From the NCBI RefSeq assembly GCF_034355335.1, contig NZ_CP136422.1, forward strand, positions 2,111,001 to 2,175,000: DNA of 64,000 nucleotides. Direction: 5' to 3'. Positions 1-64,000 of the stretch are shown piece by piece. Below the pieces are notes generated by a model, which ran no database searches, was not told where the DNA came from, and saw only the letters and a program-made list of their open reading frames with translations. Source of the DNA: Blautia coccoides. GTDB taxonomy: Bacteria; Bacillota; Clostridia; Lachnospirales; Lachnospiraceae. How positions within the stretch are numbered: position 1 is the first letter of the stretch; the number at the start of each line of letters is the position of its first letter. Made by a program: the position numbers and the translations under genes.

Positions 1-1
1 G

Positions 2-1009
2 CTGATATTTTTTGAAGTCTTTCAGATACTTCAGCCTTATCTGAAGCTGCATTACTGGGAAAATGATGCACAGGTTGAGGCGGCCAAACTGAAACATATC
101 AACGATGCGGATGTGATGAATGGGTATCTGCCTTCGACAGAGAAGGAACGGATCGAAATTGCCCTGCCGGAAATCTGCAGAGATATGAATGAGGCATTAG
201 GAGTCAGCAAAGAGGAAACGGATAAGATGGCAGAACTTTTTCAGAAAGACGGATACAGCGAAAAAGAAATCATGAATTATCTGATGAAGCATTACGACTA
301 TATTAAGGTGGATTACTATTTCCAGGAGGCAGAACTCAGACAGGGAACTGCAGAAGAGGTGAATGCATATATAGACAAAAAATTCACCAGTATGCGGTAT
401 TCGGAATATGTGGGCAGAAAATTTGCTGATTTTGCAGGACTGTTTTTTGTCTTTTTCTCCTCAGTTTTGATGGCATTTTTATTTCTTCAGGATACAAGGA
501 AGAATATGTATGAACTGCTTCACACAAAGCCGGTATCGGCCTGGAAATATGTGACAGGGAAAATCGTGGGAGGTTTTACAGCACTTTTACTGCCGCTTGC
601 TGCTATGACCGCTGTTTTTACATTTTTATGTATGAAAAACGGAATAGAACAGGGATTTCCCGTAGCTGTGTGGGATTTATTTGCAGCGGATGTACTTTAT
701 ATCCTGCCAAACCTGCTTATGGTGATCTGCGTATATGCCCTGACCGCCCTTCTTTTTAAAAATCCCCTGCCGGCTGCCCCGCTGCTCATCCTTTATATGG
801 TTTATTCTAATATGGGCAGTATCGGACCGGACGGAACATATGGTTATTACGGAAGGCCTCTTGCTATCATGGTACGTTTTCCGGGGCTGTTTCTGGATAC
901 TGCACCGCCGCCGCTTGCCCTCATGAACCAGACCGTGCTTCTTTTTGTGTCGGCGGGAATCATATGGATATGTGTGAAATTATGGAAAAAAAGGAGGGTT
1001 TACGGGTGA
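2..1009 (+). CDS. ABC-2 type transporter permease, 5' end outside window
   Basis: Membrane subunit of an ABC-2 exporter. The reading frame is open to the left edge, so the true start lies outside the window. A soluble segment, roughly the first 170 residues seen and rich in charged helices, is followed by about five hydrophobic segments, among them one around GLFFVFFSSVLMAFLFL and later ones around ALLLPLAAMTAVFTFL and LMVICVYALTALLF. This pattern of a large extracytoplasmic loop plus membrane block fits ABC-2 permeases. The stop overlaps the GTG start of the next permease (GTGA), so the two are translationally coupled. Substrate unknown. Confidence 0.75.
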   Translation: MIFFEVFQILQPYLKLHYWENDAQVEAAKLKHINDADVMNGYLPSTEKERIEIALPEICRDMNEALGVSKEETDKMAELFQKDGYSEKEIMNYLMKHYDYIKVDYYFQEAELRQGTAEEVNAYIDKKFTSMRYSEYVGRKFADFAGLFFVFFSSVLMAFLFLQDTRKNMYELLHTKPVSAWKYVTGKIVGGFTALLLPLAAMTAVFTFLCMKNGIEQGFPVAVWDLFAADVLYILPNLLMVICVYALTALLFKNPLPAAPLLILYMVYSNMGSIGPDGTYGYYGRPLAIMVRFPGLFLDTAPPPLALMNQTVLLFVSAGIIWICVKLWKKRRVYG

Positions 1010-1674
1010 AAGAGATTAAAATAAGCCTGCCATTGTATAAAATCCTCTGCGCCTTTTTCTTTGTCCTGATCCTGGCAATAGTAAGGGGCGTCACGGATGT
1101 AAATGAGATCGGGCCGACGATCGACACTTATATAGCGATTCTTGCCCTTGTCCTGTGCGCAGATACCTGTTACCAGGAGGTACCGGGGGGAGGTTGGGAG
1201 ATTCTTGCAATAAAGCCTAAAAAGCAGCAGAGGAAGACCATCCTCAGACGCTTTGCTGTCCAGTATTTATTTATAATATGCGTGGCAGCGGCAGGGTATG
1301 GATTGTTTTACATTATACAGCAGCCATATATAAGAGAAAAAGGGTTTTATTATTTTGCGGCCGCTATGGGGGCATCAGCAGCCAGTATTGTTTTATTCGG
1401 AGCTGTTTCGGCGCTTCTCTCCAAAATGACCGGCAGCCTTTGGGGAGCAATCGGGGCATCAGCGGCGCTTTGGTTTTTTCTTATATCAAGCTGGGCTGAA
1501 AAGCTGCCCCCTTTCTTCCAGATATTCGCATTTGGCAGCAGGAATATGGAGGAAGGGGAGCTGTGGTGGATAACCGGAAAGGTAACGGCACTGATTCTTG
1601 GAGGTGTCTGTATGGGGGCATTGGGAAATTTTGGCGGATATGCGGGAAAAGCAGGGAAGAAAGGAAAAAGGTGA
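1006..1674 (+). CDS. ABC transporter membrane subunit
   Basis: 222-residue membrane protein with about six hydrophobic segments, second permease of the same transporter. I chose the GTG at 1006 over the upstream ATG at 964 because AAGGAGG (991-997) sits at the right distance and the GTG overlaps the preceding stop. It ends 4 bases before the ATPase start, so permease-permease-ATPase form one operon. No recognised domain beyond the membrane segments; the assignment to the transporter rests mostly on position. Confidence 0.65.
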   Translation: MKEIKISLPLYKILCAFFFVLILAIVRGVTDVNEIGPTIDTYIAILALVLCADTCYQEVPGGGWEILAIKPKKQQRKTILRRFAVQYLFIICVAAAGYGLFYIIQQPYIREKGFYYFAAAMGASAASIVLFGAVSALLSKMTGSLWGAIGASAALWFFLISSWAEKLPPFFQIFAFGSRNMEEGELWWITGKVTALILGGVCMGALGNFGGYAGKAGKKGKR

Positions 1675-1678
1675 AGAT

Positions 1679-2548
1679 ATGTCAGTTAAGATAGATAATG
1701 TTACAGTCAGATTTCAAAAGGATGTAAAGGTATTGGATGATATTTCATTTACTATTCCATCCGGCGTATATGGTCTTTTAGGAGAGAACGGGGCAGGAAA
1801 GACAACACTTATGCGGGTACTGGCAACGTTGTTAAAGCCATCGGCGGGGGATGTTATGATAAATAATATGGTGTATCGGGAGAGCAATTATCCTTTCATA
1901 CAGAAAAAGATCGGATATCTGCCACAGGAGCTTTCCCTGTACCCCAATCTGACAGTCCGGGAATGCCTGGAGTATCTGGGGGAACTGTCCGGTATACCGA
2001 AAGGGGAATGCAGACAAAGAGTGGATCATTATCTGAAAATGACCAGTTTGGAGGAACATCAGAAAAAGAAAATGAAACATCTGTCCGGTGGTATGAAGCG
2101 GAGAGTTGGCCTGATCCAGGCACTTTTAAATGAACCGGAGTTTCTTATTGTGGATGAGCCGACAACTGGGCTTGACCCGGAGGAGAGGATACGTATCAGA
2201 AATCTTCTGGTGGAGTTTGCGGTGGGAAGAACGGTTTTATTTTCCACACATGTGGTAGAGGATTTGGCGGCAACCTGCAGCCGGCTGACTGTGCTCAAAA
2301 AGGGAAAAATGCTTTACAGCGGTTCCGTGAAAGAACTGCTGAAATTGGCAGAAGGTCATGTCTGGATTTGCGAAACACAAGAGGAGCAGCAGGTGCGCCT
2401 GTTGGAACAGAAATACCATGTTTCATCTAAACAGATTCAGGAGGATGGCATGACCGTCCGTGTGATCAGCCCGGTAAAACCGGATGTGCCGTGCAGTCAG
2501 GCAAAGGTGACGTTGGAAGACGCGTATATATATGTGTCGAATTTTTAG
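1679..2548 (+). CDS. ABC transporter ATP-binding protein
   Basis: 289-residue ATPase that powers the two preceding permeases. Walker A is GENGAGKTT (about residue 36), the Q-loop lies near GYLPQELSLYP, the signature is LSGGMKRR, Walker B is FLIVDEPTTGLDP, and the switch His is in FSTHVVEDL. The C-terminal ~80 residues are a family-typical extension without motifs. The start is the ATG after AAAGGTGAAG; an in-frame ATG at 1598 would overlap the permease by about 75 bases and lacks a ribosome binding site. The closest general type is the CcmA/DrrA-like ATPases of ABC-2 exporters. Confidence 0.9.
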   Translation: MSVKIDNVTVRFQKDVKVLDDISFTIPSGVYGLLGENGAGKTTLMRVLATLLKPSAGDVMINNMVYRESNYPFIQKKIGYLPQELSLYPNLTVRECLEYLGELSGIPKGECRQRVDHYLKMTSLEEHQKKKMKHLSGGMKRRVGLIQALLNEPEFLIVDEPTTGLDPEERIRIRNLLVEFAVGRTVLFSTHVVEDLAATCSRLTVLKKGKMLYSGSVKELLKLAEGHVWICETQEEQQVRLLEQKYHVSSKQIQEDGMTVRVISPVKPDVPCSQAKVTLEDAYIYVSNF

Positions 2549-2581
2549 ACTTACCGGATGTTCCGGGAATATAAAAGCAAA

Positions 2582-2612
2582 CAGGCCGCGGTTTTATAGA
2601 TACCGCGGCCTG
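2582..2612. terminator. bidirectional terminator hairpin
   Basis: Perfect 11-bp inverted repeat CAGGCCGCGGT / ACCGCGGCCTG with a 9-nt loop, between the convergent ABC ATPase and HtrA genes. On the minus strand it is followed by a T-rich run (TTTGCTTTTAT); the plus side has only a weak T run. Confidence 0.75.
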
Positions 2613-2641
2613 CTTGCTTTCTATGACGTGAGCCGATATCA

Positions 2642-4075
2642 TCAGCGGAAATTATTCATCGCCGGAGATGGAGAATTATCTTTCTGGCTGTTTCCCGAAT
2701 CTGTGCTGTTACCAAGAGTGACAGAGATAGTTTTTTCTTCATAACTGTTGTTCTGACCGGGAACCTGCAGTGTTACATCCACGGTTTCGCCCGTCTTGTA
2801 ATACTGGAGCAGATTCTGGAGCTGACTGGCTGCGGTGATGGATTCACCGTCAAATTTTGTCAGGACACTGCCGGAGGTGATGCCGGCTTTTTCTGCTGCG
2901 CTTCCGGCGGTGACAGATGAGATATATACACCTTTTGGAAGACCGTATATTTCCTCAGCCTCACTTGTTACATCTGCACCCTTGATTCCCAGACTTCCCT
3001 GGTCACCCTCAGCAACTTTTTCACGGGTTGTTTTGTTCATCAGGTTTTCTATAATATCAGATGCTCTTGACATTGGAATTGCGTAGCCCATGCCTTCCAC
3101 TGCTGTGGATGCCAGTTTTGCAGAGTTGATCCCAATGACTTCACCATTCATATTGAGTAGTGCACCTCCGCTGTTTCCGGGGTTGATAGCTGCGTCTGTC
3201 TGGATGTAAGTAGCAGCGTTGGAGTCGTCTGTGTTTGTATCAGCCGCTGAAGAAGTTTCGGAGAGAGTACGGTTCACAGCACTTACGATACCTGTTGTGA
3301 CGGACTGACCATAACCCAGTGCATTGCCGATAGCCACAACCTGCTCGCCTACCTTCAGGGAGTCAGAATCACCGATATTGGCGACCGCGATAGCTGACAT
3401 AGTTTCATCGGAGATGCTGTCCAGAGGAACAGCGATAACTGCTAAATCGTTGTCAGCGTCAGTTCCTTTTACCTTTGCTTCCAGTACATTATTGTCAATA
3501 AAACATGCGGAAAGGGTATCCGCGCCTTCCACAACGTGATTGTTTGTCACGATCAAAAGCTCTGTGTCATTTTTTCCTATGATGATACCGGAACCCTGGC
3601 TTTCTGTTTCCTGAGTCTGCGGATAACCACCGTATCCAAACTGACTAAAATAATTCTGAACCTCCTGGACCGATTTATTGGTTATGGAGACAATGGACGG
3701 CATGGCTGCCGCTGCAATAGAAGATACGTCCATACTTCCTGTATTGCTGCCTGAGCCTTGGGAAACCGCTGTTGTTTTCAAAAGGCTTGCCTTTGAATCA
3801 CTGCTCCCGGAAGCTGATTTTGCAGAGGCTGATGAAGAATTGGCTGTGTAAATATGATTTACTGCCTGAAAAGAACCAGCCGCCACAGAACCGAACAGAA
3901 CAGCACTAAGAGTCAGGGAACCAATCCGTTTTGCAAGGCTTTTCTTTTTGCTTTTGCTGTGCTTGGAAGGCTTTTTGTCAGGATCCGGAGATGATGCGGA
4001 GCCTTCAGAAAAGACCGGGTAATGGGACAGTTCATTGTTGTTGTTATCTGAATTAAAATCGTAATAGTTTGACAT
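2642..4075 (-). CDS. htrA: HtrA/DegP-type serine protease, membrane anchored
   Basis: 477-residue S1C protease for envelope protein quality control. There is a ~50-residue cytoplasmic N terminus rich in Lys and Ser, one membrane segment (about 52-70), a Ser/Ala-rich linker, then the trypsin-like domain with catalytic His180 (TNNHVVEGA), Asp210 (DNDLAV) and Ser302 (NPGNSGGALL), and one PDZ domain (about 370-455). The start is supported by GAGGAGG 8 bases upstream. Length and single PDZ match Firmicute HtrA. It stands alone, without a visible CssRS-type regulator nearby. Confidence 0.95.
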   Translation of the reverse strand: MSNYYDFNSDNNNNELSHYPVFSEGSASSPDPDKKPSKHSKSKKKSLAKRIGSLTLSAVLFGSVAAGSFQAVNHIYTANSSSASAKSASGSSDSKASLLKTTAVSQGSGSNTGSMDVSSIAAAAMPSIVSITNKSVQEVQNYFSQFGYGGYPQTQETESQGSGIIIGKNDTELLIVTNNHVVEGADTLSACFIDNNVLEAKVKGTDADNDLAVIAVPLDSISDETMSAIAVANIGDSDSLKVGEQVVAIGNALGYGQSVTTGIVSAVNRTLSETSSAADTNTDDSNAATYIQTDAAINPGNSGGALLNMNGEVIGINSAKLASTAVEGMGYAIPMSRASDIIENLMNKTTREKVAEGDQGSLGIKGADVTSEAEEIYGLPKGVYISSVTAGSAAEKAGITSGSVLTKFDGESITAASQLQNLLQYYKTGETVDVTLQVPGQNNSYEEKTISVTLGNSTDSGNSQKDNSPSPAMNNFR

Positions 4076-4377
4076 AAGAATTCCTCCTCAATTTGCATTT
4101 ATTATTTATTTGGTGTGTTTGTATTTGGTATCTCTTTGTTTATGTCTATAGCATATCGGATAATTGTGGCGAAATTGTCGTGATTCTGTGATAAAATTGA
4201 GGAGAAAGTGTGTAAATTTGGTGAAATGCTTTTGACAGTGATTGATGCAGTAGTTCGACAAAAGTTCCGTTGTCAATGGCGGTTCCCCATGAAATTTTGC
4301 CTGCGCTCCTGAAGAGCCTGGATAGTTACGAATAAAGATTTGATCCAGTGGAATACTGACTGAGAGGTGGAAAATAC

Positions 4378-5025
4378 ATGACTGATAGGAAAAAAAGCCG
4401 ATGGGAACTCTACCAGAATATGGAGTATCATTTAGTGAAAGATATACAGCCATCCTGTTATCTGAATGAAATCTATGAGGATCCGGATTTTCAGAAGTAT
4501 CCGTTTGATATGCTGCATAAGTTGAAAAGCGTTGAGCAATCCCCTAAATATCATCCGGAAGGAAACGTATGGAATCATACACTTCTTGTTGTAAATGAGG
4601 CGGCAAGAGTAAGAAACAAGAGCAAAAATCCTTTAGCTTTTATGTGGGCAGCTATGCTTCATGACATTGGAAAAGCAAGAAAAACAAGAAACAGAAATGG
4701 AAAAATCACAGCGTATGACCATGATAAAGCGGGCGCAGTTCTGGCATGTGAATTTCTCACTCAGTTTGCGAAGGAACAGGCGTTTATTGATGAGGTTTCA
4801 CAGTTGATCCGATATCATATGCAGATTTTGTATGTGGTAAACGGCCTTCGTTTTGCAGATATTGAGGGAATGAAACAACATACAGATATAAATGAGGTGG
4901 CACTGCTGGGACTGTGTGATAGATTGGGGAGAGCGGGCAGCAGGAGAAAAGAGGAAGAAAATAATATCAGGATTTTTTTACAGGCATGTAACTCTTTTTC
5001 TGCAAATAATAAAACCAGGAGGTAA
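4378..5025 (+). CDS. HD-domain phosphohydrolase-like protein
   Basis: 215-residue cytoplasmic protein with an HDIG-type metal-dependent phosphohydrolase domain: metal ligands are suggested by the His in VWNHTLLV, the HD pair in MLHDIGKARK, a downstream YDHDKAG and IRYHMQI. The pattern resembles the HD domain attached to CCA-adding tRNA nucleotidyltransferases, but no nucleotidyltransferase domain is present. Ribosome binding site GAGAGGTGG precedes the ATG. The substrate cannot be told from sequence. Confidence 0.8.
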   Translation: MTDRKKSRWELYQNMEYHLVKDIQPSCYLNEIYEDPDFQKYPFDMLHKLKSVEQSPKYHPEGNVWNHTLLVVNEAARVRNKSKNPLAFMWAAMLHDIGKARKTRNRNGKITAYDHDKAGAVLACEFLTQFAKEQAFIDEVSQLIRYHMQILYVVNGLRFADIEGMKQHTDINEVALLGLCDRLGRAGSRRKEEENNIRIFLQACNSFSANNKTRR

Positions 5026-5032
5026 TACTATC

Positions 5033-5098
5033 ATGGCGAAAGCAGGAATGAAACGTCCTGACCCTAAAGGGCAGCAGAGTAAAGAGAGTGATCAAGTT
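5033..5098 (+). pseudogene. small conserved ORF beginning MAKAGMKRPDP, apparently truncated
   Basis: An ATG 7 bases after the HD gene, with a strong ribosome binding site (CCAGGAGG), opens a frame starting MAKAGMKRPDPKGQQSKES. From memory, short proteins with this kind of start (MAKAGMRRPDP...) recur in gut Firmicutes. After about 22 codons the frame runs into a terminator-like hairpin and then antisense to the next gene, stopping at 5293. I read this as an intact start fused to unrelated sequence, so a 3'-truncated remnant; the end given is approximate. An 86-residue product is formally possible. Confidence 0.4.
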
Positions 5099-5113
5099 TT
5101 GCGGATACGCAGC

Positions 5114-5143
5114 AGGCTGCACACGGGAGATCGTGTGCAGCCT
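5114..5143. terminator. hairpin between convergent genes
   Basis: Perfect 12-bp inverted repeat AGGCTGCACACG / CGTGTGCAGCCT with a 6-nt loop. No clear T run on either side, so it is a strong hairpin but only a weak intrinsic terminator. It lies between the HD-domain gene and the opposing acetyltransferase. Confidence 0.55.
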
Positions 5144-5158
5144 CTAAAATGCAGCCTC

Positions 5159-5632
5159 TCAGAACCGGTATTCCATAATGAACTCTTCATCTTTGTCAAT
5201 GACTGGCTTAAATCCGACTTTTTGATACATATGCAGCGCATAATTATCTTTTTGTACAGACAGGGAAGCTCTTTTATATCCCTTGTTTCTTAATAATTCA
5301 AGCATCTGTTTCATAAGTTCTGTACCGATGCCGCATCCCCTATACTCTTTGAAAAGGGATATGGCAAATTCAGGTGTCTCGTCATCCAAATCTCCGTAGC
5401 CATGGATATTCCTTACCCAGACTGCGCCAACCACCTGTTCGTCAGCCTCTGCGCACAGACAGGCATCATCTTTCAAGGTACCGAAATCCTGAATATAGAC
5501 CTGCAGATCAGGCTGGCTGATTATAGTCCTGGGAAGCAGTTCTTCCCCTTCCCGCTGGAAAATAGACTCATACAAAAATTTTGCAAGGAGCGGATATTCC
5601 TGTGGGTACATCTCTCTGATAATATATTCCAT
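5159..5632 (-). CDS. GNAT-family N-acetyltransferase
   Basis: 157-residue single-domain GNAT acetyltransferase. The acetyl-CoA pyrophosphate-binding signature is visible in LFKEYRGCGIGTELM (motif A, R-G-x-G-I-G-T), preceded by the strand around EFAISLF and followed by the typical C-terminal ALHMYQKVGF. GGAGGT lies 7 bases before the ATG. Substrate unknown; its C-terminal half faces the truncated small ORF on the other strand. Confidence 0.85.
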   Translation of the reverse strand: MEYIIREMYPQEYPLLAKFLYESIFQREGEELLPRTIISQPDLQVYIQDFGTLKDDACLCAEADEQVVGAVWVRNIHGYGDLDDETPEFAISLFKEYRGCGIGTELMKQMLELLRNKGYKRASLSVQKDNYALHMYQKVGFKPVIDKDEEFIMEYRF

Positions 5633-6223
5633 AAATACCTCCGTTTTTATAAGCGATCATCTAGAAAACATTCTTACTTCCACACATACGGATTCCTCCC
5701 TATATAGTCAAGTGTTTTTTCCTTATTTTTCAAGGAATTTTTAGTTACATATCTCAGATGAATGAGCCGTGAAGATGGGTATTTCTGTGTATCTGGTACG
5801 AAAATAGCTGATTTTGGGCATACAAAATAAAACGTCTCATTATTCCGCTTTATATGGCCTTGTGTATGCCCCTCCATCTATGGCAGCTTACCTCCCGTGT
5901 CTACCAGGATCATCCCACCTGTCGGTGTGAGTCCTAACTTCCTTCGTTCTGCCTGCCCATATCCAGGGTGTCAGCTTAGCTCCTTTGCAGGGTCTTGCCC
6001 TATGGTATTTATTTCTGCCGACTACTGGCTCATTCTTTATTTTAAGTCTTACTGACCTGTTAATATCCTTCCTGTACCGGCACCTTTCGGTGGACGTTTT
6101 TCCGGTCCATCCCTGATATTTCCAGCTTTTCTGTCATAGCTGGATTCAGCTTTCAATCCTCTTTGAAAGTTCAATCCAACCATGACAGAGCAGTGCTTTT
6201 AGTACTTGGATCGTTTGGTTTCG
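5633..6223. other. noncoding 3' flank of IS110 element
   Basis: No convincing gene. A 67-codon minus-strand frame (5674-5877) has a poorly placed ribosome binding site and no recognised domain. The part from about 5880 to 6223 lies just downstream of the transposase stop and contains several short inverted repeats (for example around CACCTTTCGGTG near 6081) and the long hairpin listed separately. It is probably the noncoding end of the element, where some IS110 relatives encode their guide RNA. Confidence 0.5.
6131..6188 (-). ncRNA. candidate structured RNA at 3' side of IS110 transposase
   Basis: A long imperfect hairpin: left arm from 6131 (CTGTCATAGCTGGATT...) and right arm ending at 6188 (...CAATCCAACCATGACAG), about 22 of 26 positions pairing around a short loop. 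Two of the four mismatched positions are G-U compatible when read on the minus strand, the transposase strand. It begins 36 bases after the transposase stop. IS110/IS1111 elements are known to carry a guide (bridge or seek) RNA in a noncoding end; assignment here is inference. Confidence 0.4.
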
Positions 6224-7510
6224 TTATGCTGTCTGCATCTGCGGATGCTTGATATCACCCAGCAGCCTTGCAGCGTCATAATCGACTCCTTTTGTCAGGA
6301 TCGTATAAAACACCCTGATCACCTTACATGCCACTGCCACTACTGACTGCATCTTTTTCAGCGGATTCTCTTTTCTCGTCCGATAGTATTCATGGATCTC
6401 TCGAAATTCCGCATTCTTTCCGACTAGTGATATCGCCGCTTCATACAGTACATATCTCAGTCGTTTTCTTCCTCGGTAGCTGATACGGCTCTCTCCATTA
6501 TGCTTGCCTGAATCGTTCGCCACGATCGCATAGCCTGCAAGCTTTTGCAGCTGTTTGGGGTTGTCAAAACGTCTAATGTCGCCCACCTCTGCAATAAATC
6601 CACTTACTGTCACCATACCGATCCCTTTGATCTCCAGCAGCTTATCTATATATGGTATTTCTTTCAGCTTACCTTCTATCTTTTGCACCAGTTCTTCCAG
6701 TCTTGATGTATATACATCCATGTCGTCCAGCAGATTTTTCAGTTCCATTCTCGCTGCCTCCGGTGCTTCCTTACTGCCTACGCTGTGCTCTGCAGCTGAT
6801 ACCAGGGTCTTTGCCCTCTTCATTCCAGCCCCTCTCAGCTTTGCGTCTCTCCAGATCTGGTTTACACCTTCCACGCCCAACTTCCCGATGTCCTCCGGCA
6901 GCGGCGCTGCCTTCAGTATCATCCGCCCGCTGACTGCCTTTAAATCCCTATAAACGTCTTTGTATTCAGGAAAGTAAATGGCAAACCATCTGGCAATGCG
7001 GTTCTTGATCCGGGTAACTTCCTCCTGTGTCTGGAAGCGTAGATTGGATAAGCTTCTCATCTCTGCATAAATCCCGGTTGGTATATAAGGGTAGGAAAAA
7101 CGTCCCTCATTCACCAGTGCGGCAATCGTCTTTGGATCTTTGCGGTCATTTTTATTAGGATTGTTATCATCCAGTTCCTTGGATTTCTTGACATGATGGG
7201 GATTTACATGCACAGGTTTCATTCCGTTGTCCTGCAGGAACTTTCCTAAAGCGAACCAATAGTGTCCTGTTGGCTCCATTCCGGGAATTACAGCGGTTTT
7301 ACCATTCTTTTCTTGTATTTCCTCGATCCATGCCTTAAATGTAAGGAACCCTGCTTGTGTATTGCTGAAAATCAAAGGTTTTCTGGTAAACTCGAAATTT
7401 CTCCAGTCAAATGCTCTCGCATAGTGCGTTTCGCTTCCGACATCAATACCAACGATCAAAGTTTTTTCAGTTATGGATGCAATTTTTGTGTTCTGTGTGT
7501 TACAATTCAT
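6224..7510 (-). mobile_element. IS110-family transposase (element 1)
   Basis: 428-residue DEDD recombinase of an IS110-family insertion sequence. N-terminal RuvC-like domain: Asp in LIVGIDVGSETHYA, Glu in GMEPTGHYW, acidic pair in KNDRKDPKTIA. C-terminal Transposase_20 domain with helix-hairpin LLEIKGIGMVTVSGFIAEVG and the serine-bearing SGKHNGESRISYRGRKRLR block. Full length for the family, so probably active. GAGGTAT upstream supports the start. The element sits between two acetyltransferase genes; IS110 elements lack classical terminal inverted repeats, so the ends are not defined here. Confidence 0.93.
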
Positions 7511-7515
7511 TTTAG

Positions 7516-7584
7516 ATACCTCTCTGTTTAATAAGATTTTATACTAACCGCCAAAGTCAGTAATCTTATTTTACACTGAGGTAT
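7516..7584 (-). promoter_or_regulatory. nested hairpin burying the transposase ribosome binding site
   Basis: On the transposase strand the leader reads ATACCTC - 7 nt - AATAAGATT - 23-nt loop - AATCTTATT - 7 nt - GAGGTAT - CTAAA - ATG. Both stems (7 and 9 bp) are perfect and the internal loop is symmetric. The outer 3' strand GAGGTAT is the Shine-Dalgarno sequence of the transposase, so folding would block its translation. The internal-loop-in-stem shape also recalls bridge RNA binding loops of IS110 elements. Confidence 0.55.
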
Positions 7585-7865
7585 TTTTTTCTCAACCTTC
7601 TTTCTTGGAATTCCCTATATTTGAATTATACAGGAAGCTCCTTTTCATATAAAATCATTGTATCAGCCGGTTTGTCACTTGTCCAGAAGTAGATGATAAT
7701 TGACAGCTATGCTGTAAAACACGGCGGTTTTATGTTAAAATATATGATGACTATTCTGTAGGCCTGCGCAGTTACTGCGCTGACCAAAGGAAAATGTTGG
7801 CGGACAAGCAGAAAGCTCATCACCAAAGGTGATTAGGTACAGAAGGACTGCAATAGGAGGATCAT

Positions 7866-8453
7866 ATGGAACAAAGTCGAGAAATTCAATATACAGAATT
7901 AAGGAAAACAGATGCCTGCATTTATGATGAAGTTGAAATGAAGGTTCCTGTCAAGGAAATATATGAAGTGGAAATAAAAGATTTGAGCGGCATCACGTTT
8001 CAAAAAAGAGATACAGTGCCATATGTAAAAGATTTTTCCGGTGATGCCAATTTTAAAAGGTGGAATCAGCAGTTTGATCTGTCAAATTGGCATTTTTTCA
8101 TGGCCTTTGATGGGGAGAAGCCAGTGGGAGGGGCAGTGTTGTGCAGCCATTCTGCGGAGCTTCATATGTTGGAGGGCCGGGAAGATCTGGGGGTTCTGTG
8201 GGATATCCGTGTGGATTCTTCCTATAAAAGACGCGGTGTGGGCGGAAAACTGTTTTGTATGGTAAAAACAAAAGCCATAGAACTGGGACTTAACCAGCTC
8301 AAAATTGAATGTCAGAATAACAATGTTCCGGCAGTGGATTTTTATTTCCGACAGGGTGCTCATTTAGGCGCTATCAACCGGTATGCCTATTATGGGGACG
8401 AAGATGCGGCAGAGGAGGTTCAGCTTTTATTATATTTGGATTTGACAAGATAA
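7866..8453 (+). CDS. GNAT acetyltransferase, streptothricin acetyltransferase-like
   Basis: 195-residue acetyltransferase. Motif A is LWDIRVDSSYKRRGVGGKLF, followed by LKIECQNNNVPAVDFYFRQG and AINRYAYYG with a C-terminal EEVQLLLYLDL; this combination is typical of the SatA/Sat4/Nat streptothricin acetyltransferases. ATAGGAGGATC precedes the ATG. It could detoxify streptothricin-like antibiotics or act on another amine; the family is widespread in Firmicutes and not all members confer resistance. It lies immediately beyond the IS110 element, so mobilisation with it is possible but unproven. Confidence 0.8.
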   Translation: MEQSREIQYTELRKTDACIYDEVEMKVPVKEIYEVEIKDLSGITFQKRDTVPYVKDFSGDANFKRWNQQFDLSNWHFFMAFDGEKPVGGAVLCSHSAELHMLEGREDLGVLWDIRVDSSYKRRGVGGKLFCMVKTKAIELGLNQLKIECQNNNVPAVDFYFRQGAHLGAINRYAYYGDEDAAEEVQLLLYLDLTR

Positions 8454-8458
8454 CAGAA

Positions 8459-8506
8459 AGCAGTTTTGGGCAGGGAGAGTAAGTTTAATCCGTGCCCAAA
8501 ACTGCT
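8459..8506. terminator. perfect 14-bp hairpin after acetyltransferase
   Basis: AGCAGTTTTGGGCA (8459-8472) pairs exactly with TGCCCAAAACTGCT (8493-8506) across a 20-nt loop. It starts 6 bases after the stop codon of the acetyltransferase. A T run is missing, so termination would depend on hairpin strength. Confidence 0.5.
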
Positions 8507-8680
8507 CTACATGCTGATACACCTGTCTGAACCGCTTTGATCGGGAATGTATGATGTAGTAAAGCACTATAAGACCCGGGTAAGGAACTTTCGATAACTG
8601 TTTTTTGCAGTATTAGTCGGAAGCTTCTTACCAAAGAACAGCATCGCGTATGGGGAGGCCGGCACACCTATTAAAGGCTG

Positions 8681-10024
8681 TCAAACTATCTGATCCATAT
8701 TTTTTGAAAGGAACTTCTTTCTTAGAATATGTATGGTGTAAAGCACTAATAAGACACCCCAGGAACCCGCCTCGGCATATGCAATGATCATATTTCCGCA
8801 AATCCCAACAAAAGCATAAGAAAATATGATCCGTGAAATCAAGGAAATGATACCTGCAAAGCTGGAAAACAGTATATCTCCGATTCCTTCTATGTAGCCC
8901 CGTACCGATGCTGCAATGCCAAAAACAGCATAGAAAACGGCAATTGTCTGAAAATAATTCTTTCCAATCTCTGTTACCTCCGGACTTACTCCAAACATAG
9001 CGATCAGATATCCGCCGGTCTCCACGATCAGCCACGTCAACAATAAGGAAATACAAAACATCATGGAAGTGCCAACGCAGACGATTTTGGGAATCTGCTT
9101 TTTTCTTCCTGCGCCATAATTCTGTGCCACAATTGTAGAGATTCCGGAACCAAGATTAACGATTGGCAGAAGCACCATAGTATCCACCCGATATGCTGTG
9201 GTGATCGCTGCAACTGTCTGTGTTCCAAATCCGTTCATGAAATTTTGTAATATAAGCCCTCCCAGTGATGTGATGCTGGATTGGATCATAGGAGGGATTC
9301 CTAAACGAAGCCCCTCTTTCAAAACGGAGTGATCCAGTGCCCACTTCTTTACAGAAAAACGCAGGCAGGAATGCTTCTTTATACTATATAGAATGATAAA
9401 TATTGTCATAAAAGCCTGTGATATCACAGTCGCAATTGCCGCGCCCACAACACCCCAGTGCCAGACACTTACAAAAACAAGGTCCAGTATTATATTTACA
9501 ACAGATGAAAATAAAACAGACACAAAAGGTGCACGGCTGTTTCCGATTCCGCGAAGCGCTGAGGAATAGACGTTATATACAGCAAGAAAAGGGATTCCGA
9601 TCAGTATTATCTGCAGATAATCTTTTGCCATATAAATCGTATCCGGTGTTGTATTCATGATACGAAGCAGAGGATACGCGCCGGCAATACCGATCAGTGA
9701 AATGAGCAAAAAAATACCGCCTAGGATAACAGAAAACACGGAAAGTATTTTGGTAATGTGGGCTTTTTTGCCTGCGCCGTACTTTTGCGCAAACAAAATA
9801 CAAAGTCCAAGGGTAAATCCCGTAATAGCATTGAGAAATAAATCAACAATGGTACCTGTGGAACCAATAGCCGCGAGAGCTTTTTCTCCCGCTACATTTC
9901 CCACGATAAATGCATCAACCCAGTTATAGAGCTGCTGCAGTATACTGCTTAAAATAAGAGGCACACAAAATCTGATCAATGTGATTGCTGTATTTTCTGT
10001 TTTACTTTTCTCTCTGTTCCTCAT
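8681..10024 (-). CDS. MATE-family multidrug efflux transporter
   Basis: 447-residue integral membrane cation antiporter with about 12 hydrophobic segments and the two-fold MATE pattern, beginning LIRFCVPLILSSILQQLYNWVDAFIVG and containing the family-typical NIILDLVF and AVFGIAASVRGYIEGIGD blocks. I chose the ATG at 10024 (MRNREKSK) over in-frame ATGs up to 10204 because GGGGGAAT precedes it and the length then matches the family. Export of drugs or metabolites is expected; the substrate is unknown. A terminator-like leader precedes the gene. Confidence 0.92.
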   Translation of the reverse strand: MRNREKSKTENTAITLIRFCVPLILSSILQQLYNWVDAFIVGNVAGEKALAAIGSTGTIVDLFLNAITGFTLGLCILFAQKYGAGKKAHITKILSVFSVILGGIFLLISLIGIAGAYPLLRIMNTTPDTIYMAKDYLQIILIGIPFLAVYNVYSSALRGIGNSRAPFVSVLFSSVVNIILDLVFVSVWHWGVVGAAIATVISQAFMTIFIILYSIKKHSCLRFSVKKWALDHSVLKEGLRLGIPPMIQSSITSLGGLILQNFMNGFGTQTVAAITTAYRVDTMVLLPIVNLGSGISTIVAQNYGAGRKKQIPKIVCVGTSMMFCISLLLTWLIVETGGYLIAMFGVSPEVTEIGKNYFQTIAVFYAVFGIAASVRGYIEGIGDILFSSFAGIISLISRIIFSYAFVGICGNMIIAYAEAGSWGVLLVLYTIHILRKKFLSKNMDQIV

Positions 10025-10047
10025 CAAACATTCCCCCAAAACAAAAA

Positions 10048-10076
10048 CCGTATACAAGATATAGCCTTGTATACGG
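10048..10076 (-). promoter_or_regulatory. terminator-like leader (possible attenuator) of the MATE gene
   Basis: Perfect 11-bp hairpin CCGTATACAAG / CTTGTATACGG with a 7-nt loop, followed on the minus strand by TTTTTGTTTT and then directly by the MATE ribosome binding site GGGGGAAT. It lies downstream of the predicted promoter, so transcription of the pump would need read-through. It might instead end transcription of the upstream BclA-C-like gene, but that gene stops about 180 bases earlier. Confidence 0.5.
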
Positions 10077-10101
10077 TAGGTGCTCACCCGGTATTTCATA
10101 A

Positions 10102-10130
10102 AGTATATCAAATTGTCCATATATTTACAA
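10102..10130 (-). promoter_or_regulatory. sigma-A promoter for MATE gene
   Basis: On the minus strand TTGTAA - 17 bp - TATACT, a near-consensus vegetative promoter whose start point would lie about 25 bases before the leader hairpin. Confidence 0.6.
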
Positions 10131-10257
10131 TATAAAAATAGTAAGTCCGGGTGCCGGACAGAGTACAGGGTGTTTTTCTGCTTTTGATAGGCAGTGCACC
10201 TCATTTGTCCATTTAAACTCCTTTGCCCTATTGTGCCGGCGGCAGATTTGGGAGCTT

Positions 10258-10749
10258 TCAGGAATTTTGTATGGAGACATCCGGCCGGACAGTGCTGCAG
10301 TTTTTAATCTTATGAAGCATAGTCACAGACACAGCGCCGGATATATCAATATTTTTAACCTTATCCGGATACGTCAGATTAAAAGAAACATTTGCGCTGT
10401 CTCCCATTACTGGAACCGTAAAACTACCGGAGGCTGAAGTATTACGTGATGCGGAACCAGTGGGGGCAAAAAAGGAATACAACAGTTTAAGGACCCCATT
10501 GATTTTTGGAGTGATCTGCATAAAACTGTCTGTTTCCGGCGTAGCCAGAAATATAAAATCTATAAGATAAAGATATCCCGGTTCAAGAAATATTTTCGTG
10601 TCCGATAAAGAAATCCGTTTACCTTCCTGAAACAGTACAAACATTGGAAGGTCAGATCTGGACGGTGGATTAGCTTGTATGGCATATTGTGCGTAGGAAT
10701 AGGATTCACAAGGCTTTATACAACCACAAGGACAGTCATAAAAATTCAT
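10258..10749 (-). CDS. TNF/BclA-C-like domain protein
   Basis: 163-residue protein with a Cys-rich start (DCPCGCIKPC) then a beta-rich region: YAQYAIQANPP, GKRISLSDTKIFLEPGYLYLIDFIFLA, a middle loop, and an alternating-hydrophobic tail (VSFNLTYPDKVKNIDISGAVSVTML). This pattern resembles the C-terminal jelly-roll domain of the exosporium protein BclA and related spore or surface trimers, but the Gly-X-Y collagen repeat is absent. A surface or spore-coat role is inference. A weak ribosome binding site AAGGAAAAAAG precedes the ATG. Confidence 0.5.
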   Translation of the reverse strand: MNFYDCPCGCIKPCESYSYAQYAIQANPPSRSDLPMFVLFQEGKRISLSDTKIFLEPGYLYLIDFIFLATPETDSFMQITPKINGVLKLLYSFFAPTGSASRNTSASGSFTVPVMGDSANVSFNLTYPDKVKNIDISGAVSVTMLHKIKNCSTVRPDVSIQNS

Positions 10750-11300
10750 ATGATTATTTCTTTTTTCCTTTTTATATATAGTTTATGATTTGTAAAAGAA
10801 TAGTGCTACAGGTGGGCAGTATTTTAGTGATACAAATATGTAAGGATTTTGATTTAAGAGATTATTAATATTCATACAGTTCTTTTTACTTTAAAATAAA
10901 TTCTGCGCACAGAGATATCTCTCTATGCAGGGTGGATGATGAAGCCATCAGCCTCAAAGGGCTGGAAATTGCTTATTTCCAGAAGAAATGGGGGACTTTT
11001 AAAATACGGCCGGATTTTGTATATGGGGATTGTAAATTTTATTATATAATTGCAGCAGCGTTTTATATCTGATATACTGTAATCAATGATTTTCTAAAAG
11101 AATCTTTTTTGTAACTGTGAGGGTACTGAACAGTTATCTTTTTTCTATTTTCATCAAATCGGCAGTATCTGCCGGAATTCTCAGAGTAAAACAGTTAAAT
11201 AAGTAAAGTATAGAAGCAGCAAGTTGTGGTACAGGTTTATTTCTGATATAATATTTACAGATTCCTGAGGCTTATAGCTGCTTCGGAAAGTTGAGGCAGG
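10750..11300. other. 551-bp noncoding region with consecutive hairpins
   Basis: No gene recognised. Between 10903 and 10982 three hairpins follow each other: CTGC...GCAG enclosing the palindrome AGAGATATCTCT; CAGCC/GGCTG (10949-10953 with 10960-10964); and CTGGAAAT/ATTTCCAG (10962-10969 with 10975-10982). The second and third share CTG and so compete. A promoter for the next gene lies near the right end; the rest shows nothing else. Confidence 0.45.
11224..11252 (+). promoter_or_regulatory. sigma-A promoter for Rpn-family gene
   Basis: TTGTGG - 17 bp - TATAAT, with the start point about 40 bases before the ATG at 11301. Confidence 0.6.
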
Positions 11301-12245
11301 ATGAACAGAAACAGAAGAAAAAGTAAAAGCAGAGCGCTCAGAAAGAAACAGGTAAACAGAAATTACAAGGATAGTCTGTTCCGTATGATATTCGGAAACA
11401 GAAAAGCTGCACTGGAACTTTATAATGCCATCAATCATTCCAATTATCAAAATCCTGAGCAATTGGAGATCACCACGATTGAAGGGGCTATTTATATGGG
11501 AGTCAAGAACGACCTATCCTTTTTGATCGACAGTGTGATGAATTTATATGAAGCCCAATCTACCAGAAATCCCAATATGCCTCTGCGGGGCTTGATATAT
11601 TTTGCAAGGGTATATCAGGGATATGTGGAAAAAAGAGAACTTGATATTTATTCCGGAAGTCGTATAAAAATCCCGTTGCCGCAGTATATTGTGTTTTACA
11701 ATGGTTTGCAGGAAGAACCGGATCGCCGGGAGTACCGACTCAGTGACGCATTTGAGAGGAAGCAGGACAGCTATTGCCTGGAATGTGTGGCTACGGTCCT
11801 GAACATCAATACAGGACATAACCGGCAGTTAATGGAAAACTGCAGTCTGCTGTGGCAATATGCATTCTTTGTGTCAAAGGTACGGCTGTATCTGGAAAGG
11901 TATCCTGAGAATTTAGAAGGTGCGGTGGACATGGCGGTGGAAGAATGCATTGAGGAAGATATTCTTGCGGATTTCCTGAAGAAACAGCGAGGAGAGGTGA
12001 AGGATGTGATATTGACAGAATATAATGCAGAGCGTCATATTAGAAATGAGAAAAAACTAAGTTATGAAGAAGGGGTCAAAGAGGGGATAGAAAAAGGATT
12101 AGAACAAGGGATAAAAGCATTTATTGCTGAAAAAGAAGAAGAGAATGCAGATAAAAATATTATCATAGAAAAAATGCAGAGGCACTTTCTGCTGGATAAA
12201 GACAGAGCAGAGCACTATTATAAAAGATTTACCAATAAGATATAA
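11301..12245 (+). CDS. Rpn-family (PD-(D/E)XK) recombination-promoting nuclease-like protein
   Basis: 314-residue protein of the Rpn/YhgA-like family, often annotated as putative transposase. The nuclease core shows DSLFRMIFGNRK near the N terminus, then the Asp of SFLIDSVMNLYEAQS with the E-x-Q catalytic variant, and RGLIYFARVYQGY. The tail is a charged helical segment with repeated EGVKEGIEKGLEQGIKA, typical of the family. Known Rpn proteins act as DNA endonucleases in phage defence or recombination; here there is no partner gene, so the role is open. A terminator follows. Confidence 0.8.
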   Translation: MNRNRRKSKSRALRKKQVNRNYKDSLFRMIFGNRKAALELYNAINHSNYQNPEQLEITTIEGAIYMGVKNDLSFLIDSVMNLYEAQSTRNPNMPLRGLIYFARVYQGYVEKRELDIYSGSRIKIPLPQYIVFYNGLQEEPDRREYRLSDAFERKQDSYCLECVATVLNINTGHNRQLMENCSLLWQYAFFVSKVRLYLERYPENLEGAVDMAVEECIEEDILADFLKKQRGEVKDVILTEYNAERHIRNEKKLSYEEGVKEGIEKGLEQGIKAFIAEKEEENADKNIIIEKMQRHFLLDKDRAEHYYKRFTNKI

Positions 12246-12288
12246 ATTCTTTTTTTAAAGTACAGAAAAAAATAAATATCATTTTCAT

Positions 12289-12324
12289 ATGCCCTCTGTC
12301 TTTTGACAGGGGGTATATTTTTAC
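12289..12324 (+). terminator. intrinsic terminator after Rpn gene
   Basis: ATGCCCTCTGTC pairs with GACAGGGGGTAT (12 bp with two G-U pairs) across a TTTT loop, followed by ATTTTTACC. No gene is seen between here and 12517. Confidence 0.75.
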
Positions 12325-12516
12325 CATACTGTCTGTTTACATGTGATTCCCACGGATGCAGGCCAAAAACAGGTAGACGAAAAATATAGGACAGAGATTG
12401 AGACTACCAAAACTCCGTTTTCCGGGGTATAATTAATTCATTGCACAAGGTGTATTCCTCTGCAGAGGGTTTGAAACTTATGATGAAACACACTCTAACA
12501 ATTACGGGGCGGAGAA

Positions 12517-13776
12517 ATGGAGAAGATTAAAATTTTTTTGGTGGATGATGAGGCGATCATCCTAAAGGGACTGGAGACTACATATTCCTGGGATAAAATG
12601 GGGGCAGTGGTAGTGGGTACATCACGAAATCCCAGGAAGGCCGTAGATGAAATTCTGGAAAAGCGGCCGGATATTGTCATAACAGATATCCGAATGAAGC
12701 AAATGACTGGTCTTGACCTGATTCAGGAGGTGAACGGGCGGGCTGAAAAGAAATGCTTATGGATTGTTATCAGCGCATACCGGGATTTTGAATATGCGCA
12801 GAAAGCATGTGAACTTGGGGCGTTTACATATCTTTTGAAACCCATAGAGGACAGTAAGCTGGAGGAGGCTGTTCAAAGCGCTGCAAAGACGATCCGGCAG
12901 ACAAGGAAGAGCAGCAGAATCCTTCAGGACTATGAACATTTCATAGAAAATAACAAAAAAGTTTTTGAGAATTATATGGTGGGGAAATTCAGCGGAGACC
13001 AGATAGACGAGGAAGAACTGCAGGAAGCGCTGGAACGCTTTGGTGGAAAAAATCGGGATGCTTTCTTTTACCGGGCTGTCTGTATGGACTTTGTGAGAGT
13101 CTTTGATGAGAAGAACAGACAGTCAGTGACTCAGGAAGAAATCGCCGGATTTTTAGAACATGATTTAGGGGAAGCTTACCAGTATTTTTATTTCCAGAAT
13201 GAGAGCGGCTACAGGATTATGATCTTATCAGCTTCTAGGGAAGAGTACCTGGTACTTCCAGTCTTAGAAAGAGAGATGGAGCTGCTGAAACAGAAGTTTT
13301 CTTTAGAGTTACGATATGGCATATCAGGAACAGGCAGAGGGATAAAGGGATTAAAGGAAGCCTATGTACAGGCAGTGGAAAATCTCGAACAGGCGGACGG
13401 TAAAAAGAGGGATATGACAGAATTGGACCAGATCCGCAGTCATGCCAGAACTTACATCAGTCAGGCTGTCAGCTATGTACAGGAGCATCTGGATGATGAA
13501 TTTTTAAGTGTAGGCATGGCGGCAAGAGAAGTGCATTTAAATCCGGTATACTTTGGCCGGCTTTTTGGGCAGAGTATGCAGCGCTCATTTAAACAATATC
13601 TGCTGGAAGAGAGGATCAGATTGGCCAAGAAACTCTTAAAGACAACGGATGACTCCATAACGGAAATCTGTGAGAAAGTTGGAATACCCAATCCTTCCTA
13701 TTTTACGCAGCAGTTTAAGAAACACGCGGGATGTCTGCCAACAGAGTACAGGAAGAAAATGTATGAAGAAAAGTAA
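12517..13776 (+). CDS. yesN: AraC-type response regulator (YesN-like)
   Basis: 419-residue regulator: N-terminal receiver with acidic pair DDE (10-12), phospho-acceptor Asp57 (VITDIRM), Ser86 and Lys108 (LLKPIED), a ~170-residue linker, and a C-terminal AraC double helix-turn-helix (about 315-415; YFGRLFGQSMQRSFKQYL and ITEICEKVGIPNPSYFTQQFKK). It overlaps the sensor kinase gene by 14 bases and stands before a sugar ABC operon, which it probably activates in response to an extracellular saccharide. Confidence 0.93.
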   Translation: MEKIKIFLVDDEAIILKGLETTYSWDKMGAVVVGTSRNPRKAVDEILEKRPDIVITDIRMKQMTGLDLIQEVNGRAEKKCLWIVISAYRDFEYAQKACELGAFTYLLKPIEDSKLEEAVQSAAKTIRQTRKSSRILQDYEHFIENNKKVFENYMVGKFSGDQIDEEELQEALERFGGKNRDAFFYRAVCMDFVRVFDEKNRQSVTQEEIAGFLEHDLGEAYQYFYFQNESGYRIMILSASREEYLVLPVLEREMELLKQKFSLELRYGISGTGRGIKGLKEAYVQAVENLEQADGKKRDMTELDQIRSHARTYISQAVSYVQEHLDDEFLSVGMAAREVHLNPVYFGRLFGQSMQRSFKQYLLEERIRLAKKLLKTTDDSITEICEKVGIPNPSYFTQQFKKHAGCLPTEYRKKMYEEK

Positions 13777-15598
13777 AAGGTTTTACGGAATTCGCAAAAA
13801 GCTGGTCATCTTTACAATTCTGGCAGCCATTCTGCCCCTTGGTATTATGGGGGTGGTCCTGGCCGGTTCCATAAACAGAAATGTGACGGACTTAAACCTG
13901 GAGAATTATTCCCACAGCAACAGCAAAATGATCGGAAATTATCAGATGATGGTACAGGGGTTTGATGAACTGACCAGAAATTATATCACCAATTCCTATA
14001 TCCAGAAATCCCTGGAGAGGAAAGAACTGCTGCCTCAGGACAAAGCATATGTAAACAGAAGTCTCTGGTATTCTAACAATCAATATGCGGAATACGGGAT
14101 ATTTCTAGACAACAAAGGAAATGAATACTTTGCAAATAAAGTGATCACAGACGTAAATCCGGAAGATATCCTGTCCACAGAGCTGAGCAGGGCACTTGCT
14201 GATAATTATTCCCTGACCAGAATTATGTACAGTACAGTTCTGATAAACGGACAGAAGGACTCAGGAATATTTCTAGTCCGCAATATCCGGCATATGGAAC
14301 AAAATGTAAGTCCGGGAATTCTGATCATCAAACTGAACCAGGATTTCTATAACAATATATTTTTTGATGTGAACCAGAAATCCCCTGCGGTATATGCAAT
14401 GGCTACTATGGAGGGGGAAATATGCTGCCAGACAGGGGGAGTGGAACAGGATGGAGAAATCAGCATAGAAATTTTGCGTAAGGCAAAAGAAAAACTGCCC
14501 CGGGAAGCAGATGAGGTGGTCCACTTTGCTGCGGACAGCCAGATTTGTTTTGTCAATACGGATAAGGATCAGGATTTTATTTTTCTTTCAGTGGTTCCAA
14601 AATCCGTAATTCAGGCTCCGGCTGTTAGCTTTTTGAAAAGTTTAGGAGTGACAATGATGGTATCCGTTATTCTCTGCATTGTCATATCTGCATTTGTATC
14701 ACATCCATTCAGAAAAGCGATTTCCGGTATCAGCCGGATCATGAGTAATTTTGATGGGGAGAGTCTAAATCAGGAGATACAGATCAGTACCAATACAGAA
14801 CTGGACCAAGTGGCAGTTTCTTATAATAAAATGCTCAAGCATATAGGAAGTCTGATGGAGGAAGTGAAAAAAGAACAGGAAGAAATACGTATCAATGAAT
14901 ACAATTCCCTTGTCTATCAGATCAACCCACATTTTCTTTATAATACACTGGATAATATCCATATGCTGGCGAGGATGGATGGGGATGAGATAATGGTACG
15001 GCTGATCCAGTCATTGTCCAATATGCTGCGTATCAGTATCAGCAAAGGGGAAAATGATGTGCCGCTGAGAAAGGAACTGGAACATGTTAGGTGCTATCTG
15101 GACATAGAGCAGATTAGAAATGAGAACCTGTTTGAGTATGAGATTGAAGCAGATGAGGCTGTACAACAGGGGGTGATCCCAAAGATCATTCTTCAGCCTG
15201 TTGTGGAAAACAGCATTAAATACGGCTTTGCCCATATGGATGACGGCGGAAAAATAAAGGTGACGGCCAGGAGCATGGAAGGCTTTATAGAACTGTGTGT
15301 TAAAAATAATGGAAGTGTTATAGAGACTGAAGTTCTGGAAAAACTTAATCAGATGCAGTATCAGGGAATGGAGCAGATAAGAAAGACGTTTCCCCAGAAA
15401 AGAGGCGGATATGGTATATCGAATGTGGTATGCAGACTCTGCCTGCGGTATGGAGACAAATTCAGGATCTCTTATAAAAGTACAAAGGAGACGGGGACAG
15501 TCTGCATGATTCGCCTTCCCATAGAAAAGGGGTCTGACTGCATCCATGAACCGTTATGCCAAAGTATATTTGGAGATACAAAACAATTAGAAAAATAA
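13763..15598 (+). CDS. yesM: sensor histidine kinase (YesM-like)
   Basis: 611-residue membrane kinase partner of the preceding regulator. Membrane segment 1 at about 13-34, a ~260-residue extracytoplasmic sensor, membrane segment 2 near 295-315, HAMP, then the His_kinase domain with phospho-acceptor His390 in INPHFLYNTLDNI and an ATPase domain with N-box VVENSIKYGF (480-489) and the glycine motif GGYGISNV. The ATG at 13763 has AGGAAG upstream and lies inside the end of the regulator gene, indicating coupled translation. Ligand likely a sugar taken up by the downstream importer. Confidence 0.93.
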   Translation: MKKSKRFYGIRKKLVIFTILAAILPLGIMGVVLAGSINRNVTDLNLENYSHSNSKMIGNYQMMVQGFDELTRNYITNSYIQKSLERKELLPQDKAYVNRSLWYSNNQYAEYGIFLDNKGNEYFANKVITDVNPEDILSTELSRALADNYSLTRIMYSTVLINGQKDSGIFLVRNIRHMEQNVSPGILIIKLNQDFYNNIFFDVNQKSPAVYAMATMEGEICCQTGGVEQDGEISIEILRKAKEKLPREADEVVHFAADSQICFVNTDKDQDFIFLSVVPKSVIQAPAVSFLKSLGVTMMVSVILCIVISAFVSHPFRKAISGISRIMSNFDGESLNQEIQISTNTELDQVAVSYNKMLKHIGSLMEEVKKEQEEIRINEYNSLVYQINPHFLYNTLDNIHMLARMDGDEIMVRLIQSLSNMLRISISKGENDVPLRKELEHVRCYLDIEQIRNENLFEYEIEADEAVQQGVIPKIILQPVVENSIKYGFAHMDDGGKIKVTARSMEGFIELCVKNNGSVIETEVLEKLNQMQYQGMEQIRKTFPQKRGGYGISNVVCRLCLRYGDKFRISYKSTKETGTVCMIRLPIEKGSDCIHEPLCQSIFGDTKQLEK

Positions 15599-15606
15599 AT
15601 AAGTGA

Positions 15607-15644
15607 GGTGCAGGGCAAAGTGCTGTTTGTTCTGCGCCTTTTTT
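15607..15644 (+). terminator. intrinsic terminator after yesM
   Basis: GGTGCAG / CTGCGCC stem (one G-U-type pair) around an 18-nt loop followed by six T, separating the two-component operon from the transporter operon. Confidence 0.65.
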
Positions 15645-15759
15645 GCGGTAAACACACAAAATGACAGTAGAACTCTGTTTTGTATGGGTAAATAAAATTA
15701 AAATGTATAGAAAACAACAATACAGATATATTTTTTTGTATATATTGAAGGCCGAAGAT

Positions 15760-15768
15760 TGCTATAAT
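15760..15768 (+). promoter_or_regulatory. extended -10 promoter of the sugar ABC operon
   Basis: TGCTATAAT is an extended -10 element; no good -35 at 17 bp is visible, as expected for an activator-dependent promoter under the YesN-like regulator. The binding-protein gene starts 33 bases downstream with AAAAGGGGG as ribosome binding site. Confidence 0.5.
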
Positions 15769-15800
15769 ACAGTCATCAAAAGAAAAGGGGGTTCCTGTTA

Positions 15801-17177
15801 ATGAAAAGGAAAAATATGATGAGGATTTTAAGTTTGGCCGCAGCATTTATGCTGGCCGGATGCGGAGGAGGAAACAGCAAAGACAATACTCAGGATACCG
15901 GGGAAGGTAAGGATTCTGTTTCTGAAAGTCAGACATCAGGCGAAGGTGAAGAGGAAGTGAAAATTCCAATTATTATCACAACCGGCGCCAATGACGCTAT
16001 GGACATTCAGATGAAAGAGGTAGTGGAAGACTTTAATGAGGAGTACAAAGGAAAATATCAGATGGATGTGGAATATCTTGCAGGAGCATCTGATGACTAT
16101 CGTTCAAAACTGAAAATGCTGAATGCTTCTAATTCTCTGCCGGCATTGATTCAGGTTGGGCCGGAACCAGCATTTTATGATTTGCTTGTGGAAAATGGCA
16201 GATTGGTGGATGTGGCACCTTACCTGGAAGCGGATCAGGAATGGAAGGGGCAGTTGATGCCTCAGGGAATCGAAGCCTTTACAAGAGATGACGGTAAAAT
16301 GTATCTGATTCCAAGTGCGGGTCTTCAGCTCTCAGGATTTTACTATAATAAAGAGCTGTTTGAACAGGCAGGTATCGAGACATTCCCTGAGACCTGGGAG
16401 GATTTTTGGAAGGCTTGTGAACAGTTAAAAGAAGCGGGAATACCGGCATTGTCCCTCCATACCACAGAGACAGCCTGGTGTCCCATGCTTCTCGCCACTG
16501 CTTATCTGGGAGGAACAGAGGAAGGGCAGAAGTTTATGGCACAGCAGTTCCCGGATAATTTTGATACTCCGGAATTTAAGGAAGCAGTGGAGGTTCTAAA
16601 AAGACAGTTTGATTACACCACATCTGATGCGGTGGGCGGAACTTATGCACTGGCAGCAAATAATTTCTTTAGCGGAAATACAGCAATGATAGCCAACGGT
16701 CCATGGATGATGTCAAGTCTAACGGACCCGGATTATGCCTCTGAGGGATTCGCGGATAAAGTAGGCTATGCAAAGTACCCGGGGGATGTAATGATTGGTT
16801 CTATGGAGCAGTCAAGCTGGTGTATTACCACGGATTACGGCCAGGATGTCATTGACGGTGCAGTTGAATTTATGAAATTTTATACAAAACCAGTATATAG
16901 TTCCAAAAGAGCGGTTGAGGCAGGGGAATTGTCTTCTGTAGTGGATTTCCCACAGGACGAATATGATAAGATGATTCCTCCTATGAAAAATTGTGTAGAT
17001 GCCTCCTCCGATGTGAGTATTGTTCTGCCAAGCTATCAGACAAAATGGGACCCTGTTTCCCAGAATGATGTATTTGGAAGGGAAATTCCAAATCTGGTAT
17101 CAGGCAGCATTACTGTGGAAGAGTTTATCCAGATGATGAATGAAGGTGCTGCACAGTATAAACAGGATATAGAATAG
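15801..17177 (+). CDS. ABC sugar-binding lipoprotein (family 1 extracellular solute-binding protein)
   Basis: 458-residue surface lipoprotein: signal peptide with lipobox LAGC, acylated Cys21, a Gly/Ser/Glu-rich linker to about 50, then a MalE/UgpB-type fold (IIITTGANDAM..., FYYNKELFEQAGIETFPETWEDF, NFFSGNTAMIANGPWM). First gene of the transport operon and the substrate-determining part. The carbohydrate cannot be named from sequence. Confidence 0.93.
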   Translation: MKRKNMMRILSLAAAFMLAGCGGGNSKDNTQDTGEGKDSVSESQTSGEGEEEVKIPIIITTGANDAMDIQMKEVVEDFNEEYKGKYQMDVEYLAGASDDYRSKLKMLNASNSLPALIQVGPEPAFYDLLVENGRLVDVAPYLEADQEWKGQLMPQGIEAFTRDDGKMYLIPSAGLQLSGFYYNKELFEQAGIETFPETWEDFWKACEQLKEAGIPALSLHTTETAWCPMLLATAYLGGTEEGQKFMAQQFPDNFDTPEFKEAVEVLKRQFDYTTSDAVGGTYALAANNFFSGNTAMIANGPWMMSSLTDPDYASEGFADKVGYAKYPGDVMIGSMEQSSWCITTDYGQDVIDGAVEFMKFYTKPVYSSKRAVEAGELSSVVDFPQDEYDKMIPPMKNCVDASSDVSIVLPSYQTKWDPVSQNDVFGREIPNLVSGSITVEEFIQMMNEGAAQYKQDIE

Positions 17178-17193
17178 ACAGCGGGTGATTGAG

Positions 17194-18063
17194 ATGAAAC
17201 AGAAAAATAAAGTCTGGATCGTTATTTTTTTGGCTCCTACACTGGTAATGTTTGCTCTGGTCTATCTTGGGCCTATGATTCTGGCTCTGGTGTCCAGTTT
17301 TACCAAATGGGACGGAATGCAGAGTATGCGTTTTATCGGTCTGGAAAACTATGTAAAGATTTTCAGGGATTCCGTGTTTCATGCATCTCTTTGGCATACT
17401 CTGTTCTGGGCATTTTTGGCTGTGGCTGTGCATGTTCCTTTCGGTGTATTAGTGGCGCTCGTCTTAAAAAGAAAGAGGAGAGGCTGGAGATTTACCAGGT
17501 CGGTATTCATGCTTCCTAATATTATTTCAAGATCTGCGCTGGCGCTGATGTTTGTATTTATCTATAAGCCGGATATGGGAATCCTGAATATGCTGTTAAA
17601 AAGTGTAGGATTAGAACATTTGACCAGAAACTGGCTGGTGGATTCTCAAACAGCATTTTTAAGTGTCACAAATATCTGGCTTTGGTATGCTGCGGTTATC
17701 ACGTTGATCGTTTTGGCGGAACTCAGCTCTATTTCTTCGGAAATAGAGGACGCCGCCAGGATTGACGGAGCAACAGCAAAACAGGTGGATTGGTATATAT
17801 ACCTTCCTCTGCTTAGACGAGCGATCGGAACAGGTGCGATCGTGGCGGTCACATCTGTGTTCAAAGAATTTGAGTCTATTTATATGACTACAAATGGAGG
17901 TCCGGGGGATTCCAGTATGACGATTTCTGTCATGATGGTGAACAAGATCATTCAGAGTAATCAGTATGGTTATGCTAATACACTTGGAATTCTTTTACTG
18001 GTCCTGGGGATTGTTGTTATGTTGCTCTGTAATAAATTGTTTCGTATGGACAGTGCAGATTGA
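17194..18063 (+). CDS. sugar ABC transporter permease (MalF/UgpA type)
   Basis: 289-residue permease with six membrane segments and the EAA loop EIEDAARIDGATAKQVDWYIYLPLL that contacts the ATPase. The ATG at 17194 is favoured over the GTG at 17185 because GGGTGA then sits at normal distance. No ATPase gene is in the operon; such importers in Firmicutes usually share a MsmX-type ATPase encoded elsewhere. Confidence 0.92.
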   Translation: MKQKNKVWIVIFLAPTLVMFALVYLGPMILALVSSFTKWDGMQSMRFIGLENYVKIFRDSVFHASLWHTLFWAFLAVAVHVPFGVLVALVLKRKRRGWRFTRSVFMLPNIISRSALALMFVFIYKPDMGILNMLLKSVGLEHLTRNWLVDSQTAFLSVTNIWLWYAAVITLIVLAELSSISSEIEDAARIDGATAKQVDWYIYLPLLRRAIGTGAIVAVTSVFKEFESIYMTTNGGPGDSSMTISVMMVNKIIQSNQYGYANTLGILLLVLGIVVMLLCNKLFRMDSAD

Positions 18064-18076
18064 GAGGTGGAGAAGT

Positions 18077-18910
18077 ATGAAAGGTAAAAAACAGACAGGA
18101 CAGCGGATATTTGATTACGTTATTATGGGGATTGTGATCCTAATCTCGCTGTTTCCTTTTTTATGGGTTTTGTTGTCTTCCTTTAAGACAAACAGTCAGA
18201 TCCTTTCTTCCAGCTTTTCTCTGCCGACTTCATTTTATACGGATGGTTACAGGATCGCATTGGAGAAGGTGGACATTATCTCACGGTTTTTCACCTCTTT
18301 ATTTGTGGCCGGGATCAGCACAGTTCTGGCTGTAGTGCTTTACTCTATGGCAGGGTATGTGCTGGCAAGAACAGAATTTAAAGGGAAGAAGGTGATCTTT
18401 ATGGTGCTGATCTCTTCCATGCTGATTCCATCCAATGCCATGGTACAGCCGGTTTATTTTGTGATCAATAAGCTGGGACTGTACGACACGAAGGCGGGGC
18501 TTATTCTTATCTATACTGGATTTGGAATGGCGCTCAGTCTGTTTCTTATGAAAAATTTTTTCCTGTCAGTGCCAAAGGAGCTGGAAGAGGCAGCCTATAT
18601 GGATGGCGCCGGGTTTTTGAAAACCTTTACCAAGATCATGCTGCCGCTCAGTAAATCGGCTATGGCAAGTTCTGCCATCCTTACCTTTATTTTCTCATGG
18701 AATGAGTTCATGTACGCCATGCTTCTCACCTCCAGTGAAAAGAACAGAACACTGCCGCTGACTATCAAGTATTTTACATCGACATTCAGCTTCAACTATT
18801 CATCAATGTTTGCGGCGCTTGTAATGTGTATCCTGCCTACAGTGATCGTCTATGTGATCCTGCAGGAGCAGATTGCAGAGAGTATGGTCGCAGGCTCCGT
18901 CAAGGGATGA
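18077..18910 (+). CDS. sugar ABC transporter permease (MalG type)
   Basis: 277-residue second permease with six membrane segments and EAA loop ELEEAAYMDGAGFLKTFTKIMLP. The ATG at 18077 follows GAGAGGTGGAG and lies 13 bases after the stop of the first permease. It forms the heterodimeric channel with it. Confidence 0.92.
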   Translation: MKGKKQTGQRIFDYVIMGIVILISLFPFLWVLLSSFKTNSQILSSSFSLPTSFYTDGYRIALEKVDIISRFFTSLFVAGISTVLAVVLYSMAGYVLARTEFKGKKVIFMVLISSMLIPSNAMVQPVYFVINKLGLYDTKAGLILIYTGFGMALSLFLMKNFFLSVPKELEEAAYMDGAGFLKTFTKIMLPLSKSAMASSAILTFIFSWNEFMYAMLLTSSEKNRTLPLTIKYFTSTFSFNYSSMFAALVMCILPTVIVYVILQEQIAESMVAGSVKG

Positions 18911-18945
18911 GAGACATGTTTTAATATAAAAGAAAGGGAAATGTT

Positions 18946-20730
18946 ATGGACTATCAGATCATAGATGCGCCGGATTATCTGGAACGGCTTATTATTTACG
19001 AAATTGCGACAAAAAGTTTTACTTCACCGAACGGTCCGGAGTCAGGTACATTTGCTTCTATGGAAGAGAGACTTCCGTATCTGGAAGAACTGGGGATCAA
19101 TGCTGTGTGGCTTACCGGACATCAGCTCTGTGACAAAAGTCACTTCTATAATATCTGGACAGAATACGCGTGTATCCGTCCGGATTGTATAGATCCGGGG
19201 CTGGGGACAGAAGCGGAATTCAGGCATTTAATAGAGAAGGCCCATAGCCGTGGCATCAAAATTTTTCTGGACGTAATAACCCATGGCGTTATGGAGGACA
19301 GCCCAATTGTAAAAGAACATCCGGATTGGTTTCTGGGAGGCTCCTGGGGGATGCGCGATTTTGACTGGTATGGCGGACACGCGGATATGGATGCATGGTG
19401 GGTGGATACATGGCTATGGTACATAAAGGAATTTGGAATCGACGGATATCGGCTGGATGTTGCACATTATCGCAATGATCTATGGTCACTGATCCGCAGA
19501 AAAGCAGCCGATATGGGAAAGAAGATCCTGATCATTGCCGAGACAGGACCTGCCATCTGCGGCGTGACAGATATCTTACAGCATGGTGAGGCTGTAGGCC
19601 ACAACCATGGCCTGAACCGTTCCTTCAGAATGCTCTGTGATCCGGCCGGCTACTGCAGAGACAGGCAGATAAGAGCAAATGAGCGGTATAATGTGAAGAT
19701 ATTTTACGAAGACGGAACCATCCAGGACAGCAGGGACAGTTCGTGGTTTGGAAAGGACAAAGTACCGGAAGTGATTTTTGAAGGAGACGTGAAAAAGGAA
19801 ATTGTGTGTGCAGATGGCCGTGCAGCTTATCGCATTCAGATGGGCAGGATTCGTGTTGAGAATATCCATGAGGATAAAAGGATTAAGAACATTCAGGTGA
19901 CGGATAAGGCTGGGCAGGTCTGGAACAGCAGCCGGGAAGATGTTTTGGAAGTGGACTATACGGTGGAATATACCAGGATCAAAAACGGGCTGAACGTAGA
20001 GTTTCCATTCAGGGTCCAGGATGGCCAGTATATATCCATCCAACTGAGTTGTCATGACAATGGCTGGGTTGGATTTCCTGAGAAAGAAAATCCATATACT
20101 GCACAGGGAAGCCGTTACCTGGCCGGATACACAACGCTTCTGGCTCCGGGAATCCCTGTGTTTATGGCAGGGGAGGAATTCGATGCGGACTACCGTCCTC
20201 TGCCTCAGCTTACCCCCGGCCTATACGGGGAGGGAGAACCGGGAAAAGGGCGTTGGCTGTATGGCAGCTGGATTGATTGGGAGCAACTGAAAAACCCGGA
20301 AAAAGCGGAAATGCTGGAGGATATGAAGCGTATCATAAAAATCCGCAGAGCGCATCCCCATCTCATACGGCCGGGAAGAATGGGAGAAGAGACAGAACGT
20401 TTCTGCCCCTTGGATTATGAGGCAGATGAGATACTTCCCGTTCCGTACATTTACAGGGAAAAAGAAGAGGTTCTTTTGATCGCAGCCAATCCTGATGAAG
20501 AAAAGAATGTTTGGATAAAGCCGGATCTATCAGAGGTACTTCAACCGGAAAACAGTTATCAGGTATCTGTCCTGTTCGGAGAGACGCCGGAAGAGATGGG
20601 AGAAGTGGTTTGGAGCGGAAAACACCTGTCCCGCCGTAAATGGCTCATCAAGAGAGATAAGACCAGCCGGGGCGGTCTTCTGGTATTAAAGATCAAGGAG
20701 ATACAGAACGGACAGGAGGCATCCATATGA
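18946..20730 (+). CDS. GH13 alpha-amylase-family glycoside hydrolase
   Basis: 594-residue cytoplasmic enzyme (no signal peptide) with the GH13 catalytic set: nucleophile Asp171 in DGYRLDVAH, acid/base Glu199 in IIAETGP, and Asp371 in SCHDNGW. The gap of about 170 residues between Glu199 and Asp371 is much longer than the usual 60-80 and holds a beta-rich insertion (about 235-360). A C-terminal beta domain follows. It probably cleaves an imported alpha-glucoside or rearranges it; its exact specificity is not evident. It overlaps the next gene by 4 bases. Confidence 0.88.
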   Translation: MDYQIIDAPDYLERLIIYEIATKSFTSPNGPESGTFASMEERLPYLEELGINAVWLTGHQLCDKSHFYNIWTEYACIRPDCIDPGLGTEAEFRHLIEKAHSRGIKIFLDVITHGVMEDSPIVKEHPDWFLGGSWGMRDFDWYGGHADMDAWWVDTWLWYIKEFGIDGYRLDVAHYRNDLWSLIRRKAADMGKKILIIAETGPAICGVTDILQHGEAVGHNHGLNRSFRMLCDPAGYCRDRQIRANERYNVKIFYEDGTIQDSRDSSWFGKDKVPEVIFEGDVKKEIVCADGRAAYRIQMGRIRVENIHEDKRIKNIQVTDKAGQVWNSSREDVLEVDYTVEYTRIKNGLNVEFPFRVQDGQYISIQLSCHDNGWVGFPEKENPYTAQGSRYLAGYTTLLAPGIPVFMAGEEFDADYRPLPQLTPGLYGEGEPGKGRWLYGSWIDWEQLKNPEKAEMLEDMKRIIKIRRAHPHLIRPGRMGEETERFCPLDYEADEILPVPYIYREKEEVLLIAANPDEEKNVWIKPDLSEVLQPENSYQVSVLFGETPEEMGEVVWSGKHLSRRKWLIKRDKTSRGGLLVLKIKEIQNGQEASI

Positions 20731-21767
20731 AAGAATATATGAATTCATACGAACGGTGTCTGGCTGCCATTCAATTCAGAGATGTGGACAGAATGCCCAC
20801 AGACCTGCATAATTTTCTTATGTGCGCAGAGGAGTCGGGAATGGATTTCGGAGCGTTTGTGCTGGATGACAGTGCCATGGCCGAAATGCAGATAAATATG
20901 TGGGAAGAATTCGGACACGATATGCTCCTGATTGAAAATGGAACGGCGGCGCTGGCTCAGGCCCTTGGCTGTGGTGTGATCTACAGGAAAAAAGGCGCTC
21001 CGGTGGCACATACCACTGCGGTCAAACAGTTGGAAGATATCAGGAATCTTAAGATGCCGGCGGATTTCTGGGAAAGTCCTCTTTTAAAAGCCCAGATTTT
21101 GACTGTGGAGAGGCTGGTGCAGCATTTCGGCAGGGAGGTATTCCTGATCGGACGGGGAGACCAGGGACCGTTCAGCCTGGCATCCCAGCTCTATGGCATG
21201 GACCGGCTGCTGGAGGATCTGATGGACGAAGAGGCGGAGGAGGATGTTCACAGACTGCTTGAGTTCTGTACCTCAGCATGTATCGCATACCATGAAAAAC
21301 TGCTTCAACTGGGCGTCCCCATGACATCCATGGGCGACAGCACAGCAGGGCCGGATGTGATCTCGCCGGCAATGTATGAGACCTTTGCCGTTCCTTATGA
21401 AAAAAAGGTGATAGAGGCAGTGCACAGAAAAGGAGGCCTGATTTCCCTTCATATCTGCGGCAATGCAACAAAGATCATAGATCAGATGTGTAATCTGGGT
21501 GCGGATGTATTGGAAATTGACCAGAAAACAGATTTAAAGACAGCAGTCCGGGCGGCAAAAGAAAACTGCGCTCTGCTTGGCCAGGTAAATCCTGTATTAC
21601 TTTCAAACGGCACACAGCAGGAAGTGAAGGAGGCAGCAGAGCGGATCCTGCAGATCGTTGGTGGAAAGTCTACTACAGGGTTTATACTGGGACCGGGCTG
21701 CGCTCTGGGAGGAGATACTCCGAAAGAGAATATTCAGGCATTGATCGACAGCGTAAAATTTAGATAG
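20727..21767 (+). CDS. UroD-family (MtaA/MtbA-like) methyltransferase
   Basis: 346-residue protein of the uroporphyrinogen decarboxylase superfamily. The Zn-binding pattern of the cobamide methyltransferase branch is visible: His and Cys in SLHICGN and a later Cys in GPGCALGGDTP. The start overlaps the hydrolase stop (ATGA), so it belongs to the sugar operon. It may move a methyl group from a corrinoid protein to an acceptor, but no corrinoid protein or substrate-specific methyltransferase is adjacent. True haem-pathway UroD is less likely given these Cys residues and the context. Confidence 0.8.
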   Translation: MKEYMNSYERCLAAIQFRDVDRMPTDLHNFLMCAEESGMDFGAFVLDDSAMAEMQINMWEEFGHDMLLIENGTAALAQALGCGVIYRKKGAPVAHTTAVKQLEDIRNLKMPADFWESPLLKAQILTVERLVQHFGREVFLIGRGDQGPFSLASQLYGMDRLLEDLMDEEAEEDVHRLLEFCTSACIAYHEKLLQLGVPMTSMGDSTAGPDVISPAMYETFAVPYEKKVIEAVHRKGGLISLHICGNATKIIDQMCNLGADVLEIDQKTDLKTAVRAAKENCALLGQVNPVLLSNGTQQEVKEAAERILQIVGGKSTTGFILGPGCALGGDTPKENIQALIDSVKFR

Positions 21768-21787
21768 CCCTTCTTGCTGGTACCGGG

Positions 21788-21830
21788 AAAAAGGATATCA
21801 TCCTGTTATGGGAGTGGTATCCTTTTTTTT
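21788..21830 (+). terminator. intrinsic terminator of the sugar operon
   Basis: AAAAAGGATA pairs with TATCCTTTTT around a 20-nt loop and runs into eight T. Confidence 0.85.
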
Positions 21831-21915
21831 GCGTTCACATTTATTTAAGAAACGATTTACCTGAGTCTCTCAGTAATTATGGCATTGATTTCGACGTTTT
21901 GTATGTTTTATATAC

Positions 21916-21967
21916 TTGACAAAATGTAATCAACCAATTACAATTGGAATGTAACCAACAGGTTACA
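21916..21967 (+). promoter_or_regulatory. promoter with two operator palindromes for XRE regulator
   Basis: TTGACA (21916-21921) - 17 bp - TACAAT (21939-21944) is a strong promoter. Two 18-bp palindromes, TGTAATCAACCAATTACA (21925-21942) and TGTAACCAACAGGTTACA (21950-21967), share the form TGTAAYCAACMRRTTACA, are centred 25 bases apart and cover the -10 and start point. They are probably operators for the regulator encoded directly downstream (autorepression). Confidence 0.75.
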
Positions 21968-21988
21968 TATTGTAAGGAGGTTAATACC

Positions 21989-22198
21989 TTGATAAAGAAT
22001 CGCATCAAGGTTTTGAGAGCAGAACGGGACTGGACCCAGGCTGATTTGGCAGACAAAGTGGGGATATCACGTCAGGCGGTTATATCCATCGAGAAATATA
22101 AATATACGCCTTCTCTGGAACTGGCTTTCAAAATCGCAGAAGTTTTTCAGGTACCCATCAATGAAGTTTTTGAGTATAAGGGAGACAAGGGGGAGTGA
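21989..22198 (+). CDS. XRE-family helix-turn-helix regulator
   Basis: 69-residue single HTH domain: WTQADLADKVGISRQAVISIEKYKYTPSLELAFKIAEVF, like the small YgzD-type regulators. I chose the TTG at 21989 because AAGGAGG (21974-21980) lies 8 bases upstream; the ATG at 21944 would overlap the -10 box. It is followed after 2 bases by a small membrane protein, a common pairing in Clostridia. Confidence 0.88.
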   Translation: MIKNRIKVLRAERDWTQADLADKVGISRQAVISIEKYKYTPSLELAFKIAEVFQVPINEVFEYKGDKGE

Positions 22199-22200
22199 GT

Positions 22201-22524
22201 ATGGATGAGCAGGCTGTTATTTTGTTTTTCCTTATTATTGGCACTGCAGCAACGCTGTTTCTTTACTTTTGGAAGGCCAAAAAGCAGATAGAATACAGAG
22301 GTGATGAGCGCTGGGAGGCTGTTCAGAACAAAGCAAACAGGGCGGCCAACTTCTCAAACTATCTATTGATCGTGTTTTTGATCGTTGTGGATGCAGTTGT
22401 AACACATCTTGATGTGCAGCTGACTTTTAGTTTGAACCGTGTCAGTATTTATGCCATACTATTTATTGCGTTTCGCAATATCTTAGAATTATCTGCACTG
22501 CAGTATTTTGACAGGCAGCTATAA
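22201..22524 (+). CDS. small membrane protein paired with XRE regulator
   Basis: 107-residue protein with about three membrane segments (AVILFFLIIGTAATLFLYFW; YLLIVFLIVVDAVV; VSIYAILFIAFRNILELS) and a polar segment around KANRAANFSNY. The ATG at 22201 follows AAGGGGGAG at normal spacing. Function unknown; co-transcribed with the regulator, so possibly sensing or controlled by it. Confidence 0.7.
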   Translation: MDEQAVILFFLIIGTAATLFLYFWKAKKQIEYRGDERWEAVQNKANRAANFSNYLLIVFLIVVDAVVTHLDVQLTFSLNRVSIYAILFIAFRNILELSALQYFDRQL

Positions 22525-22601
22525 GGACGACCTGCTATGAAAACACAGTTTATTTTGCGGCGGCATCCGAAAAATATATTGTCGCGGATACGCAGGGATA
22601 G

Positions 22602-22610
22602 TGTTATAAT
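22602..22610 (+). promoter_or_regulatory. extended -10 element before aspartate kinase
   Basis: TGTTATAAT; no matching -35. The 80-base leader to the ATG shows no lysine-riboswitch or T-box features. Confidence 0.35.
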
Positions 22611-22693
22611 GAGATAGAATTTTCTTCCGGCGGATAGGGTTTATATCTGTACGGATGACAGCATTTAAGGTACAAAAGGAATAGGAGAACATC

Positions 22694-23905
22694 ATGCTTG
22701 TAGTAATGAAATTCGGCGGCAGTTCTGTGGCTGATCTGGATAAGATCAGAAATGTGGCAGAGCGCTGTATTAAAAAATGGAGAGAGGGCAACCAGGTGGT
22801 AGTAGTGCTCTCCGCAATGGGAAAGACTACGGACCGCCTGCTTGCCCAGGCAGGGGAGATCAGCAGTATGCCGTCCAGACGGGAGATGGATATGCTTTTG
22901 GCGACAGGAGAACAGGTGTCCGTATCCCTTATGGCCATGACCATGATCCAGATGGGAGTGACAGCCATTTCCCTGAATGCGTGGCAGGTGCCTATGCACA
23001 CAACCTCTGCGTACCAGAACGCAAAGTTAAAGAGGATTGATTCCGAGAGGATCACCAAGGAGCTGGATTCTAACAAGATCGTTGTTGTCACTGGTTTCCA
23101 GGGCGTGAACAAATATGACGATGTGACAACTCTGGGCAGAGGCGGTTCCGACACCACAGCGGTGGCGCTGGCGGCTGCGCTGAATGCGGATTTATGTGAG
23201 ATTTATACGGATGTGGACGGCGTATATACGGCTGATCCCCGTATTGTTCCGGATGCCAGGAAGATGCCTGAGGTGACCTATGAGGAAATGCTGGAGTTTG
23301 CTTCCCTGGGAGCAAAAGTGCTGCACAGCCGCTGTGTGGAGATGGCAAGGCGGTACAATGTAAATCTGGTGGTAAAGTCCAGCATGAGTGAAGAAGAAGG
23401 AACAGTGGTAAAGGAGACGACAAAGATGGAAAAAATGCTGATAAGCGGTGTGGCTGTCGATAAAAATATAGCGAAGATCGCAGTTTCCGGTATGAAAGAT
23501 AACCCGGAGAGTACATTCAGACTTCTGAATCTCATGGCAAAAAATGGGGTAAATATTGATGTCATGATCCAATCTCTGGAAAAAGACGGTACAAAAACAT
23601 TGACGTTCACCGTGGCAAGGCCTGATATGATGATGACTCTGGAACTTCTGAAAAAATACAGTGATGTGATCGGTAATGCCAATGTAAGCTGTGAAGAAGA
23701 TGTGGCTAAAATTTCCGTGGTAGGCGCAGGGGTAAGCTCCAATCCCGGTGTGGCTGCAAAGATGTTCGAGGCGCTGTCAAACGCGGGGATCAATACAGAT
23801 ATGGTGACAACTTCTGAGATCCGTATTACAGCGGTGATAAAGGAAGCAGAAGCAGAGATGGCTATGAGAGCGGTGCATGACAGGTTTGCGTCAGAGTGGG
23901 ATTAA
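22694..23905 (+). CDS. lysC: aspartate kinase
   Basis: 403-residue aspartokinase, first step from aspartate to lysine, methionine and threonine. It shows the start signature VMKFGGSSVAD, TGFQGVNKYDDVTTLGRGGSDTTA, the EIYTDVDGVYTADPRIV block and two C-terminal ACT domains (from about 265; AVDKNIAKIAVSGMKD and ISVVGAGVSSNPGVA) for feedback control. Monocistronic, ended by a clear terminator. Confidence 0.96.
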   Translation: MLVVMKFGGSSVADLDKIRNVAERCIKKWREGNQVVVVLSAMGKTTDRLLAQAGEISSMPSRREMDMLLATGEQVSVSLMAMTMIQMGVTAISLNAWQVPMHTTSAYQNAKLKRIDSERITKELDSNKIVVVTGFQGVNKYDDVTTLGRGGSDTTAVALAAALNADLCEIYTDVDGVYTADPRIVPDARKMPEVTYEEMLEFASLGAKVLHSRCVEMARRYNVNLVVKSSMSEEEGTVVKETTKMEKMLISGVAVDKNIAKIAVSGMKDNPESTFRLLNLMAKNGVNIDVMIQSLEKDGTKTLTFTVARPDMMMTLELLKKYSDVIGNANVSCEEDVAKISVVGAGVSSNPGVAAKMFEALSNAGINTDMVTTSEIRITAVIKEAEAEMAMRAVHDRFASEWD

Positions 23906-23942
23906 AAAGAATTGTGAAAAATACATAATACAATATGACCAG

Positions 23943-23971
23943 CCAGCCGGAGGTTTCTCCGGCTGGTTTTT
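23943..23971 (+). terminator. intrinsic terminator of aspartate kinase
   Basis: CCAGCCGGAG / CTCCGGCTGG (10 bp, GTTT loop) followed by five T. Confidence 0.92.
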
Positions 23972-24310
23972 AAGTTTTGTCTGCATTTTCAGCCGGGTCG
24001 ATCATTACGATACCAGATACTTTTTTTAGGTGTTTTCAGTATCTGGGGGTTTTTCAAAAAGATTGCGCATTTAGACTCTCTGTGTTAAAATTAGAAGAAA
24101 TAAGTAAAAAAAATATAATATTCTGATCAATTTATAAAATATTGCAAAAAAGTAAGAAGTTTGAGAACCAAGTAGTTGAAGAATCAAACTATTTCTGTAG
24201 AGCGGTGCGGCTGTTCCTTGGCACATAACGCGCAGGGCCGGCCCTTTTTTATACCTAGACCGGCATTACGGAAAGAGTTTTATGAATATATATGTAAGGG
24301 AGGGCAAGTC
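23972..24310. other. noncoding region before hybrid kinase
   Basis: About 340 bases without a convincing gene, AT-rich in its middle part. The kinase frame is open from 24176, but the first 45 codons lack a ribosome binding site and look noncoding. No clear promoter stands out. Confidence 0.4.
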
Positions 24311-27300
24311 ATGATACGGGAGGTTTCTCTTTCTGCGGACCAGGTGAAGGTATTGATGGATAATGCACCGGTGGCTGTCTGTGTCAGTTCGGCAGATACA
24401 TATGAGATACTGTACGCCAACCGCCTGGCATGTGAGACATTTATGCCGGATGCGGATTTGGCAGAAAAATATTGTTATCGGGTGGCAGGGTTTGATAAAC
24501 CGTGTGCGTTTTGCCGCAGGAAGGAAATAAACAGACCGGATCTGCTGCTCCGCGAGTATCATCATCCTGTCAGCGGCAGGGTCTATCAGCTCAGCGGCAA
24601 AATGATCGATTGGGACGGAAAGGCCGCACATATTGAATATATACAGGATATTACGGACAGGAAACGGGAAGAAGAGCAGTCAGATGTGCTCCAAAAAGAG
24701 CTTCAGGCCACATTCAGCAGCATTCCCTGCGGACTTTGCGTATACCGCTATGACGGTGAACAGATTTCCCCTGTCTTTCATAACCCTGCTTTTTATGAAA
24801 TCATGGGCTATTCGGAAGAACACATCAGGATCATAGAGGAAAAAACAGAATATATGGGAGTCCATCCTCAGGACTGCGGTGTTCTCCAGGAAAAAATACA
24901 GAGAACTATAAGCACCAGCGGAACCATGAAGCATACCTACCGGGTTTGGAATGACCGGAAAGAAGAATACCGCTGGATCCATCTGCAGGCATCTGTAAAA
25001 ACCCAGACGGATAAGACTAAGCTGCTGTACGGTGTTTACAGAGATGTGAGCGGACAGGTGCAGATGGAGAGGGAACTCACAGCGGAAAAGGATAAGGTAA
25101 AAGATATCGTCAATGCCATTTCCGGCGGTGTTGCAATTTACAGGGTGTCTGATATTTTTGAGACCGTATATTTTTCAGACGGTGTTCCGGAACTGTCCGG
25201 ATATACTGTAGAGGAATACCGTGAGCTGATTAAGAGGGATGCTGCGGAAATGACATATTGGGAAGACACAAAAATGGTCATTGAAAGAGTAAAAGAGGCC
25301 ATACGTACCCGTGAAGTGACCATATTTGAATTCCGTAAACAGCACAGGGACGGACATACTGTGTGGGTGCGCGTCCATGTGAAATGGATCGGGGAGGAGG
25401 ACGGCTGTCCTCTGATCCACTGTGTATTCCACAATATTTCAGACATCAAGGAGACCCAGTTGGAGATGGACCATCTGATCAATTCCATTCCGGGAGGGAT
25501 CGCCAGCTACCGCATAGAAGGGGAACGCATCACGCCGATTTTTGTATCGGATGGGGTGATGGCGCTCTCGGGGCATACAAGAGAAGAGCTGGAGGAGTAT
25601 GATGCATTCCGGCTGATCCATGAAGCGGACAGGGAGCGTGTGCTGTCAGCCATGCGGTCCTCTTTTGAGAACGGCAAGGTGCTGGATGTCTCTTACAGAA
25701 TAAGGCATCGGGACGGAGGACTGATCTGGATCCACTTAAGAGGCCGGAGAATGGACACATGTTCAGAAGCAGTACAGTTTTATGCGGTCTTTACAGGCAT
25801 GTCAGCGGAAGCCAGATTGTTTCAAAGTATTGCCAACGATACAGCAGATGGGATCTATGTTATCGGAAGGGATAATTATGATCTGCTGTATGCCAATGAG
25901 TCAAAGATAATGTTTAATAATGGGAAAAAATGTCTCGGGCAGAAATGTTATAAGGCCATGTATGGAAAGGACAGTCCCTGTGAGTTCTGCACACAGAAGG
26001 ATCATCATCCGGACGGGGAAGAGCATCGGATGACAGACCCGGAGAATAACCGCTGTTACAGTGTACGCTTCCGGGAGACTGACTGGAATGGTATTCCCGC
26101 ATACATCAAATATGTGAGGGACATCACAGAGGAGATCAAGACTCAAAGTGAAAAAGAGCGTTTGGAGGAGTATTTCCAAAATGTATTAAAGTATCTGCCA
26201 GGAGGCGTGGCAGTAGTAAAGTACGAGCAGGACGGCAGAATGATACCCGAATTTCTGTCAGAGGGCTTTGCTGAGATGACTAAAATGTCTATGGAGGAAG
26301 CCTGGGATATTTACCGGAAGGATGCCTTGGCCGGAGTGCATCCCGATGACAGGGAATTTGTGAACAGGCGTATGGAGGATTACCTTGCGGCAGGCGAAGG
26401 GCCGCCCTGTGAGATGGTGTATCGTTTAAAGACAGGCAGCGGCGGTTATGTATGGGTAAAGAACAGTCTTACCCTGATCCAAAGTGCCGGCGGAGAATTC
26501 CGCGTATATGCCGGATATCATGATATAACCAAAGAGCGTGAGGAAAAGGTGCAGATACGGAAGCAGTATAATGAGCTTATCCTGCAGCACTACCGCACAC
26601 CGGGACCCAACGCCCTGATCGTAGGGCACTGCAATATTACCCAGAACAGAATACTGGAGATCATTGACTACACGGATTCTGATCTGCTGAAAACCTTTGG
26701 AAACGTAAGGGAGGAGTTCTTTACAGGCATTGCCGGGCTTGTGACGGACCCGGAGATGAGACAGGTCTTTCTGGATACCTATCTCAATGAACCTGCACTT
26801 GCCGCGTTCAAGAAAGGGGATACAGAACAGATACTGGAGTGCTTTGTCAAGCTTCCGAAGGAACAGAACGGCCGGTATGTGAAGTTTCAGGTGAATCTGG
26901 TGGAAACTCCGGATACAGGTGGTGTGACCGGGATCCTGACGGTGACGGATATAACGGAGCAGGTTATATCAGAACGTATATTAAGGCAGTTGTCAGTTAC
27001 CAGTTATGATCTGGTCGTTGATGCTGACATCCTGAATGACAGGTATAAAATCCTCACAAGTTCCGGGGCGGCAGAAGAAGACCGGTATCCAGAAGGATGC
27101 TACTCCCGGTGGATCGCTGAAAGGTACTGCTTCCATATCGTGCCCAGAGATAAAGAACATGTCACCAGGATGCTTACAGGTGAATACATGATGGAGCATC
27201 TGAAAAGACAGAACAGCTATTCCTTCCATTATTCTATGACAGATGAGAAGGGTGAGGTGCTCACAAAAAATATGACGGTTTCTGCTGTGGACTTGAGGCT

Positions 27301-28933
27301 TGGACGTGTATGTCTGGCCAGAACCGATATCACGGATTCTGTGCGGGAACAGCAGAGCATGCTTAATGTGGTGGCATATACCTTTGAACTTATGGCTTTT
27401 GTGGATGTGAACGACGGGCGTGTGACCATGTACACCCGCCAGACCGTGCTGGAGAATCTGTCCCCTTATGTTTTGGAAGGGTACAGGGAGCTGGTAAAAA
27501 ATATTACGGATTTTTATATCACCAGCCATTTTGAGGAGGAGAATGAGCAGTATTTTAATTTAGACAATATGCTGAAGCGACTGGAAGAGAAACCTTCGGG
27601 ATATGATTTTGTCCTTCCGTACCAGTCAAAGAACGGACTGCGGTACAAGCAGGTCAATGTGCTCTGGGGAGACAGGGGACACAGAAGAGTCTGCATGGTG
27701 CGTGCAGATGTGACGGATATGCTGTCTGCTGAGCGTGAGGCAAAGGATGCCCTGCAGGAAGCCCTGGCTCTTGCAGAGGAAGCGAACCGGGCAAAAAGCG
27801 AATTTCTTTCCTCCATGAGCCATGACATCAGGACACCTATGAACGCCGTGATCGGAATGACATCTCTCGCCATGGCCAATCTGGATGAACGGGACAGGGT
27901 GGAGGACTGTCTGAAGAAAATTTCATCCTCTTCCCAGTATCTGTTAAGCCTTATAAACGATATACTGGATATGAGTAAAATCGAGCGTTCCAAGATCATG
28001 CTGAACCGTATGCAGATCTCAATACCGGAAATGCTGAAGGAATTGTCAGTTATGATGGAACCCCAGGCAGAGGTCAATGGCCTGGAGTTCCATATGCAGA
28101 TGAGAGGGATCAGGCATGAAAAGTTTTATGGGGACAGGCTGCGGATCAATCAGATTCTGATCAATATACTGAGTAATGCCATTAAGTTTACGCCAAAAGG
28201 CGGAAGAGTGGAATTTCTGGCAGAGGAAACAGATTCTGACTGTCAGGCGGGGCAGGTATGTTACCGATTCACTGTCAGTGACAACGGAATCGGCATGACA
28301 GAAGAGTTCGTGGAGCACATCTTTGAAGCCTTTTCCCGGAATACCAACACAATGGGCATTGAGGGGACAGGGCTGGGACTGAGTATTACAAAAGGCCTTG
28401 TGGATCTTATGGGCGGCAGGATATGGGTAAAGAGCAAACCCCATAAAGGAAGTGTGTTCTGTGTTGAGCTTATGTGTGAGGCCGCGCAGGAAGAGACAGA
28501 AGCAGAGCAGGACAGGGATACAGAGTCAGAGAAGCAGGATGCGTCTGAAATTCTGAAAGACCGATGTTTTCTGGTAGCAGAGGACAATGCGATCAACTCT
28601 GAAATCCTGTGTGAACTGCTTAAAATGCACGGGGCAAGATCTGTGGTCAGAACAGATGGAATGCAGACGGCTGAAGAATTTCAAAGGGCGGCGCCTGGAA
28701 CCTATGACGCAGTTCTGATGGACATCCGCATGCCGCGGATGAATGGGTATGAAACTGCCCGTGCTATCCGCAGAATGGACAGAGCGGATGCCAAAACCAT
28801 ACCTATTATTGCAATGACAGCGAATGCATTTGCTGAGGATGTACAGGAGGCCATGGAGGCCGGAATGAATGCCCATGTGGCAAAGCCCATTGATATGACT
28901 ATACTGTGGAACACACTGGCAGGACTGTTGTAA
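24311..28933 (+). CDS. multi-PAS hybrid sensor histidine kinase / response regulator
   Basis: 1540-residue soluble sensor, no membrane segment. About seven or eight PAS-type domains occupy residues 1-1130, two with a CY...PCxFC motif (Cys55/65/68 and Cys546/557/560). Then a coiled coil, HisKA with His1171 (SMSHDIRTPMNAVIG), an ATPase domain (SDNGIGM, GTGLGLSITKGLVDLMGG) and a C-terminal receiver with Asp1471 (VLMDIRMPRMNG) and Lys in VAKPID. ATG 24311 is chosen for its AAGGGAGG. Output protein unknown; redox or small-ligand sensing is plausible. Confidence 0.92.
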   Translation: MIREVSLSADQVKVLMDNAPVAVCVSSADTYEILYANRLACETFMPDADLAEKYCYRVAGFDKPCAFCRRKEINRPDLLLREYHHPVSGRVYQLSGKMIDWDGKAAHIEYIQDITDRKREEEQSDVLQKELQATFSSIPCGLCVYRYDGEQISPVFHNPAFYEIMGYSEEHIRIIEEKTEYMGVHPQDCGVLQEKIQRTISTSGTMKHTYRVWNDRKEEYRWIHLQASVKTQTDKTKLLYGVYRDVSGQVQMERELTAEKDKVKDIVNAISGGVAIYRVSDIFETVYFSDGVPELSGYTVEEYRELIKRDAAEMTYWEDTKMVIERVKEAIRTREVTIFEFRKQHRDGHTVWVRVHVKWIGEEDGCPLIHCVFHNISDIKETQLEMDHLINSIPGGIASYRIEGERITPIFVSDGVMALSGHTREELEEYDAFRLIHEADRERVLSAMRSSFENGKVLDVSYRIRHRDGGLIWIHLRGRRMDTCSEAVQFYAVFTGMSAEARLFQSIANDTADGIYVIGRDNYDLLYANESKIMFNNGKKCLGQKCYKAMYGKDSPCEFCTQKDHHPDGEEHRMTDPENNRCYSVRFRETDWNGIPAYIKYVRDITEEIKTQSEKERLEEYFQNVLKYLPGGVAVVKYEQDGRMIPEFLSEGFAEMTKMSMEEAWDIYRKDALAGVHPDDREFVNRRMEDYLAAGEGPPCEMVYRLKTGSGGYVWVKNSLTLIQSAGGEFRVYAGYHDITKEREEKVQIRKQYNELILQHYRTPGPNALIVGHCNITQNRILEIIDYTDSDLLKTFGNVREEFFTGIAGLVTDPEMRQVFLDTYLNEPALAAFKKGDTEQILECFVKLPKEQNGRYVKFQVNLVETPDTGGVTGILTVTDITEQVISERILRQLSVTSYDLVVDADILNDRYKILTSSGAAEEDRYPEGCYSRWIAERYCFHIVPRDKEHVTRMLTGEYMMEHLKRQNSYSFHYSMTDEKGEVLTKNMTVSAVDLRLGRVCLARTDITDSVREQQSMLNVVAYTFELMAFVDVNDGRVTMYTRQTVLENLSPYVLEGYRELVKNITDFYITSHFEEENEQYFNLDNMLKRLEEKPSGYDFVLPYQSKNGLRYKQVNVLWGDRGHRRVCMVRADVTDMLSAEREAKDALQEALALAEEANRAKSEFLSSMSHDIRTPMNAVIGMTSLAMANLDERDRVEDCLKKISSSSQYLLSLINDILDMSKIERSKIMLNRMQISIPEMLKELSVMMEPQAEVNGLEFHMQMRGIRHEKFYGDRLRINQILINILSNAIKFTPKGGRVEFLAEETDSDCQAGQVCYRFTVSDNGIGMTEEFVEHIFEAFSRNTNTMGIEGTGLGLSITKGLVDLMGGRIWVKSKPHKGSVFCVELMCEAAQEETEAEQDRDTESEKQDASEILKDRCFLVAEDNAINSEILCELLKMHGARSVVRTDGMQTAEEFQRAAPGTYDAVLMDIRMPRMNGYETARAIRRMDRADAKTIPIIAMTANAFAEDVQEAMEAGMNAHVAKPIDMTILWNTLAGLL

Positions 28934-28959
28934 GGCAGTGGAAAATAGGAGATGATCGC

Positions 28960-30654
28960 GTGAATTTAGAAATGTATAAAAGATGTTCAGATATCGCCCG
29001 TGGATTGGGGAAAGCAGATTTTGTTTTGAAAAATGCAAAGATCGTTAATGTTTTTACAGGAGAGATCATAGATGGGGATATAGCTGTGGCGGATGGGATG
29101 ATCACCGGGATCGGCAGATACGAAGGTATCCGGGAGAAAGACCTGAATGGAAGGTATGTGTGTCCCGGATTTATTGACAGCCACTTGCATCTGGAGTCCA
29201 CACTTGTGACACCAAAGGAATTGATTTCCCAGGCTGTTTTGTGCGGTACCACTGCCTTTATCGTCGACCCTCATGAGTCTGCCAATGTAGCCGGGATGGC
29301 CGGGATCGATTATATTCTGAGAGAGACAGAGGAGGTGCCGGCCAATGTCTTTGTCATGATGCCCTCCTGTGTACCGGCTACCGGAATTGATGACAATGCA
29401 TGCAGGATCACGGCAGATATGATGGCGCCGTATCTGCAGAAGGAAAGAGTTCTGGGACTTGGGGAGGTTATGGACTATATCTCTGTGGTTGAGGGCGGTC
29501 CCGAGATGCATCAAAAGCTGAAGCTTTTTGAGGGGCGGGTGCGTGACGGACATGCACCATTTCTTCAGGAGGCAGATTTACAGGCATATGTGATGGCGGG
29601 AATATCGACAGACCATGAGTGCTCTGATTTTTCCTATGCAATGAGGGAGAGGAGAAACGGAATGACCGTTCTCATCCGGGAGGGCAGCGCTGCCAGGAAC
29701 CTGCAGGACATTGTACAGGGAATTGTTAAGAACCATGTCAGCACGGACGGGTTCTGTTTTTGTACAGATGACAAACATATTGAGGATATAAAGAGAGAAG
29801 GGCATATCAATTATAATGTGAGAAAAGCCATTGCTCTGGGGATCCGCCCGGTCCACGCAATCCAGATGGCAACCATACAGGCGGCCAGGTGCTACGGGCT
29901 GTCCCATCTGGGGGCAGTGGCACCTGGCTATCAGGCAGATCTTCTCGTGCTTGATAACCTGGAGCAGGCAGAAGTCCGGGAAGTCTACTATAAAGGAAGA
30001 AGAGTGGAAGAGGAACAGGTCTGTCCGGTCCATGCATGTCCTGGCGAGCTGAAAAATACAGTGCATGTGAAAGATTTTACAAGAGAAAAACTAAAATACA
30101 CCGGTACTTTCCCCTGCCATGTCATTCAGATGGAGGAAGGGCAGATTACCACAAAGGACGTCACTGCAGAGAAAATCTGCCAGGATGATCTGGAGGGAAA
30201 CGGTGAAGTGCAGAAAATAGCAGTGATCGAGAGACACAGGGAGACAGGGATGACAGGCGTGGGATTTGTAAAAGGATTCGGTCTGAGATGTGGAGCCGCG
30301 GCATCCAGTGTATCCCATGACTCCCACAACATCATAGTGATCGGTGACAATGATGAAGATATGGAACTGGCAGTCAGGGAACTGATCCGGACCCAGGGAG
30401 GATATACTCTTGTGCACAGACATCAGGTTTATGAGACGCTGGAGCTGCCTATTATGGGTCTGATGACAGATATGGGTTTTGAGAAGGCCAACGAAAAGCT
30501 GGAGAGAATGATCCTGAAGGCCCATGAAATGGGAGTGCCGCAGGGCATGGACCCGTTTATTGCCCTGTCCTTTATGGCACTGCCGGTGATCCCGGAAATC
30601 AGGATTACCCCAAGAGGTATGTATTCTGTGACAGACAGTAGATTTTACCGCTGA
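28960..30654 (+). CDS. ade: adenine deaminase
   Basis: 564-residue amidohydrolase-fold enzyme converting adenine to hypoxanthine (purine salvage). Visible: VLKNAKIVNVFTGEI, metal-binding DSHLHLESTLVTP, VDPHESANVAG, GLGEVMDY, STDHECSDF, and the adenine-deaminase C-terminal domain (SVSHDSHNIIVIGDND, MDPFIALSFMALPVIPEIR). The GTG at 28960 has AGGAG 8 bases upstream; an upstream in-frame ATG would lie inside the kinase gene. Probably transcribed with the preceding kinase or from its end. Confidence 0.95.
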   Translation: MNLEMYKRCSDIARGLGKADFVLKNAKIVNVFTGEIIDGDIAVADGMITGIGRYEGIREKDLNGRYVCPGFIDSHLHLESTLVTPKELISQAVLCGTTAFIVDPHESANVAGMAGIDYILRETEEVPANVFVMMPSCVPATGIDDNACRITADMMAPYLQKERVLGLGEVMDYISVVEGGPEMHQKLKLFEGRVRDGHAPFLQEADLQAYVMAGISTDHECSDFSYAMRERRNGMTVLIREGSAARNLQDIVQGIVKNHVSTDGFCFCTDDKHIEDIKREGHINYNVRKAIALGIRPVHAIQMATIQAARCYGLSHLGAVAPGYQADLLVLDNLEQAEVREVYYKGRRVEEEQVCPVHACPGELKNTVHVKDFTREKLKYTGTFPCHVIQMEEGQITTKDVTAEKICQDDLEGNGEVQKIAVIERHRETGMTGVGFVKGFGLRCGAAASSVSHDSHNIIVIGDNDEDMELAVRELIRTQGGYTLVHRHQVYETLELPIMGLMTDMGFEKANEKLERMILKAHEMGVPQGMDPFIALSFMALPVIPEIRITPRGMYSVTDSRFYR

Positions 30655-30748
30655 AAAAGATATTGGGAAATCAAAGTACAGAGGTATGTACAGCCAGGTG
30701 TTTTGTTGCTTCTGCACAAAAAAAACATCTTTTGTCGTAAAATACAGG

Positions 30749-30777
30749 TTGAACTGACAAAGATAATCTTTTATAAT
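30749..30777 (+). promoter_or_regulatory. sigma-A promoter for mmsA
   Basis: TTGAAC - 17 bp - TATAAT, about 58 bases before the ATG. Confidence 0.65.
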
Positions 30778-30835
30778 GGAGATATCTTGAGAGAGGAATG
30801 CAGTTGACAGAGAATGCAGAATTAGGAGGTAAGAA

Positions 30836-32359
30836 ATGGGCGAAGCGAAAAAAATGAAATACCTGGCAGGCGGGCAGTGGCTGGACACAAAATCGGGAAA
30901 GTACACTCCGGTGTATAATCCAAGTACCGGCGAGGTGCAGGCAGAAATCCCCAGCTGTACCGCAGAAGAGGTGGCATATGCCATAGAGTGCGCGAAAAAG
31001 GCATTTCCGGCCTGGCGTGATACTCCGGTGATGAAGAGGGTACAGGTGCTCTACAAATTCCGGGATCTGCTGGATCAGCACTGGGACGAGCTGACCGAGT
31101 GCTGTGCCAGGGAACACGGAAAGAACTGGAAGGAATCTGCCGGTGATATTGCAAAGGTAAAAGAACCTGTGGAACTGGCTTGCGGAACTCCGACTCTTAT
31201 GATGGGAGAGTCTATGATGGATACTTCCAAAGGATATGATACAGTCAGTTATCGAGAGCCATTAGGTGTATTTGCCGGGATTGCTCCTTTTAATTTCCCG
31301 GGTATGATCCCTATGGGATGGATGACCCCTATCTGTATTGCAACCGGCAATACCATTGTCATCAAAGCAGCTTCCAAGACTCCGCTGACTGCGCTGCGCT
31401 GTGCAGAGCTGTGGCAGGAAGCAGGACTTCCGGACGGTGTGCTGAACATTGTCACCTGTACGAGACAGGAATCTGAACAGTTTTTGACGCATCCTGATGT
31501 GAAGGGGATCTGCTTTGTCGGTACCACAGGTGTGGGAAAACATATCTATGGTATTGCGGCTGCCAATGGCAAACGTGTCCAGGCTCAGACAGAGGCCAAG
31601 AATCACGCACTGGTACTGGAGGACGCCGCTCTGGAGCGCACGGCAAGGGGAATCATCAATTCAGCTTTTGGATGTGCAGGGGAGCGCTGCATGGCCCTTC
31701 CGGTGGTGGTTGCTCAGGAAAGCATAGCGGACAAGCTGGTAGAGCTGCTTATAAAATACGCGGGTGAACTGAAAGTGGGGCCTGCCTATGACAAGACGAC
31801 AGATTTGGGGCCGGTAGTGGATGCGGCCCATAAGGCAAAGGTAGAAAAATGGATCGAAAAAGGTGTGGAAGAAGGCGCGAAGCTTGTTCTGGACGGACGC
31901 GGCATCACAGTGCCCGGATATGAGAACGGCTTCTACCTGGGGCCGACCATTTTTGATCATGTGACGGAAGATATGGCTATCGGACAGCAGGAAATCTTTG
32001 GTCCGGTCCTGGCTGTGAAGCGCTGCAGGGATTTTGAAGAGGGACTGGAAATGATGAACCGCAATCCATTTGCAAACGGAAGCGTCATTTATACCCAGAG
32101 CGGCTATTACAGCAGAGAGTTTGCACGGCGTACAGACGGCGGAATGGTGGGAATCAATGTGGGAATTCCGGTTCCGGCAGGCATTTTCTCATTCAGCGGC
32201 CACAAGGACAGTTTCTTCGGTGACCTGCACTGTCTGGGCAAAGACGGCGTTCGTTTCTTTACAGAGATAAAAGCAGTCACAACCCACTGGTTTGATGAGG
32301 AAGAGAAGAAAGCAAAAGAAGTGGATACCTGGGAAGGATCCGTGGGCGGCAGTATGTGA
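30836..32359 (+). CDS. mmsA: CoA-acylating methylmalonate-semialdehyde dehydrogenase
   Basis: 507-residue aldehyde dehydrogenase of the MmsA/IolA group, which forms acyl-CoA from malonate or methylmalonate semialdehyde with NAD. Visible: GVFAGIAPFNFPGMIPMGW, FVGTTGVGKHIY, QAQTEAKNHALVLEDA, catalytic Cys285 in GCAGERCMA, and the family tail PVPAGIFSFSGHKDSFFGDLH. No inositol (iol) or valine-degradation genes are adjacent, so the pathway is uncertain. AGGAGG precedes the start. Confidence 0.92.
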   Translation: MGEAKKMKYLAGGQWLDTKSGKYTPVYNPSTGEVQAEIPSCTAEEVAYAIECAKKAFPAWRDTPVMKRVQVLYKFRDLLDQHWDELTECCAREHGKNWKESAGDIAKVKEPVELACGTPTLMMGESMMDTSKGYDTVSYREPLGVFAGIAPFNFPGMIPMGWMTPICIATGNTIVIKAASKTPLTALRCAELWQEAGLPDGVLNIVTCTRQESEQFLTHPDVKGICFVGTTGVGKHIYGIAAANGKRVQAQTEAKNHALVLEDAALERTARGIINSAFGCAGERCMALPVVVAQESIADKLVELLIKYAGELKVGPAYDKTTDLGPVVDAAHKAKVEKWIEKGVEEGAKLVLDGRGITVPGYENGFYLGPTIFDHVTEDMAIGQQEIFGPVLAVKRCRDFEEGLEMMNRNPFANGSVIYTQSGYYSREFARRTDGGMVGINVGIPVPAGIFSFSGHKDSFFGDLHCLGKDGVRFFTEIKAVTTHWFDEEEKKAKEVDTWEGSVGGSM

Positions 32360-32530
32360 TGACGGAAAGTGGTATCTGAATCTAAATATTCAATGATACG
32401 GTTCGCAGGAAATTCCTGCGGACCGTTTTGCGGATAGAGAGCCTATACGGGACAGAAAGATTATGCGGGACAGAGAGCTTATGCAGATAGAGAGAACGGA
32501 CACAGTAGTTATTGCATGGGAGGTGAAGGC

Positions 32531-33397
32531 ATGTGGATAGTATATGCAGCGGGGTCTTCGTTTTTTGCCGGGATCACATCCATTCTGGCAAAATGCGGAA
32601 TTAAAAAGACAGATTCCAATGTGGCAACAGCGATACGAACGGTGGTGGTGCTGGTCTTCTCATGGCTGCTGGTATTTTTGACAGACGCATGGGCGGGAAT
32701 CGGAGAGATCTCTGGGAGGACCATGTTGTTTCTGGTGTTGTCAGGCCTGGCAACAGGGGCATCCTGGCTGTGTTATTTCCGTGCTCTGCAGACAGGTGAT
32801 ATCAATAAGGTGGTTCCCATTGATAAATCTAGCACAGTTCTTACCATACTGCTGGCATTCATTTTCCTCCATGAAGGGGTGACACCTGCGAAGCTGGCTG
32901 CTGTTTTTCTGATAGGGGCAGGCACAATGCTGATGATTTCCAGAAAAGAGACAGAGGCGGGAGACAGCAGAAGCAGAGGGAGCTGGATCATTTTTGCTTT
33001 TTTGTCAGCTGTCTTTGCAAGCCTGACGGCAATTTTGGGGAAAATCGGAATTACAGATGTGGACTCCAACCTGGGAACAGCCATCAGGACAACGGTTGTT
33101 CTTGTGATGGCATGGATCATGGTTTTTGTGACCGGAAAGCAGCATGAGATAAAGAAAATAGAGAAGAGAGAGTTGTTTTTTATCGTATTGTCAGGACTGG
33201 CGACAGGTGCCTCCTGGCTGTGCTACTATCGTGCCCTGCAGGACGGAGCAGCAAGTGTGGTGGTTCCCATTGATAAGCTGAGTATTCTTGTCACGATAGC
33301 CTTTTCATGGATCGTATTTCATGAAAAGCTGTCAAGAAAGGCGGGGGCAGGTGTTGCGCTTATTACTTTGGGAACGGTTATGCTGGCGGTGATATAA
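32531..33397 (+). CDS. EamA/DMT-family transporter
   Basis: 288-residue permease with ten membrane segments in two EamA repeats. The halves are unusually alike: both contain SN-x-x-TAIRT-x-VVLV, GLATGASWLCY-x-RALQ and VVPIDK. GGGAGGTGAAGGC precedes ATG 32531. Substrate unknown; metabolite export is typical of the family. Confidence 0.9.
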   Translation: MWIVYAAGSSFFAGITSILAKCGIKKTDSNVATAIRTVVVLVFSWLLVFLTDAWAGIGEISGRTMLFLVLSGLATGASWLCYFRALQTGDINKVVPIDKSSTVLTILLAFIFLHEGVTPAKLAAVFLIGAGTMLMISRKETEAGDSRSRGSWIIFAFLSAVFASLTAILGKIGITDVDSNLGTAIRTTVVLVMAWIMVFVTGKQHEIKKIEKRELFFIVLSGLATGASWLCYYRALQDGAASVVVPIDKLSILVTIAFSWIVFHEKLSRKAGAGVALITLGTVMLAVI

Positions 33398-33457
33398 ATG
33401 GCAGGGATAGGCAGGAGTGGATAAGCACATTCGGTAAATGAGATTGGAGAGGCTTCT

Positions 33458-33889
33458 ATGTATGAAAGAATGTTGAATAAACAGGAGACACCGTCAATTG
33501 AGGAAATGACGGCATATTGCGGCGGGACTGCCAAGTGGTTTACTTTGCTCAATGAAAGGCTGAGCAATACATATGAGACGGCAGAAAAGATTGTTTTTCC
33601 ATATGGTAATAACTATGGCTGGGGAATCGCCCACAGGGTAAGATCAAAACTGATATGCAATATTTTTCCTGAGGATGGCGCGTTTACGGTGATGATTCGA
33701 TTGTCTGACAAGCAGTTTTCATCTATATATGGACAGATGCAGGAATATACAAAGAGGTATATTGATCATAAGCATCCCTGCGGTGATGGAGGCTGGATAC
33801 AGTACCGTGTCACCTGCGGGGAACATTTTGATGATATCAAGAAAATACTGGACTTAAAATTTTCAGGTACAAAAGGTAAAAATATATGA
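33458..33889 (+). CDS. DUF3788 family protein
   Basis: 143-residue soluble protein that I recognise as a DUF3788-type protein: MYERMLNKQETPSIEEMTAY start, WFTLLNERLSNTYET, a YGWGIAHRVRSKLICNIFP core, and a GGWIQYRVTCGEHFDDIKKIL end. Function unknown. Ribosome binding site GGAGAGG. Confidence 0.7.
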   Translation: MYERMLNKQETPSIEEMTAYCGGTAKWFTLLNERLSNTYETAEKIVFPYGNNYGWGIAHRVRSKLICNIFPEDGAFTVMIRLSDKQFSSIYGQMQEYTKRYIDHKHPCGDGGWIQYRVTCGEHFDDIKKILDLKFSGTKGKNI

Positions 33890-34042
33890 GGTTAGGAAAA
33901 AAATTATCCTTTGAATGCTGCTTTTCTCTGCAGTCCAATGAACACGGAATGTATCCTGATAAATTTGTGAGACCGCATAAATCATAAATATTAGAAACGC
34001 AGCAGATATCTCGTAGATTTCGTTTCTTTCTTTTAGATTATA

Positions 34043-34051
34043 TGCTATAAT
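34043..34051 (+). promoter_or_regulatory. extended -10 promoter of chemoreceptor
   Basis: TGCTATAAT without a good -35, about 72 bases before the TTG start. The rest of the gap from 33890 shows nothing recognisable. Confidence 0.45.
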
Positions 34052-34122
34052 TCAATGTATGAGTGCAATTCGGGAAATTTTTACAGAGCAGAAGAGAAAG
34101 AAGGGATTGGAGGCCGCTGTAA

Positions 34123-35823
34123 TTGAAGAATTTAAAATTATCAAGAAAATTATTTATATCTTATGCTTTGATCCTGGCCATGCTTATTTTGGGATGTATT
34201 GTGAGTGTGGTGGACTTGATGGTCCTGGGAGAACAGACAGAAACTTTTTATGATGGTCCGTTTACTGTCAATGAAAGTGCCAATGTTATCAATACTAATT
34301 TTGAGAGGATGCAGAAAGCTGTATATCGCTCTATATCCAATTCAGATCCGGAGATTGTGAATGATGCTATTGCCAATGCCAAGAACGCGGCTCTTATCAT
34401 ACAGGAACAATTGCCCATCATTCGGGAACACTTTATGGGAGATCAGCAGATAATTGAACGGCTGGAAGCTGCGCTTACAAAACTGGCACCAATGAGGGAA
34501 ACAGTCCTTCAGCTTTCCGGAGAGAACAGGAATGCCGAAGCTGCCGATTATATGGAGAAAAATAATGTGCTGGTCATTCAGGAGGCCCAGAAAGAGTTAG
34601 ACAGCCTTGTGGAGAACGGTGAGAAAAAGGGGGAGGAACTGGTTGAGGGACTGAGGGATAAACAGAAGAAGGCAATGGTAAATCTGCTTTTGCTGAGCAG
34701 TATCAGCGTGGGTATCAGTATTGTCTTTGGGGTTTATATCACCAGGGGAATCACCCGGCCGGTAGATGAACTGAAAGAGGCGGTCAGCAGTATGACCAGA
34801 GGCGAATTCTCGGATGTGAAAATCATGTATGAATCCAGGGATGAGATGGGGATTCTTGCGGATAACATACGCAGTCTGACAGCTAATTTATCCTGTGTCC
34901 TTCAGAGTGAGATCCAGCTTCTGAAGCAAATGTCAGAGGGAGATTTCAGTGCAAAGAGTTTTCGTGAGGAGTGTTATGTGGGGGAATTTACACAGTTGCA
35001 GCAGTCCATGCAGGATATAAACAGCAGTCTGAGCGATACACTGTTTCAGATCAGCCAGTCAGCAGATGAAGTGGCATCCGGTTCGGAACAGATGTCATCC
35101 GGTGCCCAGATCCTTGCACGCGGGGCTACAGAGCAGGCCTCCTCTATAGAGGAATTGTCCGGTACCATCAGTGTAATATCTGATCAAGTGGGTGAAAATG
35201 CCAGAAGCGCCCAGGAAGCCAGCAAAAGAGCGGAAAATGTAATGTTGCAGACGAAAGAGAGCAGCCGCTGTATGAAGGATATGCTGGGAGCTATGTCAGA
35301 GATCAGCGAAGGTTCCAATGAGATCCGTCTGATCATGAAAACCATTGAGGATATTGCCTTTCAGACGAATATCCTGGCCTTGAACGCGGCAGTGGAAGCA
35401 GCGCGCGCCGGTGAACACGGAAAAGGTTTTTCTGTGGTAGCAAAAGAAGTACGTAATCTGGCAAATAAATCGGCATCTGCATCTAAAAGTACAGCCGCAT
35501 TAATAGAAAAGTCCCTCCGGTCCGTTGAAAATGGTAAAAAGACAGCAAATGAAACTGACGCGGTACTGAAGGAAGTGGTAAGAGGGGTTGACAGTGTAAC
35601 AGAGGCGCTGAATCAGATTACAGATGCATCCGTAAAACAATCAGATGCCATACATCACTTAACAGACAGCCTTACTATGATATCCAGTGTAGTGCAGACC
35701 AATTCGGCAACAGCAGAAGAGAGTGCTGCAGCCAGTGAAGAACTGTCTTCCCAGGCACAGCTTTTAAGAGGTTTAGTTGAGAAGTTTAAGTTAATGGATA
35801 ATGGTGACGACAGATTTTACTAG
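34123..35823 (+). CDS. methyl-accepting chemotaxis protein
   Basis: 566-residue transmembrane receptor: membrane segment 1 at about 8-32, a four-helix-bundle type periplasmic sensor (about 33-185), membrane segment 2 at about 186-206, HAMP, then a long helical signalling domain with the hairpin tip [28 protein letters not shown] split here by the 20-residue display rule as [19 protein letters not shown]. Start is TTG with GGAGG 9 bases upstream. No C-terminal CheR-binding pentapeptide. Implies motility or at least chemosensory signalling genes elsewhere. Confidence 0.93.
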
Positions 35824-35876
35824 AGAATATGAGTGGAAAAATATCCGGATAAAATGAATAAATAGTTAGATAGAAC

Positions 35877-35928
35877 AAAAGCACTTGCTGCCACCGAAAG
35901 AAACGGTCAAGCGGCAGGTGCTTTTTTT
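35877..35928 (+). terminator. intrinsic terminator of chemoreceptor
   Basis: GCACTTGCTGC pairs with GCGGCAGGTGC (11 bp with two G-U pairs), flanked by an A run on the left and seven T on the right. Confidence 0.85.
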
Positions 35929-35973
35929 CATGCTTCAAAAGGGGGTTGGGGAAAATGGTTTTTCTCTGCCGGA

Positions 35974-36026
35974 TTGACAAAACTTAATGGGGCGGTTATA
36001 ATAACAATGATATATAACATAGTTAT
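35974..36026 (+). promoter_or_regulatory. promoter and operator of TetR regulator
   Basis: TTGACA (35974-35979) - 17 bp - TATAAT (35997-36002), overlapped on its 3' side by an imperfect palindrome ATAACAATG / CATAGTTAT (36001-36009 and 36018-36026, 8 of 9 positions). Position and symmetry suit TetR autorepression. Confidence 0.7.
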
Positions 36027-36041
36027 TTTAAGGAGAGTTCT

Positions 36042-36593
36042 ATGCCGCCTAAAATAAAGATACCAAAAGAAGCCATTGCCCAGAAAGCATTCGAGCTGAC
36101 AAGAGCATATGGATTTGAAAAAGTGACAGCGCGTCTGCTTGCCGGTGAATTACATTGTTCTACGCAACCGATATTTCACGCTTTCCGTAATATGGAAGAG
36201 CTAAAGGAAGAAGTTTATAAAAAAACTCAAAAATTTTTTGAGGAAGTCATGCTGCAGCCTCCTGCAGATACAGAAGTTCCCTATTTTTTAAGTATGGGAA
36301 TCAAGTATGTAGAACTGGCTCAAAAAGAAAAAAATTTATTCAATCTATTATGTATGTCGGATAGTGGTACAAGACTGGATAGCCTTTATGATTTGGCGAA
36401 ACATATTCCCGTTGCCATGGAACCGGAAGTGTTTGTAAAAACATGGATATTTGCACATGGCATAGCGGCGATCGTTTCCACAAACACAACAAACATAGCG
36501 CCGGAAGAAATAAAGAAACTGCTTATAGAAGCATGCGCAGGTTTTAAATCATATCATTGTGAAAATGGAGAAGATGCAGGAAGTGAAGCATAA
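36042..36593 (+). CDS. TetR/AcrR-family regulator
   Basis: 183-residue repressor: N-terminal HTH (IAQKAFELTRAYGFEKVTA, LAGELHCSTQPIFHAFRNME) and a ligand-binding helical domain. It precedes the HHxxxDG acyltransferase gene by 50 bases and likely controls it together with itself. AAGGAGAG precedes the ATG. Confidence 0.88.
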   Translation: MPPKIKIPKEAIAQKAFELTRAYGFEKVTARLLAGELHCSTQPIFHAFRNMEELKEEVYKKTQKFFEEVMLQPPADTEVPYFLSMGIKYVELAQKEKNLFNLLCMSDSGTRLDSLYDLAKHIPVAMEPEVFVKTWIFAHGIAAIVSTNTTNIAPEEIKKLLIEACAGFKSYHCENGEDAGSEA

Positions 36594-36643
36594 AAACCAT
36601 CCTATGATATTGCTTTACGCGAAAATAAAGGACTGGAGGAAAA

Positions 36644-37867
36644 ATGGTGAATTCAAATAAGAATTATGTGAATACAGAACGTGCACATTATATGTGCCCC
36701 AATATGCACTTTGGGATTTTAGCACAGATAAAAAGCAATTACGATAAAGTGCAGGTGATGCAAAGTGTAAAGGCTCTTCAAAAAGCGCATCCGTTTTTGC
36801 GAAGTCTGATCGCGGAAGAAAAAGATACGAAAAAGCTGTATTATCAATTGCAGGAACACTTAGATATAGCTCTGATGATAGGAACAGATCCGGATTGGTG
36901 GCAGCAGGATTATAACGATATTTCAAGTCACGGCTGGGATGTCAGGAAAGAATGTATGCTGAAGGTATTGGTTTATCCAAATGAGAATGAATTTCAGATA
37001 CTTTTTATCTCTCACCACTTACTATGTGACGGGAGAGGACTTTTACAACTGGTTGTGGAATTCGCACAGCATTATGGAGAAGGGGTAACTCCTTCTTTTG
37101 TGGAAGAACAATTAATTCAATCCATATATGATCTGCCCGCGAATTGTGACCTGCCTTTTATCAGCAAAGTCGTTATAAATGATGCAAACAGAAGATGGAA
37201 AAAGGAACAGCATCAGGTTTTGTACGATACATACTTAAATTTTGAAAAAAGTTATATCCGGACAAACAGCGTCAGGAGAGAAATTCATACAATAGAGGGG
37301 CAGGAGTTTGAGGAGATACAGGCGCTGTGTAAACAACACGGCTTTTCTGTAAATGACTATCTGATCGCTAAGATGATGCGGGAAGATAATGTAAGAAAAG
37401 TGATCATTGCCGCTGATATCCGCCATCAAGCCGGATGCTACAGAGAAAATGCTATGGGGAATTATTCGACTGCTTTTAGTGTTTCCGTGAAGAAGGGGGA
37501 TAAAGATATGATTTCCCTGGCAAAAGAGATAACCTCTATAGTGGAAGATATTGTAAAGCATCCTCAAAAAGAAATGCTTGTACTTGCGTGTTATCTGCAT
37601 ATGCAGCCGGAATTGATCGACGCGGTTGCCATATCAACCCTTGGCGGCTTTGAGAGTAAAGCGGGAGCTTTTGTAGGAAAAAATATGTTTGGATATGGCG
37701 CGCAGAAGGGATACAGCATTACGAATCTTGGAAAGATCCAGAGTGATGTGATCGCAAATGCTGTTTTTATACCTCCTGCTTCACCTGCTAATAAAAAAAC
37801 CTGGGGTGTTTTAACCGTGAATGATTGTATGAAAATATGCTCATCAATTTTATTTACAGAAAGATAG
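36644..37867 (+). CDS. stand-alone HHxxxDG acyltransferase / condensation-like protein
   Basis: 407-residue protein with the condensation/acetyltransferase active-site motif HHLLCDG (His124, His125, Asp129, Gly130), preceded by a chloramphenicol-acetyltransferase-like first half. Such single-domain proteins belong to the superfamily of NRPS condensation domains, PapA acyltransferases and alcohol acetyltransferases. No carrier protein, adenylation or ketosynthase domain is nearby, so a CoA- or free-acceptor acyltransferase is more likely than NRPS work. GGAGG precedes the ATG. Confidence 0.7.
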   Translation: MVNSNKNYVNTERAHYMCPNMHFGILAQIKSNYDKVQVMQSVKALQKAHPFLRSLIAEEKDTKKLYYQLQEHLDIALMIGTDPDWWQQDYNDISSHGWDVRKECMLKVLVYPNENEFQILFISHHLLCDGRGLLQLVVEFAQHYGEGVTPSFVEEQLIQSIYDLPANCDLPFISKVVINDANRRWKKEQHQVLYDTYLNFEKSYIRTNSVRREIHTIEGQEFEEIQALCKQHGFSVNDYLIAKMMREDNVRKVIIAADIRHQAGCYRENAMGNYSTAFSVSVKKGDKDMISLAKEITSIVEDIVKHPQKEMLVLACYLHMQPELIDAVAISTLGGFESKAGAFVGKNMFGYGAQKGYSITNLGKIQSDVIANAVFIPPASPANKKTWGVLTVNDCMKICSSILFTER

Positions 37868-37880
37868 TATTCTAAATATA

Positions 37881-37909
37881 AAGACAGGATGGATACGCTG
37901 TCCTGTCTT
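37881..37909. terminator. bidirectional hairpin
   Basis: AAGACAGGA / TCCTGTCTT, perfect 9 bp, 11-nt loop, between convergent genes. Confidence 0.65.
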
Positions 37910-37914
37910 ACTGT

Positions 37915-38475
37915 TCACAGGCTGCTAACCGAGAAGGTGGGATGTGGTATTAAAACTTTTTCGTAAATTTTAAACCATTTCAGTCCGGTGGTTTCTTCCA
38001 GTCCCAGGTCAGCCAGTCCTATATATTGGAAACCACACTTTTCATATAAGCGGGCAGCGGGAAGATTTTTCTCATAAGTGTCTAAACGGATGGCCCGGAT
38101 TCCCTGCTGCCGCCCAAGAAATTCCGCATGATCCAGCAGCGCTTTCCCCACTCCGCAGCCAAAATATTCAGGGTGGACTGCCAGAATATGAAGGATAATC
38201 ACCGGAGCGTCAGGATCAATCTGCCAGTTGATAGAACGATATACTTCGTCCTGTTCATACAGAAAGATTACGGTACCTGCTATTTTCCCCTGATTTTCCG
38301 CCACATACAGTCCGCCTGACCGGAAACCTTCCTCTGCATCCTCTCTTGTAGGGTATACATCTCTTTTCCAGCCGGGATAGTTTTCATGCGCAGCGAGATA
38401 ATCGTTTAATTCCTGATATAACTGTTCGACTTTGTCTAAATCACTGTATTCTGCTTTTCGCACCCTCACGTTCAT
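37915..38475 (-). CDS. GNAT-family N-acetyltransferase
   Basis: 186 residues from the ATG at 38475 (MNVRVRKAEYSDLDKV); six codons more if the ATG at 38493 is used. Acetyl-CoA motif HILAVHPEYFGCGVGKALLDHAE, then IRLDTYEKNLPAARLYEKCGF. Substrate unknown. Confidence 0.85.
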   Translation of the reverse strand: MNVRVRKAEYSDLDKVEQLYQELNDYLAAHENYPGWKRDVYPTREDAEEGFRSGGLYVAENQGKIAGTVIFLYEQDEVYRSINWQIDPDAPVIILHILAVHPEYFGCGVGKALLDHAEFLGRQQGIRAIRLDTYEKNLPAARLYEKCGFQYIGLADLGLEETTGLKWFKIYEKVLIPHPTFSVSSL

Positions 38476-38499
38476 GATTTTATATCGCTCCAATTTGTT

Positions 38500-38841
38500 T
38501 TAATCATTATCTTTTCGCTTCAAAAACTCAACAAAAGCAAAAATGATGGAAATAACCGTAAGAACAGATACGATCAACTCTGCCATATTATTGGCGTAAT
38601 CGGTCTGGCCTGGGTCGACAGCGCCCAAAATTAAAAAATATACACACCAGATTAGGCCTACAATGAGCAGTAAAAATGTAATATATTTTAAAACAGACGC
38701 CAGTTTTCTTATAAGCTGTTGGGCAGAGGCTTTTTCCTTTTCTGTATATTCTTTTCTAAAAAGCTGTTTTATTCCGGCACACACAAAACCGGCAATGATA
38801 CCGGTTGACATTCCTATACAAATTTGAAAGAAAATATTCAT
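38500..38841 (-). CDS. small membrane protein, unknown
   Basis: 113 residues with three membrane segments (about 5-25, 50-72, 86-105) and a Lys/Glu-rich loop after the first. Not recognised. It lies 24-25 bases upstream of the acetyltransferase on the same strand and may be co-transcribed with it. Confidence 0.55.
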   Translation of the reverse strand: MNIFFQICIGMSTGIIAGFVCAGIKQLFRKEYTEKEKASAQQLIRKLASVLKYITFLLLIVGLIWCVYFLILGAVDPGQTDYANNMAELIVSVLTVISIIFAFVEFLKRKDND

Positions 38842-39259
38842 AACTTATTCGTCTTTCCGGAAAATTAAATCTATTTTCCTTATGCAGCCTTTTGAACTTA
38901 TCTCGGTAGGAATCATACCGGCATAGGTATCCCCCTGCCCGGCGTATCTGCCAATGATTCTCGGTGTTCAGAAACACAAGCAGTAACAGTTCAGTCCGCC
39001 ACTGTCCCGCCAGGTGTTGCCTTGCATTTGCAAGACAATCCCGAGGCAGCCACAAGCATACATATATTAAATCATTATACAGTTTTTTAAACCCGTTGGC
39101 AATATAATACAGGTTTTCCTTGGGAAAAACGTCTCCCGGGGCGGTGGCCGGTGAACAGTAATCGGATTACGGACATCGGGACACAGATTACGGACATTTT
39201 GGCACAGCGTGCATTCCTGCGGTAAGATTGGTTTATCAAGAAAAACGGAGGGATTTATC
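38842..39259. other. noncoding region with 21-bp tandem repeat
   Basis: No convincing gene; a minus-strand frame (38756-39055) overlaps the small membrane gene and has no clear ribosome binding site. At 39166-39207 two 21-bp units starting ATTACGGACAT lie in tandem (17 of 21 positions the same). The rest shows nothing. Confidence 0.4.
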
Positions 39260-40111
39260 ATGATAGAAGCACTACAGGTGAAAGGATTAACGAAAATATT
39301 TCCGGATTTTACTTTAGATAATATCAGCTTTTCAGTTCCGGCAGGATCTATCATGGGACTGATCGGACCCAACGGATCAGGGAAAACGACTACAATCAAG
39401 CTTATACTGAACCTGCTGAAAAAACAGTCCGGTACGATCACGGTATTGGGGTTTGACCATATCAGGGAGGAACAGAAGTTTAAAGAGAGAACAGGGGTAG
39501 TCTTTGACACGCATTTTTTTGTTGACGAGTGGAAGATGGCGGATGTTGAAAAGGCCATGGGGATGTTCTATGAAAACTGGGATACAGAAATTTATTACAA
39601 ATATTTAGAGCAGTTCCAGATAAACAGGAACAAAAGTGTCATGGAACTTTCAAAAGGTATGCAGATGAAGCTGATGCTGGCCTGTTCTTTTTCACATAAA
39701 GCGGAACTGCTGATCCTGGATGAGCCGACCAGCGGACTGGATCCGGTATCCAGAGATGAACTGCTTGATATCCTTTTGGCGTATACGAAAGACAAAAGGC
39801 ATACAGTTCTTTTTTCTACACATATTACACCGGATTTAAATAAGGTCGCTGACAGCATCACGTTTATCAACAGGGGAAAACTGCTTTATTCCGGAGACAA
39901 AGAGGGTCTTACAGACAGATATTTTATTGTTTCGGGAAACAGCAGAGAATTACCGCCGGATATAAAAGATGTTACGCAAAATATTAAAATCTATCCGGAT
40001 TCTTTTGAGGCTTTGGTGAGCAGGGAGAAACTGTCAGACCTTTCGGGTCTGCAGATCAGACATGCGTCTATTGATGATATTATTGTATTTGTAAGTAAAG
40101 GAGAGGTTTGA
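39260..40111 (+). CDS. ABC transporter ATP-binding protein
   Basis: 283-residue ATPase: Walker A GPNGSGKTT, signature LSKGMQMK (degenerate LSGGQ), Walker B LLILDEPTSGLDP, switch FSTHITPDL. CGGAGGG precedes the ATG. It pairs with the permease that starts 2 bases after its stop. The type is that of antimicrobial-peptide or bacteriocin-related ABC-2 exporters of Firmicutes; together with the LytTR/GHKL pair opposite, a peptide-responsive module is plausible. Confidence 0.9.
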   Translation: MIEALQVKGLTKIFPDFTLDNISFSVPAGSIMGLIGPNGSGKTTTIKLILNLLKKQSGTITVLGFDHIREEQKFKERTGVVFDTHFFVDEWKMADVEKAMGMFYENWDTEIYYKYLEQFQINRNKSVMELSKGMQMKLMLACSFSHKAELLILDEPTSGLDPVSRDELLDILLAYTKDKRHTVLFSTHITPDLNKVADSITFINRGKLLYSGDKEGLTDRYFIVSGNSRELPPDIKDVTQNIKIYPDSFEALVSREKLSDLSGLQIRHASIDDIIVFVSKGEV

Positions 40112-40113
40112 TC

Positions 40114-40761
40114 ATGAAAATATGGAAGGCTGCTAAATTAGACTTTAAACTTTTGAAATATTACTATAAATCCATCTGCTTTACACTTCTTATACCGCTG
40201 GCTTTTATTCTGCTCTATCGTACATTGGTTGTGGGCATCTCATTTGCAATGTTTATGATGGCAATGTCATCCATATATACGTTTTCTGTGGCAGATAAAA
40301 ATAATATGCAGAGGCTTTACAGGGTCCTTCCTATATCCGTGGAGGAACTGGTCTGCGGGAAATATCTGCATGTGTTTTTGATGGGGCTTTTAGCTGTGAC
40401 CGTTTCCAGTATTCTGCAGCCGGTGATCCTTGGTCTGTTGGGAATATCTGCAGCTATCCCGGAAATCATCATGGCAGCACTGGCTGGCATGGTGCTTTAT
40501 ATTACATATGTCTGCTTTCAGATTCCCGCATATTATAAATTTGGGCCTATTAAAGGGAGGGTTTTTATGTATGTACCAGTAGCAGGAATCCTTTTGACTA
40601 TGTTTGTGGTGGAAAAGGCAGACATCAACACCAGTCTCCTGTTCAGCCGGATCGCAGAAAATAGGTACCTGGGTTCATGCCTGCTCATTCTTTATCTTGC
40701 AGTTATTGTAGTTATTTCAATTCGGACCTCTGTGCGGATCACAGAGAAGAAAGAGTGGTAG
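40114..40761 (+). CDS. ABC-2 transporter permease
   Basis: 215 residues with six membrane segments, partner of the preceding ATPase; resembles the ABC-2 membrane proteins of the PF13346 type. ATG 40114 follows GGAGAGG. Its last 23 bases overlap the 3' end of the kinase gene on the other strand. Confidence 0.82.
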   Translation: MKIWKAAKLDFKLLKYYYKSICFTLLIPLAFILLYRTLVVGISFAMFMMAMSSIYTFSVADKNNMQRLYRVLPISVEELVCGKYLHVFLMGLLAVTVSSILQPVILGLLGISAAIPEIIMAALAGMVLYITYVCFQIPAYYKFGPIKGRVFMYVPVAGILLTMFVVEKADINTSLLFSRIAENRYLGSCLLILYLAVIVVISIRTSVRITEKKEW

Positions 40762-42049
40762 ACATTTCTACACCTTCAAAGTACATAGTGATGGTAGTAC
40801 GGAATATGTGGTCTTCATAAGCGGTCTGGATAACGCCATCGTATTTTTGAACTGCGGCTTCAATATTTTTCATACCCCAGCCGTGAAGCAGAAGGTCCCC
40901 GTCTTTTTTTGCTGTGGCAAGATTTCCGTCAGTTGTATACTTCGGTTCAGGGCTGCTGTTTTCCAGTTTGATGACCAGAATATTTTGAATACGCCGTATG
41001 GTAAGAATGATTTGGCATGCTTTGGGAGTCGATTCCCTGCTCACAGCCGCGGCAGCCTCCAGTGCATTATCCAGAAGATTTGAAAGGATCGTACACAGAT
41101 CATTTGATTTTATATTGGTGTTATAGGGATATTCTATGTTCAATTCCATAGAAATACCGGCGGCTTTGGCTTTTGCGTGTTTGCTGTTAAGGATATAATC
41201 AACCGTCTGGCTGCCGGTCCATACGATAGAGGATATATTCTGTACAGGACTTATGATGGAATCAATATATTGAGATAGCTCCGGGGCGTTATATTGGCGA
41301 GCCATCTGTCTTATGATCTCTAAATGGCGGTGAAAGTCATGAAACAGTTTGGCATGTTGAGAGTAAGCATTGTTTACTGCAGTATAGTTCTGTTCCAGCA
41401 ATTCCTTTTGCATTTCAATGGTATCCAGCAATTCTTTTTTGCGCCGGTATTTTACATGGCTGTGTGCAAGCGCAATTCGCAGAAAAAGAGCTGTGAGCAC
41501 AATGATACTGATGGTGACCAATGTTTTTATATCCTGACCGGCAAACGTCAGATGCAGTAATATGGTGATTCCGCAAAATGCCGCCACAGAAGTTCCGTAT
41601 ATAGATTTATAATAATCACAGGAATTTCTGATGAATTCCCATAAACGATGTGAGGCAAAAAGGGCCAGATAAAATGGAATCCGGCAGACAACTAAAAATA
41701 CAAGCCCAAAAACAAGAGATTTAGAAAAATATCTGCATAATAGCAGATAAAAAATAAGATCAAGCAAAAAGAGTGCGCTCAGATAGGAACAAGCGGAGTA
41801 CAGTAGCAGTTTCCAGTCTAAGTGATACAAAATTTTTGAAACAACAACAATAGCGGCCAAAAGGATAACGGCAGAGACGGCAGCGTTCTTTGTGCTGCTG
41901 TAAAGACATAGTATTGCCGCGGCTATAGTCGAAATCCCTGCCCATGCCGCGTGTCTCCCATTGTCATCACCGTACAGCTTTCCGATCCAGAGAACACCGC
42001 ACAGTACCGCAGAAAATAAAAGCAGAAATTCAAGGATATCAATCATCAT
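40739..42049 (-). CDS. GHKL-type sensor histidine kinase (AgrC-like)
   Basis: 436-residue kinase with about six membrane segments in the first 200 residues, a linker with the likely phospho-acceptor His in LFHDFHRHLEII, and a GHKL ATPase domain: LCTILSNLLDNALEAA (N-box) and HGWGMKNIEAAV (G-box). The architecture fits AgrC/ComD-like peptide sensors. GGGGG precedes the ATG; it overlaps the regulator gene by 11 bases, so they are coupled. Confidence 0.88.
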   Translation of the reverse strand: MMIDILEFLLLFSAVLCGVLWIGKLYGDDNGRHAAWAGISTIAAAILCLYSSTKNAAVSAVILLAAIVVVSKILYHLDWKLLLYSACSYLSALFLLDLIFYLLLCRYFSKSLVFGLVFLVVCRIPFYLALFASHRLWEFIRNSCDYYKSIYGTSVAAFCGITILLHLTFAGQDIKTLVTISIIVLTALFLRIALAHSHVKYRRKKELLDTIEMQKELLEQNYTAVNNAYSQHAKLFHDFHRHLEIIRQMARQYNAPELSQYIDSIISPVQNISSIVWTGSQTVDYILNSKHAKAKAAGISMELNIEYPYNTNIKSNDLCTILSNLLDNALEAAAAVSRESTPKACQIILTIRRIQNILVIKLENSSPEPKYTTDGNLATAKKDGDLLLHGWGMKNIEAAVQKYDGVIQTAYEDHIFRTTITMYFEGVEMSTTLSSL

Positions 42050-42764
42050 ATGTGTTCCCCCAATAGGAATTGACCGCCATCTTCACATCCTGGAGATGGG
42101 AGCGGCTGATTGGAAGTATGGTACCGTCTCTCAGATAAACACTGCTGTTTTTTATCTGGGTCAGATGTATCAGATTTATGATGCATCCGCGTTCGATAAA
42201 TATAAATTCCTCGCTCTCCAATTCCCCGCATACCGTCAGCAGGCTTTTCCGAACCTTGATGATACCATGACAGGTGTGGAGTGCAGCATTTTTTCCGTCA
42301 CGCAGGATATATAGGATATCGCTATAGCGCACTTTTTCCATCCGGTTTGCAGTCAGCACAGTATAGCTTTTATCATCTTCTAACATGATGAGCTTCAGCG
42401 CATCAGTCACAGCGTAAGTCAGTCTCTTATCCAGGTCATTTTTGGGTACATATCGGAAAATGGACAATTCAAAGCTGTCGATCGCGTATTTTACATGAGA
42501 TGTAATAAAAATGACCTTTACATTGGGAAGCGCAGGTTTTATGGCCTGAACAATTTCCATTCCGCTGATATCGGGCATTTCGATATCCAGCAGGATAAGA
42601 TCATAATAGCTGTTATCTTCTAAAATATCGTTCAGCAGCATTTTTCCGTTATTGTAAGTCTGTATTTCGGCCAAGGCTTTGAGCCGGCTGAGGCAGTTAT
42701 TCAATATGATTTGATTATTTATGATAGAATCTGTGTCATCGTCGCACACAGCAATACGAATCAT
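42039..42764 (-). CDS. LytTR-family response regulator
   Basis: 241 residues: receiver with DDD near residue 8-10, phospho-Asp in LILLDIEMPDISG, Lys in YVPKNDL, and a C-terminal LytTR DNA-binding domain (YSDILYILRDGKNAALHT, FIFIERGCIINLIHLTQIKN, LPISRSH). First gene of the two-component pair; likely regulates a peptide or the nearby ABC exporter. Confidence 0.92.
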   Translation of the reverse strand: MIRIAVCDDDTDSIINNQIILNNCLSRLKALAEIQTYNNGKMLLNDILEDNSYYDLILLDIEMPDISGMEIVQAIKPALPNVKVIFITSHVKYAIDSFELSIFRYVPKNDLDKRLTYAVTDALKLIMLEDDKSYTVLTANRMEKVRYSDILYILRDGKNAALHTCHGIIKVRKSLLTVCGELESEEFIFIERGCIINLIHLTQIKNSSVYLRDGTILPISRSHLQDVKMAVNSYWGNTYDD

Positions 42765-42909
42765 GATTACCTCCCAATTGATTCATCAGTTAAGACAGCG
42801 AGGGCTGCTTAACGGAGCGCAATTCATAGAGTTCCTGTATTGGTTAACTATATCATATTGTGAACTGCAGGTACAACCAGAAAAGTTTAGCAGGAAACAG
42901 AAAAAGGGT

Positions 42910-42938
42910 TTTGACAAAACAAATTCTTTTTGATAAAA
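42910..42938 (+). promoter_or_regulatory. sigma-A promoter for DUF2798 gene
   Basis: TTGACA - 17 bp - TAAAAT, followed by a leader of about 130 bases. Between 42765 and 42909 nothing else stands out. Confidence 0.7.
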
Positions 42939-43072
42939 TGTATTTACGCAAACGACACATGTATTACCTATGGTAAGTAAATCTGATTACGGGACGTAAG
43001 TATCGTATGGATTTAAAAAGGGGATATATGTGTTTTTTTTGCGTTCAAAATTAATTAAGGAGAGTGGTTATT

Positions 43073-43636
43073 ATGCCAAGAAATCAATTTCAAAGAATGG
43101 TTTACGCCTTTCTTACCGTACTGGTTACAGTACATGGGTATGTTTTTTACAGTTTGTATGTTGTGAATGGCGGCACATTGATGTCGCTTACAGGTACAAC
43201 AAATGTCTTAGCTGCCATAAATAAGCAGGGTGGTATTTATATGTTTGGGAGTCATTTTCCGATTTGGGCAGTTATACTTGTCGAGTTCGGTTTTGCTTAC
43301 TTATTGGAAATGTTGCTGGGCAGTCCATATTCTTATAAGTTAGCATCTAAAGTATTTGACCCGTCAAAGACGCACCCTGTTTTATTTGAGACAGCTATTA
43401 TATGCGCTACTGTGGGATTGATGTGTCCTGCAATGAGTTTCATTGCTTCATTGCTGTACTATCCTTATTATTCAGGCTTTAATATTGCAGTGCTGTTTGC
43501 TGAATGGCTTAAACTGATCTGTTTCAATCTGCCTTTTGCCTTTTTTACACAGTTATTTTTTATTCAGCCGCTGATCAGAAGTGTGTTCAAATTTTTGTAT
43601 CGAAAGGATATTCAGGCACAGAACGTACTTAATTAG
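43073..43636 (+). CDS. DUF2798 family membrane protein
   Basis: 187 residues with four membrane segments in two similar halves (FLTVLVTVHGYVFYSLY and WAVILVEFGFAYLLEMLLGSP), as in DUF2798 proteins. ATG 43073 follows AAGGAGAG. Function unknown. Confidence 0.75.
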   Translation: MPRNQFQRMVYAFLTVLVTVHGYVFYSLYVVNGGTLMSLTGTTNVLAAINKQGGIYMFGSHFPIWAVILVEFGFAYLLEMLLGSPYSYKLASKVFDPSKTHPVLFETAIICATVGLMCPAMSFIASLLYYPYYSGFNIAVLFAEWLKLICFNLPFAFFTQLFFIQPLIRSVFKFLYRKDIQAQNVLN

Positions 43637-43761
43637 GGATGCGGTTGCACATCCTCTTCTAAACATAAAATAACATCAAATGGTTCCCGAAAATCAAGCT
43701 TATGAATATTCATAAAGGATTAGAAATATCAGAGTCTAAGAAATATCCTTTTTCAGGAAAG

Positions 43762-44685
43762 TTACCTCTTTGTGAGGTTGGCAGGGGAACTATTGATGTT
43801 ATTAAGCCTGCGCACTTCATTGACAAACCGGTATACATCCTCCGGTGCTTCCAGACTGTACAGCAATCCATAGGGAATGCTGTAATCCCAACTGACAGGA
43901 ACGGATACCAGTCCCGGGTGAACATCCTGCCAGCATTCAATCGTAAGCAGGACGTTCCCGCTCTCTGCACAGCAGTTAAAGACAGACATGTCATAAAACT
44001 GCGGGGTATCCTCTATATGAATTTTGGGGTGATTGATCATGAGGTCGCTGCGCAGGAGATCATTGACCTCGGAATCCCTCTGTTTTACCATCATCAGCGT
44101 TTCCCCATACAAATCTTCAACAGTAATAGATTCTTTACCGGCAAGGCGGTGCTCTCTCGGCACGGCAACCATTTTCCGGTAGCTTCCAAGCGGCAGGAAA
44201 TTGCAGAGGCTGAGCCAGGATTTGGAATCGCATACTCCAATCAGAAAATCAAATTTTTTTCCAAGCTGGCTTATTTCTGCAAGAATACCTTCATGGTTGT
44301 CTTCAAAGGGAACCAGATGAAGTTTATATTCCGGAAAATCTTTGTTCACCCGATACCAGAGATCCATAAAGGGCTTAGCAGGGTTCAGCAATGAGGTGCC
44401 CACGCAAAAGGTAGTGTCAGCCAGATGCATGGCAGCTCTGGCGTCTGCCATTGATTTTTTCGAGTAATCAATTATAAATTTTGCGTCCCGATAAATGACA
44501 GCACCGGCAGCAGTCAGAGAGATCCCGGAGGGGGTACGCTCCATCAGGACCAGATTCAGATCTTTTTCCAATGTATTCATTTGTTTCATAACAGCAGTGG
44601 GAGAGATATACAGGGAGTCCGCGGCTTTTGTAAAGCTCCCGCTGTCAGCCACTGCTATAAAAGTATCGAGTATTCGGTTATACAT
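43762..44685 (-). CDS. LysR-family transcriptional regulator
   Basis: 307 residues: N-terminal winged HTH (FIAVADSGSFTKAADSLYISPTAVMKQMNTLE) shown in short here as FTKAADSLYISPTAV, then the periplasmic-binding-like effector domain. Its divergent neighbours start 560 bases away, so its target is unclear; the redox operon at 46.5 kb is a candidate since LysR or TetR proteins often control such genes. Confidence 0.9.
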   Translation of the reverse strand: MYNRILDTFIAVADSGSFTKAADSLYISPTAVMKQMNTLEKDLNLVLMERTPSGISLTAAGAVIYRDAKFIIDYSKKSMADARAAMHLADTTFCVGTSLLNPAKPFMDLWYRVNKDFPEYKLHLVPFEDNHEGILAEISQLGKKFDFLIGVCDSKSWLSLCNFLPLGSYRKMVAVPREHRLAGKESITVEDLYGETLMMVKQRDSEVNDLLRSDLMINHPKIHIEDTPQFYDMSVFNCCAESGNVLLTIECWQDVHPGLVSVPVSWDYSIPYGLLYSLEAPEDVYRFVNEVRRLNNINSSPANLTKR

Positions 44686-45193
44686 AGGACACCTCTTTTC
44701 TTTGCTTTTGCATAAACTGAATGTTTATACAATGGTAGCATATGGGAGATTTTGGGTCAAGCAAATGTGAAGTATATTGTAACCCTTTGGCAGGTCTGCT
44801 GAAATAGAGGCGAAACAGATAAAATAGATGAGGCAGATAAAACAGATGAGGCAGATAAAACAGCGATAAATTTATTCGGATCAATGGAGAATACACCTTT
44901 ATAGCGCAGTATTGGATATATGTTTATAAATATTCAATACTGTTCTTTCATATTAATTATGATATAATTTATTTGATCAGAAATTGTATAGGGAATAAAT
45001 TATACCGATAAAATTTAACATACAGTCAGATAGAAATGTGCCCGGGAGGAATGACGGGAAAGCAATTTATGATGGTGAAGAAAACTGTTTGCCGCAGGAA
45101 ATTGCTGTACGGCTGTTGTACGGGACATTTTGCGGGATCGGAGCAATAGAAGCTGTGAAATCAACACAAAAGAGGATTCGTGTTGTTCAGATC
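44686..45193. other. noncoding region with 18-bp tandem repeats
   Basis: No gene seen. At 44816-44863 about 2.7 copies of an 18-bp unit (CAGATAAAATAGATGAGG with one C/T change) lie in tandem. An AT-rich stretch around 44930-45000 could hold promoters in either direction. Confidence 0.45.
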
Positions 45194-45232
45194 CTGTTTT
45201 GAATCTCCTATAATGAGTATATCAAAAACAGG
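45194..45232 (+). promoter_or_regulatory. inverted repeat spanning a -10 box and ribosome binding site
   Basis: CCTGTTTTGA (45194-45203) and TCAAAAACAGG (45222-45232) form an inverted repeat with one extra A. TATAAT (45209-45214) lies in the loop and AGGAGG (from 45229) overlaps the right arm. It could be an operator, possibly for the TetR-like gene downstream. Confidence 0.45.
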
Positions 45233-45243
45233 AGGTTCAAGAC

Positions 45244-45648
45244 ATGAACACAGATAAAATATATGCAGAGGCACTTGCAAATGAATATGCGCCCAAAGAT
45301 ACATCAAAGGTAGTCGCGCTGAAGAAACTGGATCAGAGGGTTAAGCTTCCGGCAGAGATTTTAGCTTACACATTAGGAATTGCGGCGGCATTACTTATGG
45401 GAGCAGGTATGTGCATTTCTATGGGAGTGATTGGTGCCGGAACGGCCAGCTCTATGGCGGTGGGCGTTATAATAGGTGTTATAGGTCTTTTTGGAATGGG
45501 CATCAATTATCCTATTTACATAAAAGTGCGTGAAAGCAGAAAACAAAAATATGCATTTGAGATCATGCAGTTGGCTAAGGAGATCAGTGAGAACTTAGGT
45601 GTATCTGAAACTTCATTTTCACAATCTGCACGCCCTACTTTGCGGTAG
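45244..45648 (+). CDS. small membrane protein, conserved in Lachnospiraceae
   Basis: 134 residues: charged N terminus (YAEALANEYAPKDTSKVVALKKLDQRVKLP), two Gly-rich membrane segments (about 42-62 and 68-92), then a short cytoplasmic tail. Proteins of this look are sometimes labelled dihydropteridine reductase without clear support; I see no enzyme motif. Precedes a TetR-like gene by 80 bases. Confidence 0.6.
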   Translation: MNTDKIYAEALANEYAPKDTSKVVALKKLDQRVKLPAEILAYTLGIAAALLMGAGMCISMGVIGAGTASSMAVGVIIGVIGLFGMGINYPIYIKVRESRKQKYAFEIMQLAKEISENLGVSETSFSQSARPTLR

Positions 45649-45728
45649 ATCTTGTGGCGCACAGCCTGACGGAAATAATTTTTAGATACATTCCAAAGAA
45701 GGCAGGGGAATTTGAGGAGGAGAGCGGT

Positions 45729-46328
45729 TTGAACAAATCAGAAAGCAAGTATTTTAATACTGCAGTGAAAATGGACAAGGCATTTCTTGATCTACTGGAG
45801 CACAAAGATTTTGAATATATTACGGTAAAAGAGATTTGCAAGACAGCCAATGTAAACCGCTCTACTTTCTATCTTCATTATGAAACCATTGGAGATCTGC
45901 TGGCTGAAAGTGTCAGATACATGAACGCCCAGTTTCTGGAATATTTTCCACAGGGAGCAGAAAGCTTCATCGAGAACATGGGGGATATCCCTTTGAAGGA
46001 GCTATATCTAGTGACACCAAAGTATTTGTCCCCATATTTGACATATATCCAGGAGAATAAAAGGCTCTTTCAGACAGCAGTGCGCAAATCAGCAGATCTC
46101 AGGTTACAGGATAATTTTGATGGATTGTTCTTTCATGTTTTAAACCCCATACTGGAACGATTTAATATTCCGGAGAACGAGAGAAAGTATATTCTCCGAT
46201 TCTACATGGGTGCAATATTGAGTGTTGTAAATGAATGGATTAAAGAGGACTGCAAAGATTCTGCGGACCTGATCGTCAAAATTATTTCTGACCATATTGT
46301 AAGACCGGACATATCCGTATCTAAATAG
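45729..46328 (+). CDS. TetR-family regulator
   Basis: 199 residues from a TTG at 45729, chosen because GAGGAGGAG lies just upstream and the product then begins MNKSESKYF as in relatives. HTH: FEYITVKEICKTANVNRSTFYLHYE. The C-terminal domain is of the TetR_C_33 style. An upstream GTG (45654) would add 25 residues. Probably regulates the small membrane protein before it. Confidence 0.82.
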   Translation: MNKSESKYFNTAVKMDKAFLDLLEHKDFEYITVKEICKTANVNRSTFYLHYETIGDLLAESVRYMNAQFLEYFPQGAESFIENMGDIPLKELYLVTPKYLSPYLTYIQENKRLFQTAVRKSADLRLQDNFDGLFFHVLNPILERFNIPENERKYILRFYMGAILSVVNEWIKEDCKDSADLIVKIISDHIVRPDISVSK

Positions 46329-46363
46329 CAGAGAATCCCACAGTGGCCTGGTTCTCTGCTATT
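46324..46363 (+). terminator. intrinsic terminator
   Basis: Perfect 12-bp stem AATAGCAGAGAA / TTCTCTGCTATT, then TTATTG; the left arm overlaps the stop of the TetR gene. Confidence 0.85.
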
Positions 46364-46503
46364 TTATTGTGCATTTTACATGCCTTCCGGTCGTTAAGGG
46401 GATGGTATTAACTATAAGTTTATACGCTGGTGACATATTGGAGATTCAAAAGAAAGGAGACGCAGGATACAATACAGAGTAAGAAAGATTGGAGGGAAGC
46501 GTA

Positions 46504-47001
46504 ATGTCAGAACTAATTGTATATTTCTCAAGAAAATATGAGAACTATGTAAGCGGAGAGATAAAAAATCTTGAGATTGGCAACACAGAGGTCGCAGCAG
46601 GTATAATCCGGAAGTTGACGGGCGCGGATATGTTTAAGATTGAACCGGTGCAGGCATATTCAAAAGATTATAACGAGTGCATTGCACAGGCACAAGCGGA
46701 TCAAAAGCGGAATGCACGCCCTGAGCTTAAATCTTATCCGGAACATTTGAACTACTCAAAAATATATTTGTGTTATCCCAGCTATTGGGGCACAATGCCC
46801 ATGGCAGTATTTACGTTTTTAGAGCATTTTGATTTTACAGGAAAAACGATCAAACCTCTCTGCACTCATGAGGGGAGCGGAATGGGCAGCAGCATAAAAG
46901 ACATCAAGCGGCTATGTCCGGGCGTTAACGTAGAAGCCGGGCTGTCTATTCGCGGCGGAGCTGTAAGCAGATCTGAAAAAGATATCAAAAGTTGGTTATG
47001 A
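46504..47001 (+). CDS. flavodoxin-like protein
   Basis: 165 residues with the flavodoxin fold: LIVYFSRKYENYVSG in place of the classical FMN-phosphate loop, a central PEHLNYSKIYLCYPSYWGTMP and a C-terminal THEGSGMGSSIKDIKRLCP. GGAGGGAAG precedes ATG 46504. First gene of a redox operon; probably an electron carrier or NAD(P)H:acceptor oxidoreductase. Confidence 0.88.
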   Translation: MSELIVYFSRKYENYVSGEIKNLEIGNTEVAAGIIRKLTGADMFKIEPVQAYSKDYNECIAQAQADQKRNARPELKSYPEHLNYSKIYLCYPSYWGTMPMAVFTFLEHFDFTGKTIKPLCTHEGSGMGSSIKDIKRLCPGVNVEAGLSIRGGAVSRSEKDIKSWL

Positions 47002-47041
47002 TCACATGCCAGTTGACAGGAATAAACAGGAGGACGAATCC

Positions 47042-47452
47042 ATGAAACCGGAAGAAATGAGTGTATTTCCCATTGGGGAAACAAATGACGCGTTTGCAAA
47101 GTATTTTATCGGTCAGAGCTATTTAAATATGTTGTCGCTTGAGCAGGTGGTGGTCGGCAATGTGACTTTTGAACCAGGCTGCCGTAATAACTGGCACATT
47201 CATCACGCAGACAAGGGCGGCGGGCAGATGCTGCTTGTGACTGCAGGCAGGGGGTACTATCAGGAATGGGGAAAAGAGGCGAGAGAACTGAAGCCGGGGG
47301 ATATTGTACATATCCGGGCAGAGGTGAAACACTGGCATGGGGCTGCTCCTGACTCTTTTTTTCAGCACCTGGCTATTGAAGTGCCTGGTGAGAACTGCAG
47401 AAATGAATGGTGCGAGCCTGTCCCAGATGCGGAATACGGACAGTTAAAATGA
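47042..47452 (+). CDS. cupin-domain protein
   Basis: 136-residue single cupin barrel: metal ligands in NWHIHHADKGGGQMLLV and HWHGAAPDS. ATG 47042 follows AGGAGG. Such cupins are commonly next to carboxymuconolactone decarboxylase-like genes, as here. Substrate unknown. Confidence 0.88.
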   Translation: MKPEEMSVFPIGETNDAFAKYFIGQSYLNMLSLEQVVVGNVTFEPGCRNNWHIHHADKGGGQMLLVTAGRGYYQEWGKEARELKPGDIVHIRAEVKHWHGAAPDSFFQHLAIEVPGENCRNEWCEPVPDAEYGQLK

Positions 47453-47531
47453 GAAGCAAAAGATACGAGAGAATAGGACTTCAGACTACTATTGGTGAGA
47501 CTGGGATTTAAGAATAGAAAGCAGGTCAAGG

Positions 47532-48626
47532 ATGATAGATAAACTGGGATTTGGATGTATGCGTCTGCCCATGAGCGGCAGCGACGTAAATTATGAAGAA
47601 TTTAACCGCATGATTGATTACTATATGGAGGCAGGTTTTTCTTATTTTGATACGGCACATGGATATCTGGGAGGGAAAAGTGAGACTGCTGTCAGAGACT
47701 GTCTTGCCGCCCGATACCCGAGAGAGAGCTATACATTGACAAATAAACTCTCTGTACATTTCTTTGAAAGAGAGTCCGATATCAGGCCATTGTTTGAACA
47801 ACAGTTAAAAGCCACAGGAGTGGAATATTTTGATTATTATTTGATGCATGCGCAGGATGAAAATATATACAGACACTTCATGAAGTGCAATGCGTATCAG
47901 GTGGTACAGAAGCTGAAAGAGGAAGGGAAGATCCGGCATATGGGAATTTCTTTTCACGATAAAGCAGATGTACTGGATATGATCCTGAAGGAGCATCCGG
48001 AGATTGAAATTGTACAGATCCAGTTTAATTATATGGATTACGAAAGCCCCAGCGTGGAGAGCCGGAAAGTATACGAGGTCTGTAGAAAGTACGGCAAGCC
48101 GGTACTGGTCATGGAGCCGGTAAAGGGAGGAGGACTGGCAAGACTTCCGGAGGAGGCAAAGAGAGAACTTGAGGATTTGGGTACCGGGGAAAGTCCTGCA
48201 GCTTATGCGGTTCGTTTTGCGGCATCCTTTGACGGTGTATTCAAAGTGCTTTCCGGAATGAGTGACATGGAGCAGATGAAGGATAATGTATCGGTCATGA
48301 AAGCGTTCAGGCCTTTTAAAGAGGAAGAGTATAAAGCAGTAAAACGTGTATGTGAAATCCTAAATACTATGGATACGATCCCGTGTACGGCGTGCCGCTA
48401 TTGTACAGACGGATGTCCAAAACATATACAGATTCCTGATCTGTTCGGATGTTTTAATGCGAAAAAACAGTTCGGCGACTGGAACAGTGATTATTATTAC
48501 GGGGTACATACGAAAAATAACGGCAGAGCATCTGACTGTATCAGGTGTGGACAGTGTGAAAAAATTTGTCCTCAGCATTTGCCGGTGATCGAGTATTTAA
48601 AAGAAACAGCAAAGGTTTTTGAATAA
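47532..48626 (+). CDS. aldo/keto reductase with C-terminal ferredoxin domain
   Basis: 364 residues: TIM-barrel aldo/keto reductase with Asp and Tyr in FDTAHGY, Lys in LTNKLS and His in YLMHAQDE, followed by two CxxCxxCxxxCP clusters (CTACRYCTDGCP and CIRCGQCEKICP) expected to bind 4Fe-4S. It probably reduces a carbonyl using electrons passed through the clusters, perhaps from the flavodoxin in the operon. Confidence 0.93.
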   Translation: MIDKLGFGCMRLPMSGSDVNYEEFNRMIDYYMEAGFSYFDTAHGYLGGKSETAVRDCLAARYPRESYTLTNKLSVHFFERESDIRPLFEQQLKATGVEYFDYYLMHAQDENIYRHFMKCNAYQVVQKLKEEGKIRHMGISFHDKADVLDMILKEHPEIEIVQIQFNYMDYESPSVESRKVYEVCRKYGKPVLVMEPVKGGGLARLPEEAKRELEDLGTGESPAAYAVRFAASFDGVFKVLSGMSDMEQMKDNVSVMKAFRPFKEEEYKAVKRVCEILNTMDTIPCTACRYCTDGCPKHIQIPDLFGCFNAKKQFGDWNSDYYYGVHTKNNGRASDCIRCGQCEKICPQHLPVIEYLKETAKVFE

Positions 48627-48692
48627 AGATGAGCAGATGCTAAACCCTTCTGGGACGATAAGGAAAGAAATATAAGGAAAGAAGGAAATATA

Positions 48693-49463
48693 ATGGCAGA
48701 GACGAAATGTTCAAAAGAGTATCATGAGAAAATGTTACCGGGATACCACGCCTCGTTGTCGGAGACGGATCCGGAATTTACGGAGTGGTTTGATAACTTT
48801 GCCTTTGATGAAGTTGTCAATGAAGACGGACAGCAGCTTGAGGATAAGACAAGATCCATGGCAATTCTTGCGGCACTGATCGGATGTCAGGCCATAGATG
48901 AGTTCAGGGAAATGCTGTCGGCAGCTATGAATTTTGGTGTGACACCGGTGGTGGTCAAAGAGATTGTCTATCAGTCAGCGGCCTATCTTGGAATCGGCAG
49001 AGTATTTCCGTTTTTAAAGGTAACCAATGAATTTCTGAGGGAAAAGGGAGTCAGGATGCCTCTTGAAGGACAGTCAAACACTACAAGAAAAGACAGACTG
49101 GAGAAGGGGATTCGGGCGCAGGTGGATATTTTCGGATAGGAAATGAAGGATTTTTACCGGTCAGGACCGGAAGAATCCAGACATATAAATCGGTGGCTTG
49201 CAGATAACTGTTTTGGAGATATATATACAAGAAGCGGCCTTAACTATGGTCAGAGAGAGATGATCACTTTCTGTTTTCTTGCGGCGCAGGGAGGATGTGA
49301 ACCACAGTTGATCAGCCATGCGGCAGCGAATATGAAAATCGGTAATGACAAACAGTTTTTGATCCGTGTGATTTCCCAGTGTCTGCCTTATATCGGTTAT
49401 CCGAGAAGCCTGAACGCGCTGCGGTGTGTAGATAAAGCTTCCGGTAATATCAATGATGGGTGA
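48693..49463 (+). pseudogene. carboxymuconolactone decarboxylase-family gene split by one TAG
   Basis: Two reading frames in the same phase, 48693-49139 (148 aa) and 49143-49463 (106 aa), are separated by a single TAG at 49137-49139. Joined they read ...QVDIFG-stop-EMKDFYRSGPEE... and match one ~256-residue two-domain carboxymuconolactone decarboxylase-like protein (alkylhydroperoxidase AhpD superfamily). The second half has only a weak ribosome binding site (ATAGGAA before ATG 49143). Either a nonsense mutation, or two polypeptides made by coupling or read-through. Confidence 0.8.
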
Positions 49464-49508
49464 GTTAAAGCATTCCACCGCCTTTGTTGTATTGCCTTTC
49501 ACAGAATT

Positions 49509-49543
49509 TGGTGCCGGGAGAATCGCGTTCATACCCGGCACCA
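49509..49543. terminator. bidirectional terminator hairpin
   Basis: Perfect 10-bp stem TGGTGCCGGG / CCCGGCACCA with a 15-nt loop between the redox operon and the opposing hydrolase; the right arm covers the hydrolase stop region. Confidence 0.7.
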
Positions 49544-50605
49544 TACATCATCTAATGTTTTTAACAACATTTCAGAAAATTCACCTGCCTTATCGATAAA
49601 GGGGAGATGTCCTGTATTTTCTATTGTTATCAGCTCTTTGACCGGCGGGGAAATATGGTTAAAATAATTGAGTGCCATGCTGTACGGTGTTGTCCAGTCA
49701 TCAGCTCCGGCTATGAGGATCACCGGAACTTTAAATTGCGGATCGTGGTTATACATGGATGATCTTTCGTCCGATAAAAGCGCTTGGTACAGTTCACTGT
49801 TTGATTCTATGAGCGCATTAAAGTTTATCATCCATTTAAAATCACGGAATGTCATATAGGGGGAAAACAACTGGAGTAAAAGCATTTTATTGCTGTATTG
49901 TGAAGGCAGATATTTTTCTTTTAGCTGCCGGAATTTTAGGAATTCTTTGGCGTTTTGTTTGTCAAGGGTTTGACAGGACATTATCAACTCCAGCTTTTTC
50001 TCTATTTTCTGTGAGTCCTTGGGTTTGCCCGCCGCATCTGCCAGACGCATTGCTTCCCGTGCGGATACTTGTTCTGATTTTTTGAAGTCCAGCATTTGGC
50101 CTATGGGGATATAGGCGGATATTTTTTCCGGATGTGTTCCCGAATAGATACCACCGAGAAAGGTCCCCCAGGAATGCCCCATGATCGTAATCTTTTCCTT
50201 GTGATACTCGGAACGAATATGATCCACCAACTCGTCTAAGTCCTGCAGCAGTAAATCCAAAGTGGGCTTTTGGGCGTCTTTATTGCGGTAATAAGTATTT
50301 TCGCAGCCACGCTGATCCCAGTTGACGATAGTATAATCCCGTTCCAGATCAGCCTGCCAATAATAGGAATAGTATGCCATATTATTGCCGGGTCCCCCAT
50401 GAAGCATGAGAATGATGGGATTGGAAATATCCTGTCCGCGGATTTGTATATCCTGTTGGATCTGGCCTATAGTTATGTATTCTGTTTTTTGTATTCCTTT
50501 TTTTGAGCGGATCTTGAATTTATATGCGTTGATAATTTTGCCGGTGATCAATGTTAGGATAATTATTAACAGGAATCCTGTAAATAGGAGCAAAATGTTT
50601 TTCAT
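49529..50605 (-). CDS. alpha/beta hydrolase (proline iminopeptidase-like)
   Basis: 358 residues with an N-terminal membrane anchor (about 4-22), oxyanion motif HGGPG, nucleophile elbow GHSWG and catalytic His in ENTGHLPF; Asp likely in AGADDWTTP. HGGPG is typical of proline iminopeptidases and related S33 hydrolases. The active site should face outward. Substrate unknown. Confidence 0.85.
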   Translation of the reverse strand: MKNILLLFTGFLLIIILTLITGKIINAYKFKIRSKKGIQKTEYITIGQIQQDIQIRGQDISNPIILMLHGGPGNNMAYYSYYWQADLERDYTIVNWDQRGCENTYYRNKDAQKPTLDLLLQDLDELVDHIRSEYHKEKITIMGHSWGTFLGGIYSGTHPEKISAYIPIGQMLDFKKSEQVSAREAMRLADAAGKPKDSQKIEKKLELIMSCQTLDKQNAKEFLKFRQLKEKYLPSQYSNKMLLLQLFSPYMTFRDFKWMINFNALIESNSELYQALLSDERSSMYNHDPQFKVPVILIAGADDWTTPYSMALNYFNHISPPVKELITIENTGHLPFIDKAGEFSEMLLKTLDDVWCRV

Positions 50606-50681
50606 TCTATTTTATTCCTCCGGAGTGTATCTGAAAATTGGGTCTGACAGGCTGTGCATCACAGTTTATGGGATTGAATTT

Positions 50682-51215
50682 TCAGATATGCTCAATTGCG
50701 TTTATCAGTTTATCAATGAATCGTTGCTGCTGTCTGATAATATCAAACATATTCTCAATAGTGATTTTTGATATGAGGGGAATCTCTTCTTCGGCGTCTG
50801 CATTTTTCTTTTCACCTTGTTCAAGGAAATTGTACTCTTTTTCAAGTGATCTTTTTTGCTCTTCCAGGGCTTTCAGAGCATTTTTACGGGGGATTCTATC
50901 AAGGAGAGATAATCCGCTGTATAGTGTGGTAGGGTACAGGACAGATGAGGTACGTAAGGAATCAAGTATTAGAGACTGCAAATAATCTTTGCCCCGGTCG
51001 GTAATTTCATATACAGCTTTTTGCCTGTGGCCTGTCTGCTTGACATCGGCTAATGCGATATAATTCTCCTGCTCCAATTTCTTTAAAGCGTGGTATATGG
51101 AACCCACCAGCACGCCTCCCCATCTCTCTGCATCCGCCATACTTATCTTTTGCTGAATATCGTAGCCGGACATGGGGTGAGCGTCTAATAGTCCAAGTAC
51201 AAGCAGTTTTGTCAT
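50682..51215 (-). CDS. PadR-family transcriptional regulator
   Basis: 177 residues: PadR winged helix (MTKLLVLGLLDAHPMSGYDI, GGVLVGSIYHALKKLEQENY, AVYEITDRGKDYL) and a C-terminal coiled dimerisation helix. ATG 51215 follows GGAGGT; the frame continues upstream but without a ribosome binding site. It sits 76 bases upstream of the hydrolase on the same strand and likely controls it and itself through the palindrome next to its promoter. Confidence 0.9.
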   Translation of the reverse strand: MTKLLVLGLLDAHPMSGYDIQQKISMADAERWGGVLVGSIYHALKKLEQENYIALADVKQTGHRQKAVYEITDRGKDYLQSLILDSLRTSSVLYPTTLYSGLSLLDRIPRKNALKALEEQKRSLEKEYNFLEQGEKKNADAEEEIPLISKITIENMFDIIRQQQRFIDKLINAIEHI

Positions 51216-51232
51216 GATATATTTACCTCCTA

Positions 51233-51278
51233 ATTGTATACTCAATGTTGAGTATACAATATTAAGTGATTTTGTCAA
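51233..51278 (-). promoter_or_regulatory. PadR promoter with perfect 28-bp operator
   Basis: Minus-strand promoter TTGACA (51273-51278) - 16 bp - TATACT (51251-51256). A perfect palindrome ATTGTATACTCAA-TG-TTGAGTATACAAT (51233-51260) covers the -10 box and start point, as expected for autorepression. Confidence 0.8.
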
Positions 51279-51407
51279 GGGATATTTTATTGGTTTAAGG
51301 ATTGGCAGGATAACTTGACAGATTTTGTGTGGGAATTTACAGTAAGAGAAGCAGCGGATGTCTGTGTTTGGCGGAGAATTAAATAAAACGGACAAGGGGT
51401 GAAAGAT

Positions 51408-52031
51408 ATGAAAACAAAACTGATTTGTTTTGATTTAGATGATACATTAATAAGAGAAGTTCATTCAGTTATGCTGCCCTGTATTTTGAACGGCAGGGAG
51501 GAAGAACATGCCATTATCCAGAAACAAGAAGAAAGTGGACAGTTGGATTATATTACAGCAGACTACCGCAGAGCAAAACTATTTACAGGCTTAAAGGAAA
51601 GTGAGATCAAAAGCCGTTTTTTGGAAATTGCCAGGCCATTAAAAGGTATTCGTGAAACAGTGGATTATCTGCATAAGCTAAGGATAAAATGTATTCTGAT
51701 TACGGTTGGGCCTGTTCAGGTAGCAAAGGCAGTATCTGATATTTATGGCTTTTATGGATATTATGGAAGCAATTATGAAGTCGTAGACGGTAAATTCACA
51801 GGGGAAATTATTGACTATATAAAAGCAGAAAATAAAGTAAACTGCGTTAATGATTTTTGCAAAAAGAACAATATTAGACCATCTGAATGTGTTGCAGTTG
51901 GGGATGGTTCAACAGACATACCGGTTTTTAAATGTTGTGGAAAATCAATTGCTTTAAATGCATCGGATGAAGTCAAGAGGAAAGCTTCCTTTTCTGTTGA
52001 TACAGATAATCTTTTAGATATACTCGATTAA
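51408..52031 (+). CDS. HAD-family phosphatase (SerB-like)
   Basis: 207 residues: motif I DLDDTL, motif II around ILITVGP, motif IV VGDGSTDIPVF. Resembles phosphoserine phosphatase-like HADs. ATG 51408 follows AAGGGG. Substrate unproven. Base composition becomes AT-richer from here to 56 kb. Confidence 0.85.
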   Translation: MKTKLICFDLDDTLIREVHSVMLPCILNGREEEHAIIQKQEESGQLDYITADYRRAKLFTGLKESEIKSRFLEIARPLKGIRETVDYLHKLRIKCILITVGPVQVAKAVSDIYGFYGYYGSNYEVVDGKFTGEIIDYIKAENKVNCVNDFCKKNNIRPSECVAVGDGSTDIPVFKCCGKSIALNASDEVKRKASFSVDTDNLLDILD

Positions 52032-52155
52032 TACAATTATATAATAAGATTTTGAATTATCAGCATAAATACTGCATTTATAAACAGTTTCATAACTGAA
52101 AAACACTCATTTTACCACGAATTTACCACGATTGAATGAGCCTTGATATGATGAT

Positions 52156-52204
52156 AAAACCGTAGCTGTAAATCACATACTGTGAATTACAATCTACGGT
52201 TTTT
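52156..52204. terminator. long bidirectional terminator hairpin
   Basis: AAAACCGTAG + TGTAAATCACA / TGTGAATTACA + CTACGGTTTT, an almost unbroken stem around a TAC loop with T runs on both sides, between the HAD gene and the opposing regulator. Confidence 0.85.
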
Positions 52205-52631
52205 CTTCGTTGAATTTATAGCCAACACCCCAGACAGTTAGTATGTACTGCGGATTGTCTGGGGACGGCTCTATTTTCTTTCTTAGCTTCTGTATGAATG
52301 ATGTAAGGTTGCTTCCCTCTGGGGCATTGTGAAAGCCCCAGACATTTTCATATAGTTGGTCTTTCGTAAATACCTGCCCCTTATAGCAAAAGAGAAAATA
52401 GAGTAAGTCAAATTCTTTAGCAGTCAGATATACGTTTTCACCGCTTTCAGAAGTATAGGTTCTAGTAAAGGGGGCTATGAATAAATCAAGCTTACGTTCA
52501 GTCATAGTGATAGGATAGTATGACAAATTATGAGATAACCATTCTATAGTTTGTTGAAAGACAGCTTCTTCATTTTCATGAAATTCAATTACTACTATTT
52601 TCCCATTTTTATCACCTACTTTTTCCAACAT
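52194..52631 (-). CDS. winged-helix (OmpR/PhoB-type) regulator without receiver
   Basis: 145 residues: an N-terminal ~45-residue piece that is not a receiver, then a typical OmpR winged helix (LTAKEFDLLYFLFCYKGQVFTKDQLYENVWG, shown in part, ending ILTVWGVGYKFN). No Asp phosphorylation site. It lies just downstream of a MATE gene on the same strand, so may regulate it or be a truncated two-component regulator. No clear ribosome binding site at the ATG. Confidence 0.65.
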   Translation of the reverse strand: MLEKVGDKNGKIVVIEFHENEEAVFQQTIEWLSHNLSYYPITMTERKLDLFIAPFTRTYTSESGENVYLTAKEFDLLYFLFCYKGQVFTKDQLYENVWGFHNAPEGSNLTSFIQKLRKKIEPSPDNPQYILTVWGVGYKFNEEKP

Positions 52632-52687
52632 TACATGAAATCATTGTTATGGATAAACAAAAGCATTCCGAAAACATCTAAGCTTTC

Positions 52688-54079
52688 CTAAACAACTGCA
52701 TACTGTTTCCATTTGTTACTTTTCCAACGCCAATAGAAACAAATACATCTGAATGTCCAATCCATAAGCATGGCTATCCATACGCTAAGAACACCAATAC
52801 CTAAACCATATGCTAATATATAGCTGAAACCAATACGAAATACAACCATTGAAATAGCAGAGATAAACATAGGATATTTGACATCCCCTGCTGCTCTAAA
52901 TGTATTAGGCAATGTAAATGACATAGGCCATACAGTTATCCAACCAGCAATGTGCATAATCATAACTATTAGTGAAAGGGAAAAGGTTTCTTCTGATAGA
53001 TTATAAAGGCTTAGTATTGGCTTCAATAATATAAATATTCCAAAATTGAATAAAAACATATATAGCCATGAAGATTTAAGCAAATGTTTAGAATATTTGA
53101 CAGCTTGCTCAAATTCTTTAGCACCGACACATTGTGCAACAACTGTAGTCATAGCCAGACCCAATGCCTGTCCTGGTATCGTTGCGACATTAAGTAAACT
53201 ACCAGTTACTGCATTAGCTGTAATTGCACTTGTACCAAACATAGCGATAAGACTTGTTAATATAATTCTTCCAATTTGAAAGACACTATTTTCAAGACTG
53301 GCAGGAATACTAATTTTAAAAATACTTTTAATCATTTTTAAATCTATATCCCAAAATTTGTATGAACGTATTGTAATAGACAAGTTTTGATTACGTAACA
53401 TTATCATAATTGTTATAGTTGCAATAACCCTTGAAAGTAAAGTAGATAAACCAACACCAAATGCACCAAGATGTATCATATATATAAATAACGCATTACC
53501 TACTATGTTAATGATATTCATAACAAATGAATTTACCATTGCATTTTTTGTATTACCCATCGCTCTAAATAAAGCTGAAGCAGAACTATAAACAGCAACG
53601 AAAGGAAATGAAATGGCAGTTATATAAAAATATGTTCTTGCATTGCTCATTACAGTAGCGTCTATATTTCCGAAAAACAGAGATAAAAGTTGTTGATTGA
53701 AAATTAAGCAAATAACCGAAAAAATTACAGATATGCCTAAACTGGAAATTATAAGCTGTTCACCAGCTTGATTACTTTTTTCTAAATTCTTACTACCCAA
53801 ATACTGACCAGCTACTATTGCTCCACCAGTAGCAAGGGCTGTTAGTAGGAAGATGAGTAAGGTGTTAATACTATCGACCAGTGATACACCAGATACTGCA
53901 CTTTCCCCAGCGTATGATACCATAAGAGTATCAAACATTCCTACTGACAGCATTAAAGCCTGCTCAATTATTAAGGGTATGATTATTCTTCTTAAAGATT
54001 TTTTAGAAAACATACCATACTCAAATACATTTGCTCCATGTGACATTGCTAATACACTCCTACTATTATATAAAGTCAT
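52688..54079 (-). CDS. MATE-family efflux transporter
   Basis: 463 residues, about 12 membrane segments, MATE pattern (RRIIIPLIIEQALMLSVGMFDTLMV; GGAIVAGQYLGSK; IPASLENSVFQIGRIILTS). Clearly AT-rich compared with the MATE gene at 8.7 kb, suggesting transfer. It was probably divergent from the HxlR regulator at 55.8 kb before an IS110 element inserted between them. Confidence 0.9.
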   Translation of the reverse strand: MTLYNSRSVLAMSHGANVFEYGMFSKKSLRRIIIPLIIEQALMLSVGMFDTLMVSYAGESAVSGVSLVDSINTLLIFLLTALATGGAIVAGQYLGSKNLEKSNQAGEQLIISSLGISVIFSVICLIFNQQLLSLFFGNIDATVMSNARTYFYITAISFPFVAVYSSASALFRAMGNTKNAMVNSFVMNIINIVGNALFIYMIHLGAFGVGLSTLLSRVIATITIMIMLRNQNLSITIRSYKFWDIDLKMIKSIFKISIPASLENSVFQIGRIILTSLIAMFGTSAITANAVTGSLLNVATIPGQALGLAMTTVVAQCVGAKEFEQAVKYSKHLLKSSWLYMFLFNFGIFILLKPILSLYNLSEETFSLSLIVMIMHIAGWITVWPMSFTLPNTFRAAGDVKYPMFISAISMVVFRIGFSYILAYGLGIGVLSVWIAMLMDWTFRCICFYWRWKSNKWKQYAVV

Positions 54080-54147
54080 AGTCTTTCTTTACCTTTTCTA
54101 CAGGTTTGACTATGCTATTTTAAGATACTGTGGATTGGTTATCACCT

Positions 54148-54267
54148 CCTACCACTTGATGGTTTAAAAAAGGCTCCAACCACAGTCTCTTTGTTTATTT
54201 GTTAATCAGTTAGTTACCGCATGACGGTTTATCAAGAAGTAGGTTACGATTGCAAGGAGCCCTGTGG
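54148..54267 (+). ncRNA. candidate bridge-type RNA in 5' flank of IS110 element 2
   Basis: CCTAC-CA-CTTGAT (54148-54160) pairs with ATCAAG-AA-GTAGG (54231-54243) around a 70-nt loop. Within the loop GGCTCC (54172-54177) can pair with GGAGCC (54256-54261) and CCACAG (54180-54185) with CTGTGG (54262-54267), giving competing pseudoknots. It lies just upstream of the transposase, where IS110-group elements encode guide RNA. Inference from position and folding only. Confidence 0.4.
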
Positions 54268-54308
54268 ATCTTAAGACAGTATCAATACTTTATATCAGGA
54301 GGTCCTAT

Positions 54309-55484
54309 ATGATTTACGTAGGAATTGATGTCGCAAAAGATAAGCATGATTGCTTTATCACAAACTCTGATGGCGAAGTCCTTTTCAAGGCTTTTACCAT
54401 CAAAAACAATCTCGATGGGTTCGACGAGCTTTATCAGAAAATAGAATCCGTTATGGAAGATGCTTCTAAAGTAAAAGTAGGCCTAGAAGCCACTGGACAC
54501 TATAGTTACAATCTTCTCGGATATCTGCTTGATAAAGGTCTGGCCACCTTTGTTATCAACCCGTTACATACTAATCTGTACAGAAAAAGTCTAAGCCTTA
54601 GACAGACGAAAACGGATAAAGTTGATGCCCATACAATTGCTTCTATGCTAATGTCTGACGTGAACTTAAAGTCCTACTCAGACACATCGTATCACAACGA
54701 AGAGCTTAAGTCACTTACTCGCTATCGTTTTGATAAAGTTAAAGAACGCGCGAAGCTTAAAACATCTATATCCCGTCTTGTATGTATCCTTTTCCCTGAG
54801 TTAGAAAAGCTTGTTCCAACACTTCATCAGAATTCTGTTTATGAGTTACTCTACGAATTTCCTGGTGCAAAACAGGTAGCTAATGCACATCTCACAAGAC
54901 TTTCAAATCTTCTTGAAACCGCATCTAAAGGCCACTACACAAAAGAAACCTCTATCGCTTTTAGAGAGGCTGCAAGAACCTCTATCGGTTCAAATATGCC
55001 AGCTAAATCGCTTGAATTAAAGCACACCATTAAGCTCATTAGAGAGCTAGATTCTGAAATCGAAGAGATTGAAAACGAGATTAAAGTCATCATGGATGAA
55101 ATCAATTCTCCAATCCTTAGCATTCCTGGAATCAGCTATCGAATGGGTGCCATGATTATTGCTGAAATAGGTGACTTTAGCCAATTCGACTCTCCAGATA
55201 AGATCCTTGCTTATGCAGGAATGTCGCCTTCTACCTATCAATCCGGCCAGTTAGATAACTGTTATGCCAGAATGGAAAAACGTGGTTCTAGATACCTTAG
55301 ATATGCTCTGTTTAATGCAACCGCATATGTTTGTCTATGGGATCCAACCTACAAGGCTTATCTTGCCAAGAAACGAGCTGAAGGCAAGCATTACTATGTT
55401 GCAATGTCTCACGCGACCAAGAAACTAGTTCGGCTAATTTATCATCTCGAACGCACTGGACAGCAATACCAAAAAGCAATCTAA
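54309..55484 (+). mobile_element. IS110-family transposase (element 2)
   Basis: 391-residue DEDD recombinase, not closely alike to element 1. Asp in MIYVGIDVAKDKHD, Glu in VGLEATGHYSYN, acidic pair in TKTDKVDAHTIA, helix-hairpin LSIPGISYRMGAMIIAEIGD, and C-terminal SGQLDNCYARMEKRGSRYLR with the serine region. ATG 54309 follows AGGAGG. Intact length. Inserted between the MATE and HxlR genes. Confidence 0.93.
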
Positions 55485-55510
55485 TTCTTCCAACATCATA
55501 TCTTCTTGTC

Positions 55511-55532
55511 AGAGCATCATACTCGATGCTCT
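55511..55532 (+). terminator. short hairpin after transposase
   Basis: AGAGCATC / GATGCTCT, perfect 8 bp, followed by ATTTG. It could end the transposase transcript or mark the element's right side. The remaining stretch to 55761 is AT-rich without a gene. Confidence 0.45.
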
Positions 55533-55761
55533 ATTTGTCATGCAATTTTCAAGGTACTGATTGCGATGAATAAGTCATCGCCACTATACTCAAAACATCT
55601 CTGTTTTTGAAACTATTTATTGACTTTCTTTAATAGTTAGTCTTTTTTATGTTTTTTGTCTAGCTGTGCTTATGTTAGCATTGCACGTTAAAAATTAAAA
55701 GTACTGTTTTTTAATGATTATAGTATCTTTTTTACTATTAAGTATTAAAAAATATGGTATA

Positions 55762-55790
55762 TTGTCTTTGTGACTGATTTACGATATACT
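55762..55790 (+). promoter_or_regulatory. sigma-A promoter for HxlR regulator
   Basis: TTGTCT - 17 bp - TATACT; AAAAGGAG follows before ATG 55813. Confidence 0.6.
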
Positions 55791-55812
55791 TAGAGCAAAA
55801 GGAGATAGTTTC

Positions 55813-56154
55813 ATGAAAAATAATGCAACAGAGATTGAACGCTGTGAAACAATAGCTAAAATACAAAGTGTTTTAGGTGGTAAGTGGAAAATAGAAATTT
55901 TGTATTATATATCGCTTAAAACAAGGCGATTTGGAGAATTGCAACGACAAATAGGCAATATAACGCAATCAACATTGACAAAACAACTTAGAGAATTAGA
56001 AGCAGATGGCTTTATTACACGATATGTTTATCAAGAAATCCCCCCAAAGGTCGAATATTCATTAACTGATTTAGGAAAAACTTTTGTGCCTATTTTAGAG
56101 CAAATGAAACAATGGGGTAAATCACATTTTCCTAATACAAATCATATAACTTAG
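55813..56154 (+). CDS. HxlR-family transcriptional regulator
   Basis: 113 residues, winged helix of the HxlR type: VLGGKWKIEILYYISLKTRRFGELQRQI (in part), TQSTLTKQLRELEADGFITRYVY, VEYSLTDLGKTFVPILEQM. Cys near residue 11 (IERCETIAK) is at the position often redox- or aldehyde-sensing in this family. Probably the regulator of the MATE gene on the other side of the IS110 element. Confidence 0.88.
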   Translation: MKNNATEIERCETIAKIQSVLGGKWKIEILYYISLKTRRFGELQRQIGNITQSTLTKQLRELEADGFITRYVYQEIPPKVEYSLTDLGKTFVPILEQMKQWGKSHFPNTNHIT

Positions 56155-56170
56155 TTTTAAACAGATAAAT

Positions 56171-56212
56171 AAAGGCTTGTAATAAACATATAGAATGTTA
56201 TTTCAAGCCTTT
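56171..56212. terminator. terminator after HxlR gene
   Basis: AAAGGCTTG / CAAGCCTTT, 9 bp with further A-T pairing inside, followed by T on the plus strand and A-flanked on the other. Confidence 0.7.
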
Positions 56213-56218
56213 TCATCA

Positions 56219-56371
56219 TTATTTTATAATCATCCAGTTATCATTTTTATATAAGGTCAATTCATACTGTGAAATTTGTGTTGCCTTTGTCTGACTGTCA
56301 ATAATCTTCACGGACATGCTCGCTTTGACAGTCCCCCCCGTCTGTTGTAAACACTTCAACATACTATCCCT
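56219..56371 (-). pseudogene. possible C-terminal fragment of a conjugation protein (TcpC-like)
   Basis: Minus-strand frame of about 50 codons ending TAA at 56219: ...LQQTGGTVKASMSVKII, DSQTKATQISQYELTLY, KNDNWMIIK. The alternating-strand pattern and ending resemble the C terminus of Tn916 Orf13/TcpC-like transfer proteins. It has no start of its own (an in-frame stop lies just upstream), so it looks like debris of a conjugation module. The family assignment is from memory and uncertain. Confidence 0.4.
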
Positions 56372-56403
56372 TTATTCCTCTTGATTACCTCAAGACAGTA
56401 AAG

Positions 56404-56466
56404 AAAAAGCCCTGTCAAGAGCCTTGCCACCATAGGTGGTGCGTTGCACTCTTTACTGGGCTTTTT
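56404..56466 (-). terminator. terminator of XRE gene
   Basis: AAAAGCCC...GGGCTTTT arms around an inner imperfect stem (GCCACC/GGTGGT region); on the minus strand it ends in TTTTTCTT, 33 bases after the regulator stop. Confidence 0.65.
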
Positions 56467-56498
56467 GTTTGCGGTATCTTCTCACAAGAGGAAAAAGG

Positions 56499-57140
56499 TT
56501 ACTCGTCCTCATCATCAAAATCTTCAAATTCTTCGATACATGGCATTTGTGATAAGATTTTCCTACCTTCTATATAGTCATAATTGTAACCCTCGTACAC
56601 CTTTCTTATGGCGTAGTATGGATTTATGTTCTTGTGTCCTTCTGTGCTTTCCCCGAACATATCAAGGCTGTAAAATTCATCATAGCGGTCTAAAATCTTC
56701 TGAAACTTCAAGTGCTGAACAAACTCTTTGATTGGGTAAAGGTCGGACGATTGAATGTCCTCGTCATTGATATAGTCTGTAATGTATTTCCGTAATTGTT
56801 CTAACTCATAATCAAGCCATTCTTCCTCACTGTCAAAGAAGTTATCATAATGTCCATGCTTTAATTCAGCATTCAGCCGTTCTTCTTCTTTCAAGAACTG
56901 GCACACTTCTTTTTCGATATGGGTGTGATACTTCCATTCTCCTGACAACATTTCATTGGGTGCAACTTCCAGCACAGCCATTATCTTTTCTAAGGTTTCA
57001 AAAGTGGGATAATTTACCTCTCGTTCAATCTTGGATAAACTCTGTAAATTGATACCGATAGCGTCTGCAAGTTCCTGTTGTTTCATTCTCTTTAGTTTTC
57101 TGACGGTCTGTATATTCTGTCCCAAATGCTTATAATTCAT
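56499..57140 (-). CDS. XRE-family regulator of the mobile element
   Basis: 213 residues: N-terminal HTH (VRKLKRMKQQELADAIGINLQSLSKIEREVNYPTFETLEKI, given in part) and an acidic C-terminal domain ending EEFEDFDDEDE. AGGAG precedes the ATG. Divergent from the Rep/Xis/Int genes, so a likely repressor of the transfer module, as Orf9-like regulators are in Tn916 relatives. Confidence 0.85.
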   Translation of the reverse strand: MNYKHLGQNIQTVRKLKRMKQQELADAIGINLQSLSKIEREVNYPTFETLEKIMAVLEVAPNEMLSGEWKYHTHIEKEVCQFLKEEERLNAELKHGHYDNFFDSEEEWLDYELEQLRKYITDYINDEDIQSSDLYPIKEFVQHLKFQKILDRYDEFYSLDMFGESTEGHKNINPYYAIRKVYEGYNYDYIEGRKILSQMPCIEEFEDFDDEDE

Positions 57141-57583
57141 GGCATATCTTCTCCTTTTATGTGTAGTATAAGCCTATTATACTTATTATCTTCCGAAAAA
57201 TCAAGATAAAGTTCTTGACAAGTAATTCTGCTGGCGTTATTATCATATCAGATAGAGCGATTAAGCACGCTAGGGTCAATCACACGCTTGAGTAAGCATA
57301 TAGAGAAGATATTTTCACTTTGATAGCATGAATAAGCATGGACTATCAGACCGAAAACAGGGTTTCTGACTGGGGCTGTTCCGTTTAGCCACGAGCCTCC
57401 CAAAGGCTCGTGAGCGTTAAGAACGGGACAGGCACAGGAAGAAAAAACGCCTTTTGGCGTTCGCAGAGGGCGTATATGTAACACCGCCCTGCGTATACAT
57501 GTCATAGTACCTAGAAACTGTGATAAATAAAGGAAAAAATGCAATTTATACCCCGCAAAAAATCGGGGCATACGAAAGGAGTA
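57141..57583. other. hairpin-rich noncoding region before rep (candidate origin)
   Basis: About 440 bases with no convincing gene. It holds several hairpins: CACGAGCCT/AGGCTCGTG (57390-57398 with 57404-57412), ACGCC/GGCGT near 57450, and CCCCG/CGGGG (about 57551-57568) just before the rep ribosome binding site AAAGGAG. Position upstream of a Rep_trans-type gene suggests an origin of transfer or replication; no nick site can be named. Confidence 0.45.
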
Positions 57584-57587
57584 ATGA

Positions 57588-58682
57588 AGTATCGCAACAC
57601 ACGAAAATTTATCCGTTAAGATTGATTACATCAGCATTGTATTTGAAACCGCAACCGCAGAAGATGTAATCACACACATTTTAGAGTTACCGACTGACAT
57701 TTTCAATGTCTATCCGGCAACCGTTAAATTCAAGACCTATCAGATACGCTGGGAGATTGGAGATATTTATGTATCGGGGGACGCAAGAAAGACAGAGGAC
57801 AACCCACAAGGGTTAGGCTGTTATCTTGTTATGACTGGCAGAGGTTGTGATGATATTTTCCGTATTCTCAACAGCAGAAACTATACCTTTGGGGATATGT
57901 TCAAACATTGTGAAAGAAGATACGGACTGGATAATTTCCACTTCACAAGACTTGATATTGCCATTGATGATAAGAACGAAAAGCCATTCTTTACCATAGA
58001 GCAGATAAAGAAGAAATGCGAAAAAGAGGAATTTATTTCCAATAGTGAGGGCTACCACTTTGATGAAAGCAAGTTTGACGATTTCGACACCGCAAAAACG
58101 GTTTATATCGGTGCTGGAAAATCGGGATTGTCCTACCGCTTTTATGACAAGGATAAGGAAGTCTGTTCAAAATATAATAAGACGCTTGATGAAGTCGGCA
58201 GTTGGAAACGGACAGAAATGCAACTGCGTGATGATAAGGCTCATGCCTTTGCCATGACATTCAAGGACAGACCGCTGGAACTTGGAGAATTGGCTTTCGG
58301 GCTATTGGCAAACAACCTACGCTTTGTCGTAGCGAACAGAAATGAAAGTAATAAGAGCAGGTGGAAAACGTGTCGGTTTTGGGAACGCTTTTTAGGGGCT
58401 GTGGAAGTCTTGAAACTGCAAGTACCCAAACCACATAATTCCCTTGAAGAAACACAGCAATGGCTCACAGAGGGTGGCGTGATTTCTGCTGTCAAAAGTT
58501 TCTATTTCTTGGAAGAACATGACGCATTAGGTGGACTGGAAAAAGTGGGAACTATGCTTGATAAGGCAAGATACAGCACTTCCCTTTCCAGTAAACTGAC
58601 CGCTCACTTACAGAGGATAAACCGCACCGACCTTATCCCCTATATCCAGTATGACACGAAACAAGGGAAAGGGGGTATCTGA
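57588..58682 (+). pseudogene. Rep_trans/MobT-type replication-relaxation protein, start lost by frameshift
   Basis: A 364-codon open frame (from SIATHENLSVKIDYISIVFE to DTKQGKGGI) matching Tn916 Orf20-like Rep_trans/MobT proteins: FHFTRLDIAIDDKN holds the catalytic-region acids, RFYDKDKEVCSKYNK a Tyr candidate. The well-placed ATG at 57584 (after AAAGGAGTA) is one base out of frame and its product stops after 11 codons; no ATG, GTG or TTG occurs in frame until 57831, which would give only 283 residues. Overlaps xis by one base. Confidence 0.75.
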
Positions 58683-58885
58683 TGAATAACAACGATATTC
58701 CCGTATGGGAAAAATACACCCTTACCATTGAAGAAGCGTCAAAGTATTTCCGTATCGGAGAAAACAAGTTAAGACGATTGGCAGAGGAAAACAAGGACGC
58801 TGGCTGGCTCATTATGAATGGCAACCGCATACAGATTAAACGCCGACAGTTTGAAAAGGTTATTGATAAATTGGACGCAATCTAA
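58682..58885 (+). CDS. xis: Tn916-type excisionase
   Basis: 67 residues, nearly the length and sequence pattern of Tn916 Xis: [52 protein letters not shown]. Winged-helix directionality factor for the integrase. ATG overlaps the rep stop (TGATG). Confidence 0.95.
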
Positions 58886-58892
58886 TGCAAAT

Positions 58893-58936
58893 GAGCCTTG
58901 TATGTGTTATGATGAACACAAGTCATATCAAGGCTC
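58893..58936 (+). promoter_or_regulatory. hairpin between xis and int
   Basis: GAGCCTTG / CAAGGCTC (58893-58900, 58929-58936) with an inner TGTGTT/AACACA stem, followed by TTTCC. Likely limits integrase expression relative to xis. Confidence 0.6.
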
Positions 58937-58963
58937 TTTCCAACAAGGAAAGGAGCAGACACC

Positions 58964-60169
58964 ATGAAAGAAAAAAGACGGGATAGCAAAGGACGTATCC
59001 TGCATACTGGAGAGAGCCAACGAACAGACGGAAAATACTTATATAAATATGTGGACGCATTTGGAAACACAAAATATGTGTATGCTTGGAGATTGACACC
59101 CACAGACCCGACACCAAAGGGAAAACGGGAAAAACCCTCACTTCGTGAACTGGAACAGCAGATAAGACGGGATATAGAGGACGGTATCGACAGCACAGGC
59201 AAGAAAATGACGCTTTGCCAACTCTACGCCAAACAGAACGCACAGAGGACAAATGTGAAGAAAAGCACACAGAAACAACGGGAACAGCTCATGCGGTTAT
59301 TAAAAGAGGACAAGTTAGGTGCTAGGAGTATTGACACAATCAAGCTCTCTGACGCTAAGGAATGGGCGTTACGCATGAAAGACAAAGGCTTTTCCTACAA
59401 TACCATTAACAACCATAAACGCTCGTTAAAAGCGTCATTCTATATCGCCATACAAGACGACTGTGTAAGGAAAAACCCTTTTGATTTCAAGTTGAGTGAA
59501 GTCTTAGAAAATGATACCAAAGAGAAAGTCGCATTGACAGAAGAACAGGAACAAGCACTACTGTCATTCATCAAGACGGACAACGTGTATCATAAGTATT
59601 ACGATGATGTACTGATACTGTTAAAGACAGGACTTCGTATCTCGGAACTGTGCGGACTGACAGTAGCCGATATTGATTTCAAGAATGAGGTTGTGATTAT
59701 CGACCACCAGTTACTAAAGAGCAAGGAACAGGGCTATTACATTGAAACGCCTAAGACAAAGAGCGGAACAAGGCAAGTGCCATTAAGCAAAGAAACGATA
59801 CAGGCATTTCAACGGGTTATGAAGAAACGCCCAAAGACAGACCCATTTGTGATAGACGGACGAAGCAATTTCCTATTTGTCAATCACAAAGGCAAGCCGA
59901 AAGTTGCCATTGATTACAATGCCTTATTTGTCCGCATGGTAAAGAAATACAACAAGCACCACATGGATAACCCCTTGCCACATATCACACCGCATGCGTT
60001 GAGACATACGTTCTGCAGTCGATGCTTTGAAAAAGGAATTACCCCAAAGGTTGTTCAGCAGCTCATGGGACATGCTCATTATTCCACAACAATTGATATA
60101 TAAACACATATATCAGAAGAGATGATGGGAAATGAATTGGAGAAATTCAAAGTAGCAATGAATGCCTGA
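58964..60169 (+). pseudogene. int: Tn916-type tyrosine integrase, stop codon at catalytic Tyr
   Basis: Tn916-family integrase: N-terminal arm-binding domain (GRILHTGESQRTDGKYLYKY), core-binding LCQLYAKQNAQR, catalytic Arg in TGLRISELCGL, HxxR in HALRHTF, and GHAHYSTTIDI. TAA at 60101-60103 (codon 380) stands where the family has the nucleophilic Tyr of (I/L)YTH; the frame then continues THISEEMMGNELEKFKVAMNA to TGA at 60167-60169. One base change (TAT or TAC to TAA) explains it. The 379-residue product cannot cleave DNA. Confidence 0.85.
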
Positions 60170-60181
60170 TGGACGGCTGCT

Positions 60182-60322
60182 TACGAAGAGAAGTTTTCGT
60201 AAGACTTCGTAAAATAAATCCTACGAAAATGATAAAAACCTTTACGAAAATAATGACAAGGCGGGTATCGGGGGTAGAAAAATAGTAAAAAAGTTGTACG
60301 AAAAAAAGCTTCGTAAAATAAA
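60182..60322. repeat. repeated TACGAA/TTCGTA motifs beyond integrase
   Basis: At least seven copies of (T)ACGAA or TTCGT(A), in both orientations, in 140 bases; CTTCGTAAAATAAA occurs twice (near 60208 and 60309). Clustered short repeats just beyond int are typical arm-binding sites at the right end of Tn916-like elements. The exact end is not resolved. Confidence 0.55.
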
Positions 60323-60503
60323 AATGAAATGAAGCAAAGCTGCTAGTGGAAAACACGAAAATAGTCAGTAAGTAAGCCAATTTTGAGGGTTGAGTCCAAG
60401 AGGCTCAGGTTCAAGAAGTTGCAAAACAGATGGGCATGTAAGCGAAGCTTGCACTTCAAATTAAATAAGATTTTTTAAAGGCTCTGAAAGCCTTATAAAC
60501 ACT
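60323..60503. other. noncoding stretch right of the element
   Basis: No gene seen. Near 60479-60498 AAGGCT/AGCCTT makes a small hairpin. This is possibly the chromosome junction. Confidence 0.35.
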
Positions 60504-60904
60504 TTATTCTCTGGTGATTATAAGTTTTTCGGAGCTTTTTTCTATGGAAAAAGGGAAATATAGGCAGTCTGTACCACCTGCATCCTGCAATTTTTTTCGT
60601 AGATTACTGATGTGCTTCTTAAGCGAACGTTCTGTGCAGTCTTGTGTATCCAGGCTTAAGTGACCGATCGACAATGACTGTCTCTCTGTCTGTATTTCAT
60701 TTCCGAAGCTGAACAGTAATCCGTGCAAGAAGTTCTTTTATTTCAAACGGTTTGGTCATATAGTCAGCAGCATCACCGAGCAAAAGATTCAACATCAATC
60801 TTGGCACTGAGGACAATTACAGGAACATTCTGAATCTAGGGCAGAACTTCTGCCAGCATATCTCCAATCGAAATATCATCATCAATAATTTCTATGGTTT
60901 TCAT
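60504..60904 (-). pseudogene. decayed OmpR-type response regulator
   Basis: Minus-strand remnants: MKTIEIIDDDISIGDMLAEVLP at the start (ATG at 60904; receiver with the acidic triad), then VPVIVLSAKID, and at the end a winged-helix tail (CTERSLKKHISNLRKKLQDAGG to 60504). The frame is broken by several stops and shifts and is about half normal length. Not functional. Confidence 0.7.
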
Positions 60905-61039
60905 TTTTTCCTCATTTTCTCCAATTATGGATTGCGGTGTGATCATTGGAACACAGCTTGCCATCTGTCTCTTGTTGCGGGAAAAATTATTATCAGACAT
61001 ATAAACGCAGGATCAAGTTTCAGAGGTGGTGTTTAAAAA

Positions 61040-61061
61040 CTCCCCGATGAGTATCGGGGAG
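61040..61061 (-). terminator. terminator downstream of bioY
   Basis: CTCCCCGAT / ATCGGGGAG, perfect 9 bp with GAGT loop; on the minus strand followed by TTTTTAAAC. Confidence 0.8.
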
Positions 61062-61133
61062 AAATATTATTCGTATAGAGTTACCAGAAATTCAGAAGGA
61101 GAAAAAACCGATACACAGATGAATCGTCTTTAC

Positions 61134-61729
61134 TTAGAATAAGTTTGCATGAATCAACCGGTTACGAATCTGTGGTCCCAATATCATAGCAAGAACCATT
61201 TTGATTAAATCTCCCGGAATAAACGGGATGACACCTGCCATCAATGCGGCCAACAGATCCATGTGTGCTTCATATGCCAGACATGCAGTACCAAAGGCAT
61301 AGCATACAACATGATAAAGCAAAGCAATCTGTTATTAATCTTGCGGTTAATTACCATTCCTGCTATGATAGCCATTGGAATAAATCCAATAAGATAACCG
61401 CCTGTCGGTCCAAACAGTTTTCCAGGACCACTGGTAAATCCGGAAAATACAGGAACTCCCACCAGTCCGATCAGTAGATACACCAGATAGCTGATGGTCC
61501 CTCTTTTTACCCCCAACATATACAGTGCAAAATAAATAGCCAAGTTCGTCAGTGAAATCGGTACCGGCCCGATTGGCAGTGAAAAAGGTGCCAGCACACA
61601 GATTACTGCGGTCATTACTCCAATCGCAGCAATCTGCTGAATGGAAAATTTTTCTTTTGTATTAATTGTAAGATTACTCATTTTTTTAAGCCATCTTCCT
61701 GTGATAATCTCTTTCACAAGGTTTCTCAT
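61134..61729 (-). pseudogene. bioY: bioY biotin transporter, frameshifted
   Basis: S-component of a biotin ECF transporter in two frames. N-terminal part (from about 61729 with GGAGTAGGG, to about 61322): AVICVLAPFSLPIGPVPISLTNLA, GTISYLVYLLIGLVGVPVFSGFTSG, GPTGGYLIGF. C-terminal part (61322-61134): VVCYAFGTACLAYEAHMD and VIPFIPGDLIKMVLAMILG. The frames meet at a TTGCTTTGCTTT repeat near 61312-61325, a likely slippage site. Together they would make a normal-length BioY. Confidence 0.82.
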
Positions 61730-61772
61730 AATCCCTACTCCGAAGCTGTAATAAACCATCTAATGTAATTCG

Positions 61773-61801
61773 ATTTTATCATTGACTTGGAGAAATAGCA
61801 A
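61773..61801 (-). promoter_or_regulatory. promoter of bioY
   Basis: Minus strand TTGCTA - 17 bp - TAAAAT, about 40 bases before the start. I do not see a BirA-type palindrome. Confidence 0.55.
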
Positions 61802-61836
61802 GTTGATTGAGGAGTGACCAGGGTCACCCTGCCCCG

Positions 61837-62697
61837 CTATACATGCATCAGTTTTTTCCGAAACTGCGAAGGCGAACAGTGGTTATACATCTGAAAACTC
61901 CGATTAAAATTACTGACAGAAGAGAATCCCGAGGCTAGTGCAATATCAGTGATTGAGATTTTGGAATCGGTCAGCAGTTCTTCTGCGTGGCGGATACGCT
62001 GGCGTGTGAGGTATTCTTGGAAGGTTATTCCTGTAAATTCTTTAAAAAGTCTGGAAAAATGATATTTGCTGAATCCTGCGATTTCTGCAGCCTGTTCAAG
62101 TGTCAGATTTTCCCGAAATGAGGTATCGATATACTGACAGACCGTTGTGAATTTTTCCATGTATTCTCTTCGGGAGGAAAAGGATACATCGGTAAATCGA
62201 GGAGTATGTTCGAAATTATGGCGTACTAGCAGAAGAACAATCTGAATAACAGCAGAGGATACCCAGGCATCGGCCAGATAATTACTTTTTTCAGCCTCCC
62301 GGATGATTTCCTTGAATTTTGCAGACACTTCCTGAAAGAGTTCCGGACAGGAAGCCGGCGTAAGGCAAACAGCTTCCGGTAACAGAAGCAGTGCGCTTCC
62401 CATACCGGGTATAGAATAAAAAAGCGACAATGGTGCCTGAAAAATCAAGCGCTTACCGGTGGCAGGCGCCTGCAGTGAATGAATTTCCCCACTGTTGATA
62501 AATAACAGATCAAGGGGATTTAGTTTGTAGCACTCATTTCCTATTACGGCCTGATAGCCGTTTTCTAAAGGCATGATAATTTCAATACTTGTATGCCAGT
62601 GTGGCGGATAATCTTCAGTCTCCTGATTTTTCATCAATCGAAACTGTGAAGAATCATATGCAATCGTTTCTTTCATTCCTTTGAGATCTTCAATCAT
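61837..62697 (-). CDS. AraC-family regulator with cupin-like sensor domain
   Basis: 286 residues: N-terminal sugar-sensing cupin (PPHWHTSIEIIMPLENGY, SGEIHSLQAPATG) and C-terminal AraC HTH (LEQAAEIAGFSKYHFSRLF; ITDIALASGFSSVSNFNRSF). Divergent from the GH3 gene 120 bases away and likely its activator. Confidence 0.92.
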   Translation of the reverse strand: MIEDLKGMKETIAYDSSQFRLMKNQETEDYPPHWHTSIEIIMPLENGYQAVIGNECYKLNPLDLLFINSGEIHSLQAPATGKRLIFQAPLSLFYSIPGMGSALLLLPEAVCLTPASCPELFQEVSAKFKEIIREAEKSNYLADAWVSSAVIQIVLLLVRHNFEHTPRFTDVSFSSRREYMEKFTTVCQYIDTSFRENLTLEQAAEIAGFSKYHFSRLFKEFTGITFQEYLTRQRIRHAEELLTDSKISITDIALASGFSSVSNFNRSFQMYNHCSPSQFRKKLMHV

Positions 62698-62816
62698 AGT
62701 AAAAGATAATCCCTTTCAAAAATAGCAAAATATAGGAAAAGTATAGCAAGAATCAATAAGGAAAACAATAGATTCTTTTTTATAATATAGAAAATGAACA
62801 AAAAAGGAGATTACTT

Positions 62817-64000
62817 ATGGCTAAAACATTTAGAGAACGGGCGGAAGAACTTGTAGCACAGATGACGCTGGAGGAGAAGGTTTCCCAGACACTTCACGGA
62901 GCGGCAGAAATCGAGAGATTGGGAATTCCCAAATATAACTGGTGGAATGAGGCACTTCACGGAATTGCCAGAACGGGAACAGCGACATTATTTCCACAGG
63001 CAATAGGTCTGGCTGCATCTTTTGATGAAGAACTGGTTGCGGAGATGGCTGATATCATTGCCACTGAAGGACGTGCAAAATATAATATGCATGTGAAATA
63101 TGGTGACAGAGACATCTATAAAGGTTTAACATACTGGGCACCTAATGTAAATATTTTCCGTGATCCGCGCTGGGGAAGAGGTCATGAAACGTATGGTGAG
63201 GATCCCTATCTTACATCACGCCTGGGCGTGCGGTTTATTCAGGCACTTCAGGGAGATGATCCTGTATATATGAAGGCAGTAGCCTGTGCAAAGCATTTTG
63301 CTGTACATTCCGGACCGGAAGGAGAGAGACATCATTTTAATGCTGTTGCATCCAAACAGGATATGTATGAGACTTATCTGCCGGCATTTAAAGCCTGTGT
63401 GCAGGAAGGAAAAGTAGAAGCTGTGATGGGTGCATATAACAGGACAAATGGAGAACCATGCTGCGGCAGTAAGACACTTCTGCAAGATATTTTGAGAGAA
63501 GAATGGGGATTTGAGGGGCACGTTGTCAGTGACTGCTGGGCAGTGCGTGATTTCCATGAAAATCATCATGTAACAAATGCACCGGTGGAGTCCGTAACGA
63601 TGGCTATGAATCACGGTTGTGACTTGAATTGTGGTTGTACATACCCTCATCTGGTTCAGGCAGTACGTGAAGGAAGAGTTGATGAAAAACGAATCAATGA
63701 GGCGGTCATCAATCTTTTCACCACACGTATGAAGCTTGGTATGTTTGAAGAACCGGGAACAGTTCCATTCGATAGTATTCCTTATACAGAAAACGACACA
63801 CCGGAACATAACCGTATAAACGAAAAGATTTCTGAAAAAACTCTGGTTCTTCTGAAAAATGAAGGAGGACTTCTTCCTCTGAATAAGAATAATATGAAAA
63901 CCATCGGAGTCATCGGGCCAAATGCCAATAGCAGAGCAGCACTTGTGGGTAACTATGAGGGAACTGCTTCCCGCTATGTAACAGTTCTTGAAGGAATTCA
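62817..64000 (+). CDS. GH3 beta-glycosidase, 3' end outside window
   Basis: First 394 codons of a glycoside hydrolase family 3 enzyme, no signal peptide: MTLEEKVSQTLHGAAEIERL, NWWNEALHGIAR, CAKHFAVHSGPEGERH, MGAYNRTNGEPCCGS, nucleophile Asp in HVVSDCWAVRDF, then the second domain (TLVLLKNEGGLLPL). The pattern is close to xylosidase/arabinosidase-type GH3. AAAAAAGGAG precedes the ATG. The TATAAT at 62781-62786 lacks a good -35, fitting AraC activation. Confidence 0.93.
   Translation, partial: MAKTFRERAEELVAQMTLEEKVSQTLHGAAEIERLGIPKYNWWNEALHGIARTGTATLFPQAIGLAASFDEELVAEMADIIATEGRAKYNMHVKYGDRDIYKGLTYWAPNVNIFRDPRWGRGHETYGEDPYLTSRLGVRFIQALQGDDPVYMKAVACAKHFAVHSGPEGERHHFNAVASKQDMYETYLPAFKACVQEGKVEAVMGAYNRTNGEPCCGSKTLLQDILREEWGFEGHVVSDCWAVRDFHENHHVTNAPVESVTMAMNHGCDLNCGCTYPHLVQAVREGRVDEKRINEAVINLFTTRMKLGMFEEPGTVPFDSIPYTENDTPEHNRINEKISEKTLVLLKNEGGLLPLNKNNMKTIGVIGPNANSRAALVGNYEGTASRYVTVLEGI

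What the first reader, a model, noticed from the sequence alone, without database searches (positions are those of the whole stretch)
60101..60103. Stop codon exactly at the integrase catalytic tyrosine
The Tn916-type integrase is intact through GHAHYSTTIDI, then has TAA where the family has the nucleophilic Tyr of YTH; the same frame continues for 21 sense codons to a normal end. One substitution removes just the catalytic residue, leaving an arm- and core-binding protein that could still bind att sites. The element would be locked in place unless helped in trans, and the truncated protein could even act as a competitor of sister integrases.
Basis: partly seen in the sequence, partly recalled or inferred. 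Interest (0 to 1): 0.78.

Follow-up and report, generated by a model that had tools for sequence, protein, structure and literature searches.

The report
Integrase gene split, tail swapped, then stopped
The stop codon is real, but it lies in a borrowed tail: a 33.6-kb piece of DNA has landed exactly in the codon of a catalytic residue of a mobile element's integrase gene, at a spot that a group of serine-recombinase elements in gut bacteria seems to use repeatedly.

Summary
The TAA at 60101-60103 is real and sits where relatives have the catalytic Tyr. It is not one substitution in an otherwise intact Tn916-type integrase. Codons 1-344 (58964-59995) are Tn916/Tn1549-type, 95.9% identical to a sister copy. 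From 59996 the frame enters the tail of another integrase family. The ICE's own tail, with its Tyr, lies in the same genome, displaced by 33,569 bp, outside the window. A 33.6-kb segment thus entered the integrase gene exactly at the His codon (CAT) of the HxxR box. Its right end is a triplet of large serine recombinases. All 8 distinct right ends of this kind that I found (7 genomes, one viral contig) abut the same box of a tyrosine integrase; 19 protein clusters show the matching left end. This segment differs: its left end is the 3' part of another integrase (57 codons, identical to three metagenome hybrids but for the stop), then come blocks of about 22 kb that are 95-99% identical to another species' chromosome downstream of tsf. 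The host element is already a remnant. I think the serine recombinases captured donor DNA between two integrase boxes and inserted it here; the circle step is inferred. New variant of a known kind.

The parts
58964..59995 (+). 5' part of the ICE's own integrase gene (int_A codons 1-344): arm-binding domain PF02920, core-binding part, catalytic domain up to the His of HxxR
   Evidence: 95.9% aa over 344 residues to the sister integrase at G000:170743-171873; Pfam PF02920, PF00589; nearest solved sequences 6emy/6en0/6emz 'Int protein' and 1bb8/1b69 'integrase' (that these are Tn1549 and Tn916 Int is recalled)
59993..59995 (+). CAT, His codon of HxxR: 3-base core shared by both junctions (other copy at genome 2204562-2204564)
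59996..60100 (+). Borrowed tail T3' up to the stop (ALRHTFCSRCFEKGITPKVVQQLMGHAHYSTTIDI), left end of the inserted 33.6-kb segment
   Evidence: 35 of 35 residues identical to P0001, P0002, P0003; tail family PF14659 type
60101..60103 (+). TAA at the position of the catalytic Tyr
60104..60169 (+). Rest of the borrowed tail, 21 codons and TGA, beyond the stop
   Evidence: 21 of 21 residues identical to P0001-P0003
60182..60322 (.). Short repeats TACGAAAA / CTTCGTAAAATAAA, possibly arm-type sites of the integrase that the tail came from
   Evidence: function inferred
60413..60441 (+). Second copy of the 3' end of tsf (elongation factor Ts, named by me from its protein sequence), probably the old attachment core of the element that owned the tail
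   Evidence: matches the end of tsf in G405 contig C104 with one mismatch; own intact rpsB-tsf is at genome 2753154-2755153
60413..64000 (.). Start of donor-like DNA (BioY, AraC regulator and others), which runs on past the window end
   Evidence: blocks of 95.4-98.7% identity, in order, to G405 C104 up to genome 2194032 and 2196436-2196989; rpsB-tsf of the two genomes is 83% identical
58682..58885 (+). Excisionase gene of the ICE remnant (PF09035 Tn916-Xis)
57831..58682 (+). Rep_trans (PF02486) gene of the ICE remnant
56228..56365 (-). Fragment of TpcC (PF12642), remnant of the transfer region
   Evidence: 48 of 231 profile positions, below the curated cut-off

Best explanation
The integrase gene of a decayed Tn916-like ICE (int_A) was hit by a site-specific insertion. 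A 33,569-bp segment (window 59996 to genome 2204564) entered exactly at the CAT codon for the His of the catalytic HxxR box, by the action of large serine recombinases that stand as a tandem triplet at its right end. These belong to a group of elements (X) whose habitual target is this box in tyrosine-integrase genes. Ordinary X elements (two seen with both ends, about 90 and 98 kb apart) leave the interrupted integrase with the end GRVIIRTS. This segment instead begins with the last part of the catalytic domain of another integrase (T3'), so the frame of int_A continues into a complete foreign tail; in this copy that tail bears a stop at the catalytic Tyr. Most of the segment is donor-like chromosome from next to tsf. 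Shown: stop, hybrid frame, both junctions, the 3-base core, the displaced own tail, the recurrent target, the donor-like DNA. Inferred: that the recombinases exchanged the integrase box of a tsf-borne element with an X right end farther along in a donor of the G405 kind, released a circle joining Xright to T3', and put it into int_A; and that the stop came last.
For: Both halves of int_A are present, in the same orientation and without loss, and adjoin in the sister copy (codons 1-344 at 95.9% aa; 344 nt from the right junction at 96.5%). Junction bases. Triplet of PF00239/PF07508 proteins at the right end; nearest solved sequence TnpX. Right ends: five were first seen through the recombinase; a pattern drawn from them matched 7 of 397 family genomes (reversed-pattern control 0 in every row) and 2 viral contigs, one of them a copy of G145. 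All 8 distinct right ends abut a tyrosine-integrase tail at the HxxRH box, including the three not used to draw the pattern (G027, G368, the IMG/VR contig); two A-type tails are alike, the other six are 70-86% identical to each other and 50-58% to the A type. Left ends: G145 and G319 share one left end directly after the His codon, on the same contig and strand as their right ends; 19 protein clusters end H-GRVIIRTS, in 10 groups at 90% over the 60 residues before, or nine if P0202, which differs only farther upstream, is joined to P0200. Hybrids P0001-P0003 carry the window's tail on other integrases, whose families have other native tails. Donor-like DNA and tsf 3' end. G405 holds a 574-bp piece of the X right module directly after the donor-like DNA.
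Against: The circle and the donor event are not seen. T3' DNA over its full length was found in no other genome among 299 family and 391 class genomes, where only partial matches turned up, and two tail patterns had no exact match in viral contigs. The contigs of P0001-P0003 could not be read, so that they too carry Xright or the donor DNA is a guess. G405 lacks T3' and a close relative of the recombinase. The left end here is not the usual X left end, so the exchange must have used an unusual pair of sites. In G319 the codon at the junction reads Tyr, not His. The pattern and the left-end peptide were taken from known cases, so these searches show recurrence, not frequency.
Confidence: 0.8

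Rival explanations
1. Single nonsense substitution at the catalytic Tyr of the ICE's own integrase: a locked element with an arm- and core-binding remnant.
For: The TAA is at the right codon and the downstream frame is conserved.
Against: 48 of 48 relatives that could be judged have a different tail; the ICE's own tail lies beyond a 33.6-kb insertion.
Confidence: 0.05
2. The hybrid arose by homologous recombination or gene conversion between two integrase genes at their conserved box, followed by a chance rearrangement.
For: The two integrase types share CATACGTTCTGCA shortly after the switch, and chimeric integrases by homologous recombination have been proposed for archaeal suicidal integrases (PMC8371274, passages).
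Against: The right junction joins the recombinase-bearing end to the same codon without loss of int_A, and the same end abuts the same box in 8 of 8 cases.
Confidence: 0.1
3. Assembly artefact: two integrase loci wrongly joined.
For: Integrase genes are repeated in this genome (19 matches), and no reads could be examined.
Against: One 6.1-Mb contig; the right junction with the same integrase type recurs in an IMG/VR contig, and the hybrid tail recurs in P0001-P0003.
Confidence: 0.05
4. T3' is the fixed left end of a stable mobile unit that rescues the integrases it enters by supplying a new catalytic tail. (An extension of the best explanation, not exclusive of it.)
For: Three hybrids without a stop, with identical tails, on different integrases; catalytic columns kept in them.
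Against: Contexts unseen; in this copy the tail is dead; the model of P0002 has pLDDT under 50 over most of residues 381-402, so it does not help.
Confidence: 0.25

Closest known systems
Streptococcal ICEs with triplets of serine integrases (PMC4701971: section 23 read whole, and passages)
   Same: Three tandem serine integrases, same orientation, at one end; insertion disrupts a gene and leaves 2-8 bp direct repeats; one target, traG, lies in another ICE.
   Different: Targets named in that section are mutT, traG, hsdM and a few secondary sites; here the target is the catalytic box of tyrosine integrases, and this copy carries a foreign integrase tail and donor chromosome.
TnpX-type large serine recombinases of Tn4451 (PMC5704250 passages; PMC10083194 section 6)
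   Same: Recombinase family, very short core, excision and integration without a directionality factor as the passage says for Tn4451.
   Different: Tn4451 is said to insert with low specificity; here one codon box recurs.
IME_Rho_tet of gut bacteria (PMC12904643, passages)
   Same: Serine-recombinase element that enters genes of other mobile elements in related hosts.
   Different: Its main target is MAFF2 (116 of 256 sites); its other targets (a figure) I did not see.
Archaeal suicidal integrases (PMC8371274, passages)
   Same: Integration splits an integrase gene; chimeric integrases can follow.
   Different: There the element splits its own integrase by its own attachment site; here another element splits it.
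Tn916/Tn1549-type integrase
   Same: Domains and sequence of codons 1-344.
   Different: Lacks its own catalytic tail in place.

Membership tests
Tn916-like ICE (host element) | Integrase with PF02920 and PF00589, and Tn916-type Xis next to it | tested here: met
Tn916-like ICE (host element) | Whole integrase gene with its own catalytic tail | tested here: not met
   split by 33,569 bp
Tn916-like ICE (host element) | Transfer genes present | tested here: not met
   only a TpcC fragment, 48 of 231 positions; full copies at 2284453, 3397855, 4252946, 4906291. Other transfer genes were not searched
Triplet serine-integrase element | Three tandem large serine recombinases at one end | tested here: met
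   ORFs of the same three lengths in G319
Triplet serine-integrase element | Gene disruption with a 2-8 bp repeat | tested here: met
   CAT at both junctions
Triplet serine-integrase element | Own conjugation module | tested here: inconclusive
   no TpcC in the 33.6 kb, other conjugation genes not searched; left end of the G145 element has ParA, ParB, RepA_N; most of the large elements was not read
X elements as defined here | Left end GGTCGAGTTATAATAAGG after the His codon | tested here: not met
   present in G145 and G319; not found in the own stretches held, where T3' follows the codon
X elements as defined here | Right end abutting the HxxRH box of a tyrosine integrase | tested here: met
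   8 of 8 distinct right ends
Suicidal integrase | Attachment site of the element inside its own integrase gene | tested here: not met
   48 of 48 relatives of int_A have one type of tail

The most novel reading that the evidence does not exclude
A group of gut serine-recombinase elements uses the catalytic box of tyrosine integrases as a universal docking site in other mobile elements. By exchanging between two such boxes it can excise and move the DNA between them, chromosome included, across species, and at the same time makes new hybrid integrases by tail exchange. Some of these hybrids (P0001-P0003) may be active, so the parasite would both disarm and re-tool its hosts.
Probability: 0.3. 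Interest if true: 0.88.

Novelty: new variant of a known kind. Interest (0 to 1): 0.7.

Why it matters
A codon that active tyrosine integrases of this kind keep is a target that can hardly be lost without loss of function, so an element that docks there would find a site in many ICEs and prophages. If the tail exchange gives active enzymes, it is a route to new integrases; if not, it is a way by which one mobile element silences another. The 33.6-kb case also suggests how such recombinases can carry chromosomal genes (here carbohydrate-use genes) between species.

Tried and rejected
Rejected: a simple point mutation in the ICE's own gene; my own first reading that the whole 33.6 kb was cargo of an X element, which failed when G405 showed most of it to be donor-like chromosome behind tsf; a tRNA as attachment site inside the window (none found); flanking direct repeats inside 50-64 kb (only short, chance-like families among the 20 of at least 60 shown). 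Led nowhere: tail patterns in viral contigs; tail DNA in phage records (no match) and plasmid records (12 records, matching only the first 68 bases, which are int_A); tail DNA in 299 and 391 genomes (only partial matches outside the own genome); recombinase against plasmids (261 records, all below 60% identity); the model of the hybrid P0002, whose tail is of low confidence. Papers: the ten searches (the last two without any hit) listed none whose title or shown start of abstract describes serine-recombinase elements in the catalytic box of tyrosine integrases. I looked at passages of PMC3158075, PMC4701971, PMC5357655, PMC5704250, PMC6222049, PMC6814731, PMC8371274, PMC10083194, PMC12904643 and PMC13023037 and found none there either. 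Most subscription papers are not held, supplements were not open to me, so this is no proof of absence.

Full report
Observation. The ORF 58964-60103 encodes 379 aa and ends with TAA at 60101-60103; the frame then has 21 sense codons and TGA at 60167-60169. The N-terminal part carries PF02920 and the rest PF00589; a Tn916-type Xis and a Rep_trans gene lie upstream. In an alignment of 21 integrases the column of codon 380 is an invariant Tyr (Y381 of P0002), together with H345, R348 and H349 of the HxxRH box.

The tail is foreign. A scan of the species genomes gave 56 loci with relatives of the protein. Of the DNA alignments that come near the end of the gene, most break off at 60017 and the rest at 60073 or earlier. 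Of 64 loci then in hand, one is the window itself and 15 did not reach the junction; all 48 others have the tail HxLRHTFCT...MGHSNISITM(N/D)WYAH. The window switches at 59996, right after the CAT codon for the first His of PHxLRH, to ALRHTFCSRCFEKGITPKVVQQLMGHAHYSTTIDI-stop. Proteins with a similar tail mostly carry PF14659 instead of PF02920 (120 of 156 hits listed). Three metagenome proteins carry the same tail without the stop: P0001 and P0002 on integrases akin to each other (PF02920 in P0002), P0003 on a third kind. The 35 residues before and the 21 after the stop are identical in all three. Native tails of those families differ: in 28 of 34 viral-contig relatives of P0002 a native box tail could be read, the other six being cut short, hybrid or unread; 35 of 70 relatives of the P0003 core end in the way HTTYEYYCE(I/V)MDEQ and none of those printed shares the tail.

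The ICE's own tail is displaced. The genome is one contig of 6,097,890 bp, the window being 2111001-2175000. From genome 2204565 onward lies the missing A-type tail with its Tyr. Against the sister integrase at 170743-171873, codons 1-344 match at 95.9% and the 344 bases from the right junction match at 96.5%, and the two matches adjoin there, with a 6-base overlap. The junctions share CAT: left CCGCAT-GCGTTGAG, right TCCTCAT-ACGCTACG, intact sister CCACAT-ACGCTACG. The inserted length, window 59996 (genome 2170996) to genome 2204564, is 33,569 bp.

The right end is a serine-recombinase triplet. Genes for 563, 566 and 525 aa in a row end 124 bases before the CAT; each product has a Resolvase and a Recombinase domain, and the nearest solved sequence to the last one is TnpX. 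A sigma-70 region 4 protein and a PemK/MazF-like protein precede them.

The target recurs. The 525-aa protein has matches in 16 of 397 family genomes at E 1e-100 or better. Seven, the own genome included, are at 68% identity or more: in five the right end is directly followed by the 3' part of a tyrosine integrase from the HxxRH box, G027 likewise, and G394 shows no such right end, its match being cut soon after the gene. The other nine, at 38-43%, mostly end elsewhere (see noticed in passing). A pattern drawn from the right ends matched 7 of 397 genomes with no match of the reversed control and two viral contigs, one of which is G145 again. All 8 distinct right ends abut the box; in G319 the His codon reads Tyr and the tail has an in-frame stop. 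Three of the 8 were not used to draw the pattern. The two A-type tails, own and IMG/VR, are alike and could descend from one event; the other six are 70-86% identical to each other and 50-58% to the A type over 50 residues, so I count at least seven separate insertions.

Left ends. In G145 (contig C4, 435,699 bp, with the length and coordinates of Dorea phocaeensis NZ_OEPZ01000003.1) the integrase 5' part stops at ...ITPH at 113801 on the minus strand, and the right end is at 24106 on the same strand: about 90 kb. In G319 the pair is 1636030 and 1537709: about 98 kb. What lies between was read only in part. Both have the same left end, GGTCGAGTTATAATAAGGACAAG, which makes the integrase end GRVIIRTS. 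Nineteen protein clusters end that way, in 10 groups at 90% over the 60 residues before the junction, nine if P0202 is joined to P0200; the search listed 120 of 439 hits, and its query held this peptide. Genes behind the left end in G145 include ParA, ParB and two RepA_N proteins. The two ends joined would give TTGACA, 17 bases, TATAAT; a promoter made at the circle joint is reported for Tn4451 (Lyras and Rood 2000; title seen in the reference list of PMC13023037). That it works here is not tested.

This segment is different. It has no such left end but T3', then repeats of TACGAAAA type, then a second copy of the last 29 bases of tsf, with one mismatch, at 60413. From there five blocks of 95.4-98.7% identity, 22.3 kb together and spread over 25.6 kb (genome 2171413-2196989), run in order along contig C104 of G405, a genome of the same genus, where rpsB and tsf precede them. 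The own rpsB-tsf is elsewhere and only 83% identical to that of G405. So this DNA, with BioY, an AraC regulator, a solute-binding protein and GH3, GH8 and GH43 enzymes, most likely came from a related species. Homology with the G145 and G319 right modules begins at genome 2197463. G405 keeps a 574-bp piece of that module directly behind the donor-like DNA, so the joint of both existed in the donor line; G405 itself has no close relative of the recombinase and no T3'.

Mechanism. The simplest account is that an element with the integrase of the tail stood at the 3' end of tsf in a donor, with an X right end about 33 kb along. The recombinases exchanged the box of that integrase with the X right end, which releases a circle with joint Xright-CAT-T3', and this entered the box of int_A. 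Shown are the endpoints; the circle and its transfer are inferred. The pairing of sites is unusual, since T3' is a target-type half site and not the usual left end. Tn4451 is said to integrate and excise without a directionality factor (PMC5704250, passages). The stop is the only residue that differs from the three other copies, so it is probably the latest event, or a sequencing error.

Function of the 379-aa product. It has both DNA-binding parts and lacks the nucleophile. It may bind the ends; nothing here tests this. The element had already lost at least TpcC of its transfer region: only a fragment remains at 56228-56365. An intact sister copy of the integrase exists in the genome.

Known and new. 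Triplets of serine integrases in streptococcal ICEs disrupt mutT, traG or hsdM with 2-8 bp repeats (PMC4701971, section 23 read whole). A large survey of serine recombinases names other targets in the section I read (PMC10083194, section 6). IME_Rho_tet of gut bacteria enters mainly MAFF2 genes (PMC12904643, passages). Splitting of integrase genes by their own element is known in archaea (PMC8371274, passages). I found no paper in ten searches (named in Tried and rejected) on serine-recombinase elements whose site is the HxxR codon of tyrosine integrases. Hence: new variant of a known kind.

Limits. The structure model of P0002 has mean pLDDT 82 but under 50 over most of residues 381-402, so it says nothing on the hybrid tail.

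Noticed in passing
L123 (IMG/VR 3300006213_001373) and protein P0138: Another left end at the same box, after HxxRH: RH-PYVK..., which suggests a second element type that uses this box.
   Followed up: partly
L090 and L086: More distant relatives of the serine recombinase (39% and 43%) end directly before tyrosine-integrase Box I (KAELLAL...), next to the catalytic Arg codon; by eye L089 and L093 end before an HTH gene and an aldo/keto reductase gene.
   Followed up: partly
L141 / G319:1537543-1537740: The displaced integrase tail there has an in-frame stop, so tails may decay after being cut off.
   Followed up: no
window 54392-55650: IS110-type transposase region with a copy identical over 1259 bp in L073 (genome 4915473-4916731), close behind another Tn916-type integrase gene at 4914123-4915238.
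   Followed up: no
genome 2206709-2208000 (L069): A stretch of about 1.3 kb, to the end of what I searched, nearly identical at five other places of the genome, probably part of a repeated mobile element.
   Followed up: no
window 52049-52159: About 110 bases shared at 77-83% with DNA upstream of many relatives' integrase modules, farther away from the integrase here; a MATE-family transporter gene (52688-54079, minus) and other genes lie between.
   Followed up: no
L128 9306-15160: Left end of the Dorea element: ParA, ParB, two RepA_N proteins and an IstB-like ATPase behind a possible circle-joint promoter half (TATAAT).
   Followed up: partly
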